From: Nocardioides jishulii
GTDB lineage: Bacteria; Actinomycetota; Actinomycetes; Propionibacteriales; Nocardioidaceae
DNA length: 64,000 bases
Assembly (NCBI RefSeq): GCF_006007965.1
Contig: NZ_CP040748.1
Location: 248,001 to 312,000, forward strand
Reading direction: 5' to 3'
Under the pieces are notes generated by a model. That model saw only the letters and a program-made list of their open reading frames with translations. It was not told where the DNA came from and ran no database searches. Below are positions 1 through 64,000 of this stretch, piece by piece (within the stretch, counting starts at the first letter, position 1; each line of letters begins with the position of its first letter). A program made the position numbers and the translations under genes.

Positions 1-141
1 GATCGCCGCGACCGCCGCGTCGGCGACCTGGGGGAGCTGCGAGGTCAGCTGCTCGACCAACCCGGGCGGCAGCGACAGCCGGGGCTCCTCGGGGTAGCGA
101 GCCATCGGGTCGGGGGTGCCCGCGGCGGACGTCTCGTTCAC
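1..141 (-). CDS. PucR/CdaR-family transcriptional regulator, N-terminal fragment
   Basis: Only the first 47 codons are in the window; the gene continues past base 1. Reading the minus strand from a GTG at 141 gives an open frame starting VNETSAAGTPDPMARYPEEP and continuing with a leucine-rich stretch ending in QLPQVADAAVAAI. That opening resembles the N-terminus of PucR/CdaR-type helix-turn-helix regulators, which often sit divergently from ferredoxin reductase/desaturase pairs in actinobacteria. No DNA-binding domain can be seen because it would lie in the missing part. Family assignment is inference from a short fragment and the divergent position. Confidence 0.5.
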   Translation of the reverse strand, partial: MNETSAAGTPDPMARYPEEPRLSLPPGLVEQLTSQLPQVADAAVAAI

Positions 142-260
142 GGGCGCACCCTCGTGCGGGACGGGGCTCCGTGGAAGGCGATGAGCATCGTCGCGGCTCT
201 CCTTGGTCGTCGGTGGCTCGTTCCACCGTGCTGCTGGGGCTGAATCTGGGCCATTTTGTT

Positions 261-278
261 CGATAGGGACAATTATCG
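261..278. promoter_or_regulatory. Interrupted palindrome in the divergent promoter region
   Basis: The AT-richer stretch between the two divergent starts contains CGATA, eight bases, then TATCG, a symmetric site 60 bp upstream of the reductase start. It is a plausible operator or part of the promoter for one or both genes. No strong -35/-10 pair was identified with confidence. Confidence 0.3.
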
Positions 279-338
279 CCAGTAGGTTCACTAGTTGTGG
301 TCAGGAATCTAGTCCCTTGGGCGGTGCAGCATAGGGGC

Positions 339-1454
339 ATGACCTCGACGATGGATCGCCCCGGCCGCTTGCGCGACCGTGCCATCCGCCTGGTGGAGGC
401 CGCGACCACGCCGTTGCTGCCTGCTGACTACCTGGACCTCTTCGCCCCCCTGCGCTCCGGCGCCGAGCTCCGCGGCCGCATCGTCGGCGTGGAGCCGGAG
501 ACCGCCGACGCCGCGACCATCCTGATCAAGCCCGGTGCCGACTGGGCCGGTCACCAGCCGGGCCAGTACACGCGCATCGGCATCGACGTCGACGGCGTAC
601 GCCAGTGGCGCGCCTACTCGCTGACCCACGGTCCGCGCAACGACGGCCTGATCTCGATCACCGTCAAGGCGGTGCCCGACGGCGTCGTGAGCCACCACCT
701 GGTGCACCACTGCCCGGTCGGCAGCATCGTCCACCTCGAGCAGGCGGCCGGCGAGTTCGTGCTGCCCGACCCCAACGGCGGCAAGTTCTTGATGGTGACG
801 GCCGGTTCCGGCGTCACCCCGGTGATCGGGATGCTGCGCAACCTCTTCCCGGTGGCCGACTCGGGTGCGGTGCACCTGGAGCGCAGCAAGGGCTTCGACA
901 TCGTGGTCGTGCACGTCGCGCCCAGCGAGCCCGACTCGATCTTCCTGCGCGACCTCAAGGCGCTCGACGCGGCTGGCCTGATCCAGCTCGTCGCCCGCTA
1001 CGACGACGTGCACGGTGTGCTCGACGTCAACGCGCTCGGCGAGCTCGTCCCTGACCTGCACGCGCGTACGACGCTCGCCTGCGGCCCCGCCGGTCTGCTC
1101 GACGCGCTCACCGAGCACCACGAGCGCGCCGGCGTGCCCCTGGTGATCGAGCAGTTCCGCACCAGCCGCGTGGAGCCCGGTGAGGGCGGCACGCTCCACT
1201 TCGCGAAGAGCGAGAAGGAGCTCGTCGTCGACGGCGCCACGCCCATCCTCGACGCGGCCGAGGAGGCCGGGATGCTGATGCGTTCCGGCTGCCGCATGGG
1301 GCTGTGCATGGGCTGCCTCATCCCGATGACCGAGGGCACCGTGCGCGACCTGCGCAACGGCGAGCTCACCACTGCCATCCCCGGCGAGTCCGGGACCGTC
1401 AAGGTCCAGACCTGCATCAAGGCCGCCGCCGGGCCCTGCCACTTCGATCACTGA
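339..1454 (+). CDS. Ferredoxin reductase with C-terminal 2Fe-2S domain (desaturase electron donor)
   Basis: This 371-residue flavoprotein should pass electrons from NAD(P)H through FAD and a 2Fe-2S cluster to the desaturase encoded 19 bp downstream. An FAD-binding barrel (around QPGQYTRIGID) is followed by a nucleotide-binding fold (VTAGSGVTPVIGML) and a plant-type ferredoxin domain. The cluster ligands are visible as C318, C323, C326 and a distal C359. The architecture matches mycobacterial Rv3230c, the reductase partner of DesA3. An upstream GTG at 297 would add 14 residues with no family support, so the ATG at 339 is preferred; an ATG at 351 is also possible. Cotranscription with the desaturase is very likely. 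Confidence 0.88.
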   Translation: MTSTMDRPGRLRDRAIRLVEAATTPLLPADYLDLFAPLRSGAELRGRIVGVEPETADAATILIKPGADWAGHQPGQYTRIGIDVDGVRQWRAYSLTHGPRNDGLISITVKAVPDGVVSHHLVHHCPVGSIVHLEQAAGEFVLPDPNGGKFLMVTAGSGVTPVIGMLRNLFPVADSGAVHLERSKGFDIVVVHVAPSEPDSIFLRDLKALDAAGLIQLVARYDDVHGVLDVNALGELVPDLHARTTLACGPAGLLDALTEHHERAGVPLVIEQFRTSRVEPGEGGTLHFAKSEKELVVDGATPILDAAEEAGMLMRSGCRMGLCMGCLIPMTEGTVRDLRNGELTTAIPGESGTVKVQTCIKAAAGPCHFDH

Positions 1455-1473
1455 TCGCCGAAGGAGAGACACG

Positions 1474-2736
1474 ATGACCACCATCCAGAAGAAGGCCAAC
1501 AACCCGATCGCGCACCTGAGCAAGGAGCAGATCGCGGAGCTGGGTCGTGAGCTCGACGCGATCCGTCAGGAGATCGTCGACTCCCGCGGCGCCGACGACG
1601 CGGCGTACATCCGCAAGGTCATCAAGACGCAGCGCTACCTCGAGATGGGGTCGCGCGGCGTGCTGCTCTTCTCCATCTTCCCGCCTGCCTGGGTGCTCGG
1701 CACCGTGGGCCTGAGCGTCTCCAAGATCCTCGAGAACATGGAGATCGGCCACAACATCCTCCACGGCCAGTGGGACTGGATGCGCGACCCGAAGATCCAC
1801 TCCTCGACCTGGGAGTGGGACAACGTCACCCCGTCGGACGCGTGGAAGCACAGCCACAACGAGGTGCACCACACCTACACGAACATCGTGGGCAAGGACA
1901 ACGACCTCGGCTACGGCATCATGCGCGTCGACGAGGACCAGAAGTGGTACCCGATGTACATCGCGCAGCCGGCGTGGAACTTCATCAACGCCTGCTTCTT
2001 CCAGTACGGCATCGCTGCCTACGACCTCGAGCTCGGCAAGAACCTCTCCCGCCCGAAGGAGAAGCGTCCCGCCGACTTCGACGACCAGGTGAAGAAGGTC
2101 CTGGTCAAGATCCGCAAGCACATGACGCGTGACTACGTGATCCACCCGGTGCTGTCGATCCCCACGGGTTCCTTCGTGCCGACGATCGCTGCCAACCTGG
2201 TCGCCAACTGGGCCCGCAACATGTGGAGCCACTCGGTCATCATGTGCGGCCACTTCCCCGAGGGCGTCGAGACCTTCGAGCGCGAGATGCTCGACGAGGA
2301 CGAGACCCGGGGCGACTGGTACATCCGCCAGATGCTCGGCTCGGCCAACATCTCCGGCTCGAAGCTGATGCACATCATGACCGGCAACCTGTCGCACCAG
2401 ATCGAGCACCACCTCTTCCCGGACCTGCCCTCCAACCGCTACGCCGAGGCTGCGGTCAAGGTGAAGGCGGTCTTCGACAAGTACGAGCTCAACTACCTCG
2501 AGCGCCCGCTGGTCCCGCAGATCTACTCGGCGTGGCACAAGGTCGTCCGCCTGAGCTTCCCCAACGGCTGGCTCGAGACCACCACCGTCAAGAACCTGCC
2601 CAAGCAGGTCGGCGTGCTGGCCAAGATGGTGACCGGTGGCCGCAAGACCCGCCGCGCCCTCCAGCGCCAGCTGGACGACCAGGCCCGCCGCAGGGCCGTC
2701 AAGGTCGAGAAGGCCGAGGTCGTCGAGGCGGCCTGA
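1474..2736 (+). CDS. Membrane fatty acyl-CoA desaturase (DesA3-like)
   Basis: A 420-residue integral-membrane di-iron desaturase that introduces a double bond into long acyl chains, probably acyl-CoA, using electrons from the preceding reductase. All three histidine clusters are present: GHNILH (H93, H97), HSHNEVHH (H126, H128, H132, H133) and HQIEHH near residue 308. Hydrophobic segments lie around residues 62-85 and between the second and third clusters. The order reductase then desaturase mirrors Rv3230c-Rv3229c. An AAGGAG-type ribosome site precedes the ATG. The C-terminus is a basic, charged tail. Regiospecificity (delta-9 is usual for this group) cannot be read from sequence alone. Confidence 0.9.
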   Translation: MTTIQKKANNPIAHLSKEQIAELGRELDAIRQEIVDSRGADDAAYIRKVIKTQRYLEMGSRGVLLFSIFPPAWVLGTVGLSVSKILENMEIGHNILHGQWDWMRDPKIHSSTWEWDNVTPSDAWKHSHNEVHHTYTNIVGKDNDLGYGIMRVDEDQKWYPMYIAQPAWNFINACFFQYGIAAYDLELGKNLSRPKEKRPADFDDQVKKVLVKIRKHMTRDYVIHPVLSIPTGSFVPTIAANLVANWARNMWSHSVIMCGHFPEGVETFEREMLDEDETRGDWYIRQMLGSANISGSKLMHIMTGNLSHQIEHHLFPDLPSNRYAEAAVKVKAVFDKYELNYLERPLVPQIYSAWHKVVRLSFPNGWLETTTVKNLPKQVGVLAKMVTGGRKTRRALQRQLDDQARRRAVKVEKAEVVEAA

Positions 2737-2758
2737 CGCAGGCGCGTACGTACGCAGC

Positions 2759-2797
2759 ACGGAAGGTTCGAGTCACCGGGTGGCTCGGACCTTCCGT
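2759..2797. terminator. Hairpin terminator after the desaturase operon
   Basis: A stem with arms ACGGAAGGT and ACCTTCCGT, extended by CGAG/CTCG around an 11-base loop, lies 22 bp after the desaturase stop. There is no long T tract, which is normal for high-G+C actinobacteria. Confidence 0.7.
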
Positions 2798-2976
2798 CGT
2801 TCCTGGGTGCTGTTCTGGTCGTTGTGCCACCGTGGGGCGCCGGCCACGCGTCGTACTCGCACACCAGCGTGTGGTCGAAGAAGGTCGCACGCCGGTAGCC
2901 GACCCGGCGACGCGTCACTCCCGCGACCCCGTGAGTATGGTCTGCAGCACAGTCAGCACGAGGAGTGAGGAACGCG

Positions 2977-3204
2977 ATGAGCGAGACCAACCAGCGGGAC
3001 GCCGAGGGCACGGGGCGTACGCCGCGACGTGCGAGCCCGGTGGCCAGCATCGCGATGCTGCTGGTCGCTGGCATCGTCTGGTTCTTCCTGCACAACCTGA
3101 CCGATCTGCACGTCGTCGTGGAGCTGCTCGTCGCGGCCGTCGCCGGTGGCATCGCGGGCTTCGTGGTGCAGGAGATCGCCGGCCGGCGTCGCGGCCAGGT
3201 CTGA
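2977..3204 (+). CDS. Small membrane protein, unknown function
   Basis: A 75-residue protein with a hydrophilic N-terminus (about 25 residues) and two predicted membrane helices (SIAMLLVAGIVWFFLHNL and a glycine/valine-rich second helix), ending in a short basic tail. The ATG at 2977 is preferred over a GTG at 2965 because AGGAG at 2961-2965 sits at correct spacing. It stands alone between terminator-bounded units. No enzymatic motif is visible and I do not recognise the family. Confidence 0.65.
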   Translation: MSETNQRDAEGTGRTPRRASPVASIAMLLVAGIVWFFLHNLTDLHVVVELLVAAVAGGIAGFVVQEIAGRRRGQV

Positions 3205-3317
3205 CGGGGTTGCCACACCTCGCTCGAGGACGACCTATCCTCGACGCATGCGTACAGCCCCCAGCTCCGTCCTTCTCCTCCACGTGACCATCGGGTCGCA
3301 CGGCGGAGCGCACTGAC

Positions 3318-4883
3318 GTGGGTTGGGTGCTCGTCGCCCTCGCGGCGCTGCTGTGGGGCGCGATCGGTCCGGTCACGATCGTGGTGGTGGCCGCGTTGCT
3401 GCTCATCCCCCGGGTGAGGAACCGCGTCCCGCGACCCCGCTTCTCCTGGCGTGGCGCCGGCATCGGTGTCCTCGTGGCCAGCGTCGCCACGGCCGTGCTG
3501 GTCGCGCTGCCCGACGGCCTGCTGCCGGTCCCGGGCAACGGCGGCCTGCTGGTGACCCCGGGGTACGACGGGCGACAGGTCTCCGCGAAGCCGCTCGACG
3601 TCGACGAGCCGTCGCAGCACCCGTGGTTGGCCGACTCGCAGACCGACCGTCCCGGCCCGCTCGGTGACGACCCCGAGACCGACACGGCCTGGTACGGCCT
3701 CGAGAGCTGCCGCAGCATGCAGTTCGCCTCCAACGGCCGACTCGTCGCGATCTGCCACGACCGCCGTGGTCCGCAGCTCCACGTGCTCGACGCCGACTCG
3801 ATGCGGCCCCTCGCCACCAAGCGGCTGCCCGGCACGGCGGCGACCGACGACGCGGTGCGCGCGGACGCCTGCTCCGGTGCCCGCTTCTACCTCGACAACG
3901 GCGACCGCGCCGTGCTGGCGACCACCGACGGCCGCATCCAGGCGATCGGCACCGCCGATGCCGACGGCCAGCCCGACCTCACCGTCGACCAGACGTGGAA
4001 CCTCGTCAAGCTCATCGGCAAGGACGACTGCCTGGTGCGAGCGATGGCCGACTGGTCGGGCCGCATCTGGTGGGTCAGCTACCAGGGCCGAGTCGGCATG
4101 CTCGACACGGTCGCCGGTGGCGCCAAGGTGCTCGACCTCGAGGAGCAGATCACCCAGCCCTTCAGCGTCGACGAGTCGGGCGTCTTCGTCACCACCGACC
4201 ACGCCCTCTACCGCGTCGTCGTCGACGAGCGCGGCGAGGCCAAGGTGTCGTGGCGCACGGCGTACGACCGTGGCGTGGAGGTGAAGTCCGGCCAGATCAC
4301 CCAGGGCACCGGCTCCGGGCCGGCGCTCGTCGACGACAACCTCGTCGCGATCGCCGACAACGCCGAACCCCGCATGCACGTCGCCTTCCACGACCGCTCC
4401 ACCGGCGCGGAGGTGTGCAAGTCCGCGGTCTTCGACGGCGGTGAGAGCGCGACCGAGACCTCCTTGGTCTCCGTGGGCTCGGGCGTCATCGTGACCAACG
4501 ACCACGACCGCCGCTCGGTCGCCTCGACCCTCATGGGCTTCACCCCGACCGGCGGTGTCGCCCGCGTCGACCACCAGGAGGCCAAGTGCCGCGTGGTGTG
4601 GAGCCACCCCGTGGCCGCGGTCAGCACCCGGCCGGTGGTCTCGTGGGCGACCGGCCTCGTCTACGCGATGACGAAGCGGCCCTCGGCCTGGGGCGTCTCG
4701 GCGTGGTACCTCACTGCGCTCGACGTGCGCGACGGCGAGCACGCCTTCTCCGTACGTACGGGCACCGGGGTGCTGCACACCCCTCGGCTCAGTTTCGTGG
4801 CCCTGGGGCCTGACGGTGCGGCGTACGTCGGACACCGGAGCGGCCTGGTACGGGTGCGCGACGCGGAGCGCGCCAAGACGTGA
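3318..4883 (+). CDS. Membrane-anchored beta-propeller-like protein, unknown function
   Basis: A 521-residue protein with two N-terminal membrane helices (about residues 3-29 and 46-66) followed by a long extracytoplasmic region rich in short D/G-containing strands such as GRLVAICHDRRGPQLHVLDAD and DGRIQAIGTADADGQ, the look of a PQQ-type or WD-like beta-propeller. Several cysteines in the exported part could form disulfides. The GTG start directly follows an in-frame TGA at 3315, so no longer start is possible. It converges on the next gene, with 33 bp between the stops. Function unknown. Confidence 0.7.
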   Translation: MGWVLVALAALLWGAIGPVTIVVVAALLLIPRVRNRVPRPRFSWRGAGIGVLVASVATAVLVALPDGLLPVPGNGGLLVTPGYDGRQVSAKPLDVDEPSQHPWLADSQTDRPGPLGDDPETDTAWYGLESCRSMQFASNGRLVAICHDRRGPQLHVLDADSMRPLATKRLPGTAATDDAVRADACSGARFYLDNGDRAVLATTDGRIQAIGTADADGQPDLTVDQTWNLVKLIGKDDCLVRAMADWSGRIWWVSYQGRVGMLDTVAGGAKVLDLEEQITQPFSVDESGVFVTTDHALYRVVVDERGEAKVSWRTAYDRGVEVKSGQITQGTGSGPALVDDNLVAIADNAEPRMHVAFHDRSTGAEVCKSAVFDGGESATETSLVSVGSGVIVTNDHDRRSVASTLMGFTPTGGVARVDHQEAKCRVVWSHPVAAVSTRPVVSWATGLVYAMTKRPSAWGVSAWYLTALDVRDGEHAFSVRTGTGVLHTPRLSFVALGPDGAAYVGHRSGLVRVRDAERAKT

Positions 4884-4916
4884 CGCGCTCCGCCGCCGCA
4901 GCGTGGCCGGTGGTGC

Positions 4917-6428
4917 TCAGAACTTCTTCGTGTGGAGCGTCAGGGTCCGGCCCTTGTGCCGGGAGACCGAGAGCAGACTGACGCGCGACTTGCTGTCGCT
5001 GGCGAACTTGAAGGTGCCGTTGTTGTTGAGGCCGACGCGCACCCAGGTGCCGTTCTTCAGCCAGGCGACGCCGTTGCGACCGGCCCGGTAGGAGACCACA
5101 GGATTGCCGTTGGCCGTCATGTGCACGCTGGGGGTGAAGACCGAGAAGTAGTTGCCCGCCCTGGGGTGCACGCCGCGCACGTCCCAGGCAGCGCCGGGCT
5201 TCGCCTGGATGCCGGCGGTCACCGTGACCCACTCGGGCTTGGCCTCGGGGGAGTAGCCGAGCCCGATCATCGCGACCTTGCCGGAGTTGTTGCCGTCGAT
5301 GTCCCAGGTGTTGCCCCTGCGGCTCTGCTTCGGCGTCACGGTGCGGGCACCCCACACCCCGTTGAGGCGACGCACCGTGTACCAGGTCTCGGACCACCCC
5401 GAGTCGTATCGCGAGTCCATGAACGAGACGGTGATGTTGCCGTTGTCCGTGGCGGTGTGCGACGAGTTCATGATCAAGTTGTTGGCGGTGGCGACGACCT
5501 TCTGCGTCCTCGCTCCCTTGCTGTTCATCGTCACGGCGCGCAGGCGACCGCCGAGAGTGGTGCCTCCCCGCTCCACCCACGTGGCGGTGACCAGGCCGCC
5601 GGTGCTCACGGAGGCGTCGCCACCCTCGTCGGGCGTCCACGCCGCGTCACGGGTGTAGGGCAGCCGGGTCCAGCCCTTGCGGCCCTTCCAGTTGACGAAG
5701 TGCACCGGATGTCCCCACGCGTTGGGGTCTGACCCGTTCCACCACACGACAGTGTGGCCGTTGGGGGAGGTGTGGAGCTCCACGTTCGACGGCGTGGGCG
5801 CGGTGGCGGTGATCCACCGCTTCGAGACCTTGCCGCGCGGCGTGACCTTGGCGACCATCACCCCGGTGCGCCACGTCTTCTTGACCCGCTTCGCCGCCGT
5901 CCACGCGATGACCGCCTGACCACTGCGATCCATCGAGACAGCGACCTGGCCGGAGACGCCTCCGCCGCCGACCTGCTTGCTCCAGCCGTGGAGGCGCACG
6001 GGCTTGCTCCACTTGCCGCGCGCGGTGACGCGGCGGAACCACGGTCGTACGCCCTTGCTCCCGATCTCGCTCCAGGCCACGACGCCGGCGCCCTTGCCGT
6101 TGCGGGCGATGTCGTAGGACTGGAAGCCGTTCTTGGCGCTCACCACGGCCTTGGGCCGTGACCAGCCCTTCACCTTGGGCAACGCGGTGGCGCGGGGGTC
6201 CTCGATCCGGACCGCGTCACGCTGCTCCTGGAGCTGGGCCACCGGAGGAACGGTGTCCTTCCAGCCGGGACGCGAGCTGCGGTCGAAGGAGTCGTCGGCG
6301 GAGGCGGGAGCCAGCGGCACCAGCAGCGCGAGCGCCACGGCGGCCACGCCGGTGGCGGCCCGAGGTCGCCGGTGGGCGATGGGACGTGGGTGGGCAGAGC
6401 CCGAGAGTGTGGTCGGCATGGCAGGCAT
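4917..6428 (-). CDS. Secreted protein with repeated beta-strand blades, unknown function
   Basis: A 503-residue exported protein. Residues 1-45 form a Sec signal peptide with a basic stretch (RPIAHRRPRAATG), a hydrophobic core and a likely AXA cleavage site (APASA-DD). The remaining ~460 residues are a regular alternation of short strands such as AGVVAWSE, QAVIAWTA, HTVVWWNG and NITVSFMDS, consistent with a sialidase/BNR-like beta-propeller, but no catalytic residues of sialidases can be identified. The ATG at 6428 is the only start that keeps the signal peptide intact. Lone gene; probable extracellular binding or structural protein. Confidence 0.7.
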   Translation of the reverse strand: MPAMPTTLSGSAHPRPIAHRRPRAATGVAAVALALLVPLAPASADDSFDRSSRPGWKDTVPPVAQLQEQRDAVRIEDPRATALPKVKGWSRPKAVVSAKNGFQSYDIARNGKGAGVVAWSEIGSKGVRPWFRRVTARGKWSKPVRLHGWSKQVGGGGVSGQVAVSMDRSGQAVIAWTAAKRVKKTWRTGVMVAKVTPRGKVSKRWITATAPTPSNVELHTSPNGHTVVWWNGSDPNAWGHPVHFVNWKGRKGWTRLPYTRDAAWTPDEGGDASVSTGGLVTATWVERGGTTLGGRLRAVTMNSKGARTQKVVATANNLIMNSSHTATDNGNITVSFMDSRYDSGWSETWYTVRRLNGVWGARTVTPKQSRRGNTWDIDGNNSGKVAMIGLGYSPEAKPEWVTVTAGIQAKPGAAWDVRGVHPRAGNYFSVFTPSVHMTANGNPVVSYRAGRNGVAWLKNGTWVRVGLNNNGTFKFASDSKSRVSLLSVSRHKGRTLTLHTKKF

Positions 6429-6497
6429 TGTGTCGTACCGGAGGCATGAGCAAGGGCCGATCAGGACGGTTCATGCGCCATCTCGTCGTCCGACGGG

Positions 6498-7436
6498 TCA
6501 GTGTGGATACCGGAGCCCGACGGTGCGCTCGCTCAGCTCCCAGAGCTCGTGCTGCGCGGCCTCGTCGCGGGCGAGGTCGGAGGGGCGTACGACCGTGGGC
6601 AGCCCCCGGGTTTCGCCGCGGCCGCTGGGGCCGCAGTAGGTCGATCCGGGCAGGTCGGCGACGCAGGCCATCAGGAGGGGCCAGGCGCCGTGGGCGGCCG
6701 GCTGGGCCACCGCCTTGTGCACGGCGTCGACGATCGAGGCGGCCCCGCCGGAGGGTCGTCCGAATCGGCCGTTGGCGAAGAGCGGGGTCGCGGAGTAGCC
6801 CGGGTGGGCAGCCAGGGCCTTCACCGGCAGCCCCGCACTCCGGAGCCGCCGGTCGAGCTCGTAGGTGAAGAGCAGGTTGGCCAGCTTCGACTGCCCGTAG
6901 GCCTGGAGTCGGTTCCGTGGCGGCGGGGTCGTGCGGGGTTCCCCGAGCGGAGCGGTGCGGGCGGCGCGGTGGGCCTGGGAGCTCACGGTGACGACGCGGC
7001 CGTCCCCCGAGGCGACCAGCTGGGGAAGCAGGAGGCCGGTCAGCAGGAACGGCCCGAAGTGGTTGGTCGCCATCTGCAGGTCGAGACCTTCAACGGTGCG
7101 GTGGGGCTGCGACGCCATGACCCCGGCGTTGTTGACCAGCCCGTGCAGTGGCCCGAAGTGTTCGGCCTCGTGGGCGGCGCGGCGTACGGCCTCGAGCGAG
7201 GCCAGGTCGAGCAGCAGCTCGTCGAGGTCGGCGTCGGGCACCTCGGCGCGTACGAGGTCGACCGTGGCGGAGAGGCGTCGGGCGTTGCGGCCCGCCATGA
7301 CGACCCGGGCGCCGGCCGCGGCGAGGTCGCGCACGACGTACTGCCCGATGCCGCCGGGGCTGGTGCCCGTGACCAGGTAGGTGCGACCTGTCAGGTCGGG
7401 GATCGCCGCCGGGTGCCAGGTCGTCGCACCGCTCAC
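6498..7436 (-). CDS. Short-chain dehydrogenase/reductase
   Basis: A 312-residue NAD(P)-dependent oxidoreductase of the protochlorophyllide reductase/retinol dehydrogenase-like SDR group. The Rossmann motif TGTSPGGIG near residue 23, the NNAGVM motif and the catalytic YGQSK (Tyr and Lys) with an upstream VTVSSQAH serine are all present. The GTG start overlaps the stop of the gene upstream by 4 bp (7433-7436), so the two are translationally coupled. The substrate cannot be predicted; the partner is a mycothiol-dependent isomerase-like protein, suggesting a small detoxification unit. Confidence 0.85.
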   Translation of the reverse strand: MSGATTWHPAAIPDLTGRTYLVTGTSPGGIGQYVVRDLAAAGARVVMAGRNARRLSATVDLVRAEVPDADLDELLLDLASLEAVRRAAHEAEHFGPLHGLVNNAGVMASQPHRTVEGLDLQMATNHFGPFLLTGLLLPQLVASGDGRVVTVSSQAHRAARTAPLGEPRTTPPPRNRLQAYGQSKLANLLFTYELDRRLRSAGLPVKALAAHPGYSATPLFANGRFGRPSGGAASIVDAVHKAVAQPAAHGAWPLLMACVADLPGSTYCGPSGRGETRGLPTVVRPSDLARDEAAQHELWELSERTVGLRYPH

Positions 7437-8239
7437 GGCGTCACGGCCATGGTGGCGAGGACGCGCTGCGCCACCTCCTCGTCGCCTCCCACGCCGACCG
7501 TCACCTGGTCGACGGGACGACGTCCACCGGCCAGTAGCGCGAACGACTCACGGCTGAAGGTCAGGGTCACGTCGGCGTCGTCGGGCACCTCGGTGAGCCC
7601 CTCGCCGCGCCCCGCGTCGGTGACCTGCCAGGCGCGCGGTGCGTGGCCGTCGATCTCGACGCGCAGCGTGGTGCCGGGCGTGGCCTGGGCGCGCTTGCCG
7701 AGGACGAGGCCGAGGGTGTCGGAGAGGTGGTCGACGGTGTGCTGGGCGCCCGGGGAGTCGAAGGTGCCCGGACGGCCGGTCGCGCGGCGGATGTCCTGCT
7801 CGTGCATCCACAGGTCGATGGGCCGGTTGGTCCACAACGTGCGGTTGGTCCAGCCGACCGCCCCGAACGGTCCGAGAGCCGGGGCGTCCGCGACCGGCGT
7901 GGTGTCGGCGAGGATCGCGGTGTGGGTCGCGGTCGCCGACTCGCGGATCTCGTTGACCAGGTCGTCGGTCGAGTGGCCCCGCCGGGAGACGATGCCCTGC
8001 TCGGTGAACTGCCCCATCGGGTTGCGGACGTGGGGGACCTCGCCCAGCTCGACGTGCTCGTGGCGACCGCCGGAGAGGACGTGCTCCAGGTGGGCGGTGT
8101 GTGCGGCGACGTCGCGCACGCTCCAGCCGGGAAGGTCGGTCGGGGCCGACCACTCCTCCTCGGTCAGCTCCTCCAACAGGTGGGTGAAGTCGTCGATCGA
8201 GCTCCACCACAGGTCGACGTACGGCGTCAGGTCGGTCAT
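7433..8239 (-). CDS. Maleylpyruvate isomerase-family (TIGR03083/DinB-like) protein
   Basis: A 268-residue protein of the mycothiol-dependent maleylpyruvate isomerase family. The N-terminal four-helix DinB-like domain carries the metal-site pattern HTAHLEH around residue 45-52 and WMHEQDIR near residue 140. A C-terminal domain (about 170-268) has the sterol-carrier-like fold common in this group. These proteins often use mycothiol as cofactor or thiol donor, but many have unknown substrates. It is the first gene of a two-gene operon with the SDR. Confidence 0.8.
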   Translation of the reverse strand: MTDLTPYVDLWWSSIDDFTHLLEELTEEEWSAPTDLPGWSVRDVAAHTAHLEHVLSGGRHEHVELGEVPHVRNPMGQFTEQGIVSRRGHSTDDLVNEIRESATATHTAILADTTPVADAPALGPFGAVGWTNRTLWTNRPIDLWMHEQDIRRATGRPGTFDSPGAQHTVDHLSDTLGLVLGKRAQATPGTTLRVEIDGHAPRAWQVTDAGRGEGLTEVPDDADVTLTFSRESFALLAGGRRPVDQVTVGVGGDEEVAQRVLATMAVTP

Positions 8240-8363
8240 GCGGACACCCTAGGGGTGGGCGCCGACGCGGGACAGGTCCGCGGCCCGGAAGCGGCGACGG
8301 CCGTCGGTCAAACCCGTTAGCCTCGCCCCGTCGCGCTGGACGGCGTGGATCGAGGGGGAGTCG

Positions 8364-9986
8364 ATGACCGTTCGTCATCTGTACGTCGCAGTGGTGCTGT
8401 CCGTGGTCGCGTTGCTGGCGCCGGTGGGCGCCGGTGCGGTCGTGGCTGCCGAGCCCGCGACCGCGAGCGTCGCCGGAAAGGTCGTGCTCCCGGAGGGCGT
8501 GGACGCCACGACGGTCACGATCTCCATCGCACGGCGCGACGAGGCGACGGGCATGCTGCTGCGCCACGCGCTGGCGTCCCTGACCGCCGAAGGGACCTAC
8601 GCGTTCCCCGGGCTCACCGCAGGTGAGTACAGGCTCTTCGTGAGGCAGCCAGCCGGCACCATCGCCAACGGCGCCACACGTGTCGTCACGCTGGTCGATG
8701 GCGAGGAACGGACGGGCGTGGACTTCGACGTCCCCCTGGGAGCGGCGTTGTCGGGCACGGTGGCGGCCCCCGCGGGGATCGACCTCCGTCACCTCTCGGT
8801 GTCGATCCATGTCGTGGGTCCCGGTGGTGCGGTCGGTGACGCGAGAGCCACCGCGGACGTGACGTCCGACGGCACCTGGTCGCTGACGCAGCAGTTCCCC
8901 GGCACGTACCGCATCTCCGTCGCGCACCGTGACGATGCCACCTGGCCTGCCTTCCTCGGCGGCTCGGGGCTGGCCAACGCCCGCAACATGGTCGTGACCG
9001 CCGGCGGTGCGGTGGCCGGTCTGGACCTGACGGTGAAGCGCTCCGGTGCGCTGGTCGGTCGCGTCGACCTCTCCTCGATCCCTGAGGAGGAGTCGCGTCG
9101 CTGCGTCACCGTGACGGTGTACGCCCCGGGCGTGAAGGGGGGCTGGGTCAGGGCCAAGGAGGCCAAGGTCGCGGAGGACGGGTCCTACGCCGTGCGCGGT
9201 CTCCACACCGGCTCCTACCGCCTCGGCTTTGCGGACTCGTGCGTTGTCTTCGGTCCGCGCGTGACGGCTGCGACTCAGTTCTATCCCGACGCCCTGGCGG
9301 TTGACGTGGCGGCCAGCCTCAAGGTCTCCGACGGCGCCGATCGTGTGGTGCCCTCGTTCAAGCTGGCTCCAGCCGGTCATCTCGCGGGGAGCCTGTACGT
9401 CTCCGAGCTCGGTGCGAAGAGCCCTGCCTCGGGGCGCCTCGTCACCCTTTACCGCAAGGACAGCCAAGGGGCTCTGCATCTCGCCGAGACCCGCACCGAC
9501 AAGACCGGCAGCTACCGCTTCGACTTCATCCCCGCTGGTGAGTACGTCGTCGGTTTCGCCCGAGGTGACAAGCGGCTTCGTGAGGTCTACCACCCGTCCG
9601 CGCTGACGTTGGCGAAGGCTCGCACCGTCACCGTGCCCGTCGGCCCGCGTTACGACCCGCTCTCGCTCGGGACCACCGTCACCTGGCGCCGCGACGCCAA
9701 GGTGGTCATGACCTACGCGCCATACGTCTACGGAAAGGCTCGCGTCGGTCGTGCCCTGCGGATCGACCACGCGAGCTACGCCCAGGGCGCCGAGGTCACC
9801 GTCCGTCACCAGTGGCAGCTGCGCCGCCACGGCAAGGTCCGCAACATCACCGGCGCCACCGCGAAGCGGCTCGCGTTGAAGCCTCGGCACGCCGGCGCGC
9901 GAGTACGGCTCCGCATCATCGCGACTGCGCGCGGGCACGAGCGTCACGTGCACCGGACGAAGTGGTCGGCGCCGGTGCGTCGCTGA
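8364..9986 (+). CDS. Secreted protein with carboxypeptidase-regulatory/CnaB-like repeats
   Basis: A 540-residue exported protein with a signal peptide (residues 1-30, ending AVVAAEP). It contains four or five repeated beta-sandwich units recognisable from lines such as GTYAFPGLTAGEYRLFV, GSYAVRGLHTGSYRLGF and GSYRFDFIPAGEYVVGF, typical of carboxypeptidase regulatory-like or SpaA/CnaB domains. The last ~100 residues are basic with the pattern VGRALRIDHASYAQGAEVTVRHQWQLRR seen in part, resembling a C-terminal Ig-like domain common in Nocardioides surface proteins. A GAGGGGGAG ribosome site precedes the ATG. No sortase motif or membrane anchor is seen, so it is probably released or loosely cell-wall bound. 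Confidence 0.75.
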   Translation: MTVRHLYVAVVLSVVALLAPVGAGAVVAAEPATASVAGKVVLPEGVDATTVTISIARRDEATGMLLRHALASLTAEGTYAFPGLTAGEYRLFVRQPAGTIANGATRVVTLVDGEERTGVDFDVPLGAALSGTVAAPAGIDLRHLSVSIHVVGPGGAVGDARATADVTSDGTWSLTQQFPGTYRISVAHRDDATWPAFLGGSGLANARNMVVTAGGAVAGLDLTVKRSGALVGRVDLSSIPEEESRRCVTVTVYAPGVKGGWVRAKEAKVAEDGSYAVRGLHTGSYRLGFADSCVVFGPRVTAATQFYPDALAVDVAASLKVSDGADRVVPSFKLAPAGHLAGSLYVSELGAKSPASGRLVTLYRKDSQGALHLAETRTDKTGSYRFDFIPAGEYVVGFARGDKRLREVYHPSALTLAKARTVTVPVGPRYDPLSLGTTVTWRRDAKVVMTYAPYVYGKARVGRALRIDHASYAQGAEVTVRHQWQLRRHGKVRNITGATAKRLALKPRHAGARVRLRIIATARGHERHVHRTKWSAPVRR

Positions 9987-10041
9987 GTCCCCTGAGTCAC
10001 GTGGGGAGGCACGACCACCACCCGCACGGCAGAATCGTCGG

Positions 10042-11799
10042 GTGAAGGTACGCGCCCCCGAACTCACCGGCCGAGGCTGGCTCAACACCGACCGTGACCT
10101 GACGATCGGCGAACTGCGAGGTCGTTTCGTCCTGCTCGACTTCTGGACCTTCTGCTGCATCAACTGCCTGCACGTCATCGACGAGCTGCGCCCGGTCGAG
10201 GCGAGGTGGGCCGATGAGCTGGTGGTGATCGGCGTCCACTCACCCAAGTTCGTCCACGAGGCCGACCCGGACGCGCTCGCCGCCGCCGTCGAGCGCTACG
10301 GCGTGCACCACCCCGTGCTCGACGACCCCGAGCTCACCACCTGGTCGGCCTACACCGCGCGGGCCTGGCCCACGCTGGTGCTGATCGACCCGGAGGGCTA
10401 CGTCGTCGCGCAGTACGCCGGTGAGGGGCACGCGCACGCCATCGACGCGCTGCTGGCCGACCTCGTCCCGCAGCACCGCGAGCGCGGCACGCTCCAGCCG
10501 GGCGACTCGCCCTACGTCGCCCCCGAGGTGCCCCCGAGCGACCTGCGCTTCCCCGCCTCGGTGGTGGAGCTCTTCGACGACCGGCTGGTGGTGGCCGACG
10601 CCGGTCACGACGAGGTGGTCGTGCTCGACGCCGCCACCCACGAGGTGCTGCAGCGCGTCGAGGGGTTCTCCGAGCCCAACGGCGTGGCGGTCGTCCCCGA
10701 GGAGCTGCGCGAGCGCCTGGGCTACGACCTGGTCGTCGCCGACACCGCCAACCACCGGATCGCCTCGGTCCACCTCGCCTCCGGAGAGGTGCTCACGCTG
10801 GCCGGCGACGGCGAGCAGTGGATGGCCGGCGACGGCACTGCCCGGCTCTCGAGCCCGTGGGACGTCGTCTTCTGGCGCGACAAGGTGTGGATCGCGATGG
10901 CCGGCATCCACACGGTGTGGACCTTCGACCCGCTGACCAGTGCGGTAGAGGCGGTCGCCGGCACCACCAACGAGGGCCTGCTCGACGGTCCGGTGGCGCA
11001 GGCGTGGTTCGCCCAGCCGTCACGGTTGGCGGTCGACGTCGAACGCGACCGGCTCTGGGTGGCCGACTCCGAGACCTCTGCCCTGCGCTGGATCGGCGAG
11101 GAGCAGGGCGCCCTCGTGGTGCGGACAGCGGTCGGCACCGGCCTCTTCGACTTCGGCTTCCGCGACGGCCCGGCCGACCAGGCGCTGCTCCAGCACCCCC
11201 TCGGTGTGGCCGTGCTGCCCGACGGCTCGGTCGCGGTGGCCGACACCTACAACGGCGCCGTACGCCGCTACTCGCCCACCACGGGCGAGGTCACGACCGT
11301 GGCCACCGGGCTGTCGGAGCCGAGCTCGCTGCTGCTCACCGACGACGGCCAGGCGCTCGACGTGGTCGAGTCGACCGCCCACCGGGTCACCCGCGTCCCG
11401 CTCGGCGGTGTCGTCGAGGTCGACGCGTTCGCGCACCGGACCCAGCGCCCGGTCACCGACGTCGGCGCCGAGGTCGAGCTCGTCGTCGACTTCACCCCGC
11501 CGCCCGGCCAGAAGGTGGACGACCGCTTCGGCCCGCCGTCGCAGCTCCTGGTCTCCTCGACGCCGGAGGCGCTGCTGCGCGAGGGCGGTGGCCGTGGCAC
11601 CGACCTGACCCGCCGACTCGTCCTCGACCCGCAGGTGGGGGAGGGCGTGCTCCACGTCGCGGCGCGCGCCGCCTCGTGTGACGCAGACGGTGGCGAGGGG
11701 GCGGCCTGCCGGATGCACCAACAGGACTGGGGCGTGCCGGTGCAGGTGGTCGCGGGGGCCGACGGCGTACTGCGGCTGCCGTTGGGTGGCACGGCCTGA
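10042..11799 (+). CDS. Thioredoxin-like protein fused to NHL repeats (NHLRC2-like)
   Basis: A 585-residue protein. Residues 1-160 form a thioredoxin/AhpC-TSA fold with the redox site WTFCCINC (C39 and C42 as the CxxC pair). A six-bladed NHL beta-propeller follows, with blades such as YDLVVADTANHRI, DRLWVADSETSALR and GSVAVADTYNGAVR. The last ~110 residues form a further beta domain with a cysteine pair near the C-terminus. This matches the NHL-containing thioredoxin family (human NHLRC2 is the eukaryotic relative). No signal peptide, so it is probably cytoplasmic. A GTG start is used. The substrate is unknown. Confidence 0.85.
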   Translation: MKVRAPELTGRGWLNTDRDLTIGELRGRFVLLDFWTFCCINCLHVIDELRPVEARWADELVVIGVHSPKFVHEADPDALAAAVERYGVHHPVLDDPELTTWSAYTARAWPTLVLIDPEGYVVAQYAGEGHAHAIDALLADLVPQHRERGTLQPGDSPYVAPEVPPSDLRFPASVVELFDDRLVVADAGHDEVVVLDAATHEVLQRVEGFSEPNGVAVVPEELRERLGYDLVVADTANHRIASVHLASGEVLTLAGDGEQWMAGDGTARLSSPWDVVFWRDKVWIAMAGIHTVWTFDPLTSAVEAVAGTTNEGLLDGPVAQAWFAQPSRLAVDVERDRLWVADSETSALRWIGEEQGALVVRTAVGTGLFDFGFRDGPADQALLQHPLGVAVLPDGSVAVADTYNGAVRRYSPTTGEVTTVATGLSEPSSLLLTDDGQALDVVESTAHRVTRVPLGGVVEVDAFAHRTQRPVTDVGAEVELVVDFTPPPGQKVDDRFGPPSQLLVSSTPEALLREGGGRGTDLTRRLVLDPQVGEGVLHVAARAASCDADGGEGAACRMHQQDWGVPVQVVAGADGVLRLPLGGTA

Positions 11800-11816
11800 G
11801 ACGTCGCGGTCCAGAC

Positions 11817-11852
11817 CTGCCGTGAGGGCCAGTGTTTCGTGCTCCACGGCAG
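11817..11852. terminator. Probable hairpin terminator
   Basis: Arms CTGCCGTG and CACGGCAG enclose a 20-base loop 17 bp after the thioredoxin-NHL stop. The long loop makes it weaker than the other terminators here. Confidence 0.4.
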
Positions 11853-11912
11853 GGGGCACCACTCCCGGCAGAGCGCGCGGCACGGGCCGCGCCACACCCG
11901 GGAGGAAAACCA

Positions 11913-12140
11913 ATGGGACTCGGACTCGGAATCGTGCTGATCGTCCTCGGACTGATCTTCGGCCTCGGGGTCGTGAACATCCCCGGACTCGACCAGTACG
12001 TCGCCACGGAGACGCTGGGCTGGATCCTCGTCGCGGCCGGTGTGCTGTCGATCGTCCTCGGCCTCGTCATGAACAAGCAGCGCGGCGAGACCCGCCACGT
12101 CGAGGAGCGCCACGTCGACAGCCGTCGCGACGTCGTCTGA
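11913..12140 (+). CDS. DUF6458-type small membrane protein
   Basis: A 75-residue protein with two membrane helices (LGLGIVLIVLGLIFGLGVV and TLGWILVAAGVLSIVLGLVM), separated by a short extracytoplasmic GLDQYV loop, and a charged histidine/arginine-rich tail (ETRHVEERHVDSRRDVV). This helix-loop-helix pattern with GWIL matches DUF6458. GGAGGAAAA at 11901 fixes the ATG at 11913; a longer frame to 11832 has no ribosome site. Function unknown. Confidence 0.75.
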   Translation: MGLGLGIVLIVLGLIFGLGVVNIPGLDQYVATETLGWILVAAGVLSIVLGLVMNKQRGETRHVEERHVDSRRDVV

Positions 12141-12160
12141 GAAGTCGTACGCTCGAAGGC

Positions 12161-12538
12161 ATGCCCTCACCGAAGCGCATCGACGTCGACGACTTCTACG
12201 CACAGCTCCCGGAGATCGCCCGTCCACACCTGGGCCAGCTCCGGGAGCTGTGTCGCGCTTCCCTGCCTGACGCCGAGGAGGTTCTGCACTGGAACCAGCC
12301 CGCGTTCGTGCAGGACGGCACCCGCCTGGTCGCGCTCCAGGCCTTCGGCAAGCACTGCTCGCTGCGCTTCCCGACGCGCTTGTTCGCCGAGCACCGCTCC
12401 CGCGTGGAGGGTGTGGGCTACGAGGCCGGGGAGGGCTTCGTGAAGCTGCCGTACGACCGTGGCCTCCCCGTCGACGTGCTGCGCTCGCTCGTGGAGGCGC
12501 GCCGGCAGGAGTACGCCGCCACCGGCGCCGGCTGGTGA
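12161..12538 (+). CDS. DUF1801 (YdhG/frataxin-like) domain protein
   Basis: A 125-residue cytoplasmic protein of the DUF1801/YdhG group, small alpha-beta proteins sometimes described as iron chaperone-like. Visible hallmarks are the PDAEEVLHWNQPAF segment (family pattern: pxaeExixWgxPxf), CSLRFP, and the terminal GEGFVKLPYDRGLPVDVLRSLVEARRQEY. The ATG at 12161 gives the usual family length. It lies 20 bp after the DUF6458 gene and may be read from the same transcript. Confidence 0.75.
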   Translation: MPSPKRIDVDDFYAQLPEIARPHLGQLRELCRASLPDAEEVLHWNQPAFVQDGTRLVALQAFGKHCSLRFPTRLFAEHRSRVEGVGYEAGEGFVKLPYDRGLPVDVLRSLVEARRQEYAATGAGW

Positions 12539-12628
12539 GTCCCTCACGGCAGTGAGCAGGCGCTGCCCGGGCTCTATGCTCCTCGGGCTGAGTTCACGAC
12601 GCTGAGCTCATGTCGACAGGAGAAGACG

Positions 12629-12835
12629 ATGACGTACACGTCATGGGGCGAGCTGCAGGATGTCTACAACGAGACGCTGGACGCGCAGGGCGAGGTGTCG
12701 ATCGGCTCCGTGACGTTCGCGCCGTCGGAGGTCCTGAAGCAGATGAACCCTCTGGCCTACCGGGTGGGGCTCCACGACTTCGCCGAGGCCCGGGGCATCG
12801 ACACCGACGCCTTCGACGACTGGTTCATGTCGTGA
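12629..12835 (+). CDS. Small conserved-looking cytoplasmic protein, unknown
   Basis: A 68-residue acidic protein with no membrane segment or cysteine, containing SIGSVTFAPSEVLKQMNPLAYRVGLHDFAEARGI. ACAGGAGAAG just upstream of the ATG is a good ribosome site, and the stop is immediately followed by a strong hairpin, so it is a convincing stand-alone gene. The compact helical sequence contains no recognised motif. Confidence 0.7.
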   Translation: MTYTSWGELQDVYNETLDAQGEVSIGSVTFAPSEVLKQMNPLAYRVGLHDFAEARGIDTDAFDDWFMS

Positions 12836-12870
12836 ACGAAGGGCCGCACCCGGTGGGTGCGGCCCTTCGT
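12836..12870. terminator. Bidirectional hairpin terminator
   Basis: Perfect arms ACGAAGGGCCGCACCC and GGGTGCGGCCCTTCGT with a 3-base loop lie between the convergent small gene (stop 12835) and amine oxidase (stop 12885). Nearly the same stem recurs at 19590 and 50111. Confidence 0.9.
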
Positions 12871-12884
12871 CGCGTTGCCTCAGG

Positions 12885-14498
12885 TCAGGCGCTCATCACC
12901 CGGGCGTGCAGCGCCTGGACCGCGTACCGCGCGGACCAGAACGCACCGTGCTGCCAGGCCGAGATCTCCGACATCCAGTCGCCGGCGAAGTAGACGTTGC
13001 CCTGACCTTCCTGCAGCTTCTTGAAGAGTGGGGACGTGGTCTTGGGATAGGCCCACGCGCCCTCGACGTAGGGCACCTTGTGCCACGCGATGGAGAAGGA
13101 GGAGTCCAGCTCGGTGCGGTACTTGGGTCCGAAGATCTTCTCTCCCTGCGCGACGGCGCGCGCCTCGCGCTGCCGCGGGGAGAGATCGGCGTACGTACGC
13201 GCGTTGGCCCCGGTGTTGTAGTAGCCGATCATGAGCCCCTTGCGCCCGCCGTAGCCGTACGACGGGTGCCACACGTGGGCAAGATCCATGTCGGTCTCGG
13301 TGATGCCGCCGTAGATGCGGTGGTCGTCCTCCCACCAGCGCGACTTGTACTGGAGCCCGATCTTGCCGGCGGGCGAACCCGTCGCGAACTCGCCCAGCGC
13401 CGCGTCGATCTCGGTGCCCCAGTTGGTGTCCCACGTGCGCATCAGGCCGGCGGGGGCCGAGACGACCGCGAAGTCTGCCTCGATCTGCCGCTCCGGGCCG
13501 CGCTTCGGCTTGTAGGTGACCTTGACGCCTCGCGAGGTGTTCTTCACCGCCGTGACCGGCGAGTTGAGCAGCACGTTCTGCTGTCCGATGGCCCTGACGA
13601 AGTAGCTGTACGTGGTGTCCATGCCCCCGACGGGCTGGAACATCAGCATGGCCTGTTCCCAGTTGTTCTCGAACGCGAAGTACTGCCCCACCTTGCTGGC
13701 GAGCACCTCCGACGCGGTGCCGGGGCCGGGCAGCGGCGTGCCGTGCTCGTTCCAGGCCGTCGGGTACTCCGAGAAGCCGCGGTTGTTGCCGCCCGCGTAG
13801 GTGCCGTCGGACTTCAGCGCGCCGAACGAGCGCAGGAAGGCGCGCAGGTTCTCCTTGTCCTCCGCGGTCAGCTTCGCGTCGAGGGCGCCCTGGTCGGTCG
13901 CGTAGTTCAGCAGCTCGGAGGTGTAGCCGAAGACGTCCGCCTTCGCCGTGCGGTAGCGGATGGGGTTGCCCGGGGTGGCGCCGCTCTTCTCGTTGTAGAG
14001 GTAGGCGTCGGCGTTGGCGTTGGTGAAGACCTCGTACGGCACCCCGAGCTCGCGCATGTAGTCCATCGTCACCATCCACTGGGCGATGCGTCCTGCGCCG
14101 GCGTTCATGTAGACGTCGCGGTCGAAGCGCGCCGTCTGCTTGATGCCGTCGATGTCGGTCTCGGAGTCCCCGTCGCGGATGGTCAGGGTGCGGCCACCCA
14201 CGCGGTGGCGGGCCTCGAGGACCGTGACGCGGTAGCCGGCCTTCTTGAGCTCGTACGCCGTGGCGAGGCCCGCGGGGCCGCCACCGACGACGACCACCTT
14301 CTTGGACGACCGCCCCGACAGGGCGAAGTCGCTGCGTCCGGGGGGATTCCATGACTTGCTCGGGGGCTGGGCCGCGGCCGTGGGGGCGAGGCCCACCGCT
14401 CCCATCGCCGCGAACATGACTCCCGCGCTGGAGCCGGCACCGACCGCCTGGAGGAGGCTGCGCCGCGAGACGCCCGACAAGACTTCTTCTTCGACCAT
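12885..14498 (-). CDS. Tat-exported flavin monoamine/L-amino-acid oxidase
   Basis: A 537-residue FAD-dependent amine oxidase. The N-terminus MVEEEVLSGVSRRSLLQAVG carries a twin-arginine signal followed by a hydrophobic stretch to about residue 45, so export as a folded flavoprotein is expected. The dinucleotide motif VVVVGGGPAGLATAYELKKAG (seen near residue 67), the LEARHRVGGR motif and a C-terminal VYFAGDWMSEISAWQHGAF flavin-contact segment are typical of monoamine/L-amino-acid oxidases, which convert amines to imines with release of hydrogen peroxide. The ATG at 14498 has GGAGGACCTCCC-like context (upstream AGGACC). It is divergent from a secreted RidA-like gene, which suggests the imine product is handled outside the membrane. 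Substrate unknown. Confidence 0.85.
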   Translation of the reverse strand: MVEEEVLSGVSRRSLLQAVGAGSSAGVMFAAMGAVGLAPTAAAQPPSKSWNPPGRSDFALSGRSSKKVVVVGGGPAGLATAYELKKAGYRVTVLEARHRVGGRTLTIRDGDSETDIDGIKQTARFDRDVYMNAGAGRIAQWMVTMDYMRELGVPYEVFTNANADAYLYNEKSGATPGNPIRYRTAKADVFGYTSELLNYATDQGALDAKLTAEDKENLRAFLRSFGALKSDGTYAGGNNRGFSEYPTAWNEHGTPLPGPGTASEVLASKVGQYFAFENNWEQAMLMFQPVGGMDTTYSYFVRAIGQQNVLLNSPVTAVKNTSRGVKVTYKPKRGPERQIEADFAVVSAPAGLMRTWDTNWGTEIDAALGEFATGSPAGKIGLQYKSRWWEDDHRIYGGITETDMDLAHVWHPSYGYGGRKGLMIGYYNTGANARTYADLSPRQREARAVAQGEKIFGPKYRTELDSSFSIAWHKVPYVEGAWAYPKTTSPLFKKLQEGQGNVYFAGDWMSEISAWQHGAFWSARYAVQALHARVMSA

Positions 14499-14863
14499 GG
14501 GAGGTCCTCTCGTCACACGGGCCCGACGCCGGCCGTGCTCCCGGAACCCGTACCGGAGGCCAGCGTCAGCGCCCGGCATGAACGTAGGGAGACGACGTCA
14601 CGGCGGTGGGTCTCGCGGGTTTCCGACGGGTCACAAAAGTGCGGTGGGCCGACCGCAGGAGGGCGCGTTCTTCTCCTCTATATGCGTCAGAGGTCAGCCG
14701 CGTCCCAGAGCGCGTCAGGAGCTGAAACAAACGTTCGTTGCAGACGTCCAGATGACATCGCCGCGTTACGCGGGTGTGACCTGGCCTCCCTAGCGTCCAC
14801 CCATGGCCGACCCCTCGGCCATGCCCTCGCGAGTCGAGGGCCGCACTGTTCTCGGAGGCATGG
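14499..14863. promoter_or_regulatory. Divergent promoter region with TetR-like palindrome and tandem leader hairpins
   Basis: This 365-bp gene-free region separates the oxidase and RidA genes. It holds a near-perfect 14-bp palindrome AACAAACGTTCGTT at 14726-14739, of the kind bound by TetR-family repressors. The RidA 5' side has two adjacent hairpins: CATGGCCGA/TCGGCCATG (14802-14823) and CCCTCG/CGAGGG (14824-14840). A CTCTATAT element at 14675-14682 could be part of a promoter. The regulator is not encoded nearby. Confidence 0.45.
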
Positions 14864-15526
14864 ATGAAGACTGCAAGCAAGATGGCCACCGCCGTCGTCG
14901 CCACGGTGGCGCTGGCCGTGCCCAGCACCGTCTGGGCGCACGACCGGCTGTTCCGCCCAGACCCGAAGGAAGCCTTCTCGTTCATCACGGGTGACACCGC
15001 GAGCATCGCCGATGGAGTGGCCTTCGGGAAGGACGTGGCCTGGTACAAGTCCTCCGGGCTGGGGCCCTCGGCGATGAACACCGCGGGCGCCACGGCTGAG
15101 CAGCGCTACATCCCCACCGACGTCTTCCCCGGCGGCGTCCTGCCGCCCGGCGTGACGATCACCGAGGCGCAGGGCATCAACGTCCTCATGCGCATCGGCG
15201 AGAACCTGGCCAAGGCGGGACTCTCGTACGACGACGTGGTCTCGATGCGGGTCTTCCTGCAGAACCCCGAGGGCGAGGAGAAGATGGACTTCGCCGGCTG
15301 GAACCGTGCCTACCGCCAGTACTTCGCCAACACGAACCTCAAGACGGGCGACACGATGCAGGTGCCCCTGGGCAACGTGACGGGCCCTCCCCGCGTCGTG
15401 AACCCCGCGCGTCCCTCCCGGTTTGCCCTGGAGATCGAGAACCTGCCCGTCAACGGGTGGCTCGTCGAGGTCGAGGTCGACGCGGTCTACCCGGAGAAGT
15501 CGAAGCACAAGCCGAAGAAGAAGTAG
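14864..15526 (+). CDS. Secreted RidA/YjgF-family protein
   Basis: A 220-residue RidA-like protein with an N-terminal Sec signal peptide (MKTASKMATAVVATVALAVPS, cleavage after VWA). The RidA core follows: GINVLMRIGENLAKAGLSYDDVVSMRVFL is the central helix-strand, and the C-terminal FALEIENLPVNGWLVEVEVDAV matches the family's final strands. RidA proteins hydrolyse reactive imine/enamine intermediates to ketones. Cytosolic members are ~130 residues; this one has an export signal, insertions and a lysine-rich tail (KSKHKPKKK). The canonical imine-binding arginine cannot be placed with certainty. CGGAGG precedes the ATG. Divergent pairing with the exported amine oxidase is the main clue to its role. 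Confidence 0.78.
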   Translation: MKTASKMATAVVATVALAVPSTVWAHDRLFRPDPKEAFSFITGDTASIADGVAFGKDVAWYKSSGLGPSAMNTAGATAEQRYIPTDVFPGGVLPPGVTITEAQGINVLMRIGENLAKAGLSYDDVVSMRVFLQNPEGEEKMDFAGWNRAYRQYFANTNLKTGDTMQVPLGNVTGPPRVVNPARPSRFALEIENLPVNGWLVEVEVDAVYPEKSKHKPKKK

Positions 15527-15572
15527 CGCGACAGGGTCGATCCGCGCCGTTGGGTCTCTCGCGCAGCCCGGC

Positions 15573-15627
15573 ACAAGAACGCGGTGACTTCAGGTCACCT
15601 GGTGACCTCAAGTCACCGCGTTCTTGT
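15573..15627. repeat. 55-bp near-perfect palindrome of four GGTGAC units
   Basis: The element begins ACAAGAACGCGGTGACTT and ends with its reverse complement AAGTCACCGCGTTCTTGT; the only mismatch pair lies near the centre. Inside are four alternately inverted copies of GGTGACYT. It lies 46 bp after the RidA stop, where it could act as a terminator, but the arms are far longer than the other terminators and the internal four-fold repetition is unusual. Confidence 0.85.
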
Positions 15628-15662
15628 CCGCGCTCGCCACCGCCGACGCCCGCCCGCGGCTG

Positions 15663-15905
15663 TCAGGGCACGGCTACTGAGCTGAGCAACGCCTCCCGCA
15701 GCCGCTGCGGAGTAGCGACTGCGCGCCGTCGAGGCGTTGAGCCCCAGCAGCTCGGCCGCCTCGGTGACGGTGAAGCCGTCCCAGTGGATCAGCATCACGA
15801 GCTCGCGGTGGGCGGCGTGCAGCCGCAGCACGGCGTCGCGTACGGCGGTGGCCTCCGTGTGGTCCTCGACCGCCGGCGCGATGTGGGCCCGGAGACGATC
15901 ACTCA
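15663..15905 (-). pseudogene. ECF sigma factor remnant (region 4)
   Basis: The minus strand reads NALSDRLRAHIAPAVEDHTEATAVRDAVLRL, then HRELVMLIHWDGFTVTEAAELLGLN and ASTARSRYSAA: a clear sigma-70 region 4 helix-turn-helix of an ECF sigma factor. The frame then breaks; the expected ending RLREALLSSVAVP followed by TGA (15663) is in another frame. Region 2 and the start codon are absent. It is therefore a decayed 3' fragment rather than a working gene. Confidence 0.7.
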
Positions 15906-16342
15906 GGGCGTTGGGCGTCCGGTGGGCACGCTGGCCGCGTCCACGCGGGCGCTGAGGTCGATCCCCACGATCTTGCCGAGGGCGCTGGTCTCGAGCTCGT
16001 CACCAGCCAGTCGCCGCTACTGCTCAACTGGAGGCATGGCCGGCCCTCCGTCCTCCGTCCCCCGGGAGTCGGCAATGGCTCGTCGGGTGCCGATCGCGGC
16101 GTAGCCGTAGGTTGCTCAGGAAGGCGGATCGCCACGTCGGGCGCCGGCTCCTGCTCGGCCATCAAGTTCGCACGCGACAGCGGCGCGCCGCTGGCCTGCT
16201 TCCCGTCTGCGAGTACCGGTGTCACCGAGAACTCCATCTCGCACGCGCTGCCAGGCTCTGCTGCCCACGGCACCCAGGACGGTGTCGGCAACAGTCCGCT
16301 GGGAGGGGATATGGGGAGCTCGACAGGGTGGAGAGGTGTCAC
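15903..16342 (-). pseudogene. Fragmented membrane/anti-sigma-type protein remnant
   Basis: Several frames on the minus strand contain protein-like pieces in order: PTPSWVPWAAEPGSACEMEF then VTPVLADGKQASGAPLSRAN; in another frame ATYGYAAIGTRRAIADSRGTE; and finally DELETSALGKIVGIDLSARV ending at a TGA (15903). They resemble the C-terminal extracytoplasmic part of the membrane proteins encoded beside ECF sigma factors. Multiple frameshifts separate them. Together with the sigma fragment they mark a decayed locus bordering the island gene. Exact edges are uncertain. Confidence 0.45.
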
Positions 16343-16437
16343 GTGCTGGCCCTAGCGATCGCACGAAGACTGCGGCAAATCCTCTCCGCTCCCTGTCTGA
16401 GACTGGGCACTGCATGGAATCGCTCGACTGAAGTTGC

Positions 16438-19400
16438 TCATCGCCCCCGGTCGGACATGAAGAAGATCTCGGTCGGCGACACGATGCGAAGGGAGCCTGC
16501 AGGAACTGCCTTTGCCAGGTAGACGCTTCCACCTGCCTGAAACACGGGTTCGCAGAACGCCTCTGGCTCGAGAGCTAGAAGAATGACAGGTCCATGGCGC
16601 TGCGCAGTCCTAATCGCGAGGTGTGGGTCGCTTGAAAGGTGAACCCACTGACGTCCCATGCTCTTGAGTCCCGCCCCGCTAGTGAAAATGCTACTGAGGT
16701 TGCGGGACGAGGTTCCGTGGTACAACGTTGGTCTGCTACTGGCCTCTTGGTACGAGATCTCAACAGGGCGCGTGTGACCGTAACGAGCGCGGATCTTCTT
16801 TCCCCGCAATTCGAACCTGGGCTCGTCAATTGCCGCAGCAACGGTCCAAATCTCGCTGCTGTCGGTGCGTAGTCCGCTGGCATATAGGGAGTCTGAAACG
16901 GCGGCTATGTAGGCCCAGCCTCCACGATCAAGAGTCACGGATGAACCGTGTCTGAGTTCGTAAGCCATTGCCCGAGAAAGGTGCCTCCGCCGGGCATCGC
17001 TAATATTCTTTAGGCCGTCATCTTCGTTTATGGCGGTACCGCGGCGCACAGACCACGTATGTAAAAGGTGGGAAGCCATGTCTCGTATGGCTCGTTCTTT
17101 GGAATCCCGCGAAAGCCACTCGAGCAGTCCCTCGCCGTGCGAGCGTAATGCTTGGTCGCTACTTGGGGCAGTGAGCAGGCCTACTGCCCGTGAGAGGGTG
17201 GCAGCTTCCCACGCGCGCACAAGGCTTCCGTGGTCGACTGCTACTCCGCGTCTGCCCAATTCGTGCCTGTATTGATGAACGAGATGAAGGCGAGTCTTCC
17301 AGCCATGTTCATCAATTGGTAAGAGCGGTCTATCGTCAAGCAACTGCGCCAACTCTAGGCCGACGGGTCGCCAGCCACAGGCTTCAAAGTCTACGGCCAC
17401 CACCGAGTTGTCGGCGCCGACGATCCAGTTGAGCGGATGAGCGTCTCGTCGCGGCAGCAATAGCGGGTCGGGTCCGAAGGTTTTCCACCATTCTTCAAAG
17501 ACTTCCCCTGCATTGCCAACCTGCAAGCCATTCTTCAACCATCGACCAAAGTCCTTCTTCCATAAGTCTCGCCGCACTGAAACCGGATTAGATCTTTGCG
17601 AAAGTAGTTCTGAGGCGTGGATAATAGCAAGATATTGCACGACGGCGTTGAGGATGCTTGAGCGAGTTCCGAGAGGTTGATCCCGCATTGCTTCAACAAG
17701 GATCTCGCCTTTGTGGAACCGCCTAGCTACCAGAATCTCACAACCCTTCGCACGCAAGGAGTCGTCCGCCGGAAGCTGACTCTTCGCCAATGTGGTGGGG
17801 ACTGAGAACCTTGATTCGAGACCGAGCTGTTTCAAATGCCGTTCGAGTCTTGAGACTCGTTCGGTCTCGCGGTCCGCCAGATCATTGAGTGTAGGTTTGA
17901 AGATGAACGTCTCTGAAATAATTCCAGACGGATCTTCGGCAAGATAAACTCCGCTGCGCCCACCCAGATGTTTGCGATCTACCTCTCTGCTTTCAAGGGC
18001 GCGCTGCGCCGCCAATTCATAGAGGCCGGCGAGGTTCCCCACTGAAGCGTGCCGCAAGGCTTCCGCAGCGCCGCTGTCCCAACCCTTCTTGCGAAGTTCA
18101 TAAATAATGGGCTTTGGTAGATCTGAACCCAGCGCCTCAAGTTCGCGCGCGAGCACCAACAAAGGCGTTGGCCACGCTTGGTCGAAGTTTGCAAGTCTTA
18201 GAATATCTTCGATCGCGGCTAGAAGATGGGACCGGAGCGAGGTCGAGCGAAACAGTTGGAATCTGTCGACCGCGTTTTGGAGGCGACTCTCGGGATCGGT
18301 TAGCGGGCCCTGGTCACTCGTCCCTTCGCGAATCTGGACGGCATCTTTCAAGTGGCCTACCTTTTCGGAACTCCATGCACGCCCAACGAGCCGAGCTGCT
18401 ATTTCGCTTTTCGTGGAAGCGGAAATACGACGAATTAGGGCCGAGGAACGCAAGCGTGGCGATAGAGAGTCCAACTGGTGGTCAATGGCCTCCAACAGCT
18501 CCTTGGTTGCCACGCGATCTTGACGCGCCCATTCCTGGGTTTGAGAGCCGACCCCAAACGGCGTCCGAAACCCACGCACCTTTAGGGCATTTGATGGCGG
18601 CAGGGACAAGAAGGCTCGGATTGTGGCGACACGGGCTGCAATCACGGGGTCAGAAACGGCTTTTAGGTTTTCGCACTGAGCTGCAGATCGCGCACGAAAC
18701 TGTTGGCGTCCTGCCTCAGTTTGTGCCGCCTGTGACAACCGCAGCCATGCTTCCGCAATGTGGGAGGACAGCGCTGCAGTGTCGTGTGCGTCCGATCGGC
18801 TCTGCAAACCGACTAGTTCTCGCAACGAATCCGGGTCTCCAGATGCGTCATGAACTCTCAATAAGGCTTCAGCAAGATAGTTGTAGGCATCTGCGTTTTG
18901 ATTTCCGCCGTCCAGTGAGGCCCGAATTCGTTCCACCATCTCGACGGCTTGAGCGGCAGAGAATGCGCCGTGCCGTGATTGCAGCACCAGTGCGACGCCC
19001 AAACGCCCTTGGAACTGGCGCAACTGGCGATGGCGAATCAGGTGTCGATTCTCAATTACTGAGCGCATGTATAGCTCGGACACTCGAAGCCCTCGGAGGA
19101 ATGTCAAGGGCTCTTGCCAGTTCACGCTTTTTGCCCGGCTGTAGAGGGCAAGTGCGATGGCTTCGCGAAGGCGTAGAAGGCGTTTGTCTAAACCCTTGCG
19201 TCGGTCTAGCGTCTCAGCAATTTGTGAGGGGTGCGAACTAATCCAGTGTTCAAGGAGGAGGAGTTCTAGAATCTCCCAGTACGTACGCCGTGTTGCGCTA
19301 TCCATCAGGCGAGGGAAGGCGCGGATTGCAAACCGGTCATCGGTTAGATAGGCCAACCATTCTGTCCCGTAACGGGTGGAGAAGGCCTCGAGATATGCAG

Positions 19401-19503
19401 AGTCCACAGGCTCGCCTAGCAGGCTTAAGAGGTGCGTCGCCTGTGGGCAAAGATGCTGAACGTGACGACCGGTGGCTGCGGCTACCGTCTGATGAGTCCC
19501 CAT
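16438..19503 (-). CDS. Helical domain - kinase-like domain - KptA/Tpt1 RNA 2'-phosphotransferase fusion
   Basis: A 1021-residue single protein. Residues 1-500 are mostly alpha-helical, rich in Leu/Ala/Arg, possibly TPR-like repeats. Residues ~511-770 have a protein-kinase/aminoglycoside-phosphotransferase fold: glycine-rich GGRSGVYLAED (514-524), a lysine in FIFKP (K536), the catalytic loop RRDAHPLNW with D687 and N692, and the metal-binding DFE at 705-707. Residues 842-1015 are a KptA/Tpt1 domain, which removes an RNA 2'-phosphate using NAD+: LSRAMAYELRH (R851, H852), IRARYGH (904-910), YHGTS (H929) and GRQWVHLS (H955) match the conserved motifs. The DNA is visibly lower in G+C than all neighbours, with codons such as ATT, TAT and TTT common, indicating horizontal transfer. 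It is alone, beside decayed genes. Likely acts on RNA; whether the kinase targets RNA, protein or a small molecule is unknown. Confidence 0.82.
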   Translation of the reverse strand: MGTHQTVAAATGRHVQHLCPQATHLLSLLGEPVDSAYLEAFSTRYGTEWLAYLTDDRFAIRAFPRLMDSATRRTYWEILELLLLEHWISSHPSQIAETLDRRKGLDKRLLRLREAIALALYSRAKSVNWQEPLTFLRGLRVSELYMRSVIENRHLIRHRQLRQFQGRLGVALVLQSRHGAFSAAQAVEMVERIRASLDGGNQNADAYNYLAEALLRVHDASGDPDSLRELVGLQSRSDAHDTAALSSHIAEAWLRLSQAAQTEAGRQQFRARSAAQCENLKAVSDPVIAARVATIRAFLSLPPSNALKVRGFRTPFGVGSQTQEWARQDRVATKELLEAIDHQLDSLSPRLRSSALIRRISASTKSEIAARLVGRAWSSEKVGHLKDAVQIREGTSDQGPLTDPESRLQNAVDRFQLFRSTSLRSHLLAAIEDILRLANFDQAWPTPLLVLARELEALGSDLPKPIIYELRKKGWDSGAAEALRHASVGNLAGLYELAAQRALESREVDRKHLGGRSGVYLAEDPSGIISETFIFKPTLNDLADRETERVSRLERHLKQLGLESRFSVPTTLAKSQLPADDSLRAKGCEILVARRFHKGEILVEAMRDQPLGTRSSILNAVVQYLAIIHASELLSQRSNPVSVRRDLWKKDFGRWLKNGLQVGNAGEVFEEWWKTFGPDPLLLPRRDAHPLNWIVGADNSVVAVDFEACGWRPVGLELAQLLDDRPLLPIDEHGWKTRLHLVHQYRHELGRRGVAVDHGSLVRAWEAATLSRAVGLLTAPSSDQALRSHGEGLLEWLSRDSKERAIRDMASHLLHTWSVRRGTAINEDDGLKNISDARRRHLSRAMAYELRHGSSVTLDRGGWAYIAAVSDSLYASGLRTDSSEIWTVAAAIDEPRFELRGKKIRARYGHTRPVEISYQEASSRPTLYHGTSSRNLSSIFTSGAGLKSMGRQWVHLSSDPHLAIRTAQRHGPVILLALEPEAFCEPVFQAGGSVYLAKAVPAGSLRIVSPTEIFFMSDRGR

Positions 19504-19589
19504 GGGCTCAGGCTATTGGACCGGCAGCGTTAAGGGTTCGAACACACGTAGACAGGATCCAAGGCGATGTCCTGTAGCCACCGCGTACG

Positions 19590-19634
19590 AACGCAGAAGG
19601 GCCGCACCCACCGGGTGCGGCCCTTCGTTGCGTT
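19590..19634. terminator. Strong hairpin terminator after fadE5
   Basis: Arms GAAGGGCCGCACCC and GGGTGCGGCCCTTC with a 3-base loop, extended by AACGC/GCGTT, lie 9 bp after the fadE5 stop on the minus strand. It insulates the island gene downstream from fadE5 transcription. Confidence 0.9.
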
Positions 19635-19642
19635 GCGTCAGA

Positions 19643-21523
19643 TCAGAACGCAGCCTCGTCGATCTCCATGATCGAGTTGTCGGTCGCCTGGGCGATCGCG
19701 AGCTCGGAGGAGATCTTGGGGAGGTTCTGCGTGGCGAACCAGGACGCCGCGGCGACCTTGCCCTCGTAGAACGCCTTGTCCTTGGCGGAGACGTCGCCGC
19801 CCAGCTTGGCCAGCGCGACCTCGGCACCCTTGAGCAGGAGCCAGCCGCAGATGACGTCGCCGAGCACCATCAGCACGCGGGTGGTGTTGAGGCCGACCTT
19901 GTAGATGTTCTTGATGTCCTCCTGGGCGGACATCAGGTCGTTGATCATGTGACCGACCAGCGTGTTGGCGTCCTCGAGGGCCTTGGCCAGCAGGCCACGC
20001 TCGACCTTGAGGCGCTCGTCGGCGTCGGCGGCGCCGATGAAGGCCTCGATCTCCTTGGCCAGGTGGCCCAGGGCGGCGCCCTGGTTCTTCACGATCTTGC
20101 GGAAGAAGAAGTCCTGGCCCTGGATCGCGGTGGTGCCCTCGTACAGGGTGTCGATCTTGGCGTCGCGGACGTACTGCTCGAGCGGGTACTCCTGCAGGAA
20201 GCCGGAGCCGCCGAAGGTCTGCAGCGACTCGGTGCCGAGCAGGACCCACGAACGCTCGGAGCCGTAGCCCTTGACGATCGGGAGCAGCAGGTCGTTGACG
20301 GCGACGGCCATCCGGGCCTCGTCGGAGTCGGAGCGACCCTCGTGCTCGGCCAGGTAGACCTGGTCCTGCCAGCTGGCGGTGTAGAGCACCAGCGAACGCA
20401 TGGCCTCGGCGAACGCCTTCTGGGTCATCAGCGAGCGACGCACGTCGGGGTGGTGCGTGATGGTGACGCGCGGGGCGGTCTTGTCGGCCGACTGGGTGAG
20501 GTCGGCGCCCTGGACGCGGGACTTGGCGTACTCGAGAGCGTTCAGGTAGCCGGTCGACAGCGTCGCGATGGCCTTGGTGCCGACCATCATGCGGGCGTTC
20601 TCGATGACGTCGAACATCTGCGCGATGCCGTTGTGCACCTCGCCGACGAGCCAGCCCTTGGCGGGCTCGCCGCCACCGACCTGCGGGTCGCCGAAGGTGA
20701 CCTCGCACGTGTTGGAGACCTTGATGCCCATCTTGTGCTCGACGTTGGTCACGTAGATGCCGTTGCGCTCACCCGTGAGCTCGCCGGTCTCGTGGTCGAA
20801 GTGCCACTCGGGCATCCAGAAGAGCGAGAGGCCCTTGGTGCCGGGGCCGCCAGCGCCCTCGACGCCCTCGGGGCGGGCGAGGACCAGGTGCATGACGTTC
20901 TCGGTCATGTCGTTGGTGGCGGAGGTGATGAAGCGCTTCACGCCGGTGACGTTCCACGAGCCGTCCTCGTTGGGGGTGGCCTTCGTGCGGCCGGCGCCGA
21001 CGTCGGAACCCGCGTCGGGCTCGGTGAGCACCATGGTGCAGCCCCACTGGCGCTCGACCATGATCTCGGCGATGCGCTTGTCGCGCTCGACGCCGTTGGC
21101 GTTGTTCCAGATGACACCGGCGAACGGGGCGCCGGCGGCGTACATCCACACGGGGGCGTTGGCGCCGAGCACCATCTCGCCCAGGGCCCACACGATGGAC
21201 GGCGGGGCGGGGGTGCCGCCGAGCTCCTCACGGATCTGCAGGCGCCAGAACTCAGCGTCCATCCAGGCCTGGTAGGACTTCTTGAACGTGTCGCTGATGG
21301 GGGCAGCGTGGGTCTTCGGGTCGAAGACCGGCGGGTTGCGGTCGCTGTCCTCGTAGGAGGCGGCGAGGTCCTCGCGCGAGAGGCGCTCGACCTCCGCCAG
21401 CACCTCACGAGCGGTCTCGCCGTCGACCTCGGCGAAGGGTCCCTGGCCAAGGATCTCGTCGCGGCCGAGCACCTCGAAGAGGTTGAACTCGATGTCGCGC
21501 AGGTTGCTCTTGTAGTGGCTCAC
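19643..21523 (-). CDS. fadE5: Acyl-CoA dehydrogenase, FadE5-type
   Basis: A 626-residue acyl-CoA dehydrogenase that catalyses the first, FAD-dependent step of beta-oxidation. It starts [20 protein letters not shown], the signature opening of the mycobacterial FadE5 group. Family motifs include [18 protein letters not shown] (flavin/substrate loop), [20 protein letters not shown] and [16 protein letters not shown]; a C-terminal AcdC-like helical extension brings it to the ~610-residue length of FadE5. GTG at 21523 follows AGGTGGGG and fits the family start; upstream codons do not. A palindromic operator-like site about 100 bp upstream resembles one before etfD, the membrane acceptor that reoxidises electrons from such enzymes. 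Symbol given by family resemblance. Confidence 0.85.
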
Positions 21524-21624
21524 TGCCCCACCTGTTCCTATCCGTTCTCGAACCACGCCTCGGTTGGGGCGGGGTCTGTCGTCCACGTGAGATGAAGGAT
21601 GCTCCCGCGGTGATCCCTGCGGTG

Positions 21625-21638
21625 CTACCAGTCAGTAA
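21625..21638. promoter_or_regulatory. Putative fatty-acid-regulon operator upstream of fadE5
   Basis: CTACCAGTCAGTAA (reverse complement TTACTGACTGGTAG) is a quasi-palindrome of the TTACYGRYCRGTAA type bound by TetR-family lipid regulators. A related site lies upstream of etfD (37529) and a perfect TACCGGTCGGTA-type core upstream of the malyl-CoA lyase gene (54061). Confidence 0.5.
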
Positions 21639-21797
21639 CTTAGATTGTGCCCTGAGATCCGTGCTCGCGCAACACGCAACCCGGTGATCCGGACAACTCT
21701 GATCCCCGCCGTCCCGCCCGCTTGACGTGGCAAACCCTCCAATGTTTATTATTTCGGGTTAGTTAGGCAAGACGGATTTCGCGATACGGATGGGCTC

Positions 21798-22721
21798 ATG
21801 CGGCAACTGATCGTCCTCGGACTGGTGGGCTTCCTCGCCCAGCTCATCGACGGGTCCCTGGGCATGGCCTACGGGGTCACCTCCTCGACGCTGCTGCTCG
21901 CAGCCGGAGTCGCCCCGGCGGCGGCGTCGGCCGCGGTCCACTTCTCCGAGATCGGCACCTCGCTGGTCTCCGGCTTCAGCCACCACAAGCTCGGCAACGT
22001 CGACTGGCGCACGGTCGGGATCCTGGCCGGCCCCGGCTTCGTCGGCGCCTTCCTCGGCGCCACCCTGCTGGTGAACCTCGACGGCGAGATGGCCAAGCCG
22101 ATCGTGGCCTGCATCCTGCTTGCCCTGGGCTTCTACGTGGTGTGGCGCTTCCTGGTGCTGGGCGGACGCCGGCCCACCTTCAAGGGGCGCCCCTCCGCGG
22201 GCTTCCTCGCCCCGATGGGTCTCTTCGGTGGCGCGCTCGACTCGATCGGCGGCGGTGGCTGGGGTCCGGTCGGCACCACCACGCTGCTCTCCTCTGGGCG
22301 GCTCGAGCCGCGCAAGGTGATCGGCTCGATCGACACCTCCGAGTTCGTCGTCGCCGTCGGCGGGTCCCTGGGCTTCCTCGCGGGACTGGGGGCGGCCAAC
22401 ATCGAGTGGGGCTACGCCATCGCGCTCCTGGTGGGCGGCATCTTCGCCGCCCCGATCGCCGCGATGCTGGTGCGCCACCTCCCGGCCCGCATCCTGGGTG
22501 TGGCCGCGGGCGGGCTGATCATCGTCACCAACAGCCGGACGTTGGCGCTCTCGTTCGACGCCGCGTCCAGCACGGTGTGGACCCTGATGGCCGTCCTCTT
22601 CGTGGTCTGGATGGCCGCGCTGGCAGTCGCCATCCGCAACGAGCGCCTCTCGCGGCGCAACGCGGGCTCGTCGCCCGAGGAGGCGCCGGACGACGACGTA
22701 CGCCTCCAGGCTGCAGGCTGA
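21798..22721 (+). CDS. TauE/SafE-family sulfite/organosulfonate exporter
   Basis: A 307-residue membrane protein with about eight helices and the two internally repeated TauE/SafE motifs: GFLAQLIDGSLGMAYGVTSS near the N-terminus and LFGGALDSIGGGGWGPVGTT in the middle. Members export sulfite, sulfonates or related sulfur anions. A marked AT-rich patch (TGTTTATTATTT around 21741) 50 bp upstream is a likely promoter. The Rrf2-family regulator 17 bp downstream is probably cotranscribed and may control sulfur metabolism, which fits an exporter of sulfur compounds. Confidence 0.85.
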   Translation: MRQLIVLGLVGFLAQLIDGSLGMAYGVTSSTLLLAAGVAPAAASAAVHFSEIGTSLVSGFSHHKLGNVDWRTVGILAGPGFVGAFLGATLLVNLDGEMAKPIVACILLALGFYVVWRFLVLGGRRPTFKGRPSAGFLAPMGLFGGALDSIGGGGWGPVGTTTLLSSGRLEPRKVIGSIDTSEFVVAVGGSLGFLAGLGAANIEWGYAIALLVGGIFAAPIAAMLVRHLPARILGVAAGGLIIVTNSRTLALSFDAASSTVWTLMAVLFVVWMAALAVAIRNERLSRRNAGSSPEEAPDDDVRLQAAG

Positions 22722-22738
22722 TCTGACACACTGACCCC

Positions 22739-23197
22739 ATGCGCGTCTCCGCCAAGTCTGACTACGCCCTCCGTGCCCTCATCGAGATGGCCGGGAGCAC
22801 CGACGGTCGTCCCGTCAGTGCAGAAGAGCTCGGACGTCGCCAGGAGATCCCGCACGGCTTCCTCCAGGCGATCCTCGCCGACCTGCGCAAGGCGGGCGTC
22901 GTCGTCTCCCAGCGCGGCCAGTCCGGCGGCTGGCGGCTGGGCCGTGACGCCAGCGAGGTCTCGGTGGCCGACGTGATCCGCGCCGTCGACGGCCCGCTGG
23001 TCTCCGTCTACGGCCTGCGCCCCGAGTCCGTGCAGTACAACGACTCCGCCGAGGTCCTCCAGCACGTCTGGATCGCCGCGCGCCACTCACTGCGCGACGT
23101 CTTCGAGCAGGTCTCGATCGCCCAGCTCGCCTCCGCCAAGCTCCCGGAGGCGGTCACCTCGCGCACTGCCGACGAGGACGCCTGGCAGCCGCACTGA
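22739..23197 (+). CDS. Rrf2-family transcriptional regulator
   Basis: A 152-residue winged-helix regulator. MRVSAKSDYALRALIEMA, then EIPHGFLQAILADLRKAGVV and SQRGQSGGWRLGRDASEVSV, are the canonical Rrf2 recognition region and wing. The three cysteines that hold an iron-sulfur cluster in IscR/NsrR are absent, so it is more like CymR-type Rrf2 proteins that respond through partner proteins or small molecules in cysteine metabolism. It follows the TauE exporter by 17 bp, suggesting an autoregulated sulfur-stress unit. Confidence 0.85.
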   Translation: MRVSAKSDYALRALIEMAGSTDGRPVSAEELGRRQEIPHGFLQAILADLRKAGVVVSQRGQSGGWRLGRDASEVSVADVIRAVDGPLVSVYGLRPESVQYNDSAEVLQHVWIAARHSLRDVFEQVSIAQLASAKLPEAVTSRTADEDAWQPH

Positions 23198-23201
23198 TTC
23201 T

Positions 23202-23837
23202 TCAGTCAGCCTTCGGCCGGGTCGTGAGCCAGGTCAGCAGCGGGCGCAGGGTCTCCCAGTCCGTGCGTACGCGCTCGACCAGGTCTGGCCCGAGCGCGTC
23301 GGCCTCGAAGCCGTAGGGGCGACCGACGAAGAGCTGCTTGTGCCGCAGCAGCTCGATCCGCGGGTGGTCGACGGTATAGCCACGAGGCGCGGTCTTGACG
23401 CGGTCGCCGCCGATCTCCCAGCCCTCCTTCTCGTAGCGCTTCACCAGCCGCGTGAGTGCCTTGCCCGACTTCTCGTCATCGATCGCCGCGCGCACCGCCG
23501 CCAGTCGCGGGCCCGTGGCCTCGTAGAAGCCGGCGCCGACCCGCGTACCGCGCGGGGAGAGCTCGAAGTACCAGCCCGTGCGCGGCGCCACCGCCACGAA
23601 CATGCCCTGGTGGGTCTTGTACGGCGTCTTGTCGGCGCGGAAGCGCACGTCGCGGTAGGGCCGGAAGATCTTCGCCGCGCCGAACTGGGGCTCCAGCGCG
23701 GCGGCGAGCGCCTCGAAGGGGCGGCGTACGGCGTCGAGGTAGACGTGCTTGTTGGCCTCCCAGAAGGCCTTCGAGTTGTCCATCTCGAGGTCGTCGTAGA
23801 AATCGAGCGCTGCGGTGGGGAAGCCGTTGAACTGCAC
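23202..23837 (-). CDS. DUF2461 domain-containing protein
   Basis: A 211-residue cytoplasmic protein matching DUF2461: FPTAALDFYDDLEMDNSKAF near the N-terminus, then FRPYRDVRFRADKTPYKTHQ and a central WYFELSPRGTRVGAGFYEA. The family is widespread and structurally alpha/beta, with unknown function. A GTG start at 23837 gives the standard family N-terminus. It converges on the Rrf2 gene with only 4 bp between stops. Confidence 0.85.
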   Translation of the reverse strand: MQFNGFPTAALDFYDDLEMDNSKAFWEANKHVYLDAVRRPFEALAAALEPQFGAAKIFRPYRDVRFRADKTPYKTHQGMFVAVAPRTGWYFELSPRGTRVGAGFYEATGPRLAAVRAAIDDEKSGKALTRLVKRYEKEGWEIGGDRVKTAPRGYTVDHPRIELLRHKQLFVGRPYGFEADALGPDLVERVRTDWETLRPLLTWLTTRPKAD

Positions 23838-23917
23838 GCGATCACCCTAGGCGGGCATGCAACCAAACGCGTGCCTCGTGAGTCGTATCCCTGACAGGCT
23901 GCTGGCAGGAGGGCGCA

Positions 23918-24463
23918 ATGGGCGAGGCACCGGGCGCGACGGACGAGGTGGTGGCGCGCCTCTTCGAGGCTGCCTATCGACGCCTCGTCCTGCAGCTGCT
24001 CGGCGTCTGCGGTGACCTGACCGAGGCCGAGGAGGTCGTCCAGGAGGCGTTCGTACGGGCGGTGGCCCGCGGCCGACGCTTCCAGGAGCTCGACAACCCC
24101 GAGGCGTGGCTGCGCACGGTCGCCGTCAACCAGGCCCGCAGCCGACAAAGGCGTCGGAAGCTGGGCGAGGCGCTCCACCTGGCCCGGGGGCGCGAGTCCC
24201 GTCCTGTCAGCGACCTGTCGGACGCCAGCACTGACCGCGTGGTGCTGCTGGCGGCGATGCAGCAGCTACCCACCACCCAGCGCGAGGCGATCGCCCTGCA
24301 CCACCTGGCGGACCTGCCGGTTGCCGAGGTCGCACAGACGCTCGGGGTGCCGGTCGGCACGGTCAAGGCGCGGCTCAGCCGCGGGCGTACGGCGCTGGCA
24401 ACGCTTCTCGGGGACGACGCTCCGGCACCCGTTGGCTCCGAACTCCTGGGAGGTGAGGCATGA
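23918..24463 (+). CDS. ECF RNA polymerase sigma factor
   Basis: A 181-residue sigma-70-family factor. Region 2 (about residues 12-75) includes LTEAEEVVQEAFVRAVARG and WLRTVAVNQARSRQRRR; region 4 (about 108-160) includes LPTTQREAIALHHLADLPVA followed by EVAQTLGVPVGTVKARLSRGR. It resembles SigE/SigM-type actinobacterial ECF factors. The stop overlaps the next gene's ATG by 4 bp, so the membrane protein downstream is presumably its anti-sigma or signalling partner. Confidence 0.88.
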   Translation: MGEAPGATDEVVARLFEAAYRRLVLQLLGVCGDLTEAEEVVQEAFVRAVARGRRFQELDNPEAWLRTVAVNQARSRQRRRKLGEALHLARGRESRPVSDLSDASTDRVVLLAAMQQLPTTQREAIALHHLADLPVAEVAQTLGVPVGTVKARLSRGRTALATLLGDDAPAPVGSELLGGEA

Positions 24464-25749
24464 ACCGTCTCGACGACCTGCTCCGTGGCGAGCGGGAGCG
24501 CGCCCACCGGCTCCGGTTGGAGCCGCCGGCGTTCGGGGAGATTCGAGCCCGGGGCGTACGCCGTCGTGCCCGCCGCCGCGCCGCAGCGGTCGGCAGCGTC
24601 GCGGCGTTGGCTGCCGTGGTCGTGCTCGGCGGTCAGGCGGTGCTGGACGGCCCGTCGGCACGCGAGCCGCTGCCCCCGGCGACCTCCCCGGCGCCTGACC
24701 CGACGGCGCCGTCGCGGCCCACCCCGGTGCCGCCTAGCGGGACGGAGCGGGACGCCCCGAGCCCCGACCCGACGCTGCTGACCTTGGCCGTCGCGCCCGA
24801 GGACGAGGACGTACGCGCCAGCCTCTGGTGGCGTTGCGCCAAGCGTTGCCAGGGCGGAAAGTTCGAGCTGCTGCTCACCCGCGACGGATTCGCGACGTCG
24901 GTCTCGGTCCCGGTGCCGGACGCCGAGGAATCGACGATCACGCCGCTGGGCGGCGACGCCTTCCACATGACCGCCGACGACGGCTCCTTCATCGCCCGCA
25001 CGGACGGCACGACCACGGCGGTACGGCCAGACGGCGACCCCGGTCCGCTCGCGGAGGGCGAGGTGCTGGTGCGTTCCGCGACCTGGGGCGGCCGTCCCAT
25101 CGGTCTCGACCCCGACACGGGTCGGGCCCACCTCCTCGCGACTCCCGACGTGGATGTCGACCTGCAGATCCAGCCGGACGGCACCATGGTCGGGTGGACG
25201 TGGTCCCGGGAGGGCAGGGCCTCGGTGGTCTGGTCGGTGGATTCTGGCCGGAGCTGGCAGGAGAAGACTCTCCCCACCATCGGTGGACGGGACCACGTCA
25301 CGGTGCTGCCGTCAGCCAGGCCCGGAACGCTCGCCGTGGTGGAGTCCGCGGACATGGGTGAGGACCCTGCCGGCGCCCTCAAGCCGCGGCTGACTCGTGT
25401 GCACCGCTCGACGGACGGTGGCAGGACGTGGCAGACCATCGAGGTCGAGGGTGCGCCTCGAGCGCTCGTCCGCAAGGGCGGGATCACGGCTGACGGGCGA
25501 CTCGTGGTCGACGTGGAGGAGTGGGCCGACGGCGCGGGGCCAGAGCGTGAGGCCGGCATCCACGCCACCACCGAGGTGGACTGGTCACGGTTCACCCTCA
25601 TGCGGGCCAGGCCCACGGACGTCTCCCAGGACGTCCACGTCGAGGCGACGGCACGTGGCCTGGTGGTGACGGCGATCCATGACGGCGTGGGCGTCGTGGA
25701 CGTGTCGCGTGACGCGGGCCAGACGTGGCGTCGCCTCACCGCGCGCTGA
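24460..25749 (+). CDS. Membrane-anchored BNR/sialidase-like protein, probable sigma partner
   Basis: A 429-residue protein with a short basic cytoplasmic N-terminus (about 50 residues, including MNRLDDLLRGERERAHRLRL), one membrane helix (VGSVAALAAVVVLGGQAVL), a proline-rich linker, and a ~340-residue extracytoplasmic domain with Asp-box-like turns such as SVDSGRSWQEKTL, STDGGRTWQTIEV and SRDAGQTWRRL. This S-x-D-x-G-x-T-W pattern is the BNR repeat of sialidase-like propellers. Translational coupling to the sigma gene suggests a sensor/anti-sigma role, but no zinc-binding anti-sigma motif is visible. Confidence 0.78.
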   Translation: MNRLDDLLRGERERAHRLRLEPPAFGEIRARGVRRRARRRAAAVGSVAALAAVVVLGGQAVLDGPSAREPLPPATSPAPDPTAPSRPTPVPPSGTERDAPSPDPTLLTLAVAPEDEDVRASLWWRCAKRCQGGKFELLLTRDGFATSVSVPVPDAEESTITPLGGDAFHMTADDGSFIARTDGTTTAVRPDGDPGPLAEGEVLVRSATWGGRPIGLDPDTGRAHLLATPDVDVDLQIQPDGTMVGWTWSREGRASVVWSVDSGRSWQEKTLPTIGGRDHVTVLPSARPGTLAVVESADMGEDPAGALKPRLTRVHRSTDGGRTWQTIEVEGAPRALVRKGGITADGRLVVDVEEWADGAGPEREAGIHATTEVDWSRFTLMRARPTDVSQDVHVEATARGLVVTAIHDGVGVVDVSRDAGQTWRRLTAR

Positions 25750-25765
25750 CGTACGTACGTGAAAG

Positions 25766-25810
25766 AAGCGGGAGGGTTGGGGCCACCAGGTGACCCGAAC
25801 CCTCCCGCTT
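25766..25810. terminator. Shared hairpin terminator
   Basis: Arms AAGCGGGAGGGTT and AACCCTCCCGCTT form a 13-bp stem with a ~19-base loop, between the BNR-protein stop and the 3' end of the convergent tRNA gene. It can serve both transcripts. Confidence 0.8.
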
Positions 25811-25814
25811 CGGT

Positions 25815-25890
25815 TGGAGCGGACGACGAGACTCGAACTCGCGACATCGACCTTGGGAAGGTCGCGCTCTACCAACTGAGCTACGTCCGC
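25815..25890 (-). tRNA. tRNA-Gly (anticodon CCC)
   Basis: The minus strand reads GCGGACGTAGCTCAGTTGG at the 5' end, giving a D-arm, then an anticodon stem CGACC/GGTCG with loop TTCCCAA (anticodon CCC), a T-arm with GTTCGAGTC, and an acceptor end CGTCCGC plus encoded TCCA. All four stems pair; CCA is encoded. It reads GGG glycine codons. Confidence 0.95.
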
Positions 25891-25921
25891 AACACCGGGC
25901 TGGGCCCGGCTGCTCGGAATG

Positions 25922-26683
25922 TTAGCCGATGCGCTCCAAGGCGGGGTGCTTGGGCGAGACGGAGTCGCCCGAGGAGCGCCCGGTCAGTCGACGGTGGATC
26001 CACGGACCGAGGAACTCCCGGGTCCAGCGGGCGTTCTCGGCCAGGGCCTCCTTGCGAGTCAGCACGGGCGCCGGGGGGACGTCGTCGCGCACCAGGTCGT
26101 GGGGCAGGCCGAGGGCGTCGAGCACCTGGATCGCCATGTAGTGGTGGCCGTGGGAGTTGAGGTGCATCCGGTCGGGGTCCAGGTGGGTGACCAGGTCGAC
26201 GTCGCGCATGCGCCACTGGTCGACCAGGGTCACGTCGCGGGCGTCGGCGATCTCGCGCACCCACTCGTTGAAGAGCGCCATCCGGCCGCGCATCGCGGAG
26301 TAGATGCCGTAGGACCCCGGGTCGAAGAGCGTGAACATGACGACCTTCGCGCCGCTGGCGGCCAGTCGCTCGATCGCGGCGTCGTAGCGCTGGGCCAGGT
26401 GGTCGATGTCGACCTTCGGGCGCAGCACGTCGTTGCCGCCACCGTGGATGGTGATCAGGTCAGGCCTCAGCGCGAGCGCCGGCTCGACCTGCTCGTCGAT
26501 GATCTGCGGGAGCTTGCGACCGCGGATCGCGAGGTTCGCGTACCGGAACTCCGGGTCGGCTGCGGCGAGCGCCTCGGCCACGCGATCGGCCCAGCCGCGC
26601 AGGCCGTTGGGGCGGGTGGGGTCGTTGTCGCCGACGCCCTCGGTGAAGGAGTCGCCCAGGGCGACGTACCGCTTGAAGCTCAT
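25922..26683 (-). CDS. SGNH/GDSL-family hydrolase
   Basis: A 253-residue serine hydrolase of the SGNH fold. Block I is YVALGDSFTEG near the N-terminus (nucleophile Ser in GDSFTEG), the oxyanion GGGND block lies near residue 84, and the catalytic Asp/His block is DPDRMHLNSHGHHYM. No signal peptide is present, so it is probably cytoplasmic; relatives act as lipases, esterases or thioesterases. The ATG at 26683 begins directly at MSFKRYVALGDS; an ATG 9 bp upstream is possible. It is divergent from dcd. Confidence 0.85.
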   Translation of the reverse strand: MSFKRYVALGDSFTEGVGDNDPTRPNGLRGWADRVAEALAAADPEFRYANLAIRGRKLPQIIDEQVEPALALRPDLITIHGGGNDVLRPKVDIDHLAQRYDAAIERLAASGAKVVMFTLFDPGSYGIYSAMRGRMALFNEWVREIADARDVTLVDQWRMRDVDLVTHLDPDRMHLNSHGHHYMAIQVLDALGLPHDLVRDDVPPAPVLTRKEALAENARWTREFLGPWIHRRLTGRSSGDSVSPKHPALERIG

Positions 26684-26747
26684 GGGCCCCATTCTCGGGT
26701 GTCGGTGCAAACCAGCGGCGGGCAGGTCGCGCGGGTAGGGTTCGACC

Positions 26748-27326
26748 GTGCTGCTCTCAGACCGCGACATCAAGGTGGAGCTCGACGCCCACCGCATCGG
26801 CATCTCCCCCTGGGACCCCGAGATGCTCCAGCCGTCGAGCATCGACATCCGCCTCGACCGGTTCTTCCGCGTCTTCGAGAACCACCGTTACCCGCACATC
26901 GACCCGGCCGCCGACCAGTCCGACCTCACCCGGATGGTCGAGCCGGAGGGCGACGAGCCGTTCATCCTGCACCCCGGCGAGTTCGTCCTGGGGTCGACGT
27001 ACGAGGTGTGCTCGCTGCCCGACGACATCGCTGCGCGCGTCGAGGGCAAGTCGTCGCTGGGCCGTCTCGGCCTGCTGACCCACGCCACTGCGGGGTTCGT
27101 CGACCCCGGATTCTCGGGTCACGTCACGCTCGAGCTGGCCAACGTCGCCACGCTGCCGATCAAGCTCTACCCCGGCATGAAGATCGGTCAGCTCTGCTTC
27201 TTCCGGCTCTCCTCGCCGGCCGAGCACCCCTACGGCTCGCAGAAGTACGGCTCGCGCTACCAGGGCCAGCGCGGTCCGACGCCGTCGCGCTCGTACGCGA
27301 ACTTCCACCGTACGCAGATCGGCTGA
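26748..27326 (+). CDS. dcd: dCTP deaminase
   Basis: A 192-residue enzyme of pyrimidine deoxynucleotide synthesis. Motifs of the trimeric dCTP deaminase/dUTPase fold are intact: [78 protein letters not shown] and [12 protein letters not shown]. Mycobacterial relatives of this length are bifunctional, producing dUMP directly; that is likely but not provable here. The GTG at 26748 is the only sensible start. Confidence 0.95.
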
Positions 27327-27406
27327 GCGCCTCCCGCTCACGCTTCCTCGCTGCAGATGCTCACCACTGCGCCCCGGCGCAGAGGCCTTGCCCTTCCCCC
27401 TGGTAC

Positions 27407-27425
27407 TCAGGTTAGGCTCACCTAA
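27407..27425. promoter_or_regulatory. DtxR/IdeR iron box
   Basis: TCAGGTTAGGCTCACCTAA matches 17 of 19 positions of the known DtxR/IdeR consensus TTAGGTTAGSCTAACCTAA. It lies 47 bp upstream of the siderophore-interacting protein start, so that gene should be repressed in iron-replete cells. Confidence 0.85.
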
Positions 27426-27471
27426 CCCGAGCGTGCGGCGGCGTCGACGCCTGCCGCGAGAGCGAGATGTG

Positions 27472-28464
27472 ATGAGCGTGACGACCGAGGAGACGGGCAG
27501 CCGGGAGGCGCGGGCCCAGGAGGTCAACGCTGACAAGGCCGGTGCCGACCAGCTGCGCATGGTGCTGACCGAGGTGACCGTCAGCTCCGTCGAACGACTC
27601 TCGCCCAGCTTCATCCGCCTCGAGCTCGCCAGCGAGGGGCTCGCCGACATCGGCCAGCCCGTCGACGGCGACCCGTGGTGGGACCAGCGCTTCAAGCTCG
27701 TCGTGCCGCACGAGGACGGCGGACTCTCCGACGTCTCGCAGGCCGACGACAGCTGGGTGTCGACCTGGCTGGACCGTCCGGTGGAGGAGCGCGGCCACAT
27801 GCGCACCTACACCGTGCGTGAGGTTCGCGGCCGTGGCGCCGCGACGACCGTCGTCGTGGACATCGTCGTGCACCCCGGAGTGGGCGGGCCCGGTGCCGAC
27901 TTCGCCACCGGCGCCCGTGTGGGTGACCGTGCGGTGGCCCTGCTGCCGCGTCGCGGTGTCCCCTTCGGCGGTATCGAGTTCGTGCCGCCGGCCGGGGCCG
28001 AGCTGTTGCTCGTCGGCGACGAGACGGCCGTGCCCGCCATCTGCTCGATCCTGGAGAACCTCCCCGACGACGCGCGCGGCGCCGCCTTCCTCGAGGTGCC
28101 CTACGCCCGCGACGTGCTGCCCAGCCCGGCGCCCGCCGGCGTCGAGGTGCGGTGGCTGGCTCGCGAGGGGCGCCCGCACGGCGAGGCGCTCACCGAGGCC
28201 GTGACCGCGTACGTCGGTGGCTCCGGCACCCCTCTCGACGAGCCGTCGGAGGTGGACGAGGGGCTCTGGGAGACCCCGACCTGGTCGTCGTCGGGCGAGG
28301 AGGTCGAGCCGGTCGCCGAGGCTGTCCGGACCTACGCGTGGATCGCGGGGGAGGCCGGCACGGTGACCAGCCTGCGCCGCTACCTCGTCAAGGAGCAGGG
28401 CTGGGACCGCAGCCAGGTGGCCTTCATGGGCTACTGGCGTCGCGGTGTCGCCATGAAGTCCTGA
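27472..28464 (+). CDS. Siderophore-interacting flavoprotein (ferric-siderophore reductase)
   Basis: A 330-residue SIP-family protein that reduces ferric siderophores with NAD(P)H via FAD to release iron in the cytoplasm. An FAD-binding barrel (including HMRTYTVREVRG) is followed by a nucleotide-binding half with LLLVGDETAVPAICSILENL and the C-terminal signature WIAGEAGTVTSLRRYLVKEQ then VAFMGYWRRG. The ATG at 27472 places the N-terminus at MSVTTEETG. The longer open frame would run through the iron box, so it is rejected. Iron-dependent regulation is indicated by the box upstream. Confidence 0.92.
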   Translation: MSVTTEETGSREARAQEVNADKAGADQLRMVLTEVTVSSVERLSPSFIRLELASEGLADIGQPVDGDPWWDQRFKLVVPHEDGGLSDVSQADDSWVSTWLDRPVEERGHMRTYTVREVRGRGAATTVVVDIVVHPGVGGPGADFATGARVGDRAVALLPRRGVPFGGIEFVPPAGAELLLVGDETAVPAICSILENLPDDARGAAFLEVPYARDVLPSPAPAGVEVRWLAREGRPHGEALTEAVTAYVGGSGTPLDEPSEVDEGLWETPTWSSSGEEVEPVAEAVRTYAWIAGEAGTVTSLRRYLVKEQGWDRSQVAFMGYWRRGVAMKS

Positions 28465-28502
28465 CGCCGGAGTCCCACCCCTGCGAGGGCAGGCAACGCC
28501 CG

Positions 28503-28793
28503 TCAGGCGATCTGCTTGAAGGGGTCGTGCTCGGCGAGCAGCCGGTCGATGCGGGCCTGGTCGAGGCGCTGGTGCACCGACTGACTCTCCTGGTTGTCGC
28601 GCACCACCTTGCCGAGGGTGAAGGTCGAGGAGACCAGGAAGAGCGACGTCATGCCGAGGAAGGCACGCGCCCAGGGGTCGAGGGGCAGGAAGAGCACGGC
28701 CCACGCGACGCCGACCAGGGCGACGCCGAAGGCGATGGCGGCCTGCACGAAGAAGGCCTGGGTGTTCTTGGCGGAGGGCGAGTTCTTGTCCAT
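28503..28793 (-). CDS. YiaA/YiaB-family membrane protein
   Basis: A 96-residue inner-membrane protein with two helices: TQAFFVQAAIAFGVALVGVA and ARAFLGMTSLFLVSSTFTLG, followed by KVVRDNQE and a polar C-terminus. This matches the YiaA/YiaB two-helix domain. Function is unknown; relatives are linked loosely to stress responses. ATG at 28793; lone gene. Confidence 0.85.
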   Translation of the reverse strand: MDKNSPSAKNTQAFFVQAAIAFGVALVGVAWAVLFLPLDPWARAFLGMTSLFLVSSTFTLGKVVRDNQESQSVHQRLDQARIDRLLAEHDPFKQIA

Positions 28794-29040
28794 GCGTCCC
28801 AGACTGCTGGCCCGCCGCGGGCCGGGGATGTGTGCAGGTACTCATTCGCGGATGGGTAGCCGCACGCGTCGGGGAGGGTGGCCCTCGCGGGCGTCGACAC
28901 AACTGGGGAGGGGATGCTGCGTCGATGGCCCGCGAGGGCCGTGGCGCGACGTCTCCGTGAACCGGCGGTGTGGGGTGTCCGCCGCGGTGACGCGCGCCGT
29001 CTGGGGGCTCCCGAGAAGGGATGCCGCATGGCCGGACCCG

Positions 29041-30627
29041 TCAGGCCTTGCGGAGCTCGTGCTTCATGACCTTACCCGTGGACGTACGGGGCAGGCCATC
29101 TGCGAACACGATGTCACGAGGGACCTTGTATCCGGCAATCCATTCGCGGGCGTGGGCCACCACGTCGTCGACGGTCAGGGTGGCGCCGGGCTCGGTGATG
29201 ACGAACGCCCGCGGGCGCTCGCCCCACTTCTCGTCGGGCACGCCCACCACGGCGACGTCGACGATCTGCGGGTGGCGCAGCAGGGCCTGCTCGACCTCGA
29301 CGGTGGAGATGTTCTCGCCGCCCGAGATCACGATGTCCTTCGCGCGGTCGCGCACCTGGACGTAGCCGTCCGGGTGCATGACGCCCAGGTCGCCGGTGTG
29401 GAACCAGCCGCCGTGGAAGGCCTCCTCGGTGGCGTCGGGGTTGCGGAAGTAGCCGAGCATGATGTTGTTGCCGCGCAGCACGATCTCGCCCAGGGTCTCG
29501 CCGTCGGCGGGCACGTCGTTCATGTCCAGGTCGACGACGCGGGCGCGCTCGGCCTGGACCATCCCGACGCCCTGGCGCGAGAGCAGGTTGGCGCGCTCGG
29601 CGGCCGGCAGCGTCGGCCAGCCCTCCTGGTGCTCGCAGATGGTGAAGGGGCCGTAGCTCTCGGTCAGTCCGTAGACGTGGACGACGTGGATGCCGATCTC
29701 CTCCAGCGCCGCGATCACGGTCGGGGCGGGCGGAGCGCCAGCGGTGGTGATGCGCAGGGGGCGGTCGAGCGGGTGGGCCTGCTCGGCGCCGGCGATGGTC
29801 GTGCAGACCGCGGGGGCGCCACAGATGTGGCTGGTGCCCAGGTCGTCGATCGCGTGCCAGACGGCCTCGGCGCGCACCTCGCGCAGGCAGATCTGGGTGC
29901 CGCCTGCGGCGGTCACGGCCCACGCCGTGCACCAGCCGTTGCAGTGGAACATCGGCAGCGTCCAGAGGTACTTCGACTCCGGCGTGAACTGGTTGTGCAC
30001 CACCGAGCCCAGCGAGGCGAGGTAGGCGCCGCGGTGGGAGTACATGACGCCCTTGGGGGTGCCGGTGGTGCCGGAGGTGTAGTTGATCGAGATGACACCC
30101 TGCTCGTCGTCGACCGCCCACGGGAGCGGTTCGCTGACGCCCGCGGCGACGTACGACGCGTAGTCGCCGGTCACCTCGGCGCTCCCCGACGGCGCGTGGC
30201 GTGACTCGGAGTCGTTGACCTCGATGACCTTGGCGAGGCCCGGCACCAGCTCGCGGATGCCCTCGATGCGCTCGACCAGCTCGCTGTCGACCAGGAGGAC
30301 CCGGGCCTGGCAGTGGTTGAGGATCTGGGCGATCTCGGGTCGGGTCAGGCGGGTGTTGAGGGCGACCAGCACCGTCTTCGCCAGCGGGGCGGCGAAGTGG
30401 GCGAAGATCGACTCAGGCACGTTGGGGGTCAGCACCGCGACCCGCTCCCCGGGAGCCACGTCGCGCGCCAGCGCCGCCGCGAGCGCCTGCGTCTCGTCGG
30501 CGAACTGCGCGTAGGTGTAGCTGCGCTCGCCGTGCAGGATCGCGGTCTTGTCGGGGAAGACCTCCGCCGAGCGCTCGAGGAAGCGCAGCGGCGTGAGGGC
30601 AGAGTGGTTCGCGGGCGTGGTCGACAC
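29041..30627 (-). CDS. Long-chain fatty acyl-CoA synthetase (AMP-forming)
   Basis: A 528-residue adenylate-forming ligase that activates a carboxylic acid to an acyl-CoA. All core motifs are present: P-loop YTSGTTGTPKGVMYSHRG, LPMFHCNGW, VYGLTESYGP, GWFHTGDLG, RAKDIVISGGENIS and the C-terminal catalytic lysine in STGKVMKHELRK. The group includes acyl-CoA ligases related to medium/long-chain FadD and dimethylsulfoniopropionate-type ligases, so chain specificity is uncertain. The GTG at 30627 starts VSTTPANHSALTPLRFLERSA, a standard family opening; the open frame extends further upstream through proline-rich shadow sequence. The 255-bp upstream gap has a short tandem CTGGAACGTCTGGG duplication around 30681. 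Confidence 0.9.
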   Translation of the reverse strand: MSTTPANHSALTPLRFLERSAEVFPDKTAILHGERSYTYAQFADETQALAAALARDVAPGERVAVLTPNVPESIFAHFAAPLAKTVLVALNTRLTRPEIAQILNHCQARVLLVDSELVERIEGIRELVPGLAKVIEVNDSESRHAPSGSAEVTGDYASYVAAGVSEPLPWAVDDEQGVISINYTSGTTGTPKGVMYSHRGAYLASLGSVVHNQFTPESKYLWTLPMFHCNGWCTAWAVTAAGGTQICLREVRAEAVWHAIDDLGTSHICGAPAVCTTIAGAEQAHPLDRPLRITTAGAPPAPTVIAALEEIGIHVVHVYGLTESYGPFTICEHQEGWPTLPAAERANLLSRQGVGMVQAERARVVDLDMNDVPADGETLGEIVLRGNNIMLGYFRNPDATEEAFHGGWFHTGDLGVMHPDGYVQVRDRAKDIVISGGENISTVEVEQALLRHPQIVDVAVVGVPDEKWGERPRAFVITEPGATLTVDDVVAHAREWIAGYKVPRDIVFADGLPRTSTGKVMKHELRKA

Positions 30628-30882
30628 AGTGGGGCTCCGTGAAGTCGCAGGGGGGATGGAACAGCTGGGGGAACGGCGGGGCTGGAACGTCTGGGCTGGA
30701 ACGTCTGGGGAGGGAGGGGCAGGTCGGGGCAGGGCGGGGCTCGTCGTTGAGCGGGCGCACGTCAGCGACGAGCGTTGCGCTGAGCGTACGAACGCAGCCC
30801 CCGGACCTCCAGCATGTTGCGCTGAATCGTCCGAGGGCTGCGACGAGTGGTCGCCGGCGCGTGGATGTCCGCCGGCGACCAC

Positions 30883-32370
30883 TCAGGCGGGTACGACTTC
30901 CGACTCCCGGGTCGGGGAGCCGACGGTCGTGCTCGACGAGGTGGGCCGCTGCTGGCGCGGGATGAGGAGCGCGACGAGCGCGCCGGCCAGGGCGGCGCCG
31001 GCGCCGATGAAGAAGCAGGTCTGGAAGGCGCTCTCCGACGGGATCGCGAAGCCGCCCATGTCCATGGTCCTGCTGGTGAGCACGGCGGCCATCGCGGCAC
31101 CGGCGATGGTGGTGCCCATCGAGCGCATCAGGGAGTTGACGCCCACGCTCGATCCGGCCTCCTCGACGGGGACGTTGTCGAGGATCAGGGTCGGGAACGA
31201 GGCGTAGCCGATGCCGACGCCGGCCGAGGAGATGAGGACGCTGACCATCAGCTTCCACGGCTCGTCCATCATGAACGCCCCGAAGGTGTAGCCGACCGCG
31301 ATCACGACCGCGCCGATCGACAGGGTCAGACGGGCACCGATCGTCGTCATCAGCCGGGCCGAGAGCGGGGCGAAGACGAGCATCATCAGGCCGCCGGGGA
31401 ACATCCACAGCCCGGCCTCGAGGATCGTCTGACCCAGGCCGTAGCCGGTGCGCTCGTCCATCTGGAGCAGCTGCGGGACGACGATGGAGGAGGCCATCAT
31501 GCCGAAGCCGATGAGCACGGCGGCGAGGTTGGTGAAGAGCACCGGGCGCCGTGCGGTCGTACGCAGGTCGACCAGCGGGTCGTGGTGGCGCAGCTCGAAG
31601 ACGCCGAAGACCAGCAGCACGAGGAGTCCGCCGACGATGCAGCTCCAGGTGGTCGTGTCGGTCCAGCCCCAGGTGGAGCCCTTCGAGATGCCGACCAGCA
31701 GGGAGACGAGGCCGATCGCCATGAGCACCACGCCGACGAAGTCGATGCGGGCCGGGTGGGTGTCGTTGACCGTCGGGACGACGAGCGCGGTCAGCACGAG
31801 CACGACGACGGCGAGCCCGGTGGAGACGTAGAAGAGCGCGTGCCAGTCGAAGGTCTGGGCGATCCAGGCAGCCAGCGGCAGGCCGAGCGCGCCACCGACG
31901 CCGAGCGTGGCGGAGACGGTGGCCACGGCCGTGCCCTGCTTCTCCTTCGGTGCGAGCTCACGCACGGCGGAGATGGCGACGGGGATGTAGCCCATGGCGA
32001 CGCCCTGGAGGGCGCGACCGACGAGGAACGGGATGAGGCCGGTGGCCACGGCGCAGAGCAGCGAGGCGACGACCAGGATGGCGGCGGAGGCGACCATCAC
32101 GCGCTTCTTGCCGTACATGTCGGCCAGGCGTCCGGTCACGGGCATCGAGACGCCGGCGGCGAGCAGGGTGGCGGTGATGGCCCACGAGGCGTTGGCCGCC
32201 GACGTGTTGAGCAGGTCGGGCAGCTCGCTCTGGATCGGGATGACCAGCGACTGCATGAGCGCGCCCGCGAGGCTGCCGAAGCAGAGGGTGACGATGACCG
32301 CGGTGGCACGGGATCCGGTGACCGGCGTGACGCCGGAAGCGACTGACTCGGTGGGGGAGGGGTGGTTCAC
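30883..32370 (-). CDS. MFS drug/proton antiporter (DHA2, 14-TM type)
   Basis: A 495-residue membrane transporter with about 14 helices. The conserved loop GRLADMYGKKRVM between helices 2 and 3 and the helix-5 motif GVGGALGLPLAAWIA define the drug:H+ antiporter-2 family (EmrB/QacA-like). It probably exports toxic organic compounds. It starts at a GTG and is divergent from a MarR-family regulator, with two operator-like palindromes between them, a standard arrangement for inducible efflux. Confidence 0.88.
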   Translation of the reverse strand: MNHPSPTESVASGVTPVTGSRATAVIVTLCFGSLAGALMQSLVIPIQSELPDLLNTSAANASWAITATLLAAGVSMPVTGRLADMYGKKRVMVASAAILVVASLLCAVATGLIPFLVGRALQGVAMGYIPVAISAVRELAPKEKQGTAVATVSATLGVGGALGLPLAAWIAQTFDWHALFYVSTGLAVVVLVLTALVVPTVNDTHPARIDFVGVVLMAIGLVSLLVGISKGSTWGWTDTTTWSCIVGGLLVLLVFGVFELRHHDPLVDLRTTARRPVLFTNLAAVLIGFGMMASSIVVPQLLQMDERTGYGLGQTILEAGLWMFPGGLMMLVFAPLSARLMTTIGARLTLSIGAVVIAVGYTFGAFMMDEPWKLMVSVLISSAGVGIGYASFPTLILDNVPVEEAGSSVGVNSLMRSMGTTIAGAAMAAVLTSRTMDMGGFAIPSESAFQTCFFIGAGAALAGALVALLIPRQQRPTSSSTTVGSPTRESEVVPA

Positions 32371-32387
32371 TCACGTCCTGACTGCAG

Positions 32388-32427
32388 ATGTGTAACGTAC
32401 ATATTGGGCCAATGTGTAGCCTACATA
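32388..32427. promoter_or_regulatory. Twin MarR-type operator boxes
   Basis: ATGTGTAACGTACATA (32388-32403) and ATGTGTAGCCTACATA (32412-32427) are direct copies, 14 of 16 bases identical, 24 bp apart; each is a near-palindrome of TGTGTA/TACATA arms. Placed between the divergent MFS and MarR genes, they are the likely repressor sites and overlap the AT-rich promoter region. Confidence 0.7.
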
Positions 32428-32458
32428 CGCCAGCCCGGTCGGCGCGAGGAGGAGCGGT

Positions 32459-32932
32459 ATGAGACAGGTCACGGACGCGTTGGCGGCGACGCCGGTGTGG
32501 GACGTCCTCGTGGCCGTGTCACGCCTGGGTCGCGCGAGCCGACTCGCCGAGGCCCACGACGCGATGGGCACCGCGGAGCGACGGTTGCTGTGGCTGCTCT
32601 CGGACGACCAGCCGCGCACGATGCGTGAGGTCTCCGAGGAGCTGCTGCTCGAGCAGTCGACGGTCAACCGCCAGGTCAATGCTGCTCTCGCCGCCGGCCT
32701 GGTCGAACGTCGTGTCGAGCCGGGGGAGCAGGCCCGGCGGGTGGCGCTCACGGAGAAGGGTCTGCGCGAGTTCGCCGCTGACGTGGAGAAGGGCGCCCGG
32801 CGCTTCCGCGTCGCCCTGGAGGCGGTGCCGGCCGATCGGGTGGAGGAGTTCACCGAGATGCTGCTGGCCTTCGCCACGGCCTACAAGGACGACGTCGAGC
32901 ACGAGCTTCAGGCCGACTCGCGAGGCCACTGA
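32459..32932 (+). CDS. MarR-family transcriptional regulator
   Basis: A 157-residue winged-helix regulator. The recognition region is RTMREVSEELLLEQSTVNRQ followed by AALAAGLVERRVEPGEQARRVALTEKG, the typical MarR helix and wing. The predicted role is ligand-relieved repression of the divergent MFS transporter and itself. GAGGAGGAG lies upstream of the ATG. Confidence 0.88.
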   Translation: MRQVTDALAATPVWDVLVAVSRLGRASRLAEAHDAMGTAERRLLWLLSDDQPRTMREVSEELLLEQSTVNRQVNAALAAGLVERRVEPGEQARRVALTEKGLREFAADVEKGARRFRVALEAVPADRVEEFTEMLLAFATAYKDDVEHELQADSRGH

Positions 32933-32948
32933 GCCCCCTTGGGTCGGC

Positions 32949-33003
32949 CGAGTGTGCACGAGATGTCGTCGAGGGCTTGTTGGGCGGCATCTTCTGCACA
33001 CTC
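32949..33003. repeat. GAGTGTGCA-type palindromic repeat, copy 1
   Basis: Arms CGAGTGTGCACGAGATG and CATCTTCTGCACACTC form an imperfect 55-bp hairpin ending just at the stop of the truncated AbiEi-like gene. A related element lies on the other side of that gene (33701-33756). Confidence 0.7.
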
Positions 33004-33583
33004 ATTTCTGCAGCCGCGGCCAGAGCACGTCCCGACCGGCGCTGGTGAGTGCCGACGTACGCAGCAACTCGTGCCAGCTGCTGAGCCGCCGGCGGTCGCT
33101 GGCGCGGCCCAGGCTCCGGTCGACGTCGGCCAGCATCTCGTCGGAGCGGAGCAGGAGGTCGACGGTGACGAGCTCCTGGTGGAGCGCTGAGTCGACAGCC
33201 ATGAGGGCGTCGAGGTCGGCCAGGTCGCGGCACAGGCACAGGAGGACGTCGGCTGTCGGGGCCACTCGGAGACCCTGCACCATGCGGTGCGCCTCGCTGG
33301 GGAGCGACCTCGACGCGCGCAGGCCGCGGCGGCGTACGGGGTGGGCGCCGGGTGGCAGGGCGGCCAGAGTGACCAGGTCGGCGGGTAGCGGGGGCAGCCA
33401 GAGGCCGAGCAACCGGGCGGCGGTGACGTGGGTGAAGCAGGCATCGCTCGGCAGGACGCTGGCCCATGCCCTGAGGGTGGCGAGCTCGGGCGCCCGGGCC
33501 CCGCGGTGCCGGTGGGCTCCGCGGGTCACAGGGACGTAGGCGGCCCCTGCTCGTTGTCCGCTGCGGGTCGTACGCGTGTCCAT
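33002..33583 (-). CDS. Truncated AbiEi/DUF559-family protein
   Basis: A 193-residue protein containing LPSDACFTHVTAARLLGLWL, then AHPVRRRGLRASRSL and VDSALHQELVTVDLLLRSDEML. These match the middle part of the abundant actinobacterial DUF559/AbiEi-like proteins, which usually continue with a ~100-residue DUF559 (vsr-like nuclease) domain. Here the frame stops after LRTSALTSAGRDVLWPRLQK, so the nuclease-like end is missing. The ATG at 33583 gives MDTRTTRSGQ. It is flanked by two related hairpin repeats; probably a decaying gene, possibly still translated. Confidence 0.55.
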   Translation of the reverse strand: MDTRTTRSGQRAGAAYVPVTRGAHRHRGARAPELATLRAWASVLPSDACFTHVTAARLLGLWLPPLPADLVTLAALPPGAHPVRRRGLRASRSLPSEAHRMVQGLRVAPTADVLLCLCRDLADLDALMAVDSALHQELVTVDLLLRSDEMLADVDRSLGRASDRRRLSSWHELLRTSALTSAGRDVLWPRLQK

Positions 33584-33700
33584 GGCAGCAGGCTGGCCCG
33601 CGTCGAGCTCTCCGGGCGGTGGCGAGGGGGTACGACTCGGGAGGGCTGGGGCCTGTGCGCGCCCGGTGGCGTCCGCGCCCCCATCGAGCGGCCCGAAGAG

Positions 33701-33756
33701 CGAGTGTGCCGAAGATGGCGGAAGCGGCCGTCCCGGGCGCACCATCTGCACACTCG
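33701..33756. repeat. GAGTGTGCA-type palindromic repeat, copy 2
   Basis: Begins CGAGTGTGCCGAAGATGGCG and ends CACCATCTGCACACTCG, an imperfect hairpin sharing the GAGTGTGCnGAnGATG arm with the copy at 32949. The two copies bracket the truncated AbiEi-like gene. Confidence 0.7.
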
Positions 33757-33762
33757 AGAAGA

Positions 33763-33805
33763 ACACAGAAGGCCGCCACCCGGTTCGGGTGGCGGCCTTC
33801 TGTGT
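33763..33805. terminator. Strong hairpin terminator after etfD
   Basis: Arms ACACAGAAGGCCGCCACCC and GGGTGGCGGCCTTCTGTGT with a 5-base loop lie directly downstream of the etfD stop (33814, minus strand). Confidence 0.9.
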
Positions 33806-33813
33806 CTGACGGA

Positions 33814-36800
33814 TCAGAGGTCGAACAGTGACTTCGCTCCGTGGATGTCAACATCCGTACGCGGCGTGTGCGCCTCGCCGCTGGAGACCGGCGCCGGGGG
33901 TGCGGCCGGTGCGTCCTCCTTGGCGGGGGCCTCGGCGGCGGGTGCCTCCTCGACCGGAGCCTCCTTGGCCGGAGCCTCCTGGGCGGGAGCGGCCTCGACC
34001 GGAGCCACCTTGACCGGAGCCTCCTCAGCCGCTGCGGCAGGCGCCTCGGTCGCGGGAGCGACCGGAACGGCTGCGGCCGGAGCCACGGTGCCTGCCTCGA
34101 CCTCGACGGCGCCGTCGGGTGCCTCGATCTCGAAGAGCGAGGAGACGGCGTGGATGTCGACGTCCGTACGCGGCTGGCTCGCCGCACCCGAACCGGCGAC
34201 CGGTGCTGCCGCCGGGGTAGCAGCAGGAGCAGCGGCGGGGGCGGCCGGAGCAGCCTCGGCGGGAGCCTTGGCAGCCGGAGCCTCCTCCGCGGGAACCTCC
34301 TCGACCGGTGCAGCCTCGACCGGTGCAGCCTCAGCCGGAGCGGCAGGAGCCTCGGTCGCCGTCGCGGCCGGTGCGGCAGCGGCGGCCGGGGCCACGGTGC
34401 CTGCCTCGACCTCGACGGCGCCGTCGGGTGCCTCGATCTCGAAGAGCGAGGAGACGGCATTGATGTCGACGTCCGTACGCGGCTGGCTCGCCGCACCCGA
34501 GCTGGCCACCGGTGCGGCTGCCGGAGCAGCAGCAGGGGTGGCGGCTGGAGCCGGAGCAGCCTCGGCCGGAGCAGCCTCGACCGGAGTCTCAGCAGCCGGA
34601 GCCGGTGAAGCCGGGGTCTCAGCCGGAGCGGCGAGGTCGAAGAGCGACCCACCCGCGTTGAGGTCCTGTGCCGGAGCAGCCGGAGCAGCGGCCTTCGGCT
34701 CGGCCTTGGCCTCAGCCGGAGCGGCAGGGGCCTCGGCCGGAGCGGCGAGGTCGAAGAGCGACCCACCCGCGTTGAGGTCCTGTGCCGGGGCAGCCGGCTC
34801 GGCCTTGGCCTCGGCCGGCGTGGCCTCGGTCTTCTGCTCGGTCTTCTCCTCGGCGGCCGGGGCCACGTCGAAGAGCGAGCCGGAGCCCAGGTCGGAGGCG
34901 GGCTGGTCGGCGGCCTTGGCCTCAGTCTTCTCCTCGGTCTTCTCCTCCGCGAGGTCGAAGAGCGAACCGCCGGCAGCCGGGGCGGCCGGGGTCTCCTCGG
35001 GAGCGGGGGTGTCGAAGAGCGACGACGACGCCTTGGCGTTGGCGCCCACGTCGGCCGGGTCGGTGACGGTGTTCTCGGTCTGGGTGACGTCCCCGACCTC
35101 GGGCTCGTCCTTGACGGCCTCGTCGCCCTTGGCGGTCGACCCGGCGGTGGCGCCGGCAGCGGCGGCCTCCTGGGACGAACCGCGTACGGCCTTGGTCGCC
35201 TGCTCGCCCTTGACCGAGGCCAGCAGCATCTGCGCGACGTCGAGGACCTCGACGGCCTCGTCGGCACGACCGGCGGCCTGCTCGGCGGTGAGGCCATCAG
35301 CCAGCATCACGCGGCAGAACGGGCAGCCGACGGCGATCTGGTCGGCGCCGGTGGCGACGGCCTCCTGCGTACGGTTGACGTTGATCCGCTCGCCGATGGT
35401 CTCTTCCATCCACATGCGGGCACCGCCGGCGCCACAGCAGAAGGAACGCTCGTTGCTGCGCTCCATCTCGACGTACTCGGCGCCCGGCAGGATCTCGAGG
35501 AGCTCGCGCGGCGGCGTGTAGACCTGGTTGTGGCGACCGAGGAAGCACGGGTCGTGGTAGGTGATCGACCGCTTGGCGGCGCCCTTGCCGTCCTTCATCG
35601 GGGTGAGCTTGCCCTCGCGCACGAGGCGGTTGAGCAGCTGCGTGTGGTGGATGACCTCGAGCTCGATGCCGAAGTCCTTGTACTCGTTCTTGAGCGTGTT
35701 GAAGCAGTGGGCGCAGGTCGAGACGACCTTCTTGACCTTGAACTCCTTGAACGTCTCGACGTTCTGCATGGCCAGCGACTGGAAGAGCATCTCGTTGCCG
35801 GCGCGGCGGGCGGAGTCACCGGTGCAGGTCTCGCCGTTGCCCAGGACGCCGAAAGAGATTCCGCCGATGTTGAGCAGCTCGGCCACGGCGCGCGTGGTCT
35901 TCTTGGCGCGGTCCTCGTAGGCGCCGGCGCAGCCGACCCAGAAGAGCCAGTCGACCTCGTCGAGCGACTCGATGGTCTCGCCCACGACGGGCACGTCGAA
36001 GTCGAGGTCCTTGGCCCAGTCCATCCGGGCGTTGGGCGACATGTTCCACGGGTTGCCCTTGCTCTCCAGGCCCTTGAAGAGCTGGTTGAGCTCGGCCGGG
36101 AAGTTCGACTCCACCAGCATCTGGTAGCGACGCATGTCGTTGATGTGGTCGACGTGCTCGATGTCGACCGGGCACTGCTGGACGCAGGCGCCACAGTTCG
36201 TGCACGACCACAGGACGTCCTCGTCGATGACGAAGTCGCCACCCTCGGGGTTGTAGAACCAGTCGGTGACCTCGGTGGTCTGACCGGCGGCGGAGTCCTT
36301 GTCGGTCTTGCCGATGAGGGAGCGGTTGACGACGCCGGCCAGCGACGGGTCCTTCTCGAGCAGCGCGGTCGCGCCCTCGGAGCCCTCACCGCCAGCGTTG
36401 AGGTAGGGAGCCTTGGCGTAGGCGTGCTCGCGCAGGCCCATGACCAGCAGCTTCGGGGAGAGGGGCTTCTCGGTGTTCCACGCCGGGCACTGCGACTGGC
36501 AGCGGCCGCACTCGGTGCAGGTGGTGAAGTCGAGGATGCCCTTCCAGGAGAAGTCCTCGATCTTGCCGACGCCGAGGACGGACTCCTCGTCCATGTCGTC
36601 GAGGTCGTCGAGCGTGAACGGCTTGCCGTCGACGACCAGCGGCTTCATGGCGCCCAGGGCGACCTTGCCGTCGGCCTCGCGCTTGAAGTAGATGTTGAAC
36701 CAGGCGGTGAAGCGGTGCCAGGCGACACCCATGGTGAGGTTGTTGGAGATCACCATCAGCCAGATCATCGCGGAGACGATCTTGATCATCGCGATGACGT

Positions 36801-37437
36801 AGATGACGTTCTCGAGGCCCTGCTCGCTGTCGGGCCAGAGGCCGGAGAAGAGCTGCGAGACCGGGAACTCCCAGCCGCTGATGCCCTTCTCGGTGTAGTT
36901 CTGGAAGAGCTTGTACTCCGCGCCGCGGATGAAGAGGATCGCCGACGACTCCAGCAGCACCATGAACTCGACGAAGTAGGCCTGCCACATCGTCGAGCCG
37001 AAGAACCGGCTGCGGCGGCCGTTGGCCGACGGGCGGTTCTTCACGCGGTAGATGATCAGCGGGACGATCGCCAGCGTGCCGAGGAGGCCGAGGAACTCGG
37101 CGATCCAGGTGTAGGGCGGGAAGTGCCCGAAGAGCGGCAGCGCGAAGTGCGGGTCGAAGAGCTGCCCGTACGCCCCCGCCACCGCCGTCGCCAGCACGAT
37201 GAACGCGGCGAACGCGAACCAGTGCAGGATGCCGACCCACGTCCACTGGAGCATCCGCGTGTGGAGCACGGTCTCCTTGAGCATCGTGAGCAGACGGCCC
37301 TTGGGGTTGCCGTTGCGGTTCAGGGCCGGTTGACCGATCTTGATGACGCTCAGCATGTGCCGGACCGCCATCGCGGTCATGGCGACACCCACGACCGTGA
37401 AGGCCAGTGAGATGACGATCGCTGCGATCTGCAACAT
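33814..37437 (-). CDS. etfD: EtfD-type membrane iron-sulfur reductase with SLFDL-repeat tail
   Basis: A 1207-residue protein. About five membrane helices in the first ~250 residues form a heme-binding-like NarI/HdrE fold. Next come two 4Fe-4S motifs (CTECGRCQSQCP and CTNCGACVQQCP) and two CCG domains (FWVGCAGAYEDR, CAHCFNTLKN, YHDPCFLGRHN, SFCCGAGGARMW). This architecture matches mycobacterial Rv0338c (EtfD), which takes electrons from ETF during fatty-acid oxidation into the respiratory chain. Residues from about 740 to the end are an Ala/Pro/Glu-rich tail with eight SLF-[DE]-[LIVT] motifs, longer than in the ~880-residue mycobacterial protein. Internal duplications of 103 codons and 38 codons are visible in the DNA. 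ATG at 37437 follows GAGGAGCTC. Electron transfer from FadE5-type dehydrogenases is the expected role. Confidence 0.85.
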   Translation of the reverse strand: MLQIAAIVISLAFTVVGVAMTAMAVRHMLSVIKIGQPALNRNGNPKGRLLTMLKETVLHTRMLQWTWVGILHWFAFAAFIVLATAVAGAYGQLFDPHFALPLFGHFPPYTWIAEFLGLLGTLAIVPLIIYRVKNRPSANGRRSRFFGSTMWQAYFVEFMVLLESSAILFIRGAEYKLFQNYTEKGISGWEFPVSQLFSGLWPDSEQGLENVIYVIAMIKIVSAMIWLMVISNNLTMGVAWHRFTAWFNIYFKREADGKVALGAMKPLVVDGKPFTLDDLDDMDEESVLGVGKIEDFSWKGILDFTTCTECGRCQSQCPAWNTEKPLSPKLLVMGLREHAYAKAPYLNAGGEGSEGATALLEKDPSLAGVVNRSLIGKTDKDSAAGQTTEVTDWFYNPEGGDFVIDEDVLWSCTNCGACVQQCPVDIEHVDHINDMRRYQMLVESNFPAELNQLFKGLESKGNPWNMSPNARMDWAKDLDFDVPVVGETIESLDEVDWLFWVGCAGAYEDRAKKTTRAVAELLNIGGISFGVLGNGETCTGDSARRAGNEMLFQSLAMQNVETFKEFKVKKVVSTCAHCFNTLKNEYKDFGIELEVIHHTQLLNRLVREGKLTPMKDGKGAAKRSITYHDPCFLGRHNQVYTPPRELLEILPGAEYVEMERSNERSFCCGAGGARMWMEETIGERINVNRTQEAVATGADQIAVGCPFCRVMLADGLTAEQAAGRADEAVEVLDVAQMLLASVKGEQATKAVRGSSQEAAAAGATAGSTAKGDEAVKDEPEVGDVTQTENTVTDPADVGANAKASSSLFDTPAPEETPAAPAAGGSLFDLAEEKTEEKTEAKAADQPASDLGSGSLFDVAPAAEEKTEQKTEATPAEAKAEPAAPAQDLNAGGSLFDLAAPAEAPAAPAEAKAEPKAAAPAAPAQDLNAGGSLFDLAAPAETPASPAPAAETPVEAAPAEAAPAPAATPAAAPAAAPVASSGAASQPRTDVDINAVSSLFEIEAPDGAVEVEAGTVAPAAAAAPAATATEAPAAPAEAAPVEAAPVEEVPAEEAPAAKAPAEAAPAAPAAAPAATPAAAPVAGSGAASQPRTDVDIHAVSSLFEIEAPDGAVEVEAGTVAPAAAVPVAPATEAPAAAAEEAPVKVAPVEAAPAQEAPAKEAPVEEAPAAEAPAKEDAPAAPPAPVSSGEAHTPRTDVDIHGAKSLFDL
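34082..34505. repeat. In-frame 309-bp-offset duplication in etfD
   Basis: A ~115-bp stretch beginning GCCACGGTGCCTGCCTCGAC at 34082 recurs almost identically at 34391, an offset of 309 bp (103 codons). It encodes the TDVDI-x-AVSSLFEIEAPDG unit. A second, shorter duplication offset by 114 bp (38 codons) starts near 34627 and encodes GGSLFDLAAPAE. Confidence 0.85.
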
Positions 37438-37528
37438 GGTGGGGGAGCTCCTCAGTCAGGCGTGACTCGCACCGCGCACTCTATGTCGGGGGTCCGACAC
37501 GAAGATTGGGTGGCGCATGAGATGGATA

Positions 37529-37542
37529 CTACCCAGCAGTAA
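37529..37542. promoter_or_regulatory. Putative fatty-acid-regulon operator upstream of etfD
   Basis: CTACCCAGCAGTAA (reverse complement TTACTGCTGGGTAG) lies 92 bp upstream of etfD and 24 bp upstream of the divergent small gene. It shares TTACTG and GGTAG half-sites with the element before fadE5. Confidence 0.4.
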
Positions 37543-37565
37543 CCTGTCAGCGACATCATGTGGCC

Positions 37566-37919
37566 ATGACCACGCCACCGGTACGCCCCCGCGCCCTCAC
37601 CGCCCAGGCCACCGCACTCGCCGTGAGCCTCATGGACAGGGCCGGCGCCTCAGGGCGGCTGCCCGCCGCCGACGTCAAGGTCGGGACTCCCATGGAGGCG
37701 GTCGGGGACACCTCCGGGACCCACCTCTTCCCCTTCGGCGCGTCCGGCGAGGTCGACGTGACCCCCTACCTCCTGGTGCACAGCCTCCCGCTGACCTGCG
37801 AGGCCGTACGTGTGCCCGACGGCGAGGTCGGCGCCGGCGCCTGGCGGGTCGAGCTCGACCGGCCGATCGCCGACTACATCGCCTCCGGCGCTCTGCGGGA
37901 GTTCAGCGTCGTCGACTGA
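37566..37919 (+). CDS. Conserved-looking small protein, unknown function
   Basis: A 117-residue soluble protein starting MTTPPVRPRALTAQATALAV; no membrane helix. It ends with a well-ordered segment WRVELDRPIADYIASGALRE. Two alternating hydrophobic stretches suggest a small alpha/beta fold. A GTG 6 bp upstream could also start it. It is divergent from etfD and convergent with the IclR gene (stops 10 bp apart). Family not recognised. Confidence 0.65.
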   Translation: MTTPPVRPRALTAQATALAVSLMDRAGASGRLPAADVKVGTPMEAVGDTSGTHLFPFGASGEVDVTPYLLVHSLPLTCEAVRVPDGEVGAGAWRVELDRPIADYIASGALREFSVVD

Positions 37920-37928
37920 GGCGCCGGT

Positions 37929-38684
37929 TCACGCCCCGCGCAGCCGCCGGGTCAGCTGGGCGGACGTACGCACCACCGCCGCGGCGACCCGGGCCGTCTC
38001 GGCCTCTCCCACGGCGTCGGGGAACGTCACCGCCACGCCGGCCACGGGCAGCCCGTTGTGGTCCAGCACCGGCGCCGCGACGGAGGCCAGGGAAGGGGTG
38101 ACCTCTCCCGACTCGGTCGCCCAACCCCGCTGGCGCGTCTCCTGGAGCAGCGAGCGCAGCGCGCTCAACGACTGCGGCCCGAGGCCGTACCGGTCGACGA
38201 ACGCGTCGCGGTCGGGATACAGCGCCCGCACCTGCGCGGCGGGCAGCGCCGACAGGATGGCGCGCCCGCTCGCGGTGAGGTGGGCGGGCAGGCGCACGCC
38301 CACGTCGGTGACCAGCGGCGGCCTCCCCGGGGCGCGCTCCTCGATGACGTAGAGCACGTCGCGCCCGTGCGGCACGGCCAGGTGGGCGCCGTGCCCGACC
38401 TCGTCGACGAGCGCGGCCAACGGGCGGCGCGCCAGCCGTTGCAACGGCTCCTGCCGGGTGAAGCCCGACCCCACCTCGAAGGCGGCGACACCGAGGCCGT
38501 AGCGGTGCTCGTCGGGCAGGTGGACGACGAATCCTTCCTCGATCATCGCGCCCAGCAGGTGGTAGGCCGTCGACCGCGGCAGGTCGACCGCCCGCATGAT
38601 CCGCTCCAGCGGGACCGGGTCGGCCTGGGTGGCGAGGAAGCGCAGGACGCGCAGCGTGCGGGTCGCGGCGGGCACCTGACTCAT
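37929..38684 (-). CDS. IclR-family regulator, probable HutR
   Basis: A 251-residue regulator with an N-terminal winged helix (TLRVLRFLATQADPVPLERI, then DLPRSTAYHLLGAMIEEGFV) and a C-terminal ligand-binding IclR domain (LTASGRAILSALPA, GVAVTFPDAV). It is divergent from hutH, and a perfect palindrome GTCTCGGATCCGAGAC lies between them. A one-base variant lies in front of hutU 9.7 kb away. The most economical reading is that this protein controls histidine degradation, probably relieved by urocanate or histidine. Confidence 0.85.
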   Translation of the reverse strand: MSQVPAATRTLRVLRFLATQADPVPLERIMRAVDLPRSTAYHLLGAMIEEGFVVHLPDEHRYGLGVAAFEVGSGFTRQEPLQRLARRPLAALVDEVGHGAHLAVPHGRDVLYVIEERAPGRPPLVTDVGVRLPAHLTASGRAILSALPAAQVRALYPDRDAFVDRYGLGPQSLSALRSLLQETRQRGWATESGEVTPSLASVAAPVLDHNGLPVAGVAVTFPDAVGEAETARVAAAVVRTSAQLTRRLRGA

Positions 38685-38691
38685 GGGGTGA

Positions 38692-38707
38692 GTCTCGGAT
38701 CCGAGAC
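38692..38707. promoter_or_regulatory. Perfect 16-bp palindrome, probable HutR operator
   Basis: GTCTCGGATCCGAGAC lies 8 bp upstream of the IclR gene start and 55 bp upstream of hutH, positioned to control both divergent genes. Confidence 0.8.
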
Positions 38708-38761
38708 GCTTCAGGTCAACAGTGGCCCGGGGATTCGCCGCCGCGGGCGCACGATGGAGCG

Positions 38762-40315
38762 ATGCAGACCTCCCCCTTCCACGCCTCCCCCTTCCAGGTC
38801 CGCGTCGGCACCGGCCCGGTCTCCTTCGCCGACCTCGTCGCGGTCGCCCGCGACGGCGCCGGCGTGAGCCTCACCGACGACGCGGCGGCGGCCATCGAAC
38901 GCGCCCGCACTGTCATCGACACGCTCGCTGCGGCCGAGACCCCGTCGTACGGCGTCAGCACCGGCTTCGGGGCGCTGGCCACCCGCCACATCCCCGTCGA
39001 GCTGCGCGCGCAGCTGCAGCGCTCGTTGGTCCGCTCGCACGCCGCGGGGTCGGGACCCGAGGTCGAGCGTGAGGTCGTCCGTGCGCTGATGCTGCTGCGG
39101 CTCTCGACGCTGGCCACCGGCCACACCGGCATCCGGCTCGCGACCGCCCAGCTGATGGCCGACCTGCTGACCCACGGCATCACCCCGGTCGTGCGTGAGT
39201 ACGGCTCGCTCGGCTGCTCCGGCGACCTCGCGCCGCTGTCGCACTGCGCCCTCGTGCTCATGGGGGAGGGCGAGGTGCGTGACGCCAGCGGTGAGCTGAT
39301 GCCGGCGGCGCAGGCACTCGCCGCTGCGGGTCTCACGCCTGTCGAGCTCGCGGCCAAGGAGGGCCTGGCGCTGATCAACGGCACCGACGGCATGCTCGGC
39401 ATGCTGGTGCTCGCGCTCCACGACCTCGACGTGCTGCTGCGCACCGCCGACGTCGCGGCCGCGATGAGCGTCGAAGGGCTGCTGGGCACCGACCGGGTCT
39501 TCGCTCCCGACCTCCAGGCCGTACGCCCGCACCCCGGCCAGGCGGCCTCGGCGGCGCACCTGGTCGAGCTCCTCGCCGGGTCGGAGATCGTCGCCTCGCA
39601 CCGTACGCCCGACTGCACGCGGGTGCAGGACGCCTACTCGCTGCGCTGCTCGCCGCAGGTGCACGGCGGGGCGCGCGACACCGTCGAGCACGCCCGCACC
39701 GTCGCGGAGCGAGAGCTCGCCTCGGCCGTCGACAACCCGGTGGTGCTCGGTGACCGGGTCGAGTCCAACGGCAACTTCCACGGTGCGCCGGTGGCGTACG
39801 TCCTCGACTTCCTCGCGATCGTCGCTGCCGACGTCGCCTCGATGTCGGAGCGCCGCACCGACCGCTTCCTCGACCCCGCGCGCAGCCACGGGCTGCCGCC
39901 CTTCCTGGCCGACGACCCCGGTGTCGACTCGGGGCACATGATCGCCCAGTACACCCAGGCCGCGATCGTCTCGGAGATGAAGCGGCTCGCGGTGCCGGCG
40001 TCGGTGGACTCGATCCCCTCGAGCGCGATGCAGGAGGACCACGTCTCGATGGGGTGGTCAGCGGCTCGCAAGCTGCGGCGCAGCGTCGACGGCCTGACCC
40101 GCGTGGTGGCCATCGAGGTCATGACGGCCGCCCGCGGCCTCCATCTGCGGGCGCCGCTGCGACCCGCCGCGGCGACGGGGCGGGTCGTCGACCTGCTCAG
40201 CGCCCACGGGGTCGGGGTGCCGGGTCAGGACCGCTGGCTCTCGCCGGAGATCGAGGCCGCGGTCGAGCTCGTACGCTCCGGCGCGGTGCTGCGGGCCTCG
40301 GGCACCGCAGGCTGA
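38762..40315 (+). CDS. hutH: Histidine ammonia-lyase
   Basis: A 517-residue enzyme that converts L-histidine to urocanate and ammonia, first step of histidine use. The catalytic tyrosine is in PSYGVSTGFG (Y63). The prosthetic MIO group forms from C152-S153-G154 within EYGSLGCSGDLAPLSH; Cys replaces the more usual Ala, as in some actinobacterial enzymes. Other conserved blocks are NGTDGMLG, QDAYSLRCSPQVHG and DNPVV, and the C-terminal SSAMQEDHVSMG. The 3' end overlaps the convergent HxlR gene by 91 bp. Regulation by the neighbouring IclR protein is expected. Confidence 0.95.
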   Translation: MQTSPFHASPFQVRVGTGPVSFADLVAVARDGAGVSLTDDAAAAIERARTVIDTLAAAETPSYGVSTGFGALATRHIPVELRAQLQRSLVRSHAAGSGPEVEREVVRALMLLRLSTLATGHTGIRLATAQLMADLLTHGITPVVREYGSLGCSGDLAPLSHCALVLMGEGEVRDASGELMPAAQALAAAGLTPVELAAKEGLALINGTDGMLGMLVLALHDLDVLLRTADVAAAMSVEGLLGTDRVFAPDLQAVRPHPGQAASAAHLVELLAGSEIVASHRTPDCTRVQDAYSLRCSPQVHGGARDTVEHARTVAERELASAVDNPVVLGDRVESNGNFHGAPVAYVLDFLAIVAADVASMSERRTDRFLDPARSHGLPPFLADDPGVDSGHMIAQYTQAAIVSEMKRLAVPASVDSIPSSAMQEDHVSMGWSAARKLRRSVDGLTRVVAIEVMTAARGLHLRAPLRPAAATGRVVDLLSAHGVGVPGQDRWLSPEIEAAVELVRSGAVLRASGTAG

Positions 40316-40965
40316 TCCGGCGGCGCCAGCAGGGACTGCCCGATCCACTCCGGGACCTGCCGGGCCACCGCAGGGAGCGCCTCGATCTGGACCCGCCCGC
40401 TGCGCAGCGCCTGGGGCCAGCCCAGGTCGCCGCGCCAGACCAGGGTCAGGTCGCGCAGGGAGACGCGCAGGGTCGCGCTCACCTCGTGGCCGGGGTCGAC
40501 GTCGCACGACTCGGCCACCTGGTCCTTCACCACCAGCCACCAGCGCCGACGCCGCGGAGGCAGGTCGATGAACTCGATCGACAGGCAGGTCGTGGCCGGT
40601 GGCCACCGAGAGGTCGGGACCGTGCGTTGCACGTCCCACATGAGGAGGTGGGGGTCGAGCTCGGCGTCGCCGACGTCCTTGATCCACTTCTGCCCCCACG
40701 TGCCGAGGTGGAGGACCGCTGTGTGCAGGTCACGCCCGCACTCGGTCAGCTCGTAGCCGGCGTCGGTGCGGACCACGATGCCGACCCGCTCGAGGGAGCG
40801 AAGGCGGGTGGCCAGGAGGGCCGGCGACATCCGGGGCACACCCCGGCGCAGGTCGTTGAAGTGGGTGCTCCCCAGCAGGAGCTCCCGAACGACGAGGACG
40901 GTCCACCGCTCGTCCAGGATCTCCATCGCCTTGGCGACGGGGCAGAACTGGCTGTAGGTGGCCAT
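40225..40965 (-). CDS. HxlR-family regulator with C-terminal SCP2-like domain
   Basis: A 246-residue regulator. The N-terminal ~100 residues are a HxlR winged helix: YSQFCPVAKAMEILDERWTV, then LVVRELLLGSTHFNDLRRGV and PRMSPALLATRLRSLERVGI. Cys8 is in the position used for sensing by some HxlR proteins. Residues ~105-215 resemble the sterol-carrier-like domain found in longer actinobacterial HxlR proteins. The last 91 bp run antisense through the end of hutH; the tail is polar and low-complexity, so it may have been acquired by loss of an earlier stop. Confidence 0.85.
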   Translation of the reverse strand: MATYSQFCPVAKAMEILDERWTVLVVRELLLGSTHFNDLRRGVPRMSPALLATRLRSLERVGIVVRTDAGYELTECGRDLHTAVLHLGTWGQKWIKDVGDAELDPHLLMWDVQRTVPTSRWPPATTCLSIEFIDLPPRRRRWWLVVKDQVAESCDVDPGHEVSATLRVSLRDLTLVWRGDLGWPQALRSGRVQIEALPAVARQVPEWIGQSLLAPPDQPAVPEARSTAPERTSSTAASISGESQRS

Positions 40966-41023
40966 CCCTCATGGTGCCCCCACCTCGGCAAGGACGCCAG
41001 AGCCCCGACGACCTGCGTACGAC

Positions 41024-41530
41024 TCAGGCTCGGTGCGAACCGCTGGTGCCCGTCGTCCCCGGGTCCACGTCCTCGACCTGCTGCGGGTGGGCCGGGTCGG
41101 GCTGCACGGGGCCAGGCTGCTCGTCAGTCTGCGCGGCGTCAGGCTGTGCGGGGTCAGTCTGAGTGGTGCTCGGGCGTCGCTGTCCCTGCGTCCCGTCGGG
41201 GTCGAGGGCGTCGGCCTGGCGCAGGTGGTCCTCGTGGCGCGCCGCCTGCTGGAGGTAGTCGGTCTCGGCGTGCTTCGCGCGCTCCTGGGCGTGCTCGGCC
41301 TCGCGCTGCAGCTTCTCCGCCTTGAGCTGCTCCTCCTTGGCACGCAGCTCCGCGTCGGGGAGCACCTGTGCCTGGCGCTCCGCGTTCTCACGCAGCTCAG
41401 CGGCCCGTTCGGCGCGTTCAGCCTGCTCGCGCTGCTTCTTCTTCTGGTTGGCCATCCACGCAATGACCGCGACGAGCGCGAGCACCACGACGACGGCGAC
41501 GACGATCCACACGATCTCTGCAGTGTCCAT
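41024..41530 (-). CDS. Membrane-anchored coiled-coil protein, unknown
   Basis: A 168-residue protein with one N-terminal membrane helix (IVWIVVAVVVVLALVAVIAW), a long charged coiled coil of Ala/Glu/Lys/Gln heptads (about residues 30-115), and a Pro/Gln/Thr-rich tail. The layout suggests a cytoplasmic-facing or periplasmic stalk protein of structural role. It is divergent from the methyltransferase gene. No family recognised. Confidence 0.7.
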   Translation of the reverse strand: MDTAEIVWIVVAVVVVLALVAVIAWMANQKKKQREQAERAERAAELRENAERQAQVLPDAELRAKEEQLKAEKLQREAEHAQERAKHAETDYLQQAARHEDHLRQADALDPDGTQGQRRPSTTQTDPAQPDAAQTDEQPGPVQPDPAHPQQVEDVDPGTTGTSGSHRA

Positions 41531-41675
41531 GAGGTGCCGTTACCCCTCGTTCCAGCCCTTCAACCCCGGCCGGTACAGATCGTGAACTGGTCACCCCCGT
41601 CGCCGAGGAGAAACGTGGGTGCTCCACACCTGAGACATGACCGAGTCATGACGAACGAGACATGGGGGCAGGACG

Positions 41676-42503
41676 ATGGACACCACACCTTTCACCGTCG
41701 ACGAAGCGCTGATGGCGCGGCACCGCACGATGTGGGCGACCGGCGACTATCCACGGGTGGCGCGCGAGGTCGTCGCGCCGCTCGGCGAGGTGCTCGTCGA
41801 CGCCCTGGACGTGTGCTCAGGCGAGCAGGTCCTCGACATCGCGGCCGGCACGGGCAACGCCGCCGCCGCAGCCGCGCGCCGCGGAGCCGACGTGACCGCC
41901 TCCGACCTCACGCCCGAGCTGCTGGCGGCGGGCCGCGCCGCGTTCGGGGACGTCTCCCTCACCTGGGACGAGGCCAACGCCGAGGACCTGCCGTACGACG
42001 ACGACTCGTTCGACGTCACGATGAGCTGCATCGGCGTCATGTTCGCCCCGCACCACCAGCGCGCGGCCGACGAGATGCTGCGCGTGGCTCGCCCCGGAGG
42101 GAGGATCGGCGTGGTGTCGTGGACGCCTGATGGCACGATCGGCCAGCTCTTCGCGACGATGAAGCCCTACGTCGCCGCGCCACCCGCTGGGGCGTCACCG
42201 CCGCCGCTGTGGGGCGACGCGGCCCACGTCGCGACGTTGCTGGGTGACCGCGTCCACGACGTGACCGTCCGGCGCGGCACCCTGGTCGTCGACCACTTCG
42301 CCGACGCGGCCGCGTTCGCCGACTACTTCACGCGTCACTACGGTCCGACCATCGTGGCCCGGCGGGCCAACGCCGACGACCCGGAGCGCCTGGCTGCCCT
42401 CGACGCCGACCTGGTCGCGCTGGGCGAGCGGGAGGGTCGCCGCGGGCAGCGTGGCTTCACCATGGGATGGGACCACCTCGCGGTGACGGCGACCGTCAGC
42501 TGA
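41676..42503 (+). CDS. Class I SAM-dependent methyltransferase
   Basis: A 275-residue methyltransferase of the UbiE/methyltransferase-11 type. Motif I is VLDIAAGTGNAAAAAARRGA (SAM binding), followed by an acidic residue in VTASDLTPELL, motif II EDLPYDDDSFDVTMSCIGVM and motif III VARPGGRIGVVSWTPDG. The substrate is unknown. ATG at 41676 has AGGACG upstream. The stop region overlaps what may be the 3' end of a decayed TetR gene on the opposite strand. Confidence 0.85.
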   Translation: MDTTPFTVDEALMARHRTMWATGDYPRVAREVVAPLGEVLVDALDVCSGEQVLDIAAGTGNAAAAAARRGADVTASDLTPELLAAGRAAFGDVSLTWDEANAEDLPYDDDSFDVTMSCIGVMFAPHHQRAADEMLRVARPGGRIGVVSWTPDGTIGQLFATMKPYVAAPPAGASPPPLWGDAAHVATLLGDRVHDVTVRRGTLVVDHFADAAAFADYFTRHYGPTIVARRANADDPERLAALDADLVALGEREGRRGQRGFTMGWDHLAVTATVS

Positions 42504-42570
42504 GCGCCCCGAAGATCCTCCGCAACAGGACGCTTGCACCTTCGCGGGCGACGCGACTACCAGTGACTGC
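42496..42570 (-). pseudogene. Possible 3' remnant of a TetR-family gene
   Basis: The minus strand ends CGGAGGATCTTCGGGGCG then CTCAGCTGA, reading LRRIFGALS-stop. The last 27 bp of the TetR gene at 45421 (reading ARKIFGAIS-stop) are 23/27 identical. Upstream minus-strand sequence does not continue a recognisable TetR protein. Short, so low confidence; the 359-bp region 42504-42862 otherwise holds only the palindrome at 42802. Confidence 0.3.
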
Positions 42571-42801
42571 TCGAAGGAAGCGGGGCCAAAGCAAAGAAAA
42601 CATCGGTAGGAACATGCCCTTAGGCCCGTTGGGAGGCAAAATCGATGATCCGTGTCTCAACGAACGCTTGACCGACCCCTCCACTCCCGCCAGTGTCTCC
42701 TCCGGCGCCGGGCCCGGCCCTGCACGCGCGACTTCGAGGCTCGAATCCGTCGCAACTTGCCCACTCTCGACAGCACGTGGGGGCAGAGTGGATCAACTGC
42801 A

Positions 42802-42828
42802 CTGAATACACCGACTCGGTGTATTCAG
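42802..42828. promoter_or_regulatory. Perfect 27-bp palindrome upstream of ABC operon
   Basis: Arms CTGAATACACCGA and TCGGTGTATTCAG flank a single central base, 34 bp before the ABC ATPase start. The length, symmetry and promoter-proximal position indicate a repressor operator (TetR, PadR or GntR style) rather than a terminator. Confidence 0.7.
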
Positions 42829-42862
42829 ACTCGGCACCTCCCTGACACTGATCGGAGGCACG

Positions 42863-43588
42863 ATGCTCGAGGCACGCGACCTGCACTTCTCCTACGGGCG
42901 TGGCCGCGGCACCCTCGTGCTGGCCGGCGTCGACTGGCAGGTGGCTCCCGGGGCCACGACGTTGCTGCTCGGCCCGAACGGCGCCGGGAAGTCGACGCTG
43001 CTCAAGCTGCTCAGCGGCTTCGAACGGCCCCAGCGCGGGTCCGTCAGCGTGGCCGGCGACGCCTCCCGCGACACACTTCACCGGGAGGTCGCGTGGATGC
43101 CGCAGGACGTGCAGCCGGCGCGTGGCCTCACGGTCGCCGAGCAGGTCGAGTACGTGGCCTGGCTCGCCGGGCTGGATCGTGCCACCGCCCGGCGCCGCGC
43201 GGGCGACGCCATCGAGGCGGTTGACCTCGTGGCCAAGCGCGACGTGAGGACCGACCGCATCTCCGGCGGCCAACTGCGCCGCGTCGGTCTCGCGCAGGCG
43301 CTCGTACGCCGCGCTCCCGTGCTCCTCCTCGACGAGCCCACCGCTGGCCTCGACCCGGCCCAGACGCTCAACTTCCGCTCCATCCTGCGCGACGTGGAGG
43401 CGCCGGGCGGGGTCGTGGTCTCCACCCACCAGGTCAACGACCTCGAGCAGGACGTGGACCGGGTCACCGTCCTGGCTGAGGGCGAGCTGCGCTTCGACGG
43501 ACCCGTCGAGGAGTTCAGGGGGCTCGGCGGCGGCGCCGACGACCTCGTCACGGTCTTCGCCGACATGGTCGGAGGAGGGTCCCATTGA
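42863..43588 (+). CDS. ABC transporter ATP-binding protein
   Basis: A 241-residue ATPase with Walker A LLLGPNGAGKSTLLKLLSG, Q-loop WMPQDVQP, signature RISGGQLRRVGLAQALV, Walker B VLLLDEPTAGLD and the H-loop VVSTHQV. It is of the type that works with separate membrane subunits for export or for lantibiotic/bacitracin-type resistance. GGAGG precedes the ATG. It is the first gene of a three-gene operon coupled by 4-bp overlaps. Confidence 0.92.
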   Translation: MLEARDLHFSYGRGRGTLVLAGVDWQVAPGATTLLLGPNGAGKSTLLKLLSGFERPQRGSVSVAGDASRDTLHREVAWMPQDVQPARGLTVAEQVEYVAWLAGLDRATARRRAGDAIEAVDLVAKRDVRTDRISGGQLRRVGLAQALVRRAPVLLLDEPTAGLDPAQTLNFRSILRDVEAPGGVVVSTHQVNDLEQDVDRVTVLAEGELRFDGPVEEFRGLGGGADDLVTVFADMVGGGSH

Positions 43589-44802
43589 CGATCTGGACTG
43601 CGTGGCGTTGGACGCGTGCCCTGTGGCTCCTTCCTGTTCTCTTCGGGCTCGGAAGCCTGCATGCAGTGGACAGCCTCGTGGCGCGCAGCGGCTACCCGGT
43701 CTCCGACCTCGTGGACGCCAGCTACGTGATCTACCTCCTGTGCCCCGTCCTCGCGGGCTTCGCTGCCTACGGGATGCGCGGCTGGGTCACCTTCCACCGG
43801 TCCCTGCGGGCGCGGCGCAGCGAGCTCGCCGTGCTCGTCAACGCCTGGTGGCCGCTGCTGTGGGGTGGCCCCGTGCTCGTGGTGGTGACCGTGCTCGTTG
43901 CGAGCTGGACCTGGCCGCCCGACGCGGCGAGCTGGACGGTCCTGCTTCTCGACGCCCTGACGGCGATGCTCTGCATCGTGGCGGGGCTGGCCGTGGGCCG
44001 GGTGTTCCCCACGGCCGTGGCGGCACCGCTCGTCTCGGTGGGGGTCTTCGTCTGGATCGCCTACCTTCCCTCCACGAGCAGTCCAGTCCTGCACCACCTG
44101 ACCCCTACGCTCACGGGCTGTTGTGCCCTCTCGGTCGAACCGTCCGACGTGGCGCTCCGGGCCCAGCTCACCCTCGTGGGGGGAGCGCTGGTGGGGCTCG
44201 CGGTGATGACGGCCGCGCGTCGACTCCTGGGCAGTTCACGTTCCCTCCACGCGCTGGTGATGGCGCTGGTGCTCGTCTCGGCCACCGGCGCGGCAAGTGT
44301 CGTGCTGGCGACGTCGGACGAACAGCTGACGCTCACCACCGTCCAGGCGCGGACGGCAGAACTGTCCTGTGCGGACGAGGCCGGGATCCGCGTCTGTCTG
44401 TGGCCCGAGAGCGCGTCGCGGACCGGGCAGGTGGGTGCGGCGGTGGCAGACCTCAACGAGGCACTCGTGCCCCGGGGCTTCCCTGCGGTGGACGCCACCT
44501 CCAGCGACGAGGGCGCCGACAACATGTATGTGGACGTCACGCCCCTGGCCGGCCCCGGCGAGGTCACTGCAGCGGTGGCGCGCGGCTACGTGAACCACGT
44601 GCTCGACTGCGGTCCCCGCGAGCGGGCCAAGGTCGACGCCCGCGTGGCGTTCCTGGCCGTGACGGCGGCCGGCGTCTCCCCGGAGGAGCTCCGGGGGGAG
44701 TACGCCCCCGAGGACATCGACGAAGCCATCCGGCAGGCTGGCGCCGCCGGGGCCGCCGCACGGACCTGGTTCTTCGATGCCGACTGCCGGGGTCGCTCGT
44801 GA
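43585..44802 (+). CDS. ABC transporter-associated membrane protein
   Basis: A 405-residue membrane protein with about six helices in the first ~240 residues (for example FAAYGMRGWVTFHR adjoins helix 2; CIVAGLAVGRVFPTAVAAPL) and an extracytoplasmic C-terminal domain of ~150 residues holding cysteines (LSCADEAGIRVCLWPESASR). It starts with TTG overlapping the ATPase stop by 4 bp, after GGAGGAGGG. It is the likely permease subunit; the soluble domain may bind the substrate or sense it. Substrate unknown. Confidence 0.75.
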   Translation: MTIWTAWRWTRALWLLPVLFGLGSLHAVDSLVARSGYPVSDLVDASYVIYLLCPVLAGFAAYGMRGWVTFHRSLRARRSELAVLVNAWWPLLWGGPVLVVVTVLVASWTWPPDAASWTVLLLDALTAMLCIVAGLAVGRVFPTAVAAPLVSVGVFVWIAYLPSTSSPVLHHLTPTLTGCCALSVEPSDVALRAQLTLVGGALVGLAVMTAARRLLGSSRSLHALVMALVLVSATGAASVVLATSDEQLTLTTVQARTAELSCADEAGIRVCLWPESASRTGQVGAAVADLNEALVPRGFPAVDATSSDEGADNMYVDVTPLAGPGEVTAAVARGYVNHVLDCGPRERAKVDARVAFLAVTAAGVSPEELRGEYAPEDIDEAIRQAGAAGAAARTWFFDADCRGRS

Positions 44803-45404
44803 TCCTGTGGCTGCGCGTCAGGCGCGCGTGGTTGCTGCTCCTCGCGGCGGTGCTGGTCGCTGTGCTCTCGCGGTGGGCAGCCGGAGCCTCCTTCGCCATG
44901 CCCGCACTCGTCGGCTCGACGAGCTCGATCATGTGGACGACCCTCGTCCTCCTGCTGTGGGGGGTGGCGGTGGCGGACGCGTTCTCCACGAGCACCCTGG
45001 CGGTCGAGGCGCGCCCCTCGGTGCGAGTGGCACGCCACGACGCGGCACTCTTCGTGGTCGCCACCGGCGTCGCGGCCGGTGGGCTGGTCGTGACGGGAGG
45101 CGCCTCCGGTCCGGCCCTGGGTGCGGTCGCGCGCCTCGTGATCATCTCCGGCCTCGCCTGCGCCGTGACCCGTCGCTTCGGCCCGGGCGCCGCCACGTTG
45201 ACGTGCGCGGTCCTGCTGGTCGGGAGCGCTCCCTACGGTCCGTCAGCCTGGGCGGGCGACTACGTCCGTGTGCTGCATCCTGACGGCAACCAGGCGACAG
45301 CCGTCGTGCTGGCGGTCGCGCTGGGCGGACTGGCGCTGTGGATGCTGCTGACCCGGCGGGTCGCCGTCCGTCTGGGGTCCTCCGTGCGACTCGCCGACGC
45401 GTAG
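44799..45404 (+). CDS. Second ABC transporter membrane subunit
   Basis: A 201-residue protein starting at GTG 44799, overlapping the previous stop by 4 bp. It contains about six helices, beginning VILWLRVRRAWLLLLAAVLV and ending LALWMLLTRRVAVRLG. With the preceding gene it would form the membrane channel driven by the ATPase. It ends 16 bp from the convergent TetR gene. Substrate unknown. Confidence 0.72.
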   Translation: MILWLRVRRAWLLLLAAVLVAVLSRWAAGASFAMPALVGSTSSIMWTTLVLLLWGVAVADAFSTSTLAVEARPSVRVARHDAALFVVATGVAAGGLVVTGGASGPALGAVARLVIISGLACAVTRRFGPGAATLTCAVLLVGSAPYGPSAWAGDYVRVLHPDGNQATAVVLAVALGGLALWMLLTRRVAVRLGSSVRLADA

Positions 45405-45420
45405 CCGGACAGCGAACACC

Positions 45421-46044
45421 TCAGCTGATCGCGCCGAAGATCTTCCGCGCGAGCGGTGCCGGCACCAGCTTCATCGCCCGGTCGAGCAGCGGCGGGAGGC
45501 CACTGACGGCGACGATCGGGTCTCCCAGCGGCTGGCCCGGCACCGATCCCAGGGTCATCATCCCGATGGTGGAGGCGGTCAGCGACGCGGTGAGGCTCTC
45601 CACGTCGATCGCACCGTTGAGCTTGCGCAGGGTCAGGATCCGCTCGACGGCCGTCGAGACGGCCTCGTTCCAGCGCACCATGTTGTCGCCCAGCATCTGC
45701 GCCATCGCCTCGTTCGTGTGGGCAGCGGCGATGATCGCGCTCAGCATCGCCGCCGACCCGTCGCTGCGTGCCTTCTCGGCCATCGTGGCGCCGACCCGGT
45801 AGAGCTCCTCGAAGCTGCTCACCGACGTCAGGTCGGCGGTGTAGTCGCCGATCATGGTGAGGGTCGCCCGTTCGTAGGCCTGGTGGAGCAGGCCCTCGAC
45901 GCCGCCGAAGTGGTAGTGCACCAGGGCGGCGTTGACCCCGGCCTCGGCGGCGATGCCGCGCGCGGTCAGTCCCTTGGTGCCGGTCGTCGCGGTCACTCGG
46001 ACGGCGGCGTCCATCAGCGCCACCTTGGTCTCGTCGCTGCTCAT
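45421..46044 (-). CDS. TetR/AcrR-family transcriptional regulator
   Basis: A 207-residue regulator with an N-terminal helix-turn-helix (VALMDAAVRVTATTGTKGLT, then ARGIAAEAGVNAALVHYHFG) and a helical ligand-binding C-terminus. It is the last gene of a minus-strand operon with the two membrane-protein genes upstream; its ATG overlaps the preceding stop by 4 bp. It probably represses this operon at the TTTAAA-repeat site near 48281. It could alternatively act on the 27-bp palindrome at 42802. Confidence 0.88.
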   Translation of the reverse strand: MSSDETKVALMDAAVRVTATTGTKGLTARGIAAEAGVNAALVHYHFGGVEGLLHQAYERATLTMIGDYTADLTSVSSFEELYRVGATMAEKARSDGSAAMLSAIIAAAHTNEAMAQMLGDNMVRWNEAVSTAVERILTLRKLNGAIDVESLTASLTASTIGMMTLGSVPGQPLGDPIVAVSGLPPLLDRAMKLVPAPLARKIFGAIS

Positions 46045-47354
46045 CGGGCTTCCTGTCGTACGTCGTCGTGCGGCGGGTCCTGCCGGGGTCGTGCGGTCCG
46101 TGCCGAGCGGGCGAGGTCGCGCGGTCCGAGTCCCACGGCGTCCGCCACGAGTTGTAGCACCTGCGCCACACCCGGCAGTCGCATCCACCATCCCACCCAC
46201 GCCCACACCAGTGTCGTCTGCTCGAGCGCGCGGGCGAAGGCCGTGATGCCGTGGTCAGTGCCGTGGGCGTCCTCCCAGGTCATCCGCCGCAGCGCCCGCG
46301 GCGCCGTCTCCGCGGCCCGTCGTTCCAGACCCGTCGGGTGCAGGGCGTCGAGCGCGGCCCCGGTCGCGTTGCACAGCTCGCAGGTCTCGCCCACCCACAG
46401 GGTCGTCGGCTCGGGGACGTACGGACGCCAGCGCGGCCACCAGTTGCGCACGTGCTGGCGGTAGGTCGCGTACGCCTCCCAGCGCGCCGTCATCGTGCGG
46501 TGCTCGTGCCGCTCGGCCAGGACCACGGAGAAGGAGACGGCGAACCCCACCGCGAGCCACAGCAGTTCCGAGCCCGAGGCGAGCGTGAGGAGGACCAGCA
46601 GCCCGGTCATGCCCAGCTGCATGGGGTTGGCGACGTAGGCGTAGGGACCGGTGGTGACGAGTCGACGCGGCGGGTCCCACGGATACGGCGTGCCGCCGGC
46701 GCGCGCGAGCTCGACCACGGCCGAGAGTGCCGGGAGGGCGAAGGCGACCGCGCCCAGGAGGAGCAGGGAGCGCACCGGGAACGAGTGGTCGACCACGTCG
46801 TGCCAGCCCAGTCCTTCGGCCTCCAGCACCAGGTGAGGGAGCAACCACAAGAAGGTGGCGCCGAAGAGCGTGACCTGGAGACCGACGCGCGCCCACAGCC
46901 ATCGCCGGGTCAGGGTGAGGCGGCCGAGGGCGAGCGCGGGGACGGCCGTCACGACCAGCAGCAGGGCCTCGCCCGTCAGCCACCCCTCACCCAGGGTGAG
47001 TCCGTTGACCAGGCTCACCGCCATCAGGTCGACCCATGCGAAGCCGGCCAGCCAGGCCCACCACGGGCCTCCGGCCAGCACCGGCAACGCGCCCCAGGCC
47101 AGCGCCCAGCCCAGCGAGATCTCCATCGGCATCCCGCCCAGGCTCGTCGGGGTCGTCTCGAAGGACCACCACTGCTGGTGCTGCTCGACCAGGAGCAGGC
47201 TGACCCACGCGGTGAGGCTGGCCAGGAAGGCGGTCGGCACCCGGGTGGCCAGCTCGGCGCGGCGCACGGCGGCGGCGACGGCGACCAGGATCAGGGGCAC
47301 CAGCAGCACGGCGTTGGTGAGGTAGGCGGCCACCGTCCAACCGAGGGCGTGCAC
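46041..47354 (-). CDS. Isoprenylcysteine methyltransferase-like membrane protein fused to DCC (DUF393)-like domain
   Basis: A 437-residue membrane protein. About eight helices fill residues 1-300, with the ICMT/PEMT-type signature TTGPYAYVANPMQLGMTGLL and later ERHEHRTMTARWEAYATYRQ, which binds SAM in that family. A C-terminal segment WVGETCELCNATGAALDALH has a CxxC and continues like the thiol-disulfide DCC family (DUF393). The fusion hints at modification of a lipid or peptide coupled to thiol chemistry. GTG at 47354 is 2 bp from the upstream stop. Confidence 0.7.
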   Translation of the reverse strand: MHALGWTVAAYLTNAVLLVPLILVAVAAAVRRAELATRVPTAFLASLTAWVSLLLVEQHQQWWSFETTPTSLGGMPMEISLGWALAWGALPVLAGGPWWAWLAGFAWVDLMAVSLVNGLTLGEGWLTGEALLLVVTAVPALALGRLTLTRRWLWARVGLQVTLFGATFLWLLPHLVLEAEGLGWHDVVDHSFPVRSLLLLGAVAFALPALSAVVELARAGGTPYPWDPPRRLVTTGPYAYVANPMQLGMTGLLVLLTLASGSELLWLAVGFAVSFSVVLAERHEHRTMTARWEAYATYRQHVRNWWPRWRPYVPEPTTLWVGETCELCNATGAALDALHPTGLERRAAETAPRALRRMTWEDAHGTDHGITAFARALEQTTLVWAWVGWWMRLPGVAQVLQLVADAVGLGPRDLARSARTARPRQDPPHDDVRQEAR

Positions 47355-47356
47355 GA

Positions 47357-48268
47357 TCAGTCCAGCCCGGCCAGGAACGCCTTGGCGCCGGCGGTCATGA
47401 AGACGTCGCTGATCGGACCGAACCAGAAGGCTGGGTCGAGGTCGCGCTCGAAGGTGATGGCCACCTCGGCCCGACACCCCTCGTCGGTCTCACGCCAGTC
47501 GAGACGAGCCTCCTGCAACGTCACCCACCGCGTGGTGCGTGCGTCGTCGGCGGTGACGTCGAAGGTGATCGCCGAGGGCGTGCGGGAGCGGACGACGGTC
47601 TCGATGCCGCCCATCGGCATCGCGAACTGCCAGGTGTCACCCACGGCGAGACCGGAACCCTCGGCGCTCTGCGGCGTGGGGTACTGGGCGAGGCGGAGCA
47701 GCAGGCCGCGGTCGGCGGCATCGAAGTCGGGGCCGCGCTCGAGGGCCCGGACGAAGTCGGCGCAGTCGGCGGCGACCACGCGGTCGGCGGTGACCTCCTG
47801 GACCGGGTTGAGGCGGGTGCCGGGCAGTGCCCCTTCGAGGGCGACGAGGAGCAGCACGCCGCCGAGCGCCATGTGGTGGCCGATGCGACGAGCGGCCCTG
47901 ACCAGCGTCCAGACGGCAAAGGCCAGGCCGTAGACCAGCGGGCTGACGATCAGCACGCACAGCGCGCCCTCGTGGAGGAAGGCGGAGACCAGCAGCAGGG
48001 TCACGGTGACGACCTGGAAGAGCTGGGCGCCGCTGTCGCCGGTCCGCATGGTGCCCACCACGACCGCCAGCAGCACCGGCACCCCGACGAAGAAGAGGGC
48101 GGTGTCGAGGCGCCCGATGGCGGCGGCCAGGGCCGTGGCCGCCAGTGCCACCGGCACGGCGGCGAACAGCATGAGCGTGAGCCGCGACCGCAAGGGCTGG
48201 GTGTCGGTGGGCGGCTCCTCGCCGGGCGGAGGGCCGGGGTACGGATCGGTGTCCAGGTCGCGCGTCAT
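47357..48268 (-). CDS. Membrane protein with C-terminal SRPBCC-like domain, unknown
   Basis: A 303-residue protein with about five helices in the first ~145 residues after a proline-rich cytoplasmic tail (DPYPGPPPGEEPPTDTQPL). The last ~150 residues form a soluble beta-rich domain (WQFAMPMGGIETVVRSRTPS, ITFDVTADDARTTRWVTLQE) resembling a START/SRPBCC lipid-binding cup. It heads the operon with the methyltransferase-DCC fusion and the TetR gene. The composition suggests a hydrophobic substrate. No family assigned. Confidence 0.68.
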   Translation of the reverse strand: MTRDLDTDPYPGPPPGEEPPTDTQPLRSRLTLMLFAAVPVALAATALAAAIGRLDTALFFVGVPVLLAVVVGTMRTGDSGAQLFQVVTVTLLLVSAFLHEGALCVLIVSPLVYGLAFAVWTLVRAARRIGHHMALGGVLLLVALEGALPGTRLNPVQEVTADRVVAADCADFVRALERGPDFDAADRGLLLRLAQYPTPQSAEGSGLAVGDTWQFAMPMGGIETVVRSRTPSAITFDVTADDARTTRWVTLQEARLDWRETDEGCRAEVAITFERDLDPAFWFGPISDVFMTAGAKAFLAGLD

Positions 48269-48279
48269 GAATTGACCAT

Positions 48280-48300
48280 ATGTTTAAATCATCTGTTTAA
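48280..48300. promoter_or_regulatory. TGTTTAA direct-repeat operator/promoter element
   Basis: An AT-rich island in G+C-rich DNA: TGTTTAA at 48281 and again at 48294, 13 bp apart, 12-32 bp upstream of the first gene of the TetR operon. Likely promoter plus repressor site. Confidence 0.5.
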
Positions 48301-48342
48301 GCAAGCGAGTGTGGCCCACACAGGCGCCAGTCGCGGGTGTGC

Positions 48343-48358
48343 GTCTCGGATGCGAGAC
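48343..48358. promoter_or_regulatory. HutR-like operator upstream of hutU
   Basis: GTCTCGGATGCGAGAC differs by one base from the perfect palindrome between the IclR gene and hutH (38692). It ends 55 bp before the hutU start. Confidence 0.78.
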
Positions 48359-48413
48359 AGATCGGTGACCCAGGACACTTCCCGTCGCCCCGTGGCCGCT
48401 GTTGCATGAGGGG

Positions 48414-50093
48414 ATGACCAGCAACCCGCGCCTGCCGATCCACGCCCCCACCGGCACCGAGACCAGCGCGCGGTCCTGGCAGACCGAGGCGGCGCTGCGG
48501 ATGCTGATGAACAACCTCGACCCGGCCAACGCCGAACGGCCCGAGGACCTCGTCGTCTACGGCGGCACCGGACGAGCGGCGCGCAGCTGGGAGGCGTACG
48601 ACGCCCTCGTCCGCACGCTGCGCACCCTCGGCGACGACGAGACGATGCTGGTCGCCTCCGGCAAGCCGGTCGGGGTGATGCGCACCCACGAGTGGGCGCC
48701 GCGCGTGCTCATCGCCAACTCCAACCTGGTGGGCGACTGGGCCAACTGGGAGGAGTTCCGCCGTCTCGAGGACCTGGGCCTGACCATGTATGGCCAGATG
48801 ACCGCCGGCTCATGGATCTACATCGGCACCCAGGGCATCCTCCAGGGCACCTTCGAGACCTTTGCCGCGGTGGCCGACAAGCTCACCGCCTCCGGTCGAG
48901 GCGGTGACGGGACGCTCGCCGGGACGATCACCCTGACCGCCGGACTCGGTGGCATGGGTGGAGCCCAGCCGCTCGCGGTCACCATGAACGACGGCGTCGC
49001 GATCTGCATCGAGGCTGACCAGTCCCGCATCGAGCGGCGCATCGAGCACCGCTACCTCGACGCGCAGGCCGACTCGTTGGAGCACGCCGTGTCGCTGGCC
49101 GAGGCGGCCCGGGACGCGCGTACGCCGCTCTCGGTCGCGGTGCTCGGCAACGCCGCCGAGCTGGTGCCGCGGCTGCTCGAGATGGGGGCGCCGATCGACG
49201 TGGTCACCGACCAGACCTCGGCGCACGACCCGTTGTCCTACCTGCCGCTGGGGATCGACTTCGTCGACTGGCGCGACGAGGCGCGGCGCGACCCGGCCGG
49301 GTTCACCGAGCGGGCACGTGCCTCGATGGCGACCCACGTCGAGGCGATGGTCGGTTTCCTCGACGCCGGCGCCGAGGTCTTCGACTACGGCAACTCCATC
49401 CGCGACGAGGCGCGCAAGGGCGGCTACGACCGGGCCTTCGACTTCCCCGGCTTCGTGCCGGCCTACATCCGCCCGCTCTTCTGCGAGGGCCGGGGCCCCT
49501 TCCGCTGGGCCGCCCTCTCCGGCGACCCGGCCGACATCGCCGCCACCGACCGCGCGGTGCTCGAGCTCTTCCCCGACAACGCCCGTCTTCACCGGTGGAT
49601 CACGCTGGCCCAGGAGCGGGTGGCCTTCCAGGGGCTGCCGGCGAGGATCTGCTGGCTCGGTCACGGGGAGCGCCACCTGGCCGGGCTGCGCTTCAACCAG
49701 ATGGTGCGCAACGGGGAGGTGAAGGCGCCGATCGTGATCGGGCGCGACCACCTCGACTGCGGCTCGGTGGCCTCGCCCTACCGCGAGACCGAGGCGATGG
49801 CCGACGGCTCCGACGCCATCGCCGACTGGGCCGTGCTCAACGCGCTGGTCAACACCGCCTCCGGCGCCACGTGGGTCTCCTTCCACCACGGCGGCGGCGT
49901 CGGGATGGGCCGGTCGCTGCACGCCGGGCAGGTCTGCGTCGCCGACGGCACCGACCTGGCGGCGCAGAAGCTGGAACGGGTGCTGACCAACGACCCCGAG
50001 ATGGGCGTGATCCGTCACGTCGACGCGGGCTATCCGCGCGCCGAGGAGGTGGCGCTGGGCCACGGCGTACGCGTGCCGATGCGTGAGGACTGA
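48414..50093 (+). CDS. hutU: Urocanate hydratase
   Basis: A 559-residue NAD+-dependent urocanase, second step of histidine degradation, converting urocanate to imidazolonepropionate. Signatures are [36 protein letters not shown] (NAD-binding region) and the conserved [20 protein letters not shown], plus [23 protein letters not shown] 48414 follows GAGGGG; an upstream TTG at 48402 is less likely. No other hut genes follow; hutI/hutG-type genes are outside the window. Confidence 0.95.
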
Positions 50094-50110
50094 GCGCCGG
50101 CGCAGAAATG

Positions 50111-50145
50111 CCAGAAGGGCCGCACCTGAGGTGCGGCCCTTCTGG
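50111..50145. terminator. Strong hairpin terminator after hutU
   Basis: Arms CCAGAAGGGCCGCACC and GGTGCGGCCCTTCTGG with a 3-base loop, 18 bp after the hutU stop. It can also terminate the convergent 47-residue gene. Confidence 0.9.
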
Positions 50146-50178
50146 AAGGGGTGCTTGCTGACATCCCGTGTCCGGTGA

Positions 50179-50322
50179 CTACCAGACCCTGCGGGAGCTT
50201 CCGCCGATCGGCACGAAGTTCAGGACCAGACCCACGACGATCAGGATGAGACCGATCGTGATGAGGACCGGCGGGCCCGTGATGAGCCCGAGGATCAGCA
50301 GAATGAGACCGAGTACGACCAT
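50179..50322 (-). CDS. 47-residue hydrophobic membrane peptide (DUF6131-like)
   Basis: The minus strand from ATG 50322 encodes MVVLGLILLILGLITGPPVL followed by ITIGLILIVVGLVLNFVPIG and GSSRRVW-stop, two short membrane helices with a tight GPP turn and a basic tail. GGAGAG lies 6 bp upstream. Small proteins of this pattern (DUF6131-type) are common near actinobacterial stress genes, but their role is unknown. Confidence 0.7.
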   Translation of the reverse strand: MVVLGLILLILGLITGPPVLITIGLILIVVGLVLNFVPIGGSSRRVW

Positions 50323-50535
50323 GGTTCTCTCCTTGAGATTCAGGGCCACGAGACATCGTCGTCCGTGGCTGAAAGGAACCTCCCCTTCGCCAGAACGTTC
50401 AAACCTGCGATTCCTGAAAGACCTCGCTTACCGCATTTGGGTCAACTGTCGCGTTGTGTTCGCGCTCACGGGATGAGCGTGCAAGTTGACCGGGTGGGGA
50501 GTGGGTGTCAGCCTCGATCTCGGGAGGAATCACTC

Positions 50536-51981
50536 ATGAGGGAACACGTACGCTCGCGCCACGCGCTCGCGGCGGTCGTCGCCGGCACGGTGGCGGTCGT
50601 CACTCTGCTGCTCGTCCCCGTCGCTGGATCAGCCGAGCCCGGTGCGGAGGTCGAGCTCAGCAAGGCCCGGGTCTACCTCGGAGAGCAGATCCGCGTCGTC
50701 GGCACCGGGTTCCAGTCCCGCGACACGGTGGCGATCAAGTTCTGCGGTGCCCCCGACGCGTCGGGCCGCCTGGCCTGCAACAAGGGTCTCCAGGGCGTCA
50801 GGGCCACGGCTGCCGGACGGGTGTCGGAGGACATCAAGGTCACCGAGCCGGCAGGGCCCTGTCCCTGCCGGGTGGTGATCGACTCCGAGGACAGCCCGCC
50901 GGTCGGCGCCAGCATCAACCTCGTCGGCTACCCCGTCGCCAAGAAGGTCAAGGTGCCCCAGATCGTCGTCGACGAGGCCACCGTCAGCAAGGCGCCGGGC
51001 ATCGGCCACCTCTTCGGCATGGCCCCCGAGCCGACGCTGACGCTCAAGCTGCGCAACGCGGGGGCGTCGCCCGCCCAGCCGACCGTCGACCTGGCGTGGC
51101 GCGACGGTGACGACGAACCCGTCGCCATCACCGACTCGGGAGTCCCGGTGATCGAGCCCGGCGAGAGCGTCGAGTTCGTCCTCCCGCTCACGTTCGGCGT
51201 CCTCGCCCAGGGTGAGCACGTCGTGGAGGGCCAGATCGTCGTCGGCGACCTCGTCACCCCCGTCGAGGCCTCGACCACGGTCGGCCCCTGGGGGCTGTAC
51301 GTGCTCGCGGCCCTCGCCCTGGTCGGCGGCGCGGTGCTCCTCGTACGTACGTCCGGGGCCGCGCCCGCGCGCTCCTCCCGGTCCGGTTCGCGCTCCTACC
51401 CGTCGAGGTCGGGCTCCTCGCGACCGTCGTCCTCGCGTACCGTCCCGGCGCCGCGCCGGGCGCCCAGCCGCAGCCACCGTGCCGAGCCCGAGTACGTCGG
51501 CCCTCCGCGCCTGGAGTCCACGCCGATCACGCCGCTGGTGCCGCCGTCGCCGCCGGCAGTCCCCACGTCGACCCCCGCGGCCACCCCCGCCCCGGCCGCT
51601 GTCCCTGTCGGCTCCGTCGAGCCGGAGAGCCCTCTGGGTCGTCTGAAGGCTGCGGTCCACCGGCCCTCGACGCTCGTCGACGAGGCGCCCGCCCCCGTCG
51701 TCCCGCGTCAGCAAGCAGCGAGCCCTGCGCCCGTGCCCACGCCTGCCCAGCAGTGGAGCGCCCCGGAGGCGACCCCCGAGGTGCCGACTCGCTCCAGCAC
51801 GCCCGAGCAGGACAAGGCCCGGGTGGCCGAGGCGCTGGCGGCGATCAAGGAGCGCAACACGGACTCACCGGCGCGGTTGCCCGACAACGAGCCCGCGCCT
51901 CCGGTCGGGCGTCGGGCCGAACGGGGCGGCAAGCGTGCCGCCCGACCCGAGCGCGGCCACAAGTGGATCCCCCGCCGCTGA
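50536..51981 (+). CDS. Secreted-domain membrane protein with long proline-rich cytoplasmic tail
   Basis: A 481-residue type I membrane protein. A signal peptide (ALAAVVAGTVAVVTLLLVPV, cleavage near SAEP) is followed by ~240 residues of Ig-like/beta domains with four cysteines (FCGAPDASGRLACNKG and GPCPCRVVI), one membrane helix (GLYVLAALALVGGAVLLVRT) and a ~210-residue Ser/Pro/Arg-rich cytoplasmic tail. The ATG at 50536 has GGGAGGAA upstream. A possible surface sensor or envelope protein; no catalytic motif. Convergent with the malyl-CoA lyase genes. Confidence 0.72.
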   Translation: MREHVRSRHALAAVVAGTVAVVTLLLVPVAGSAEPGAEVELSKARVYLGEQIRVVGTGFQSRDTVAIKFCGAPDASGRLACNKGLQGVRATAAGRVSEDIKVTEPAGPCPCRVVIDSEDSPPVGASINLVGYPVAKKVKVPQIVVDEATVSKAPGIGHLFGMAPEPTLTLKLRNAGASPAQPTVDLAWRDGDDEPVAITDSGVPVIEPGESVEFVLPLTFGVLAQGEHVVEGQIVVGDLVTPVEASTTVGPWGLYVLAALALVGGAVLLVRTSGAAPARSSRSGSRSYPSRSGSSRPSSSRTVPAPRRAPSRSHRAEPEYVGPPRLESTPITPLVPPSPPAVPTSTPAATPAPAAVPVGSVEPESPLGRLKAAVHRPSTLVDEAPAPVVPRQQAASPAPVPTPAQQWSAPEATPEVPTRSSTPEQDKARVAEALAAIKERNTDSPARLPDNEPAPPVGRRAERGGKRAARPERGHKWIPRR

Positions 51982-52003
51982 GCCTCTCTCGACCCAGCAG
52001 CAG

Positions 52004-52041
52004 ACGACGAAGGCCCCCGGACTTCCGGGGGCCTTCGTCGT
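52004..52041. terminator. Bidirectional hairpin terminator
   Basis: Arms ACGACGAAGGCCCCCGGA and TCCGGGGGCCTTCGTCGT enclose two bases between the convergent membrane-protein stop (51981) and lyase stop (52067). Confidence 0.9.
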
Positions 52042-52066
52042 GTCGGGCGCGGCTGCGCGCGGTGCC

Positions 52067-52930
52067 TCAGCCCGCGAGGGCGGTGATCGCCTCGTGGATG
52101 GCCAGCGTGCGCTTGGCCGACTCGACGTGGAGGTTCTCGACCATCTTGTTCTTGTAGGTGACCACGCCACCGGTGCTCGACTCGAACGCCTCGATCAGGC
52201 CGCGGGCGTCCTCGACGGCCGCAGCGGAGGGGGCGAAGGCGTTGTTGGCGCCCTCGACCTGACCGGGGTGGATCAGCGTCTTGCCGTCGAAGCCCATCTG
52301 GCGACCCTGCTCGCACTCGGCGAGGAAGCCCTCGGTGTTCTTGACGTCGTTGTAGACGCCGTCGATCACCGCGATGCCTGCGGCGCGACCGGCCAGGAGG
52401 GCCGTGTGCAGGCTGGGGAGGATCGGGGCGCGACCGGGCACGTGCTCGGCGTACAGCTCCTTCACCAGGTCGTTGGTGCCGAGGACGAAGGCGCCCAGGC
52501 GCGGCGACGCCTGTGCGATGGCCAGGCAGTCGAGGATCGCGATCGGGGTCTCGACCATGGCCCAGAGCTTGGTGTGCTCCGGGGCTCCGGCGGCCTCCAT
52601 GGCGGCGACGAGCTGCTGGACCTCGGCGGCGCTGTTGACCTTCGGCACCACGATCGCGGCCGGGCCGGCCTGCGAGGCGGCGACGATGTCGTCGTCGTGC
52701 CACTGCGTGCCGATGCCGTTGACACGGATGGTGACGGTGCGGCGACCGTACTCGCCGGACTTCACCGCGGCCACGGCCTTGTCCCGGGCCTCGACCTTGG
52801 CGTCAGGGGCAACGGCGTCCTCGAGGTCGAGGATCAGGCCGTCGCACGGAAGAGTCTTGGCCTTCTCCAGCGCCCGCTCGTTGGAGGAGGGCATGTAGAG
52901 GACGGACCTCAGGGGGGTGAACTCGGTCAT
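52067..52930 (-). CDS. HpcH/HpaI-CitE family CoA-ester lyase or thioesterase (Mcl2-like)
   Basis: A 287-residue TIM-barrel CoA-ester lyase. Conserved CitE features are RSVLYMPSSNERALEKAKTL, DGLILDLEDAVAPDAK (Mg2+-binding Glu/Asp), VRVNGIGT-like IRVNGIGTQWHDDD, KLWAMVETPIAILD and GFDGKTLIHPGQVE. It follows the larger malyl-CoA lyase gene by 28 bp. In alphaproteobacteria the equivalent pair is Mcl1 (lyase) and Mcl2 ((3S)-malyl-CoA thioesterase), so this gene may be the thioesterase of the same pathway. Confidence 0.85.
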   Translation of the reverse strand: MTEFTPLRSVLYMPSSNERALEKAKTLPCDGLILDLEDAVAPDAKVEARDKAVAAVKSGEYGRRTVTIRVNGIGTQWHDDDIVAASQAGPAAIVVPKVNSAAEVQQLVAAMEAAGAPEHTKLWAMVETPIAILDCLAIAQASPRLGAFVLGTNDLVKELYAEHVPGRAPILPSLHTALLAGRAAGIAVIDGVYNDVKNTEGFLAECEQGRQMGFDGKTLIHPGQVEGANNAFAPSAAAVEDARGLIEAFESSTGGVVTYKNKMVENLHVESAKRTLAIHEAITALAG

Positions 52931-52958
52931 CGGTTCTTCTCTCTCGTCGGTGAGGTCG

Positions 52959-54047
52959 TCAGTCGACGACGATCGCGTCGTACTTGGCCTTGAGCTCGGG
53001 GTCGTTCGCGGCGAGCTCCTCGGCGAGGTCGACCATGACCTTGCACTGCTTGACCGAGGCGTCGTCCTCCATCTTGCCGTCGAGCATGACCGCGCCGGTG
53101 CCGTCACCCATGGCGGCGATCACACGGCGGGCGTGCTTCACGTCCTCGACGGAGGGCGAGAAGACCTTGTTGGCGATCTTGATCTGCACCGGGTGCAGCG
53201 ACCAGGCACCGACGCAGCCCATGAGGAAGGCGTTGCGGAACTGGTCCTCGCAGGCGACGGTGTCCTTGATGTCGCCGAACGGACCGTAGTAGGCGTAGAT
53301 GCCGTGCATGGCGCAGGCGTCGACCATGCGAGCCATCGTGTAGTGCCAGAGGTCCTGCTGGAAGATCGCGCGCTGACCGGTGAAGTCGTAGCCGCCCTCG
53401 GCGAGCGCCGGGGCGTCCTGGCGGACCAGGTAGCCGGGGTGGCCGCCACCGACGCGGGTGGTCTTCATGCGGCGGTCGGCAGCCAGGTCGGCGGGGCCGA
53501 GCGAGATGCCCTGCATGCGCGGGGAGGCGCCGCAGATCTCCTCGACGTTGGCGACGCCGCGAGCGGTCTCCAGGATCGCGTGGATCAGGATCGGCTTGGT
53601 GATGCCGGCCTTGGCCTCGAGCTGCGCCAGCAGGCGGTCGACGTAGTGGATGTCCTCGGCGCCCTGCACCTTGGGCACCATGATGACGTCGAGCTTGTCA
53701 CCGATGGCCGGTACGAGGGTGGTGAGGTCGTCGAGCACCCACGGGCTGTCGAGCGAGTTGATGCGGGTCCAGAACTGGGTGGGGCCGAAGTCGACGTCAC
53801 GGCCGATCTTCACGAGCCCTTCGCGGGAGATTTCCTTGTTCTCGGCCTTGACCGCGTCCTCGAGGTTGCCCAGGAGGACGTCGACGGTGCCGACCATGTC
53901 CGGGACCTTGGCAGCCATCTTGGGGTTGCCCGGGTCGAAGAAGTGGATCGCGCGGCTCGGGCGCGCGGGGATCTCGCGGACCGGGGCCGGAGCGCCGACG
54001 GCGAGGGGGGCGAAGAAGTCCTTGGCAGTGCGCATGCGCCGGAACAT
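52959..54047 (-). CDS. L-malyl-CoA/beta-methylmalyl-CoA lyase-like protein (Mcl1-like)
   Basis: A 362-residue citrate-lyase-beta superfamily protein of the malyl-CoA lyase group: SRAIHFFDPGNPKMAAKVPD, VDVLLGNLEDAVKAENKEIS, KLDVIMVPKVQGAEDIHYVD, ILETARGVANVEEI and GISLGPADLAADRRM are typical. The enzyme cleaves or forms malyl-CoA from glyoxylate and acetyl-CoA, or methylmalyl-CoA from glyoxylate and propionyl-CoA. It is the first gene of a two-gene operon. A TACCGGTCGGTA core lies 14 bp upstream. An ATG at 54035 is an alternative start. Confidence 0.87.
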   Translation of the reverse strand: MFRRMRTAKDFFAPLAVGAPAPVREIPARPSRAIHFFDPGNPKMAAKVPDMVGTVDVLLGNLEDAVKAENKEISREGLVKIGRDVDFGPTQFWTRINSLDSPWVLDDLTTLVPAIGDKLDVIMVPKVQGAEDIHYVDRLLAQLEAKAGITKPILIHAILETARGVANVEEICGASPRMQGISLGPADLAADRRMKTTRVGGGHPGYLVRQDAPALAEGGYDFTGQRAIFQQDLWHYTMARMVDACAMHGIYAYYGPFGDIKDTVACEDQFRNAFLMGCVGAWSLHPVQIKIANKVFSPSVEDVKHARRVIAAMGDGTGAVMLDGKMEDDASVKQCKVMVDLAEELAANDPELKAKYDAIVVD

Positions 54048-54060
54048 AACAGCGCGGCCC

Positions 54061-54072
54061 TACCGGTCGGTA
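54061..54072. promoter_or_regulatory. Palindromic TACCGGTCGGTA site upstream of malyl-CoA lyase
   Basis: This 12-bp near-palindrome fits the TACC-R-GYC-R-GTA pattern seen upstream of fadE5 and etfD. It would overlap or follow the lyase promoter. Confidence 0.5.
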
Positions 54073-54163
54073 CGACGGACCCCACGGTGGACGGAGCGGG
54101 CGGCGTGCGGGGCTCTCAGCCATCACCTCGACGGTACTGCGCCGGGGCGCACGCGGAGGAACG

Positions 54164-56872
54164 TCAGAGCCCCAGGCGGCGCCGCCCGAGCCACTTGTGC
54201 AGCTCGACCACCACCAGGAGCGTGGAGCCCAGCGCCAGGCAGGCCACCCACTCGAGCGGGGAGAGCGGGACCAGCCCCAGGAGGTTGGCCGTCACCGACA
54301 CCTCGGCGCAGGCCACGAGGAGCAGCAGTGCCCCCACCGCGCTGACGAGCAGGAACCGGTTGCCGAGCGGGTTCATGGTGAACAGTGAGCGGTACTCGGC
54401 GCGGGCCGAGAGCACCAGCCAGAAGTTCAGCGTGACCAGCACGGTCAGGGCGAGCGTACGGGCGTGGTCCTCCGCGAGTCCCTCCGTGAGGCCCCAGCGG
54501 AAGGTGAGCAGGATGACCACGGCCATCCAGACGGCAGAGAGGACCGTGCGCACCCACAGGGTGCGCGAGAGCAGCCCTTCACCCCGAGGACGAGGCGGAC
54601 GCCGGAGCTCGTCACCCTCCGGGGGCTCGAAGCTGAGGGCGATGTCCTGGACGCCGTTGGTGACGACGTTGATGAAGAGCAGCTGGATGGGGATGAAGAG
54701 CAGCGGCTGGTCGGTGACCAGGTTGGCTGCCACCGCCAGCAGGGCCGAGAGCCCCGAGGCGATCAGGAAGAACGTGCCCTTGCGGATCGCGTTGAAGGTG
54801 ACCCGACCCTGCTCCACCGCGTCGACGACGGTGACGAAGTTGTCGTCGGTCAGGACGACGTCGGAGGCCTCGCGGGCGACCGCCGTGCCCGAGCGCCCCA
54901 TCGCGACCCCGATGGAGGCGGCTCGCAGGGCCGGGGCGTCGTTGACGCCGTCGCCGGTGACGGCCACGACCTCGTCGTGGTCCTGCAGGGCCCGGACGAT
55001 GCGCAGCTTGTCCTGGGGGCTGACCCGTGCCGCCACGCCGCTGGACCGCAACCGGTCCACCAGGGCGCTGTCGGTGAGCTCGGCCATCTCGGCGCCGGTG
55101 ACGGGGGCGGCGCCCGTCCCCAGGCCCAGGTGTCGTCCGATCGACGCTGCCGTCGCGGGGTGGTCACCGGTGATCATCACGACGGTGATGCCCGCCTCCT
55201 GGCAGGCCGCGACGGCCTGGGCGGCGCCGGGACGCGGCGGGTCCTCCATGGCCTCCAGGCCGAGGAAGGTGAGGCCGGACGGCGGCGGCAGGGGACGGCT
55301 CGCGGGTTCTGCGTCGTCGAGGATGCGGGAGGCGGTCGCGAGCACCCGCATGCCGTCGTCGGCGAACCGGTGGTTGGCGGCGGAGACGGCGTCGGGGTCG
55401 AAGGGCACCGGCCCCGCCTCGGTCGCCATCGTCGTGCAGAGCGCGGCGAGTCGGTCGGGGGAGCCCTTGACGTGCAGGACGCGGCGACCCTGCTCCGTGC
55501 GTACGGTCTGGGAGAGGCCCAGCTCCGGTTCGTACGGCGCGTGCGCCACCCACCGGTCGTCGCGCTCGGCGTCGGTGACCACGCCGGTCCGCTCGGCCGC
55601 CCGCAGCATCGCGACGTCCACCGCGTCACCCAGGTAGTCGGCGGCCCCCTGGGCCACGGCCTCCGCGGAGGCGCGCGAGGCCTCGTTGGTGAGGGCTCCC
55701 GTCCGCAGGGCTGCCCGCAACGGGGCGGTGAGCGGCCCGCCCGGCTCCGCCTCGTCGCGCAGGTCGAGCTCACGGTCGGCCGTCCAGACGGCCTCGACGG
55801 TGAGCTCGTTGCGGGTCAGGGTGCCGGTCTTGTCCGAGCCGATGACGGTCGTGGAGCCGAGCGTCTCCACGGCGGTGAGGGACCGGACGATCGCGTGGTG
55901 GCGCGCCATCCGGGCCACGCCCAGGCTCATCGCGACGGTCAGGACGATGGGGAGCGACTCCGGTACCGAGGCCACGGCCAGCGCCACCGCCGTACGGAAC
56001 ATCTCCGAGACCCCGTGGCCGAGGGCCAGCCCCACCACGAAGACCAGGGCGGAGGAGGCCGCGACCACGGCCCCGATGCGCCGCTCCAGCTGGTGGGCCA
56101 GCACCTGCAGCGGGGTCTTGCCGCGGGGGCCCTGGACGAGCTCGTTGATCTGACCGAGCTCGGTGTCGATGCCAGTGGCCACCACGACGCCCAGGCCGCG
56201 GCCGGCGGTCACCAGGGTGCCGCTGAAGGCCAGGTTGGTCCGCTCGGCCGTCACGGTGTGCGGCGCGAGCCGGTGGACCTGCTTGGTGACCGGGAGGACC
56301 TCGCCGGTGAGCATGGACTCGTCGACCTGCAGTCCGTTGACCTCCAGGAGCCGCAGGTCGGCCGGGACGCGGTCACCCGACTCGAGCAGGACCACGTCGC
56401 CCGGCACCAGCTCCGTGGCCGGCACCGTGTGGTCCTGCCCGTCACGGCGCACCCGACAGGTCAGCACGGTCAGCTGTTGGAGGGCCCGCACCGCCGACTC
56501 GGCGCGACGTTCCTGCCAGAAGCCGATCCCTGCGTTGAGGACGAGGATCAGGGCGATCGCGCCGCGTCGGCCCAGTGCCGCTGGACGCTCGTGATGACGA
56601 GCGTGACGAGCAGGATGCCGATCAGCGGGCTGACGAACTGGCGACCCAGCAACCTTCCACGCGGGTGTGGCGTCGGCGGCGGGCAGCTCGTTGGGGCCGT
56701 GGCGGTGCAGGCGGTCCTCGGCCTCGGCGGCGGAGAGCCCGTCCGTGCGGGCCCCCAGCTCGGCGAGCACGTCGGTGCGTGAACGGATGTGCCACGACGT
56801 GGCCGTACGCCCACCCTCACGGGTGGGGGACTCGAGGGGGTCCTGGCGCTGGATCTCGGAACGCTGGTCCAC
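54164..56872 (-). pseudogene. P-type cation-transporting ATPase with two compensating frame disruptions
   Basis: The open frame encodes 902 residues of a P2-type (Ca2+/cation) ATPase: ELPAADATPAWK, IGFWQERRAESAVRAL, SGDRVPADLRLLE, DESMLTGEV, the phosphorylation site SDKTGTLTRNEL, and TGDGVNDAPALRAASIGVAMG, plus a six-helix C-terminus. Between 56655 and 56560 the frame reads a non-family string, while the +1 frame reads LLGRQFVSPLIGILLVTLVI then TSVQRHWADA, exactly the first membrane helices. A +1 and a +2 shift restore the frame. Either two assembly errors or a disabled gene. GTG 56872 is the earliest start; its ribosome site is poor. Position is the last gene before the lyase operon, separate transcription likely. 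Confidence 0.7.
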
Positions 56873-56935
56873 CTCTCCATGGTCACATGCTGGCCCCGGC
56901 GGTGACGCGTGGGACTTCTCGGACTCAGACTCGGC

Positions 56936-58384
56936 TCAGACCACGGCCGGCACGGCGTCGTCGTCCGAGGCCGCACCCTCGAACACGTGCTTGGGCGCCA
57001 GCAACAGCAGCCCCGCCGCGGCGAATCCGGCGACGGCACAGATCGCCCAGACGGTCATGTAGCCCTCGAGCGAGGCGTGGCCGGCCTCCGCGTCCTCGAT
57101 GGAGCCGGTCGAGGCCAGGGCGATGGCGAAGATCGACGAGGCGATCGCACCCCCGATGGTCTTGACGCCGTTGGTCATGCCGGTGGCGAAGCCGGTGCGC
57201 TCCTCCGGCGCGGCCGCGGCGGCCGCGGCGGGCAGGGCGGCGACGAGGAGGCCCGAGCCGATGCCGGCGATGGTCATGTTGAGCTGCGCCTGCAGCACGG
57301 TCTCGTGCAGCGGCAGCCACAGGGCGTACCCCGTCCCGACGAGCGCGGCCCCGAAGACCAGGGCGTTGCGCGCGCCGAACCAGCGTGACCACAGCGGCAG
57401 GGAGAAGGCCCCGGCGGCCATCGCGAGGACGTACACCGCGATCAGGATCGAGACGCGCTCGCTGTCCACCCCGAGGCCGTAGCCCAGCGACGTGGGCGTC
57501 TGGGCGAAGGTCGAGAGCGGGATCTGCGCGCCCAGCACGGAGAAGCCGAAGAGGAAGGCGGTGAGCTGGATCGGCCACTGCTGCGGCGAGGCGAGCAGGC
57601 GTACGTCGACCAGTGGGTCCTCCAGCCGGGCCGAGTGGCGCGCCAGGGGCACGAGCAGGAGCACGCCACCGGTCATCAGCAGCCACGGGATGACGGAGGC
57701 CGGGCCCTCGAGGCGCACCGCGATCAGCCCGGCCATCACCAGGCCCAGCGACGCGGTGACCAGCAGGAAGCCGGCGCCGTCGAGGCGACCGGTGCTGGTG
57801 GGAGGCAGGTCCTTGACGCCGAGGAGGATCATCAGCAGGCACAGCGTCACGACGACGGCGGGGATGCTCAGCAGCGTCGTCATGGAGACGTGGTCCACCA
57901 GCGCCCCGCTGGTCAGCGCGGCGACGATGACGCTGGTCTCCAGCACGCCGACGAGGATCGCCGCGGAGCGTCGGGTGAGCAGCCCCTGGCGCCCGGAGCC
58001 GGCCGTCATCCGGTAGATGATCGCCACCTCGATCGGCAGCCACACGACGTAGGCACCCTGCACCGCCCACCCGATGAGGAAGGTGGTGAAGGACGGCGCG
58101 AAGGCGACGATCCAGGAGCCGATCGCGGTCACCGCCGTCGCGAGCAGGAGCACCTGCTTGTGACCGACCAGGTCGGCCAGGCGCGACAGCACCGGCACGC
58201 AGAGGGCCGAGACGATCAGCTGGGCCGCCTCGAACCAGTTGAGGTCACCGTCGGTGATGGACAGGTGGTCGGCGATGTGGCTGTAGATCGGGGAGTAGAA
58301 CCCCTGGAGCATGCCGCTGGCGACCTCGACCGCGGCCAGGAAGCCGACGACCGCCACCAGCCCCTGGACCGTCTGCTTCTTCAT
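56936..58384 (-). CDS. MFS transporter (siderophore/drug-type, 14-TM)
   Basis: A 482-residue major facilitator with about 14 helices. The loop RLADLVGHKQVLLLATAVTA between helices 2 and 3 and GSWIVAFAPSFTTFLIGWAV define the family; the C-terminal half includes GLLVAALPAAAAAAAPEERT before the last helices. DHA2-like exporters of this length move drugs or siderophores. The ATG at 58384 is preferred over the TTG-initiated MP extension. It lies 21 bp from the M20 peptidase stop and could be cotranscribed with it. Confidence 0.82.
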   Translation of the reverse strand: MKKQTVQGLVAVVGFLAAVEVASGMLQGFYSPIYSHIADHLSITDGDLNWFEAAQLIVSALCVPVLSRLADLVGHKQVLLLATAVTAIGSWIVAFAPSFTTFLIGWAVQGAYVVWLPIEVAIIYRMTAGSGRQGLLTRRSAAILVGVLETSVIVAALTSGALVDHVSMTTLLSIPAVVVTLCLLMILLGVKDLPPTSTGRLDGAGFLLVTASLGLVMAGLIAVRLEGPASVIPWLLMTGGVLLLVPLARHSARLEDPLVDVRLLASPQQWPIQLTAFLFGFSVLGAQIPLSTFAQTPTSLGYGLGVDSERVSILIAVYVLAMAAGAFSLPLWSRWFGARNALVFGAALVGTGYALWLPLHETVLQAQLNMTIAGIGSGLLVAALPAAAAAAAPEERTGFATGMTNGVKTIGGAIASSIFAIALASTGSIEDAEAGHASLEGYMTVWAICAVAGFAAAGLLLLAPKHVFEGAASDDDAVPAVV

Positions 58385-58405
58385 GGGCAAGTTCTATCGC
58401 AACGT

Positions 58406-59743
58406 TCAGCCGAGTGACTCCAGAAGTCGCTCGTACCACCGCACGCCGTCGGCGAAGTCGTCGACGCCGATGCGCTCGTCGTAGGAGTGGATCGACTCGC
58501 GCTGCGCCTTGCTCATCCGGAAGGGGGTGAAGCGGTAGACCCGGTCGCAGATCTCGGTGAAGGAGCGGCTGTCGGTCGCCCCCATCAGGACGTAGGGAGC
58601 CGCGACCGCGTCGGGGAAGACCTCTGCGACGACCCGCTCCACGAGCGCGAAGCCCTCGTCGTCCTCGTGGAGCGAGATCGGGCTCGGCTCGGCCGACTCG
58701 ACCAGGTCGAGGTGCACGTGGTCGTCGCGGATCGCCTTCGCCAGGTGCTGCGTCACGCCGGCGACGGTGTCGCCCGGCATGATCCGGACGTTGACGCCGG
58801 CCTTGGCCGTCGAGGCGATCACGTTGAGCGCCGGTGAGCCCGACAGGGTGGTGACCGCGACGGTGGTGCGTGCCAGCGCGGCCGACTCCCCGCCCGCGGC
58901 GACCAGCGCACGGGTCAGGAGTGGCGCCAGGCGAGCCGCGTTGGCCATCAGGGGCCGCAACGGGCCGGGCGCGTGCGGGGCGAGCCGGGAGAAGAGCTCG
59001 ACGGTGGGCGCCGGCAGGCGGGCGGGGAACGGGGAGCGCTCCAGGCGCATCACCGCACGGGCGATGCGCGCGGTCGGCCCCATCTTCGCCGGCATCGAGG
59101 CGTGCCCGCCGCGTCCCTCGGCGCGCAGCTCGAAGCACGTGCTGCCCTTCTCCGCCACCCCGATGACGGCCACCGGGCACGAGACCCCGGGGAACGCGTC
59201 GTGGGCGACCGCGCCGCCCTCGTCGATCACCAGCCACGGGGCGACACCACGCTCGCGCAGGAGGGCGACCGCGTCGAGGGCGTCGGTGCCGAAGACCTCC
59301 TCGTTGGCGCCGAAGGAGAGCCAGACGTCCTGCGCCGGGGTGAAGCCGCGGGCCAGCAGCGTCTCCACGGCTTCGCAGATGCCGGCCACGCACCCCTTGT
59401 CGTCGAGGGTGCCGCGACCCCACAGGAAGCCGTCGGCGATGACGCCGCCGAAGGCCGGGTGGGTCCAGGTGGCGTCCTCGTCGACCGGCACGACGTCGAG
59501 GTGGCCCATCAGCACGAGCGGTCGCTCGCTCGAGGCGCCCTGCCAGTGGAACAGCAGCCCGTGGCCTCCCACCCGGGTGAGATCGAGGTGCTGGTGGAGC
59601 AGCGGGTAGCTCGCGGCGAGCGCCGCGTGCAGCCGATCGAAGGCTGCGTGGTCGACGAGGTCGGGGTCGCGGTGCGAGACCGTGGGGATCTGGACGAGTC
59701 GCTGCAGCTTGGAGATCGCGCCGGAGTCAGTCACGCCGCCCAT
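58406..59743 (-). CDS. M20-family metallopeptidase (CPS1/PM20D1-like)
   Basis: A 445-residue zinc peptidase/deacylase of the M20 family. The first metal histidine is in LMGHLDVVPVDED, the bridging aspartate in WGRGTLDDKGCV, and the general-base glutamates in FGANEEVFGTD; a later conserved histidine occurs in REGGHASMP-like GRGGHASMPAKMG and the dimer-domain end SIHSYDERIGV. Relatives cleave C-terminal residues or N-acyl amino acids. No signal peptide, so cytoplasmic. An internal GTG at codon 4 is an alternative start. Confidence 0.88.
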   Translation of the reverse strand: MGGVTDSGAISKLQRLVQIPTVSHRDPDLVDHAAFDRLHAALAASYPLLHQHLDLTRVGGHGLLFHWQGASSERPLVLMGHLDVVPVDEDATWTHPAFGGVIADGFLWGRGTLDDKGCVAGICEAVETLLARGFTPAQDVWLSFGANEEVFGTDALDAVALLRERGVAPWLVIDEGGAVAHDAFPGVSCPVAVIGVAEKGSTCFELRAEGRGGHASMPAKMGPTARIARAVMRLERSPFPARLPAPTVELFSRLAPHAPGPLRPLMANAARLAPLLTRALVAAGGESAALARTTVAVTTLSGSPALNVIASTAKAGVNVRIMPGDTVAGVTQHLAKAIRDDHVHLDLVESAEPSPISLHEDDEGFALVERVVAEVFPDAVAAPYVLMGATDSRSFTEICDRVYRFTPFRMSKAQRESIHSYDERIGVDDFADGVRWYERLLESLG

Positions 59744-59851
59744 TGTGGGCCAGTCGGGGTCTCGGCGGTATGAGCGCCGTCAGACTTTGTCGACCCGACC
59801 GGTAGGATTGCCCGCGGAGACCCACCCGCCCACCTGACGAGAGGTCTGCCC

Positions 59852-62737
59852 TTGCTGTTCGTGATCGCCGCGCTCTTCCTGTTGGCGGCGGTCTGCCCCT
59901 GGCTGCTGCTGCGGGCGGGACGGCGAGCCTTCCTCCCCATCGCCCTCGTGCCCCTGGCCGGGACGGTGTGGCTGGCCACGTACGCCCCCTCGGTCGCCGC
60001 CGGCGAGGTGCACACCGAGGTCATGACGTGGGTCCCCGCGATCGGCCTCGAGCTCGCCTTCGCGATGGGCACCCTGCAGTGGGTGCTGGCGATGATCGTG
60101 CTCGGGATCGGCACCGTCGTGCTGGCCTACTGCCGGTGGTACTTCCACGACGACAGCGCCGGGGTGCCGCGCTTCGCCGGCGTCCTGGTCGCCTTCATCG
60201 CGGCGATGCTCGGGCTGGTCCTGGCCGACGACCTGCTCCTGCTGTACGTCTTCTGGGAGCTCACCACCGTCTTCTCGTTCCTGCTCGTGGGCCACGACCC
60301 CACGCGCCGCAGCGCCCGTCAGGCGGCGATGCAGGCCCTGGTCGTCACCACCTTCGGCGGCCTGGCGATGCTGGTCGGCGCGCTGGCCCTGGGCCACGCC
60401 GCGGGCACGATGCGGATCAGCGAGATCCTCGCCGACCCGCCCAGCGGCGCCCTGGTCACCACCGGAGTCCTGCTGCTCCTCGTCGGCGCGCTGACGAAGT
60501 CGGCGCTCTTCCCCTTCCACTTCTGGCTGCCCGCAGCGATGGCTGCGCCCACGCCGGTCAGCGCCTACCTGCACGCCGCCTCGATGGTGAAGGCCGGCGT
60601 CTACCTGGTCGCCCTGCTGGCGCCTGCCTTCGCCGACGTCCCGGGCTGGCGCGGCACGCTCGTCGGGCTGGGCCTGCTGACGATGATCCTGGGCGGCCTG
60701 CGGGCGCTCCGGCAGAACGACCTCAAGCTCCTGCTCGCCTTCGGCACCGTGAGCCAGCTCGGCTTCATGGTCCTCGTCCTCGGCCTGGGCACCCGATCGG
60801 CAATGCTCGCCGGTCTGGGCATCGTCGTCGCCCACGCCCTGTTCAAGGCGACCCTCTTCCTGGTCGTCGGCCTCATCGACCGCACCACCGGCACCCGCGA
60901 CCTGCGCAAGCTCACCGGGCTGGGCCGCAGGATGCCGTGGGTGGCGGCCGCCGCGACCCTGGCCGCCGCCTCGATGGCCGGCATCCCGCCGCTGGTCGGC
61001 TACGTCGCGAAGGAGAGCGCCTTCGTGGCGCTCGTCGACGTGGCGGAGTACGGCGACGGCACGGGCATGCAGGGCATGGTCGGGTGGCTGGTGCTCGCGG
61101 GCGTCGTGCTCGGCTCGGTGCTGACCGTGGCCTACTCCGCCCGCTTCGTCTGGGGCGCGTTCGGCAACCGGACCGTGGCCGAGGAGCTGGACGTCACCGA
61201 GGTGCCCGTCGGCTTCGCCGCCGGCCCGGTGGTCCTCGCGGTGCTCTCCGTCGTCGCCGGTCTGAGCGGCGCATGGCTGACCCACGTCCTCGCTCCGCAC
61301 GCCGACCTGCTCCCGGCAGGGGCCCACGAGGCTGAGCTGTCGTTGTGGCACGGGGTCGGGCTGCCGCTCCTCTCCACCCTCGTCGCGCTCGCGCTCGGTG
61401 CCTTCCTGTTCGTCAAGCGCGGCCCGGTGGCCACCTTCCAGGGCGCGCTGGCACTCAACATCTCCGTCGAGAACGGCTACCGCGCAGTGATGCGTGGCCT
61501 CGACCGCTTCTCCGTCGAGCTGACCGCCGTCGTCCAGCGGGGTTCCGCGGCGGCGTACCTCGGCATCACCCTGGTGGTGGTCGTGCTGGTGCCCGGCTCG
61601 ACGCTGCTGACGACCTACGACATCATCGACGTGCGGCTGTGGGACACCCCCGCCCAGGCGGTCGTGGGCGGCGTCATGCTGCTGGCCGCGCTGATGGCGG
61701 TCCGGTCGCGCCGACGCCTGCGCGCAGTGCTGCTGGCCGGGGCGACCGGCTACGGCACCGCCGCGCTCTTCGTGCTCCAGGGCGCACCCGACCTGGCCCT
61801 CACCCAGGCGCTCGTCGAGACGCTGACCGTCGTGGTCTTCGTGCTCGCGCTGCGTCGGATGCCCGAGTACTTCACCGACCGTCCGCTGAGTGCACGACGC
61901 TACTGGCGCGTGGCGCTGGGCGCTTCCGTCGCGCTGGTCTCTGCCGGCTTCATGCTCGTCGGGGCGAGCGCCCGCGTCCACGAGCCCGTCTCCGCCGTCC
62001 TGCCGCGCCTCGCGGTGGAGTACGGCGGGGGGGCCAACATCGTCAACGTCATCCTGGTCGACACCCGTGCCTGGGACACCCTGGGCGAGATCGCGGTGCT
62101 GGTCGCCGCGGGCACCGGCGTGGCCAGCCTGATCTTCCTCGACGTGCGCGGCACCGGCATCCGCCGCGTGCACGAGATCCCCTTCCCCGAGGGGGTCCCG
62201 AAGCAGCCGACCGCGCCGGGTCGCCGGGTGTGGCTGCCCGCGCCGCGCACGATGGCGCCGGACAAGCGCTCGATCATCTTCGAGGTCATCACCCGGCTGC
62301 TGTTCCACACGATCATCGTCTTCAGCGTCTACCTGCTCTTCGCCGGCCACAACGCGCCCGGCGGCGGCTTCGCGGGCGGACTCACCGCGGGCCTGGCGCT
62401 CGTCCTGCGCTACCTGGCCGGCGGCCGGTACGAGCTCGACGAGGCCGCCCCGATCGACGCCGGCAAGGTGATCGGGGCGGGGCTCGCCTTCGCCGCGCTG
62501 GCCGCCGTCATCCCGCTCGCCTTCGGAGGAACCGTCCTGCAGTCCGCGATCCTCGACGTCACCGTGCCCGTGCTGGGCAAGGTCCACCTGGTCTCCTCCG
62601 CGCTCTTCGACGTCGGTGTCTACCTGGTCGTGCTCGGCCTGGTCCTCGACCTGTTGCGTGGCCTCGGCTCGCAGATCGACCGGCAGATCGTGAAGGTCCA
62701 GCGTGAGGCTGCTGTCGCCGAGGAGGTGGCCCGATGA
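59852..62737 (+). CDS. mrpA: Na+/H+ antiporter subunit A (MrpA with fused MrpB-like end)
   Basis: A 961-residue membrane protein homologous to NuoL. About 20 helices include the proton-path motifs VFWELTTVFSFLLVGHD, GALTKSALFPFHFWLPAAMA and LLAFGTVSQLGFMVLVLGLG with conserved charged residues (K and E within helices). The C-terminal ~200 residues contain LLFHTIIVFSVYLLFAGHNA then PGGGFAGGLTAGLALVLRYL, the MrpB domain fused as usual in actinobacteria. It starts with TTG at 59852 after GAGAGG. The Mrp complex exchanges Na+ for H+ for alkali/salt tolerance. First gene of the operon; the next gene overlaps by 4 bp. Confidence 0.93.
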   Translation: MLFVIAALFLLAAVCPWLLLRAGRRAFLPIALVPLAGTVWLATYAPSVAAGEVHTEVMTWVPAIGLELAFAMGTLQWVLAMIVLGIGTVVLAYCRWYFHDDSAGVPRFAGVLVAFIAAMLGLVLADDLLLLYVFWELTTVFSFLLVGHDPTRRSARQAAMQALVVTTFGGLAMLVGALALGHAAGTMRISEILADPPSGALVTTGVLLLLVGALTKSALFPFHFWLPAAMAAPTPVSAYLHAASMVKAGVYLVALLAPAFADVPGWRGTLVGLGLLTMILGGLRALRQNDLKLLLAFGTVSQLGFMVLVLGLGTRSAMLAGLGIVVAHALFKATLFLVVGLIDRTTGTRDLRKLTGLGRRMPWVAAAATLAAASMAGIPPLVGYVAKESAFVALVDVAEYGDGTGMQGMVGWLVLAGVVLGSVLTVAYSARFVWGAFGNRTVAEELDVTEVPVGFAAGPVVLAVLSVVAGLSGAWLTHVLAPHADLLPAGAHEAELSLWHGVGLPLLSTLVALALGAFLFVKRGPVATFQGALALNISVENGYRAVMRGLDRFSVELTAVVQRGSAAAYLGITLVVVVLVPGSTLLTTYDIIDVRLWDTPAQAVVGGVMLLAALMAVRSRRRLRAVLLAGATGYGTAALFVLQGAPDLALTQALVETLTVVVFVLALRRMPEYFTDRPLSARRYWRVALGASVALVSAGFMLVGASARVHEPVSAVLPRLAVEYGGGANIVNVILVDTRAWDTLGEIAVLVAAGTGVASLIFLDVRGTGIRRVHEIPFPEGVPKQPTAPGRRVWLPAPRTMAPDKRSIIFEVITRLLFHTIIVFSVYLLFAGHNAPGGGFAGGLTAGLALVLRYLAGGRYELDEAAPIDAGKVIGAGLAFAALAAVIPLAFGGTVLQSAILDVTVPVLGKVHLVSSALFDVGVYLVVLGLVLDLLRGLGSQIDRQIVKVQREAAVAEEVAR

Positions 62738-63330
62738 ACGTCGTGGCTGCTGGCCCCGGAGGCGGCACCGTCGCCTCGTCGGGAGACGTCAACCTCACCC
62801 TCGTCGTGGTCGCGGCCGGCCTGATCGGGTGCGGTGTCTACCTGCTGCTCGAGCGCAGCCTGTCGCGGGTGCTCGTCGGCCTGGTGATGATGGGCAACGG
62901 GATCAGCCTGGGCTTCCTCGTCGCCGGTGGTCCCGCAGGGGTCGCGCCGATCGTCGAGGGGGAGTCGGGGACCTACGTCGACCCGCTCCCTCAGGCGATG
63001 GTGCTCACCGCGATCGTGATCATGCTCGCCACCGTCTCGTTCGTGCTGGCGATGGCCTACCGCTCCTGGCAGCTCGCCGGCCACGACGACGTGCAGGACG
63101 ACGTGGAGGACGCGCTCATCCGCCGGATGGCCGCCCAGGACATCGAGTCCGACTCCTTCCGGGCCGAGACCACGGAGGACGACGAGGAGACCGACCTGGC
63201 CTCCGACTTCACCGTGGCCGAGCTGGCCGAGGCCAAGGAGGCGGCCGAGCGGGTCGAGGCTGAACGGCGCAGGTCCGAGCAACCCCACAGCACGACCGAC
63301 CGGCCCGGCGACGAGGAGGACACGAAGTGA
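62734..63330 (+). CDS. mrpC: Na+/H+ antiporter subunit C (MrpC) with long acidic tail
   Basis: A 198-residue NuoK-like subunit. Three helices (LTLVVVAAGLIGCGVYLLLE, LVGLVMMGNGISLGFLV, MVLTAIVIMLATVSFVLAMA) form the standard ~115-residue MrpC core. The remaining ~85 residues, from about 113, are a hydrophilic acidic/basic tail (ETTEDDEETDLASDF, AELAEAKEAAERVEAERRR) not present in the usual 112-125-residue subunits. Start and stop overlap neighbouring genes by 4 bp, so translation is tightly coupled. Confidence 0.92.
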   Translation: MNVVAAGPGGGTVASSGDVNLTLVVVAAGLIGCGVYLLLERSLSRVLVGLVMMGNGISLGFLVAGGPAGVAPIVEGESGTYVDPLPQAMVLTAIVIMLATVSFVLAMAYRSWQLAGHDDVQDDVEDALIRRMAAQDIESDSFRAETTEDDEETDLASDFTVAELAEAKEAAERVEAERRRSEQPHSTTDRPGDEEDTK

Positions 63331-64000
63331 ACTGGCTCGTCCCCCTCCCCGTGGTCCTGCCCCTCTTCGGCGCGGGCCTCTCACTGGTGCTCTCCGGACG
63401 CCCCCGCCTCCAACGCTGGCTGAGCGTCTTCGTGCTCGTCTCCATGGCCCTGGTCGGTGCCGTGCTGATGTACCAGGCCGACACCTCGGGCCCGCAGACG
63501 CTGTGGATCGGCGCCTGGCCCGAGACCGTCGGCATCGTGCTGGTGGCCGACCGGCTCGCCGCGCTGATGCTGCTGGTCAGCGCCGTGGTGACGCTGGCGG
63601 TCCTCGGCTACTCCATCGGTCAGGGCATGGTGGAGGACGAGGAGTCCGCGCCGCTGGCCGTCTACCACCCGACCTTCCTGGTGCTGGTGGCCGGCGTCTC
63701 CAACGCCTTCCTCGCCGGCGACCTCTTCAACCTCTTCGTCTCCTTCGAGATGCTGCTCTTCGCGTCGTACGTGCTGCTCACCCTCGGCGGCACCGACGCG
63801 CGCATCCGGGCCGGCACCATCTACGTCCTCGTGGCGCTGCTCTCGTCGTCCCTCTTCCTGATCACCCTCGCGGTGACCTACGCGGCCACCGGCACGCTGA
63901 CCCTGGCGCAGCTGGGCGTGCGCCTCGCCGAGATCGACCCCAACGTCTCGCTGATGATCCAGCTGCTCCTGCTGACGACGTTCGCGATCAAGGCGGCCGT
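63327..64000 (+). CDS. mrpD: Na+/H+ antiporter subunit D (MrpD), 5' part
   Basis: The GTG at 63327 overlaps the mrpC stop and opens a frame running off the window end. The 224 visible codons begin VNWLVPLPVVLPLFGAGLSL and include FLAGDLFNLFVSFEMLLFAS and YVLLTLGGTDARIRAGTIYV, the NuoM/MrpD motif with the conserved glutamate. The rest, and the expected mrpEFG genes, lie beyond 64000. Confidence 0.92.
   Translation, partial: MNWLVPLPVVLPLFGAGLSLVLSGRPRLQRWLSVFVLVSMALVGAVLMYQADTSGPQTLWIGAWPETVGIVLVADRLAALMLLVSAVVTLAVLGYSIGQGMVEDEESAPLAVYHPTFLVLVAGVSNAFLAGDLFNLFVSFEMLLFASYVLLTLGGTDARIRAGTIYVLVALLSSSLFLITLAVTYAATGTLTLAQLGVRLAEIDPNVSLMIQLLLLTTFAIKAA

Follow-up and report, generated by a model that had tools for sequence, protein, structure and literature searches.

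A single intact gene of Nocardioides jishulii encodes a protein in which a helical N-terminal domain, an APH/choline-kinase-fold kinase and a KptA/Tpt1 domain follow one another. This three-part kinase-KptA enzyme looks undescribed. PADLOC has no model for the fusion protein itself, and we found no paper on an APH-KptA fusion architecture in a literature search that covered reviews incompletely, so that a prior mention is possible. The gene is foreign, its kinase and KptA domains recur together in varied hosts, and a lysine conserved in ordinary KptA proteins is replaced by an acidic residue in every fused protein compared. Possibly the fusion is an RNA- or nucleotide-modifying machine, maybe one directed against phages.

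The Gene and Its Genomic Setting

The gene lies on the minus strand of the window, i.e., the whole 64,000-nucleotide stretch of contig NZ_CP040748.1 that was analyzed and to which all positions refer (Table 1). Its open reading frame starts with ATG at 19503, stops at 16438-16440 and contains no internal stop codons. A plus-strand reading frame at 19502-21595 was rejected as a gene, as G+C content by codon position supports the minus-strand frame instead.

The fusion gene is horizontally acquired and of foreign origin. It has a G+C content of 56-59% compared to approximately 71% for the window, and a GC3 of 0.58 against approximately 0.93 in genuine neighbors. The site between its two conserved neighbors is variable: in one relative (G028) the aligned flanks are only 24 bp apart, leaving the site nearly empty, and in two others (G023 and G005) different DNA occupies it. 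These findings bear out the original prediction of a foreign gene with lower G+C and decayed surroundings, the decay being represented by the broken remnant of an ECF-sigma-factor-like gene. The window's own island holds no further recognised defense gene. There was no sign of carriage by phages or plasmids, since tblastn against plasmids and phages gave, among the matches listed, standalone KptA only, and no relative of the kinase was found in viral contigs.

Table 1. Positions in the window of the fusion gene, its domains and key residues, and its surroundings.
Feature	Position	Strand	Basis
Whole three-domain gene, 1021 aa	16438..19503	-	Intact ORF; 22 distinct homologues with the same kinase-KptA order
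Residues 1-505, alpha-solenoid/TPR-like helical domain, putative sensor or scaffold	17989..19503	-	AlphaFold2 model, VIA matches
Residues 489-821, APH/choline-kinase-fold kinase domain	17041..18039	-	Structure comparison of models, Foldseek
K536, beta3 lysine of kinase	17896..17898	-	Invariant in 31 kinase domains, including archaea
D687-A-H-x-x-N692, catalytic loop ([RK][RK]DAHxxNW)	17428..17445	-	Invariant in 31 kinase domains
D705, metal-binding Asp (DFE/DLE; here D705-F-E707)	17389..17391	-	Invariant in 31 kinase domains
Residues 836-1011, KptA/Tpt1 domain (ART superfamily)	16471..16998	-	PF01885 and VIA fold match
R851-H852, first two residues of catalytic tetrad	16948..16953	-	Invariant in 18 fused proteins; = Cth R18-H19 (PMC6333775)
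E894, replaces conserved Lys (Tko K63 / Cth K66 / Sce K69)	16822..16824	-	Comparison of fused and standalone KptA
R896, third tetrad residue	16816..16818	-	Invariant in 18 fused proteins; = Cth R68
H929 of HxT NAD+-binding motif	16717..16719	-	Invariant in 18 fused proteins
R951, fourth tetrad residue	16651..16653	-	Invariant in 18 fused proteins; = Cth R121
Variable insertion site	11800..19586	.	Sits between two conserved neighbors; comparison with G028, G023, G005
Thioredoxin-like gene, conserved neighbor flanking the site	ends 11799		Named from sequence
Acyl-CoA-dehydrogenase-like gene, conserved neighbor flanking the site	19643-21586	-	Named from sequence
Broken ECF-sigma-factor-like remnant adjoining the fusion gene	15727..15912	-	tblastn match of the intact G023 protein at 80% identity, with frame changes

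Domain Folds and Catalytic Residues

An AlphaFold2 model of the full protein (mean pLDDT 88, pTM 0.81) folds into the three predicted domains. Residues 1-505 are all helical (pLDDT mostly 80-94) and resemble TPR superhelices with VIA Z of 12-13, a likeness that may reflect merely a common helical arrangement.

The kinase region of this model (residues ~491-820) superposes on APH-family kinases with a Z of 16; when modeled alone (pLDDT 92), the domain reaches 19.1 to 3csv (APH) and 18.7 to 8agy (corramycin phosphotransferase), and Foldseek returned APH and amicoumacin kinase matches (E~3e-6). The Pfam APH profile (PF01636) stays below a match in the window protein, and matches three of 18 close homologues (best 4.4e-7) and a distant homologue from G441 (2.4e-6). 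The motif GGRSGVY spans residues 514-520. The kinase shares its fold and the catalytic K, D...N and D with the APH/choline-kinase superfamily (e.g., corramycin phosphotransferase, APH(3'), MTR kinase), but differs in its own signature [RK][RK]DAHxxNW and in its extensions, helical at the N-terminus and KptA at the C-terminus. With all catalytic residues in place, it appears from its sequence to be a working enzyme.

The C-terminal domain is certainly a KptA. The PF01885 profile, whose cut-off is 26 bits, scored the window protein at 65.5 bits (E=8e-18) and also matched all 18 homologues, and Tpt1/KptA chains in the PDB matched with E down to 1.7e-23. The modeled domain (residues 836-1010) superposes on TkoKptA (9ld3) with a VIA Z of 15.8 and 1.8 Å over 172 residues, in the two-lobe Tpt1 fold. 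Further KptA motifs are present (R905-A-R-Y-G-H910, H929-G-T, H955-L-S), and the serine and basic residues of the RNA lobe are kept. Both lobes, the R-H-R-R tetrad and the NAD-site histidine are thus common to the fusion and to KptA/Tpt1 proteins such as TkoKptA and CthTpt1, at 34% identity; in contrast to these, the fusion has a kinase and a solenoid attached, carries Glu/Asp in place of Lys63/66, and scores under the NCBIfam equivalog cut-offs (best 107.9 bits for 'RNA 2'-phosphotransferase', cut-off 231). Hence the three-domain layout, the complete-looking kinase core and the KptA domain that had been proposed all stand, and every motif named for them is there (GGRSGVY, K536, D687...N692, DFE 705-707, RH, RARYGH, HGT and HLS).

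The position of E894 separates fused from standalone KptA proteins: it is Glu or Asp in all 22 distinct fused proteins, compared to Lys or Arg in 52 of 52 distinct standalone ones (acid 0/52). The replaced lysine contacts the transferred phosphate and is conserved, yet it is reportedly dispensable in RslTpt1 and SceTpt1 (PMC6333775). Given these two enzymes, the change may be without effect on the chemistry; it may also reflect only one or two events. The fused KptA is probably not a plain 2'-phosphate eraser, and the fixed change provides a simple sequence test to tell fused from ordinary KptA proteins.

Distribution and Evolution of the Fusion

Twenty-two distinct intact or near-intact proteins contain the kinase and then KptA in the same order (L103 and L056 are a single record and enter the count as one); 21 come from Actinomycetota or close kin and one from a Chloroflexota MAG. 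The fusion is sparse, occurring in five of 395 genomes of the class. Finding relatives in genome contigs required a kinase alignment, as a scan with the window protein alone gave none. The groupings in the kinase and KptA trees are largely the same, which indicates that the unit travels whole; this agreement and the recurring order suggest that the two domains act and move together. The kinase also exists without KptA, and no conserved operon partner was found for the fused proteins.

In each of the three domains, dN/dS is 0.09-0.33, i.e., purifying selection acts throughout. This selection and the many independent homologues rule out an assembly artefact. Three outcomes set beforehand as refuting the prediction (a non-kinase fold, missing KptA residues and such an artefact) were checked, and none occurred.

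Defense-Like Genes Near Some Homologues

We compared 114 genes around 19 fused loci with 114 control genes using PADLOC at E<=1e-15. Genes at the fused loci matched 61 PADLOC models and control genes matched one generic model, with the control regions being a small ad hoc sample and a single-gene match being no proof of a complete system. Matches near the fused loci include a type IIG RM, a type II REase and MTase pair, and a PDC-M37B/DolB-like protein. Strong defense neighbors were found at four of the 19 loci, and an OLD/AriA-like ATPase flanks one further locus. The context of some homologues agrees with the suggested role in defense, but most are singletons beside unrelated genes. Some KptA-less kinase relatives adjoin NACHT-WD40, TIR or SIR2 genes. 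The APH-domain effectors of vWA-MoxR/VMAP conflict systems, as described in the passages searched of Kaur et al. (2020; PMC7159879), are active APH-type kinases of actinobacterial conflict systems; the fusion differs in being a stand-alone gene, and those passages mention no KptA fusion.

Proposed Mechanism and Alternatives

Our preferred, if tentative, reading is that the fusion is a mobile single-gene, three-domain enzyme of biological conflict (phage or mobile-element defense) that would phosphorylate a target and then use NAD+ on the phosphate. The N-terminal alpha-solenoid would sense a product of invasion and gate both enzymes. The APH-type kinase would put a phosphate from ATP on a target hydroxyl, most likely that of RNA or a nucleotide ribose, given the RNA-lobe residues retained in KptA, and the KptA-type ADP-ribosyltransferase would then apply NAD+ to the kinase-added phosphate. 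This sequence of steps is chemically precedented, since the canonical KptA of S. coelicolor can phospho-ADP-ribosylate 5'-phosphate RNA (PMC6582358). With a fixed Glu/Asp in place of the phosphate-contacting lysine, the second step, release, would probably be slowed or altered. The outcome could be a phospho-ADP-ribose adduct left behind ('phosphorylate, then cap') or, through repeated cycles, the consumption of NAD+ and ATP. A point against this reading is that the substrates of known APH-fold enzymes are mostly small molecules. More doubtful is the specific version in which the kinase phosphorylates an RNA or nucleotide hydroxyl and the altered KptA stably attaches ADP-ribose, making the protein an immune effector; such a relay, if true, would amount to a new modification of RNA or nucleotides in two steps and probably to a new conflict system. 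KptA occurs widely among bacteria, and its natural role or substrates outside fungal splicing have been described as unclear (PMC6333775, PMC9095486). Its conserved fusion to a kinase suggests that the phosphorylated acceptor is produced locally and renders the substrate question directly testable.

The acid fixed at the phosphate-contact site would also suit a KptA turned into another ADP-ribosyltransferase or an NADase, in which the new Glu aids attack of a hydroxyl or water on NAD+ while the kinase or the solenoid regulates it. Such a protein would recall DSR2, in which a helical sensor is coupled to NAD+ depletion; DSR2 and similar NAD+-consuming single-protein defenses, like the fusion, join a large helical region to an NAD+-using domain, and separate TIR or SIR2 genes adjoin some KptA-less kinases. 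However, DSR2 uses a SIR2 NADase and has no kinase, and the fusion retains both the kinase catalytic residues and all phosphate-binding tetrad residues, the latter needless for a plain NADase; we regard this conversion as rather unlikely. Reversible RNA 2'-phosphorylation, with the kinase writing and KptA erasing, had been proposed from the archaeal kinase ArkI. The ArkI/KptA system for the tRNA U47 2'-phosphate is a precedent (PMC9095486) that conceptually pairs the same two activities, and the kept tetrad, HxT histidine and RNA-lobe residues would serve an eraser. ArkI, however, is encoded on its own and belongs to the AQ578 protein-kinase-like family, whereas the sequence and fold of the fusion kinase point to the APH/choline-kinase clade; ArkI was absent among its listed structural and sequence matches, although such an absence does not exclude a link. 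The analogy itself is thus weakened. The write-and-erase proposal loses further support through the fixed lysine change, although two Tpt1 enzymes reportedly do without that lysine, through the occurrence of the kinase without KptA, and through the futile cycle that a writer fused to an eraser would run unless gated separately; it is unlikely.

In structure, the kinase comes nearest to corramycin phosphotransferase, APHs and amicoumacin kinase. With many of the hosts being antibiotic-producing actinobacteria, the kinase might instead phosphorylate a compound and KptA ADP-ribosylate the phosphate, for resistance or self-protection. The fused genes nevertheless have no recurring biosynthetic or transporter neighbors, and a large solenoid and a retained RNA lobe would be superfluous for a drug, which makes this role quite unlikely. 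Fungal-type tRNA splicing activities include both a 5'-kinase and Tpt1, and the suggestion of RNA repair would have the kinase heal 5'-OH ends and KptA strip 2'-phosphates after nuclease attack. Known 5'-OH polynucleotide kinases, however, are P-loop enzymes, and none is known to have the APH fold. KptA does occur in RNA repair (PMC9503650), but no ligase or phosphodiesterase adjoins the fusion gene, and the genome, although it does encode 2H proteins, is without RtcB and has RNA_ligase matches below the curated cut-off only; this part of the original prediction has lost ground and is very unlikely.

Domain architecture and conservation of the fusion protein

The fusion gene is an open reading frame of 1021 codons without interruption. 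Its C-terminus matches PF01885 (E = 8e-18), identifying a KptA/Tpt1 domain whose top PDB match is TkoKptA (E = 1.7e-23). Against the NCBIfam equivalogs for RNA 2'-phosphotransferase, the protein's scores fall well short of the cut-offs. An AlphaFold2 model built from 18 full-length homologues (mean pLDDT 88, pTM 0.81) predicts a helical solenoid, a kinase and a KptA domain, the last superimposing on TkoKptA at 1.8 Å across 172 residues. Folded by itself (pLDDT 92), the kinase resembles the APH/choline-kinase superfamily (Z 19.1 versus 3csv; 18.7 versus corramycin phosphotransferase), with glucosamine kinase, maltokinase and choline kinase among lower-ranked structural matches. The modelled helical region matches TPR superhelices (Z 12–13), a likeness that may reflect just a common helix arrangement.

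The first full-length homologue, from the distant actinobacterial relative G441, shares all three domains (25% identity, 925 columns), with APH and PF01885 both above cut-offs. When 84,980 species genomes were scanned with a kinase profile, 28 kinase loci emerged; 17 of these encode the fusion in a single ORF (994–1139 aa) and come from Streptomyces, Micromonospora, Actinoplanes, Nocardiopsis, several Microbacteriaceae, an Acidimicrobiaceae MAG and a Thermobaculum MAG (Chloroflexota). The PF01885 survey of the class, where 5/395 genomes (window genome counted) have the fused type, added three distinct members, including one with a shorter open frame (L104, 765 aa). This gives 22 distinct fused proteins in all (L103, the same record as L056, being counted once). 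The window protein is closest to that of a Chloroflexota MAG (L043; 46% overall, 50% in the kinase), which points to inter-phylum transfer. Cryobacterium sp. Y57 carries a broken family member at a contig edge, its kinase and KptA portions being out of frame with each other.

The fusion is one unit, every part of which is maintained. Single clades hold 18 of 19 fused proteins in the kinase tree (support 100/99) and 21 of 22 in the KptA tree (99/98), with largely matching inner groupings; the G441 protein sits unplaced on a long branch, and an AU test did not reject a single origin (p-AU 0.29). Among close pairs, dN/dS is 0.09–0.33 in the N-terminus, kinase and KptA taken separately. The kinase catalytic residues K536, D687, N692 and D705 are invariant across 31 kinase domains, two Methanothrix records among them, as are the R851/H852/R896/R951 tetrad and H929 across 18 fused proteins.

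An acidic substitution in fused KptA domains and possible mechanisms

A single KptA alignment position (Tko Lys63 = Cth Lys66 = Sce Lys69) completely separates the two types: it is Lys/Arg in all 52 distinct standalone KptAs, whereas every one of the 22 distinct fused KptAs carries an acid there (Glu in 21, Asp in one), possibly through one or two events. In CthTpt1, Lys66 hydrogen-bonds the transferred phosphate (PMC6333775). The change hints at altered chemistry but does not prove it, because the equivalent Lys is reportedly non-essential in RslTpt1 and SceTpt1 (PMC6333775) and, according to the title of PDB 9lda, TkoKptA K63A was crystallised with 5'-phospho-ADP-ribosylated DNA.

The interpretation that strains the data least is a gated two-enzyme relay, with putative substrate, sensing and defence role: the kinase would place a phosphate on a hydroxyl, and in the KptA domain this phosphate would then react with NAD+. 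For S. coelicolor KptA, RNA bearing a 5'-phosphate is a substrate for ADP-ribosylation (PMC6582358), and KptA-like toxins with this activity have been suggested (PMC11833690). Retention of the tetrad and the RNA-lobe Ser argues that the acceptor remains a phosphate of RNA or nucleotide type. The acid at the Lys63 position argues for a change in either the release step or the acceptor. In our judgement, the strongest of four rivals to the relay is that the KptA domain is an altered ART/NADase, followed by a write-and-erase pair formed by kinase and KptA; drug modification by the fusion protein is less likely, and RNA repair least.

Genomic associations of fused and KptA-less kinases

Helical N-termini, usually longer, also occur in the 12 of 31 kinases that lack KptA; the kinase is therefore able to work without it. 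In Kribbella and Nocardia, such genes adjoin NACHT-WD40 and LCAT-like genes in a tail-to-tail layout kept in three genomes of two genera (L064 and L027 are the same record), possibly a multi-gene conflict system. An earlier account of actinobacterial conflict systems notes active APH kinases (PMC7159879). In a Methanothrix MAG, the KptA-less helical-kinase gene is preceded on the same strand, at a distance of 146 bp, by a TIR-domain gene (PADLOC PDC-S35, 1e-55); in an Acidobacteria MAG, such a kinase gene has a SIR2+TPR gene as its convergent neighbour.

Around 19 fused loci, 114 neighbour genes matched 61 PADLOC models (E ≤ 1e-15), compared with one generic model for 114 control genes. These counts are of single-gene matches, and the control set was small, being picked ad hoc in a few of the actinobacterial genomes analysed. 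The table includes the strong cases (L055, L056, L104, L057). Comparison of fused-locus neighbourhoods found no conserved operon partner.

Locations of domains, loci and associated features
Feature	Location	Remarks
Fusion gene	window 16438–19503 (−)	
All-helical solenoid	residues 1–505	AlphaFold2 model
Kinase	residues about 489–821	AlphaFold2 model
KptA domain	residues 836–1011	AlphaFold2 model
Type IIG RM	L055, directly downstream of fused gene	2e-264
Type II REase+MTase pair	L056, near fused gene	
PDC-M37B/DolB-like	L104, near fused gene	
OLD/AriA-like ATPase	L057, near fused gene	
KptA-less helical kinases	L027:3748–7938; L028:8984–13075; L064:8936–13126; L067:9001–13485	beside NACHT-WD40/LCAT-like
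KptA-less helical kinase	L065:4202–9047	Methanothrix MAG
KptA-less helical kinase	L060:9101–11179	Acidobacteria MAG
Broken fused-family member	L061:164–1566	Cryobacterium sp. Y57
Variable insertion site	window 11800–19586	
Amine-oxidase/L-PSP-like block	window 12900–15526	G023, C1:1921533–1924155
Palindromes	window 12838–12888; 19596–19646	
Split standalone KptA	G748, C9:49143–49639	

Insertion site in the window genome

The fusion gene has a G+C content of 56–59% versus about 71% for the window, and a third-position GC of 0.58 versus about 0.93 in genuine neighbours. The segment containing it lies between two conserved neighbours; its aligned flanks are separated by 24 bp in the relative G028, and G023 and G005 have other DNA at the site. 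A broken ECF-sigma-like remnant adjoins the gene. The amine-oxidase/L-PSP-like block to its left occupies another position in G023, a close relative, and has therefore been relocated. Near-identical terminator-like palindromes (88% identity) bracket the segment carrying the fusion gene together with the amine-oxidase and L-PSP-like genes, and are possible recombination points. The window genome has no second KptA, no RtcB and no RNA_ligase match above cut-off. In G748, of the same genus, a standalone KptA is split over two reading frames, which suggests a decayed kptA.
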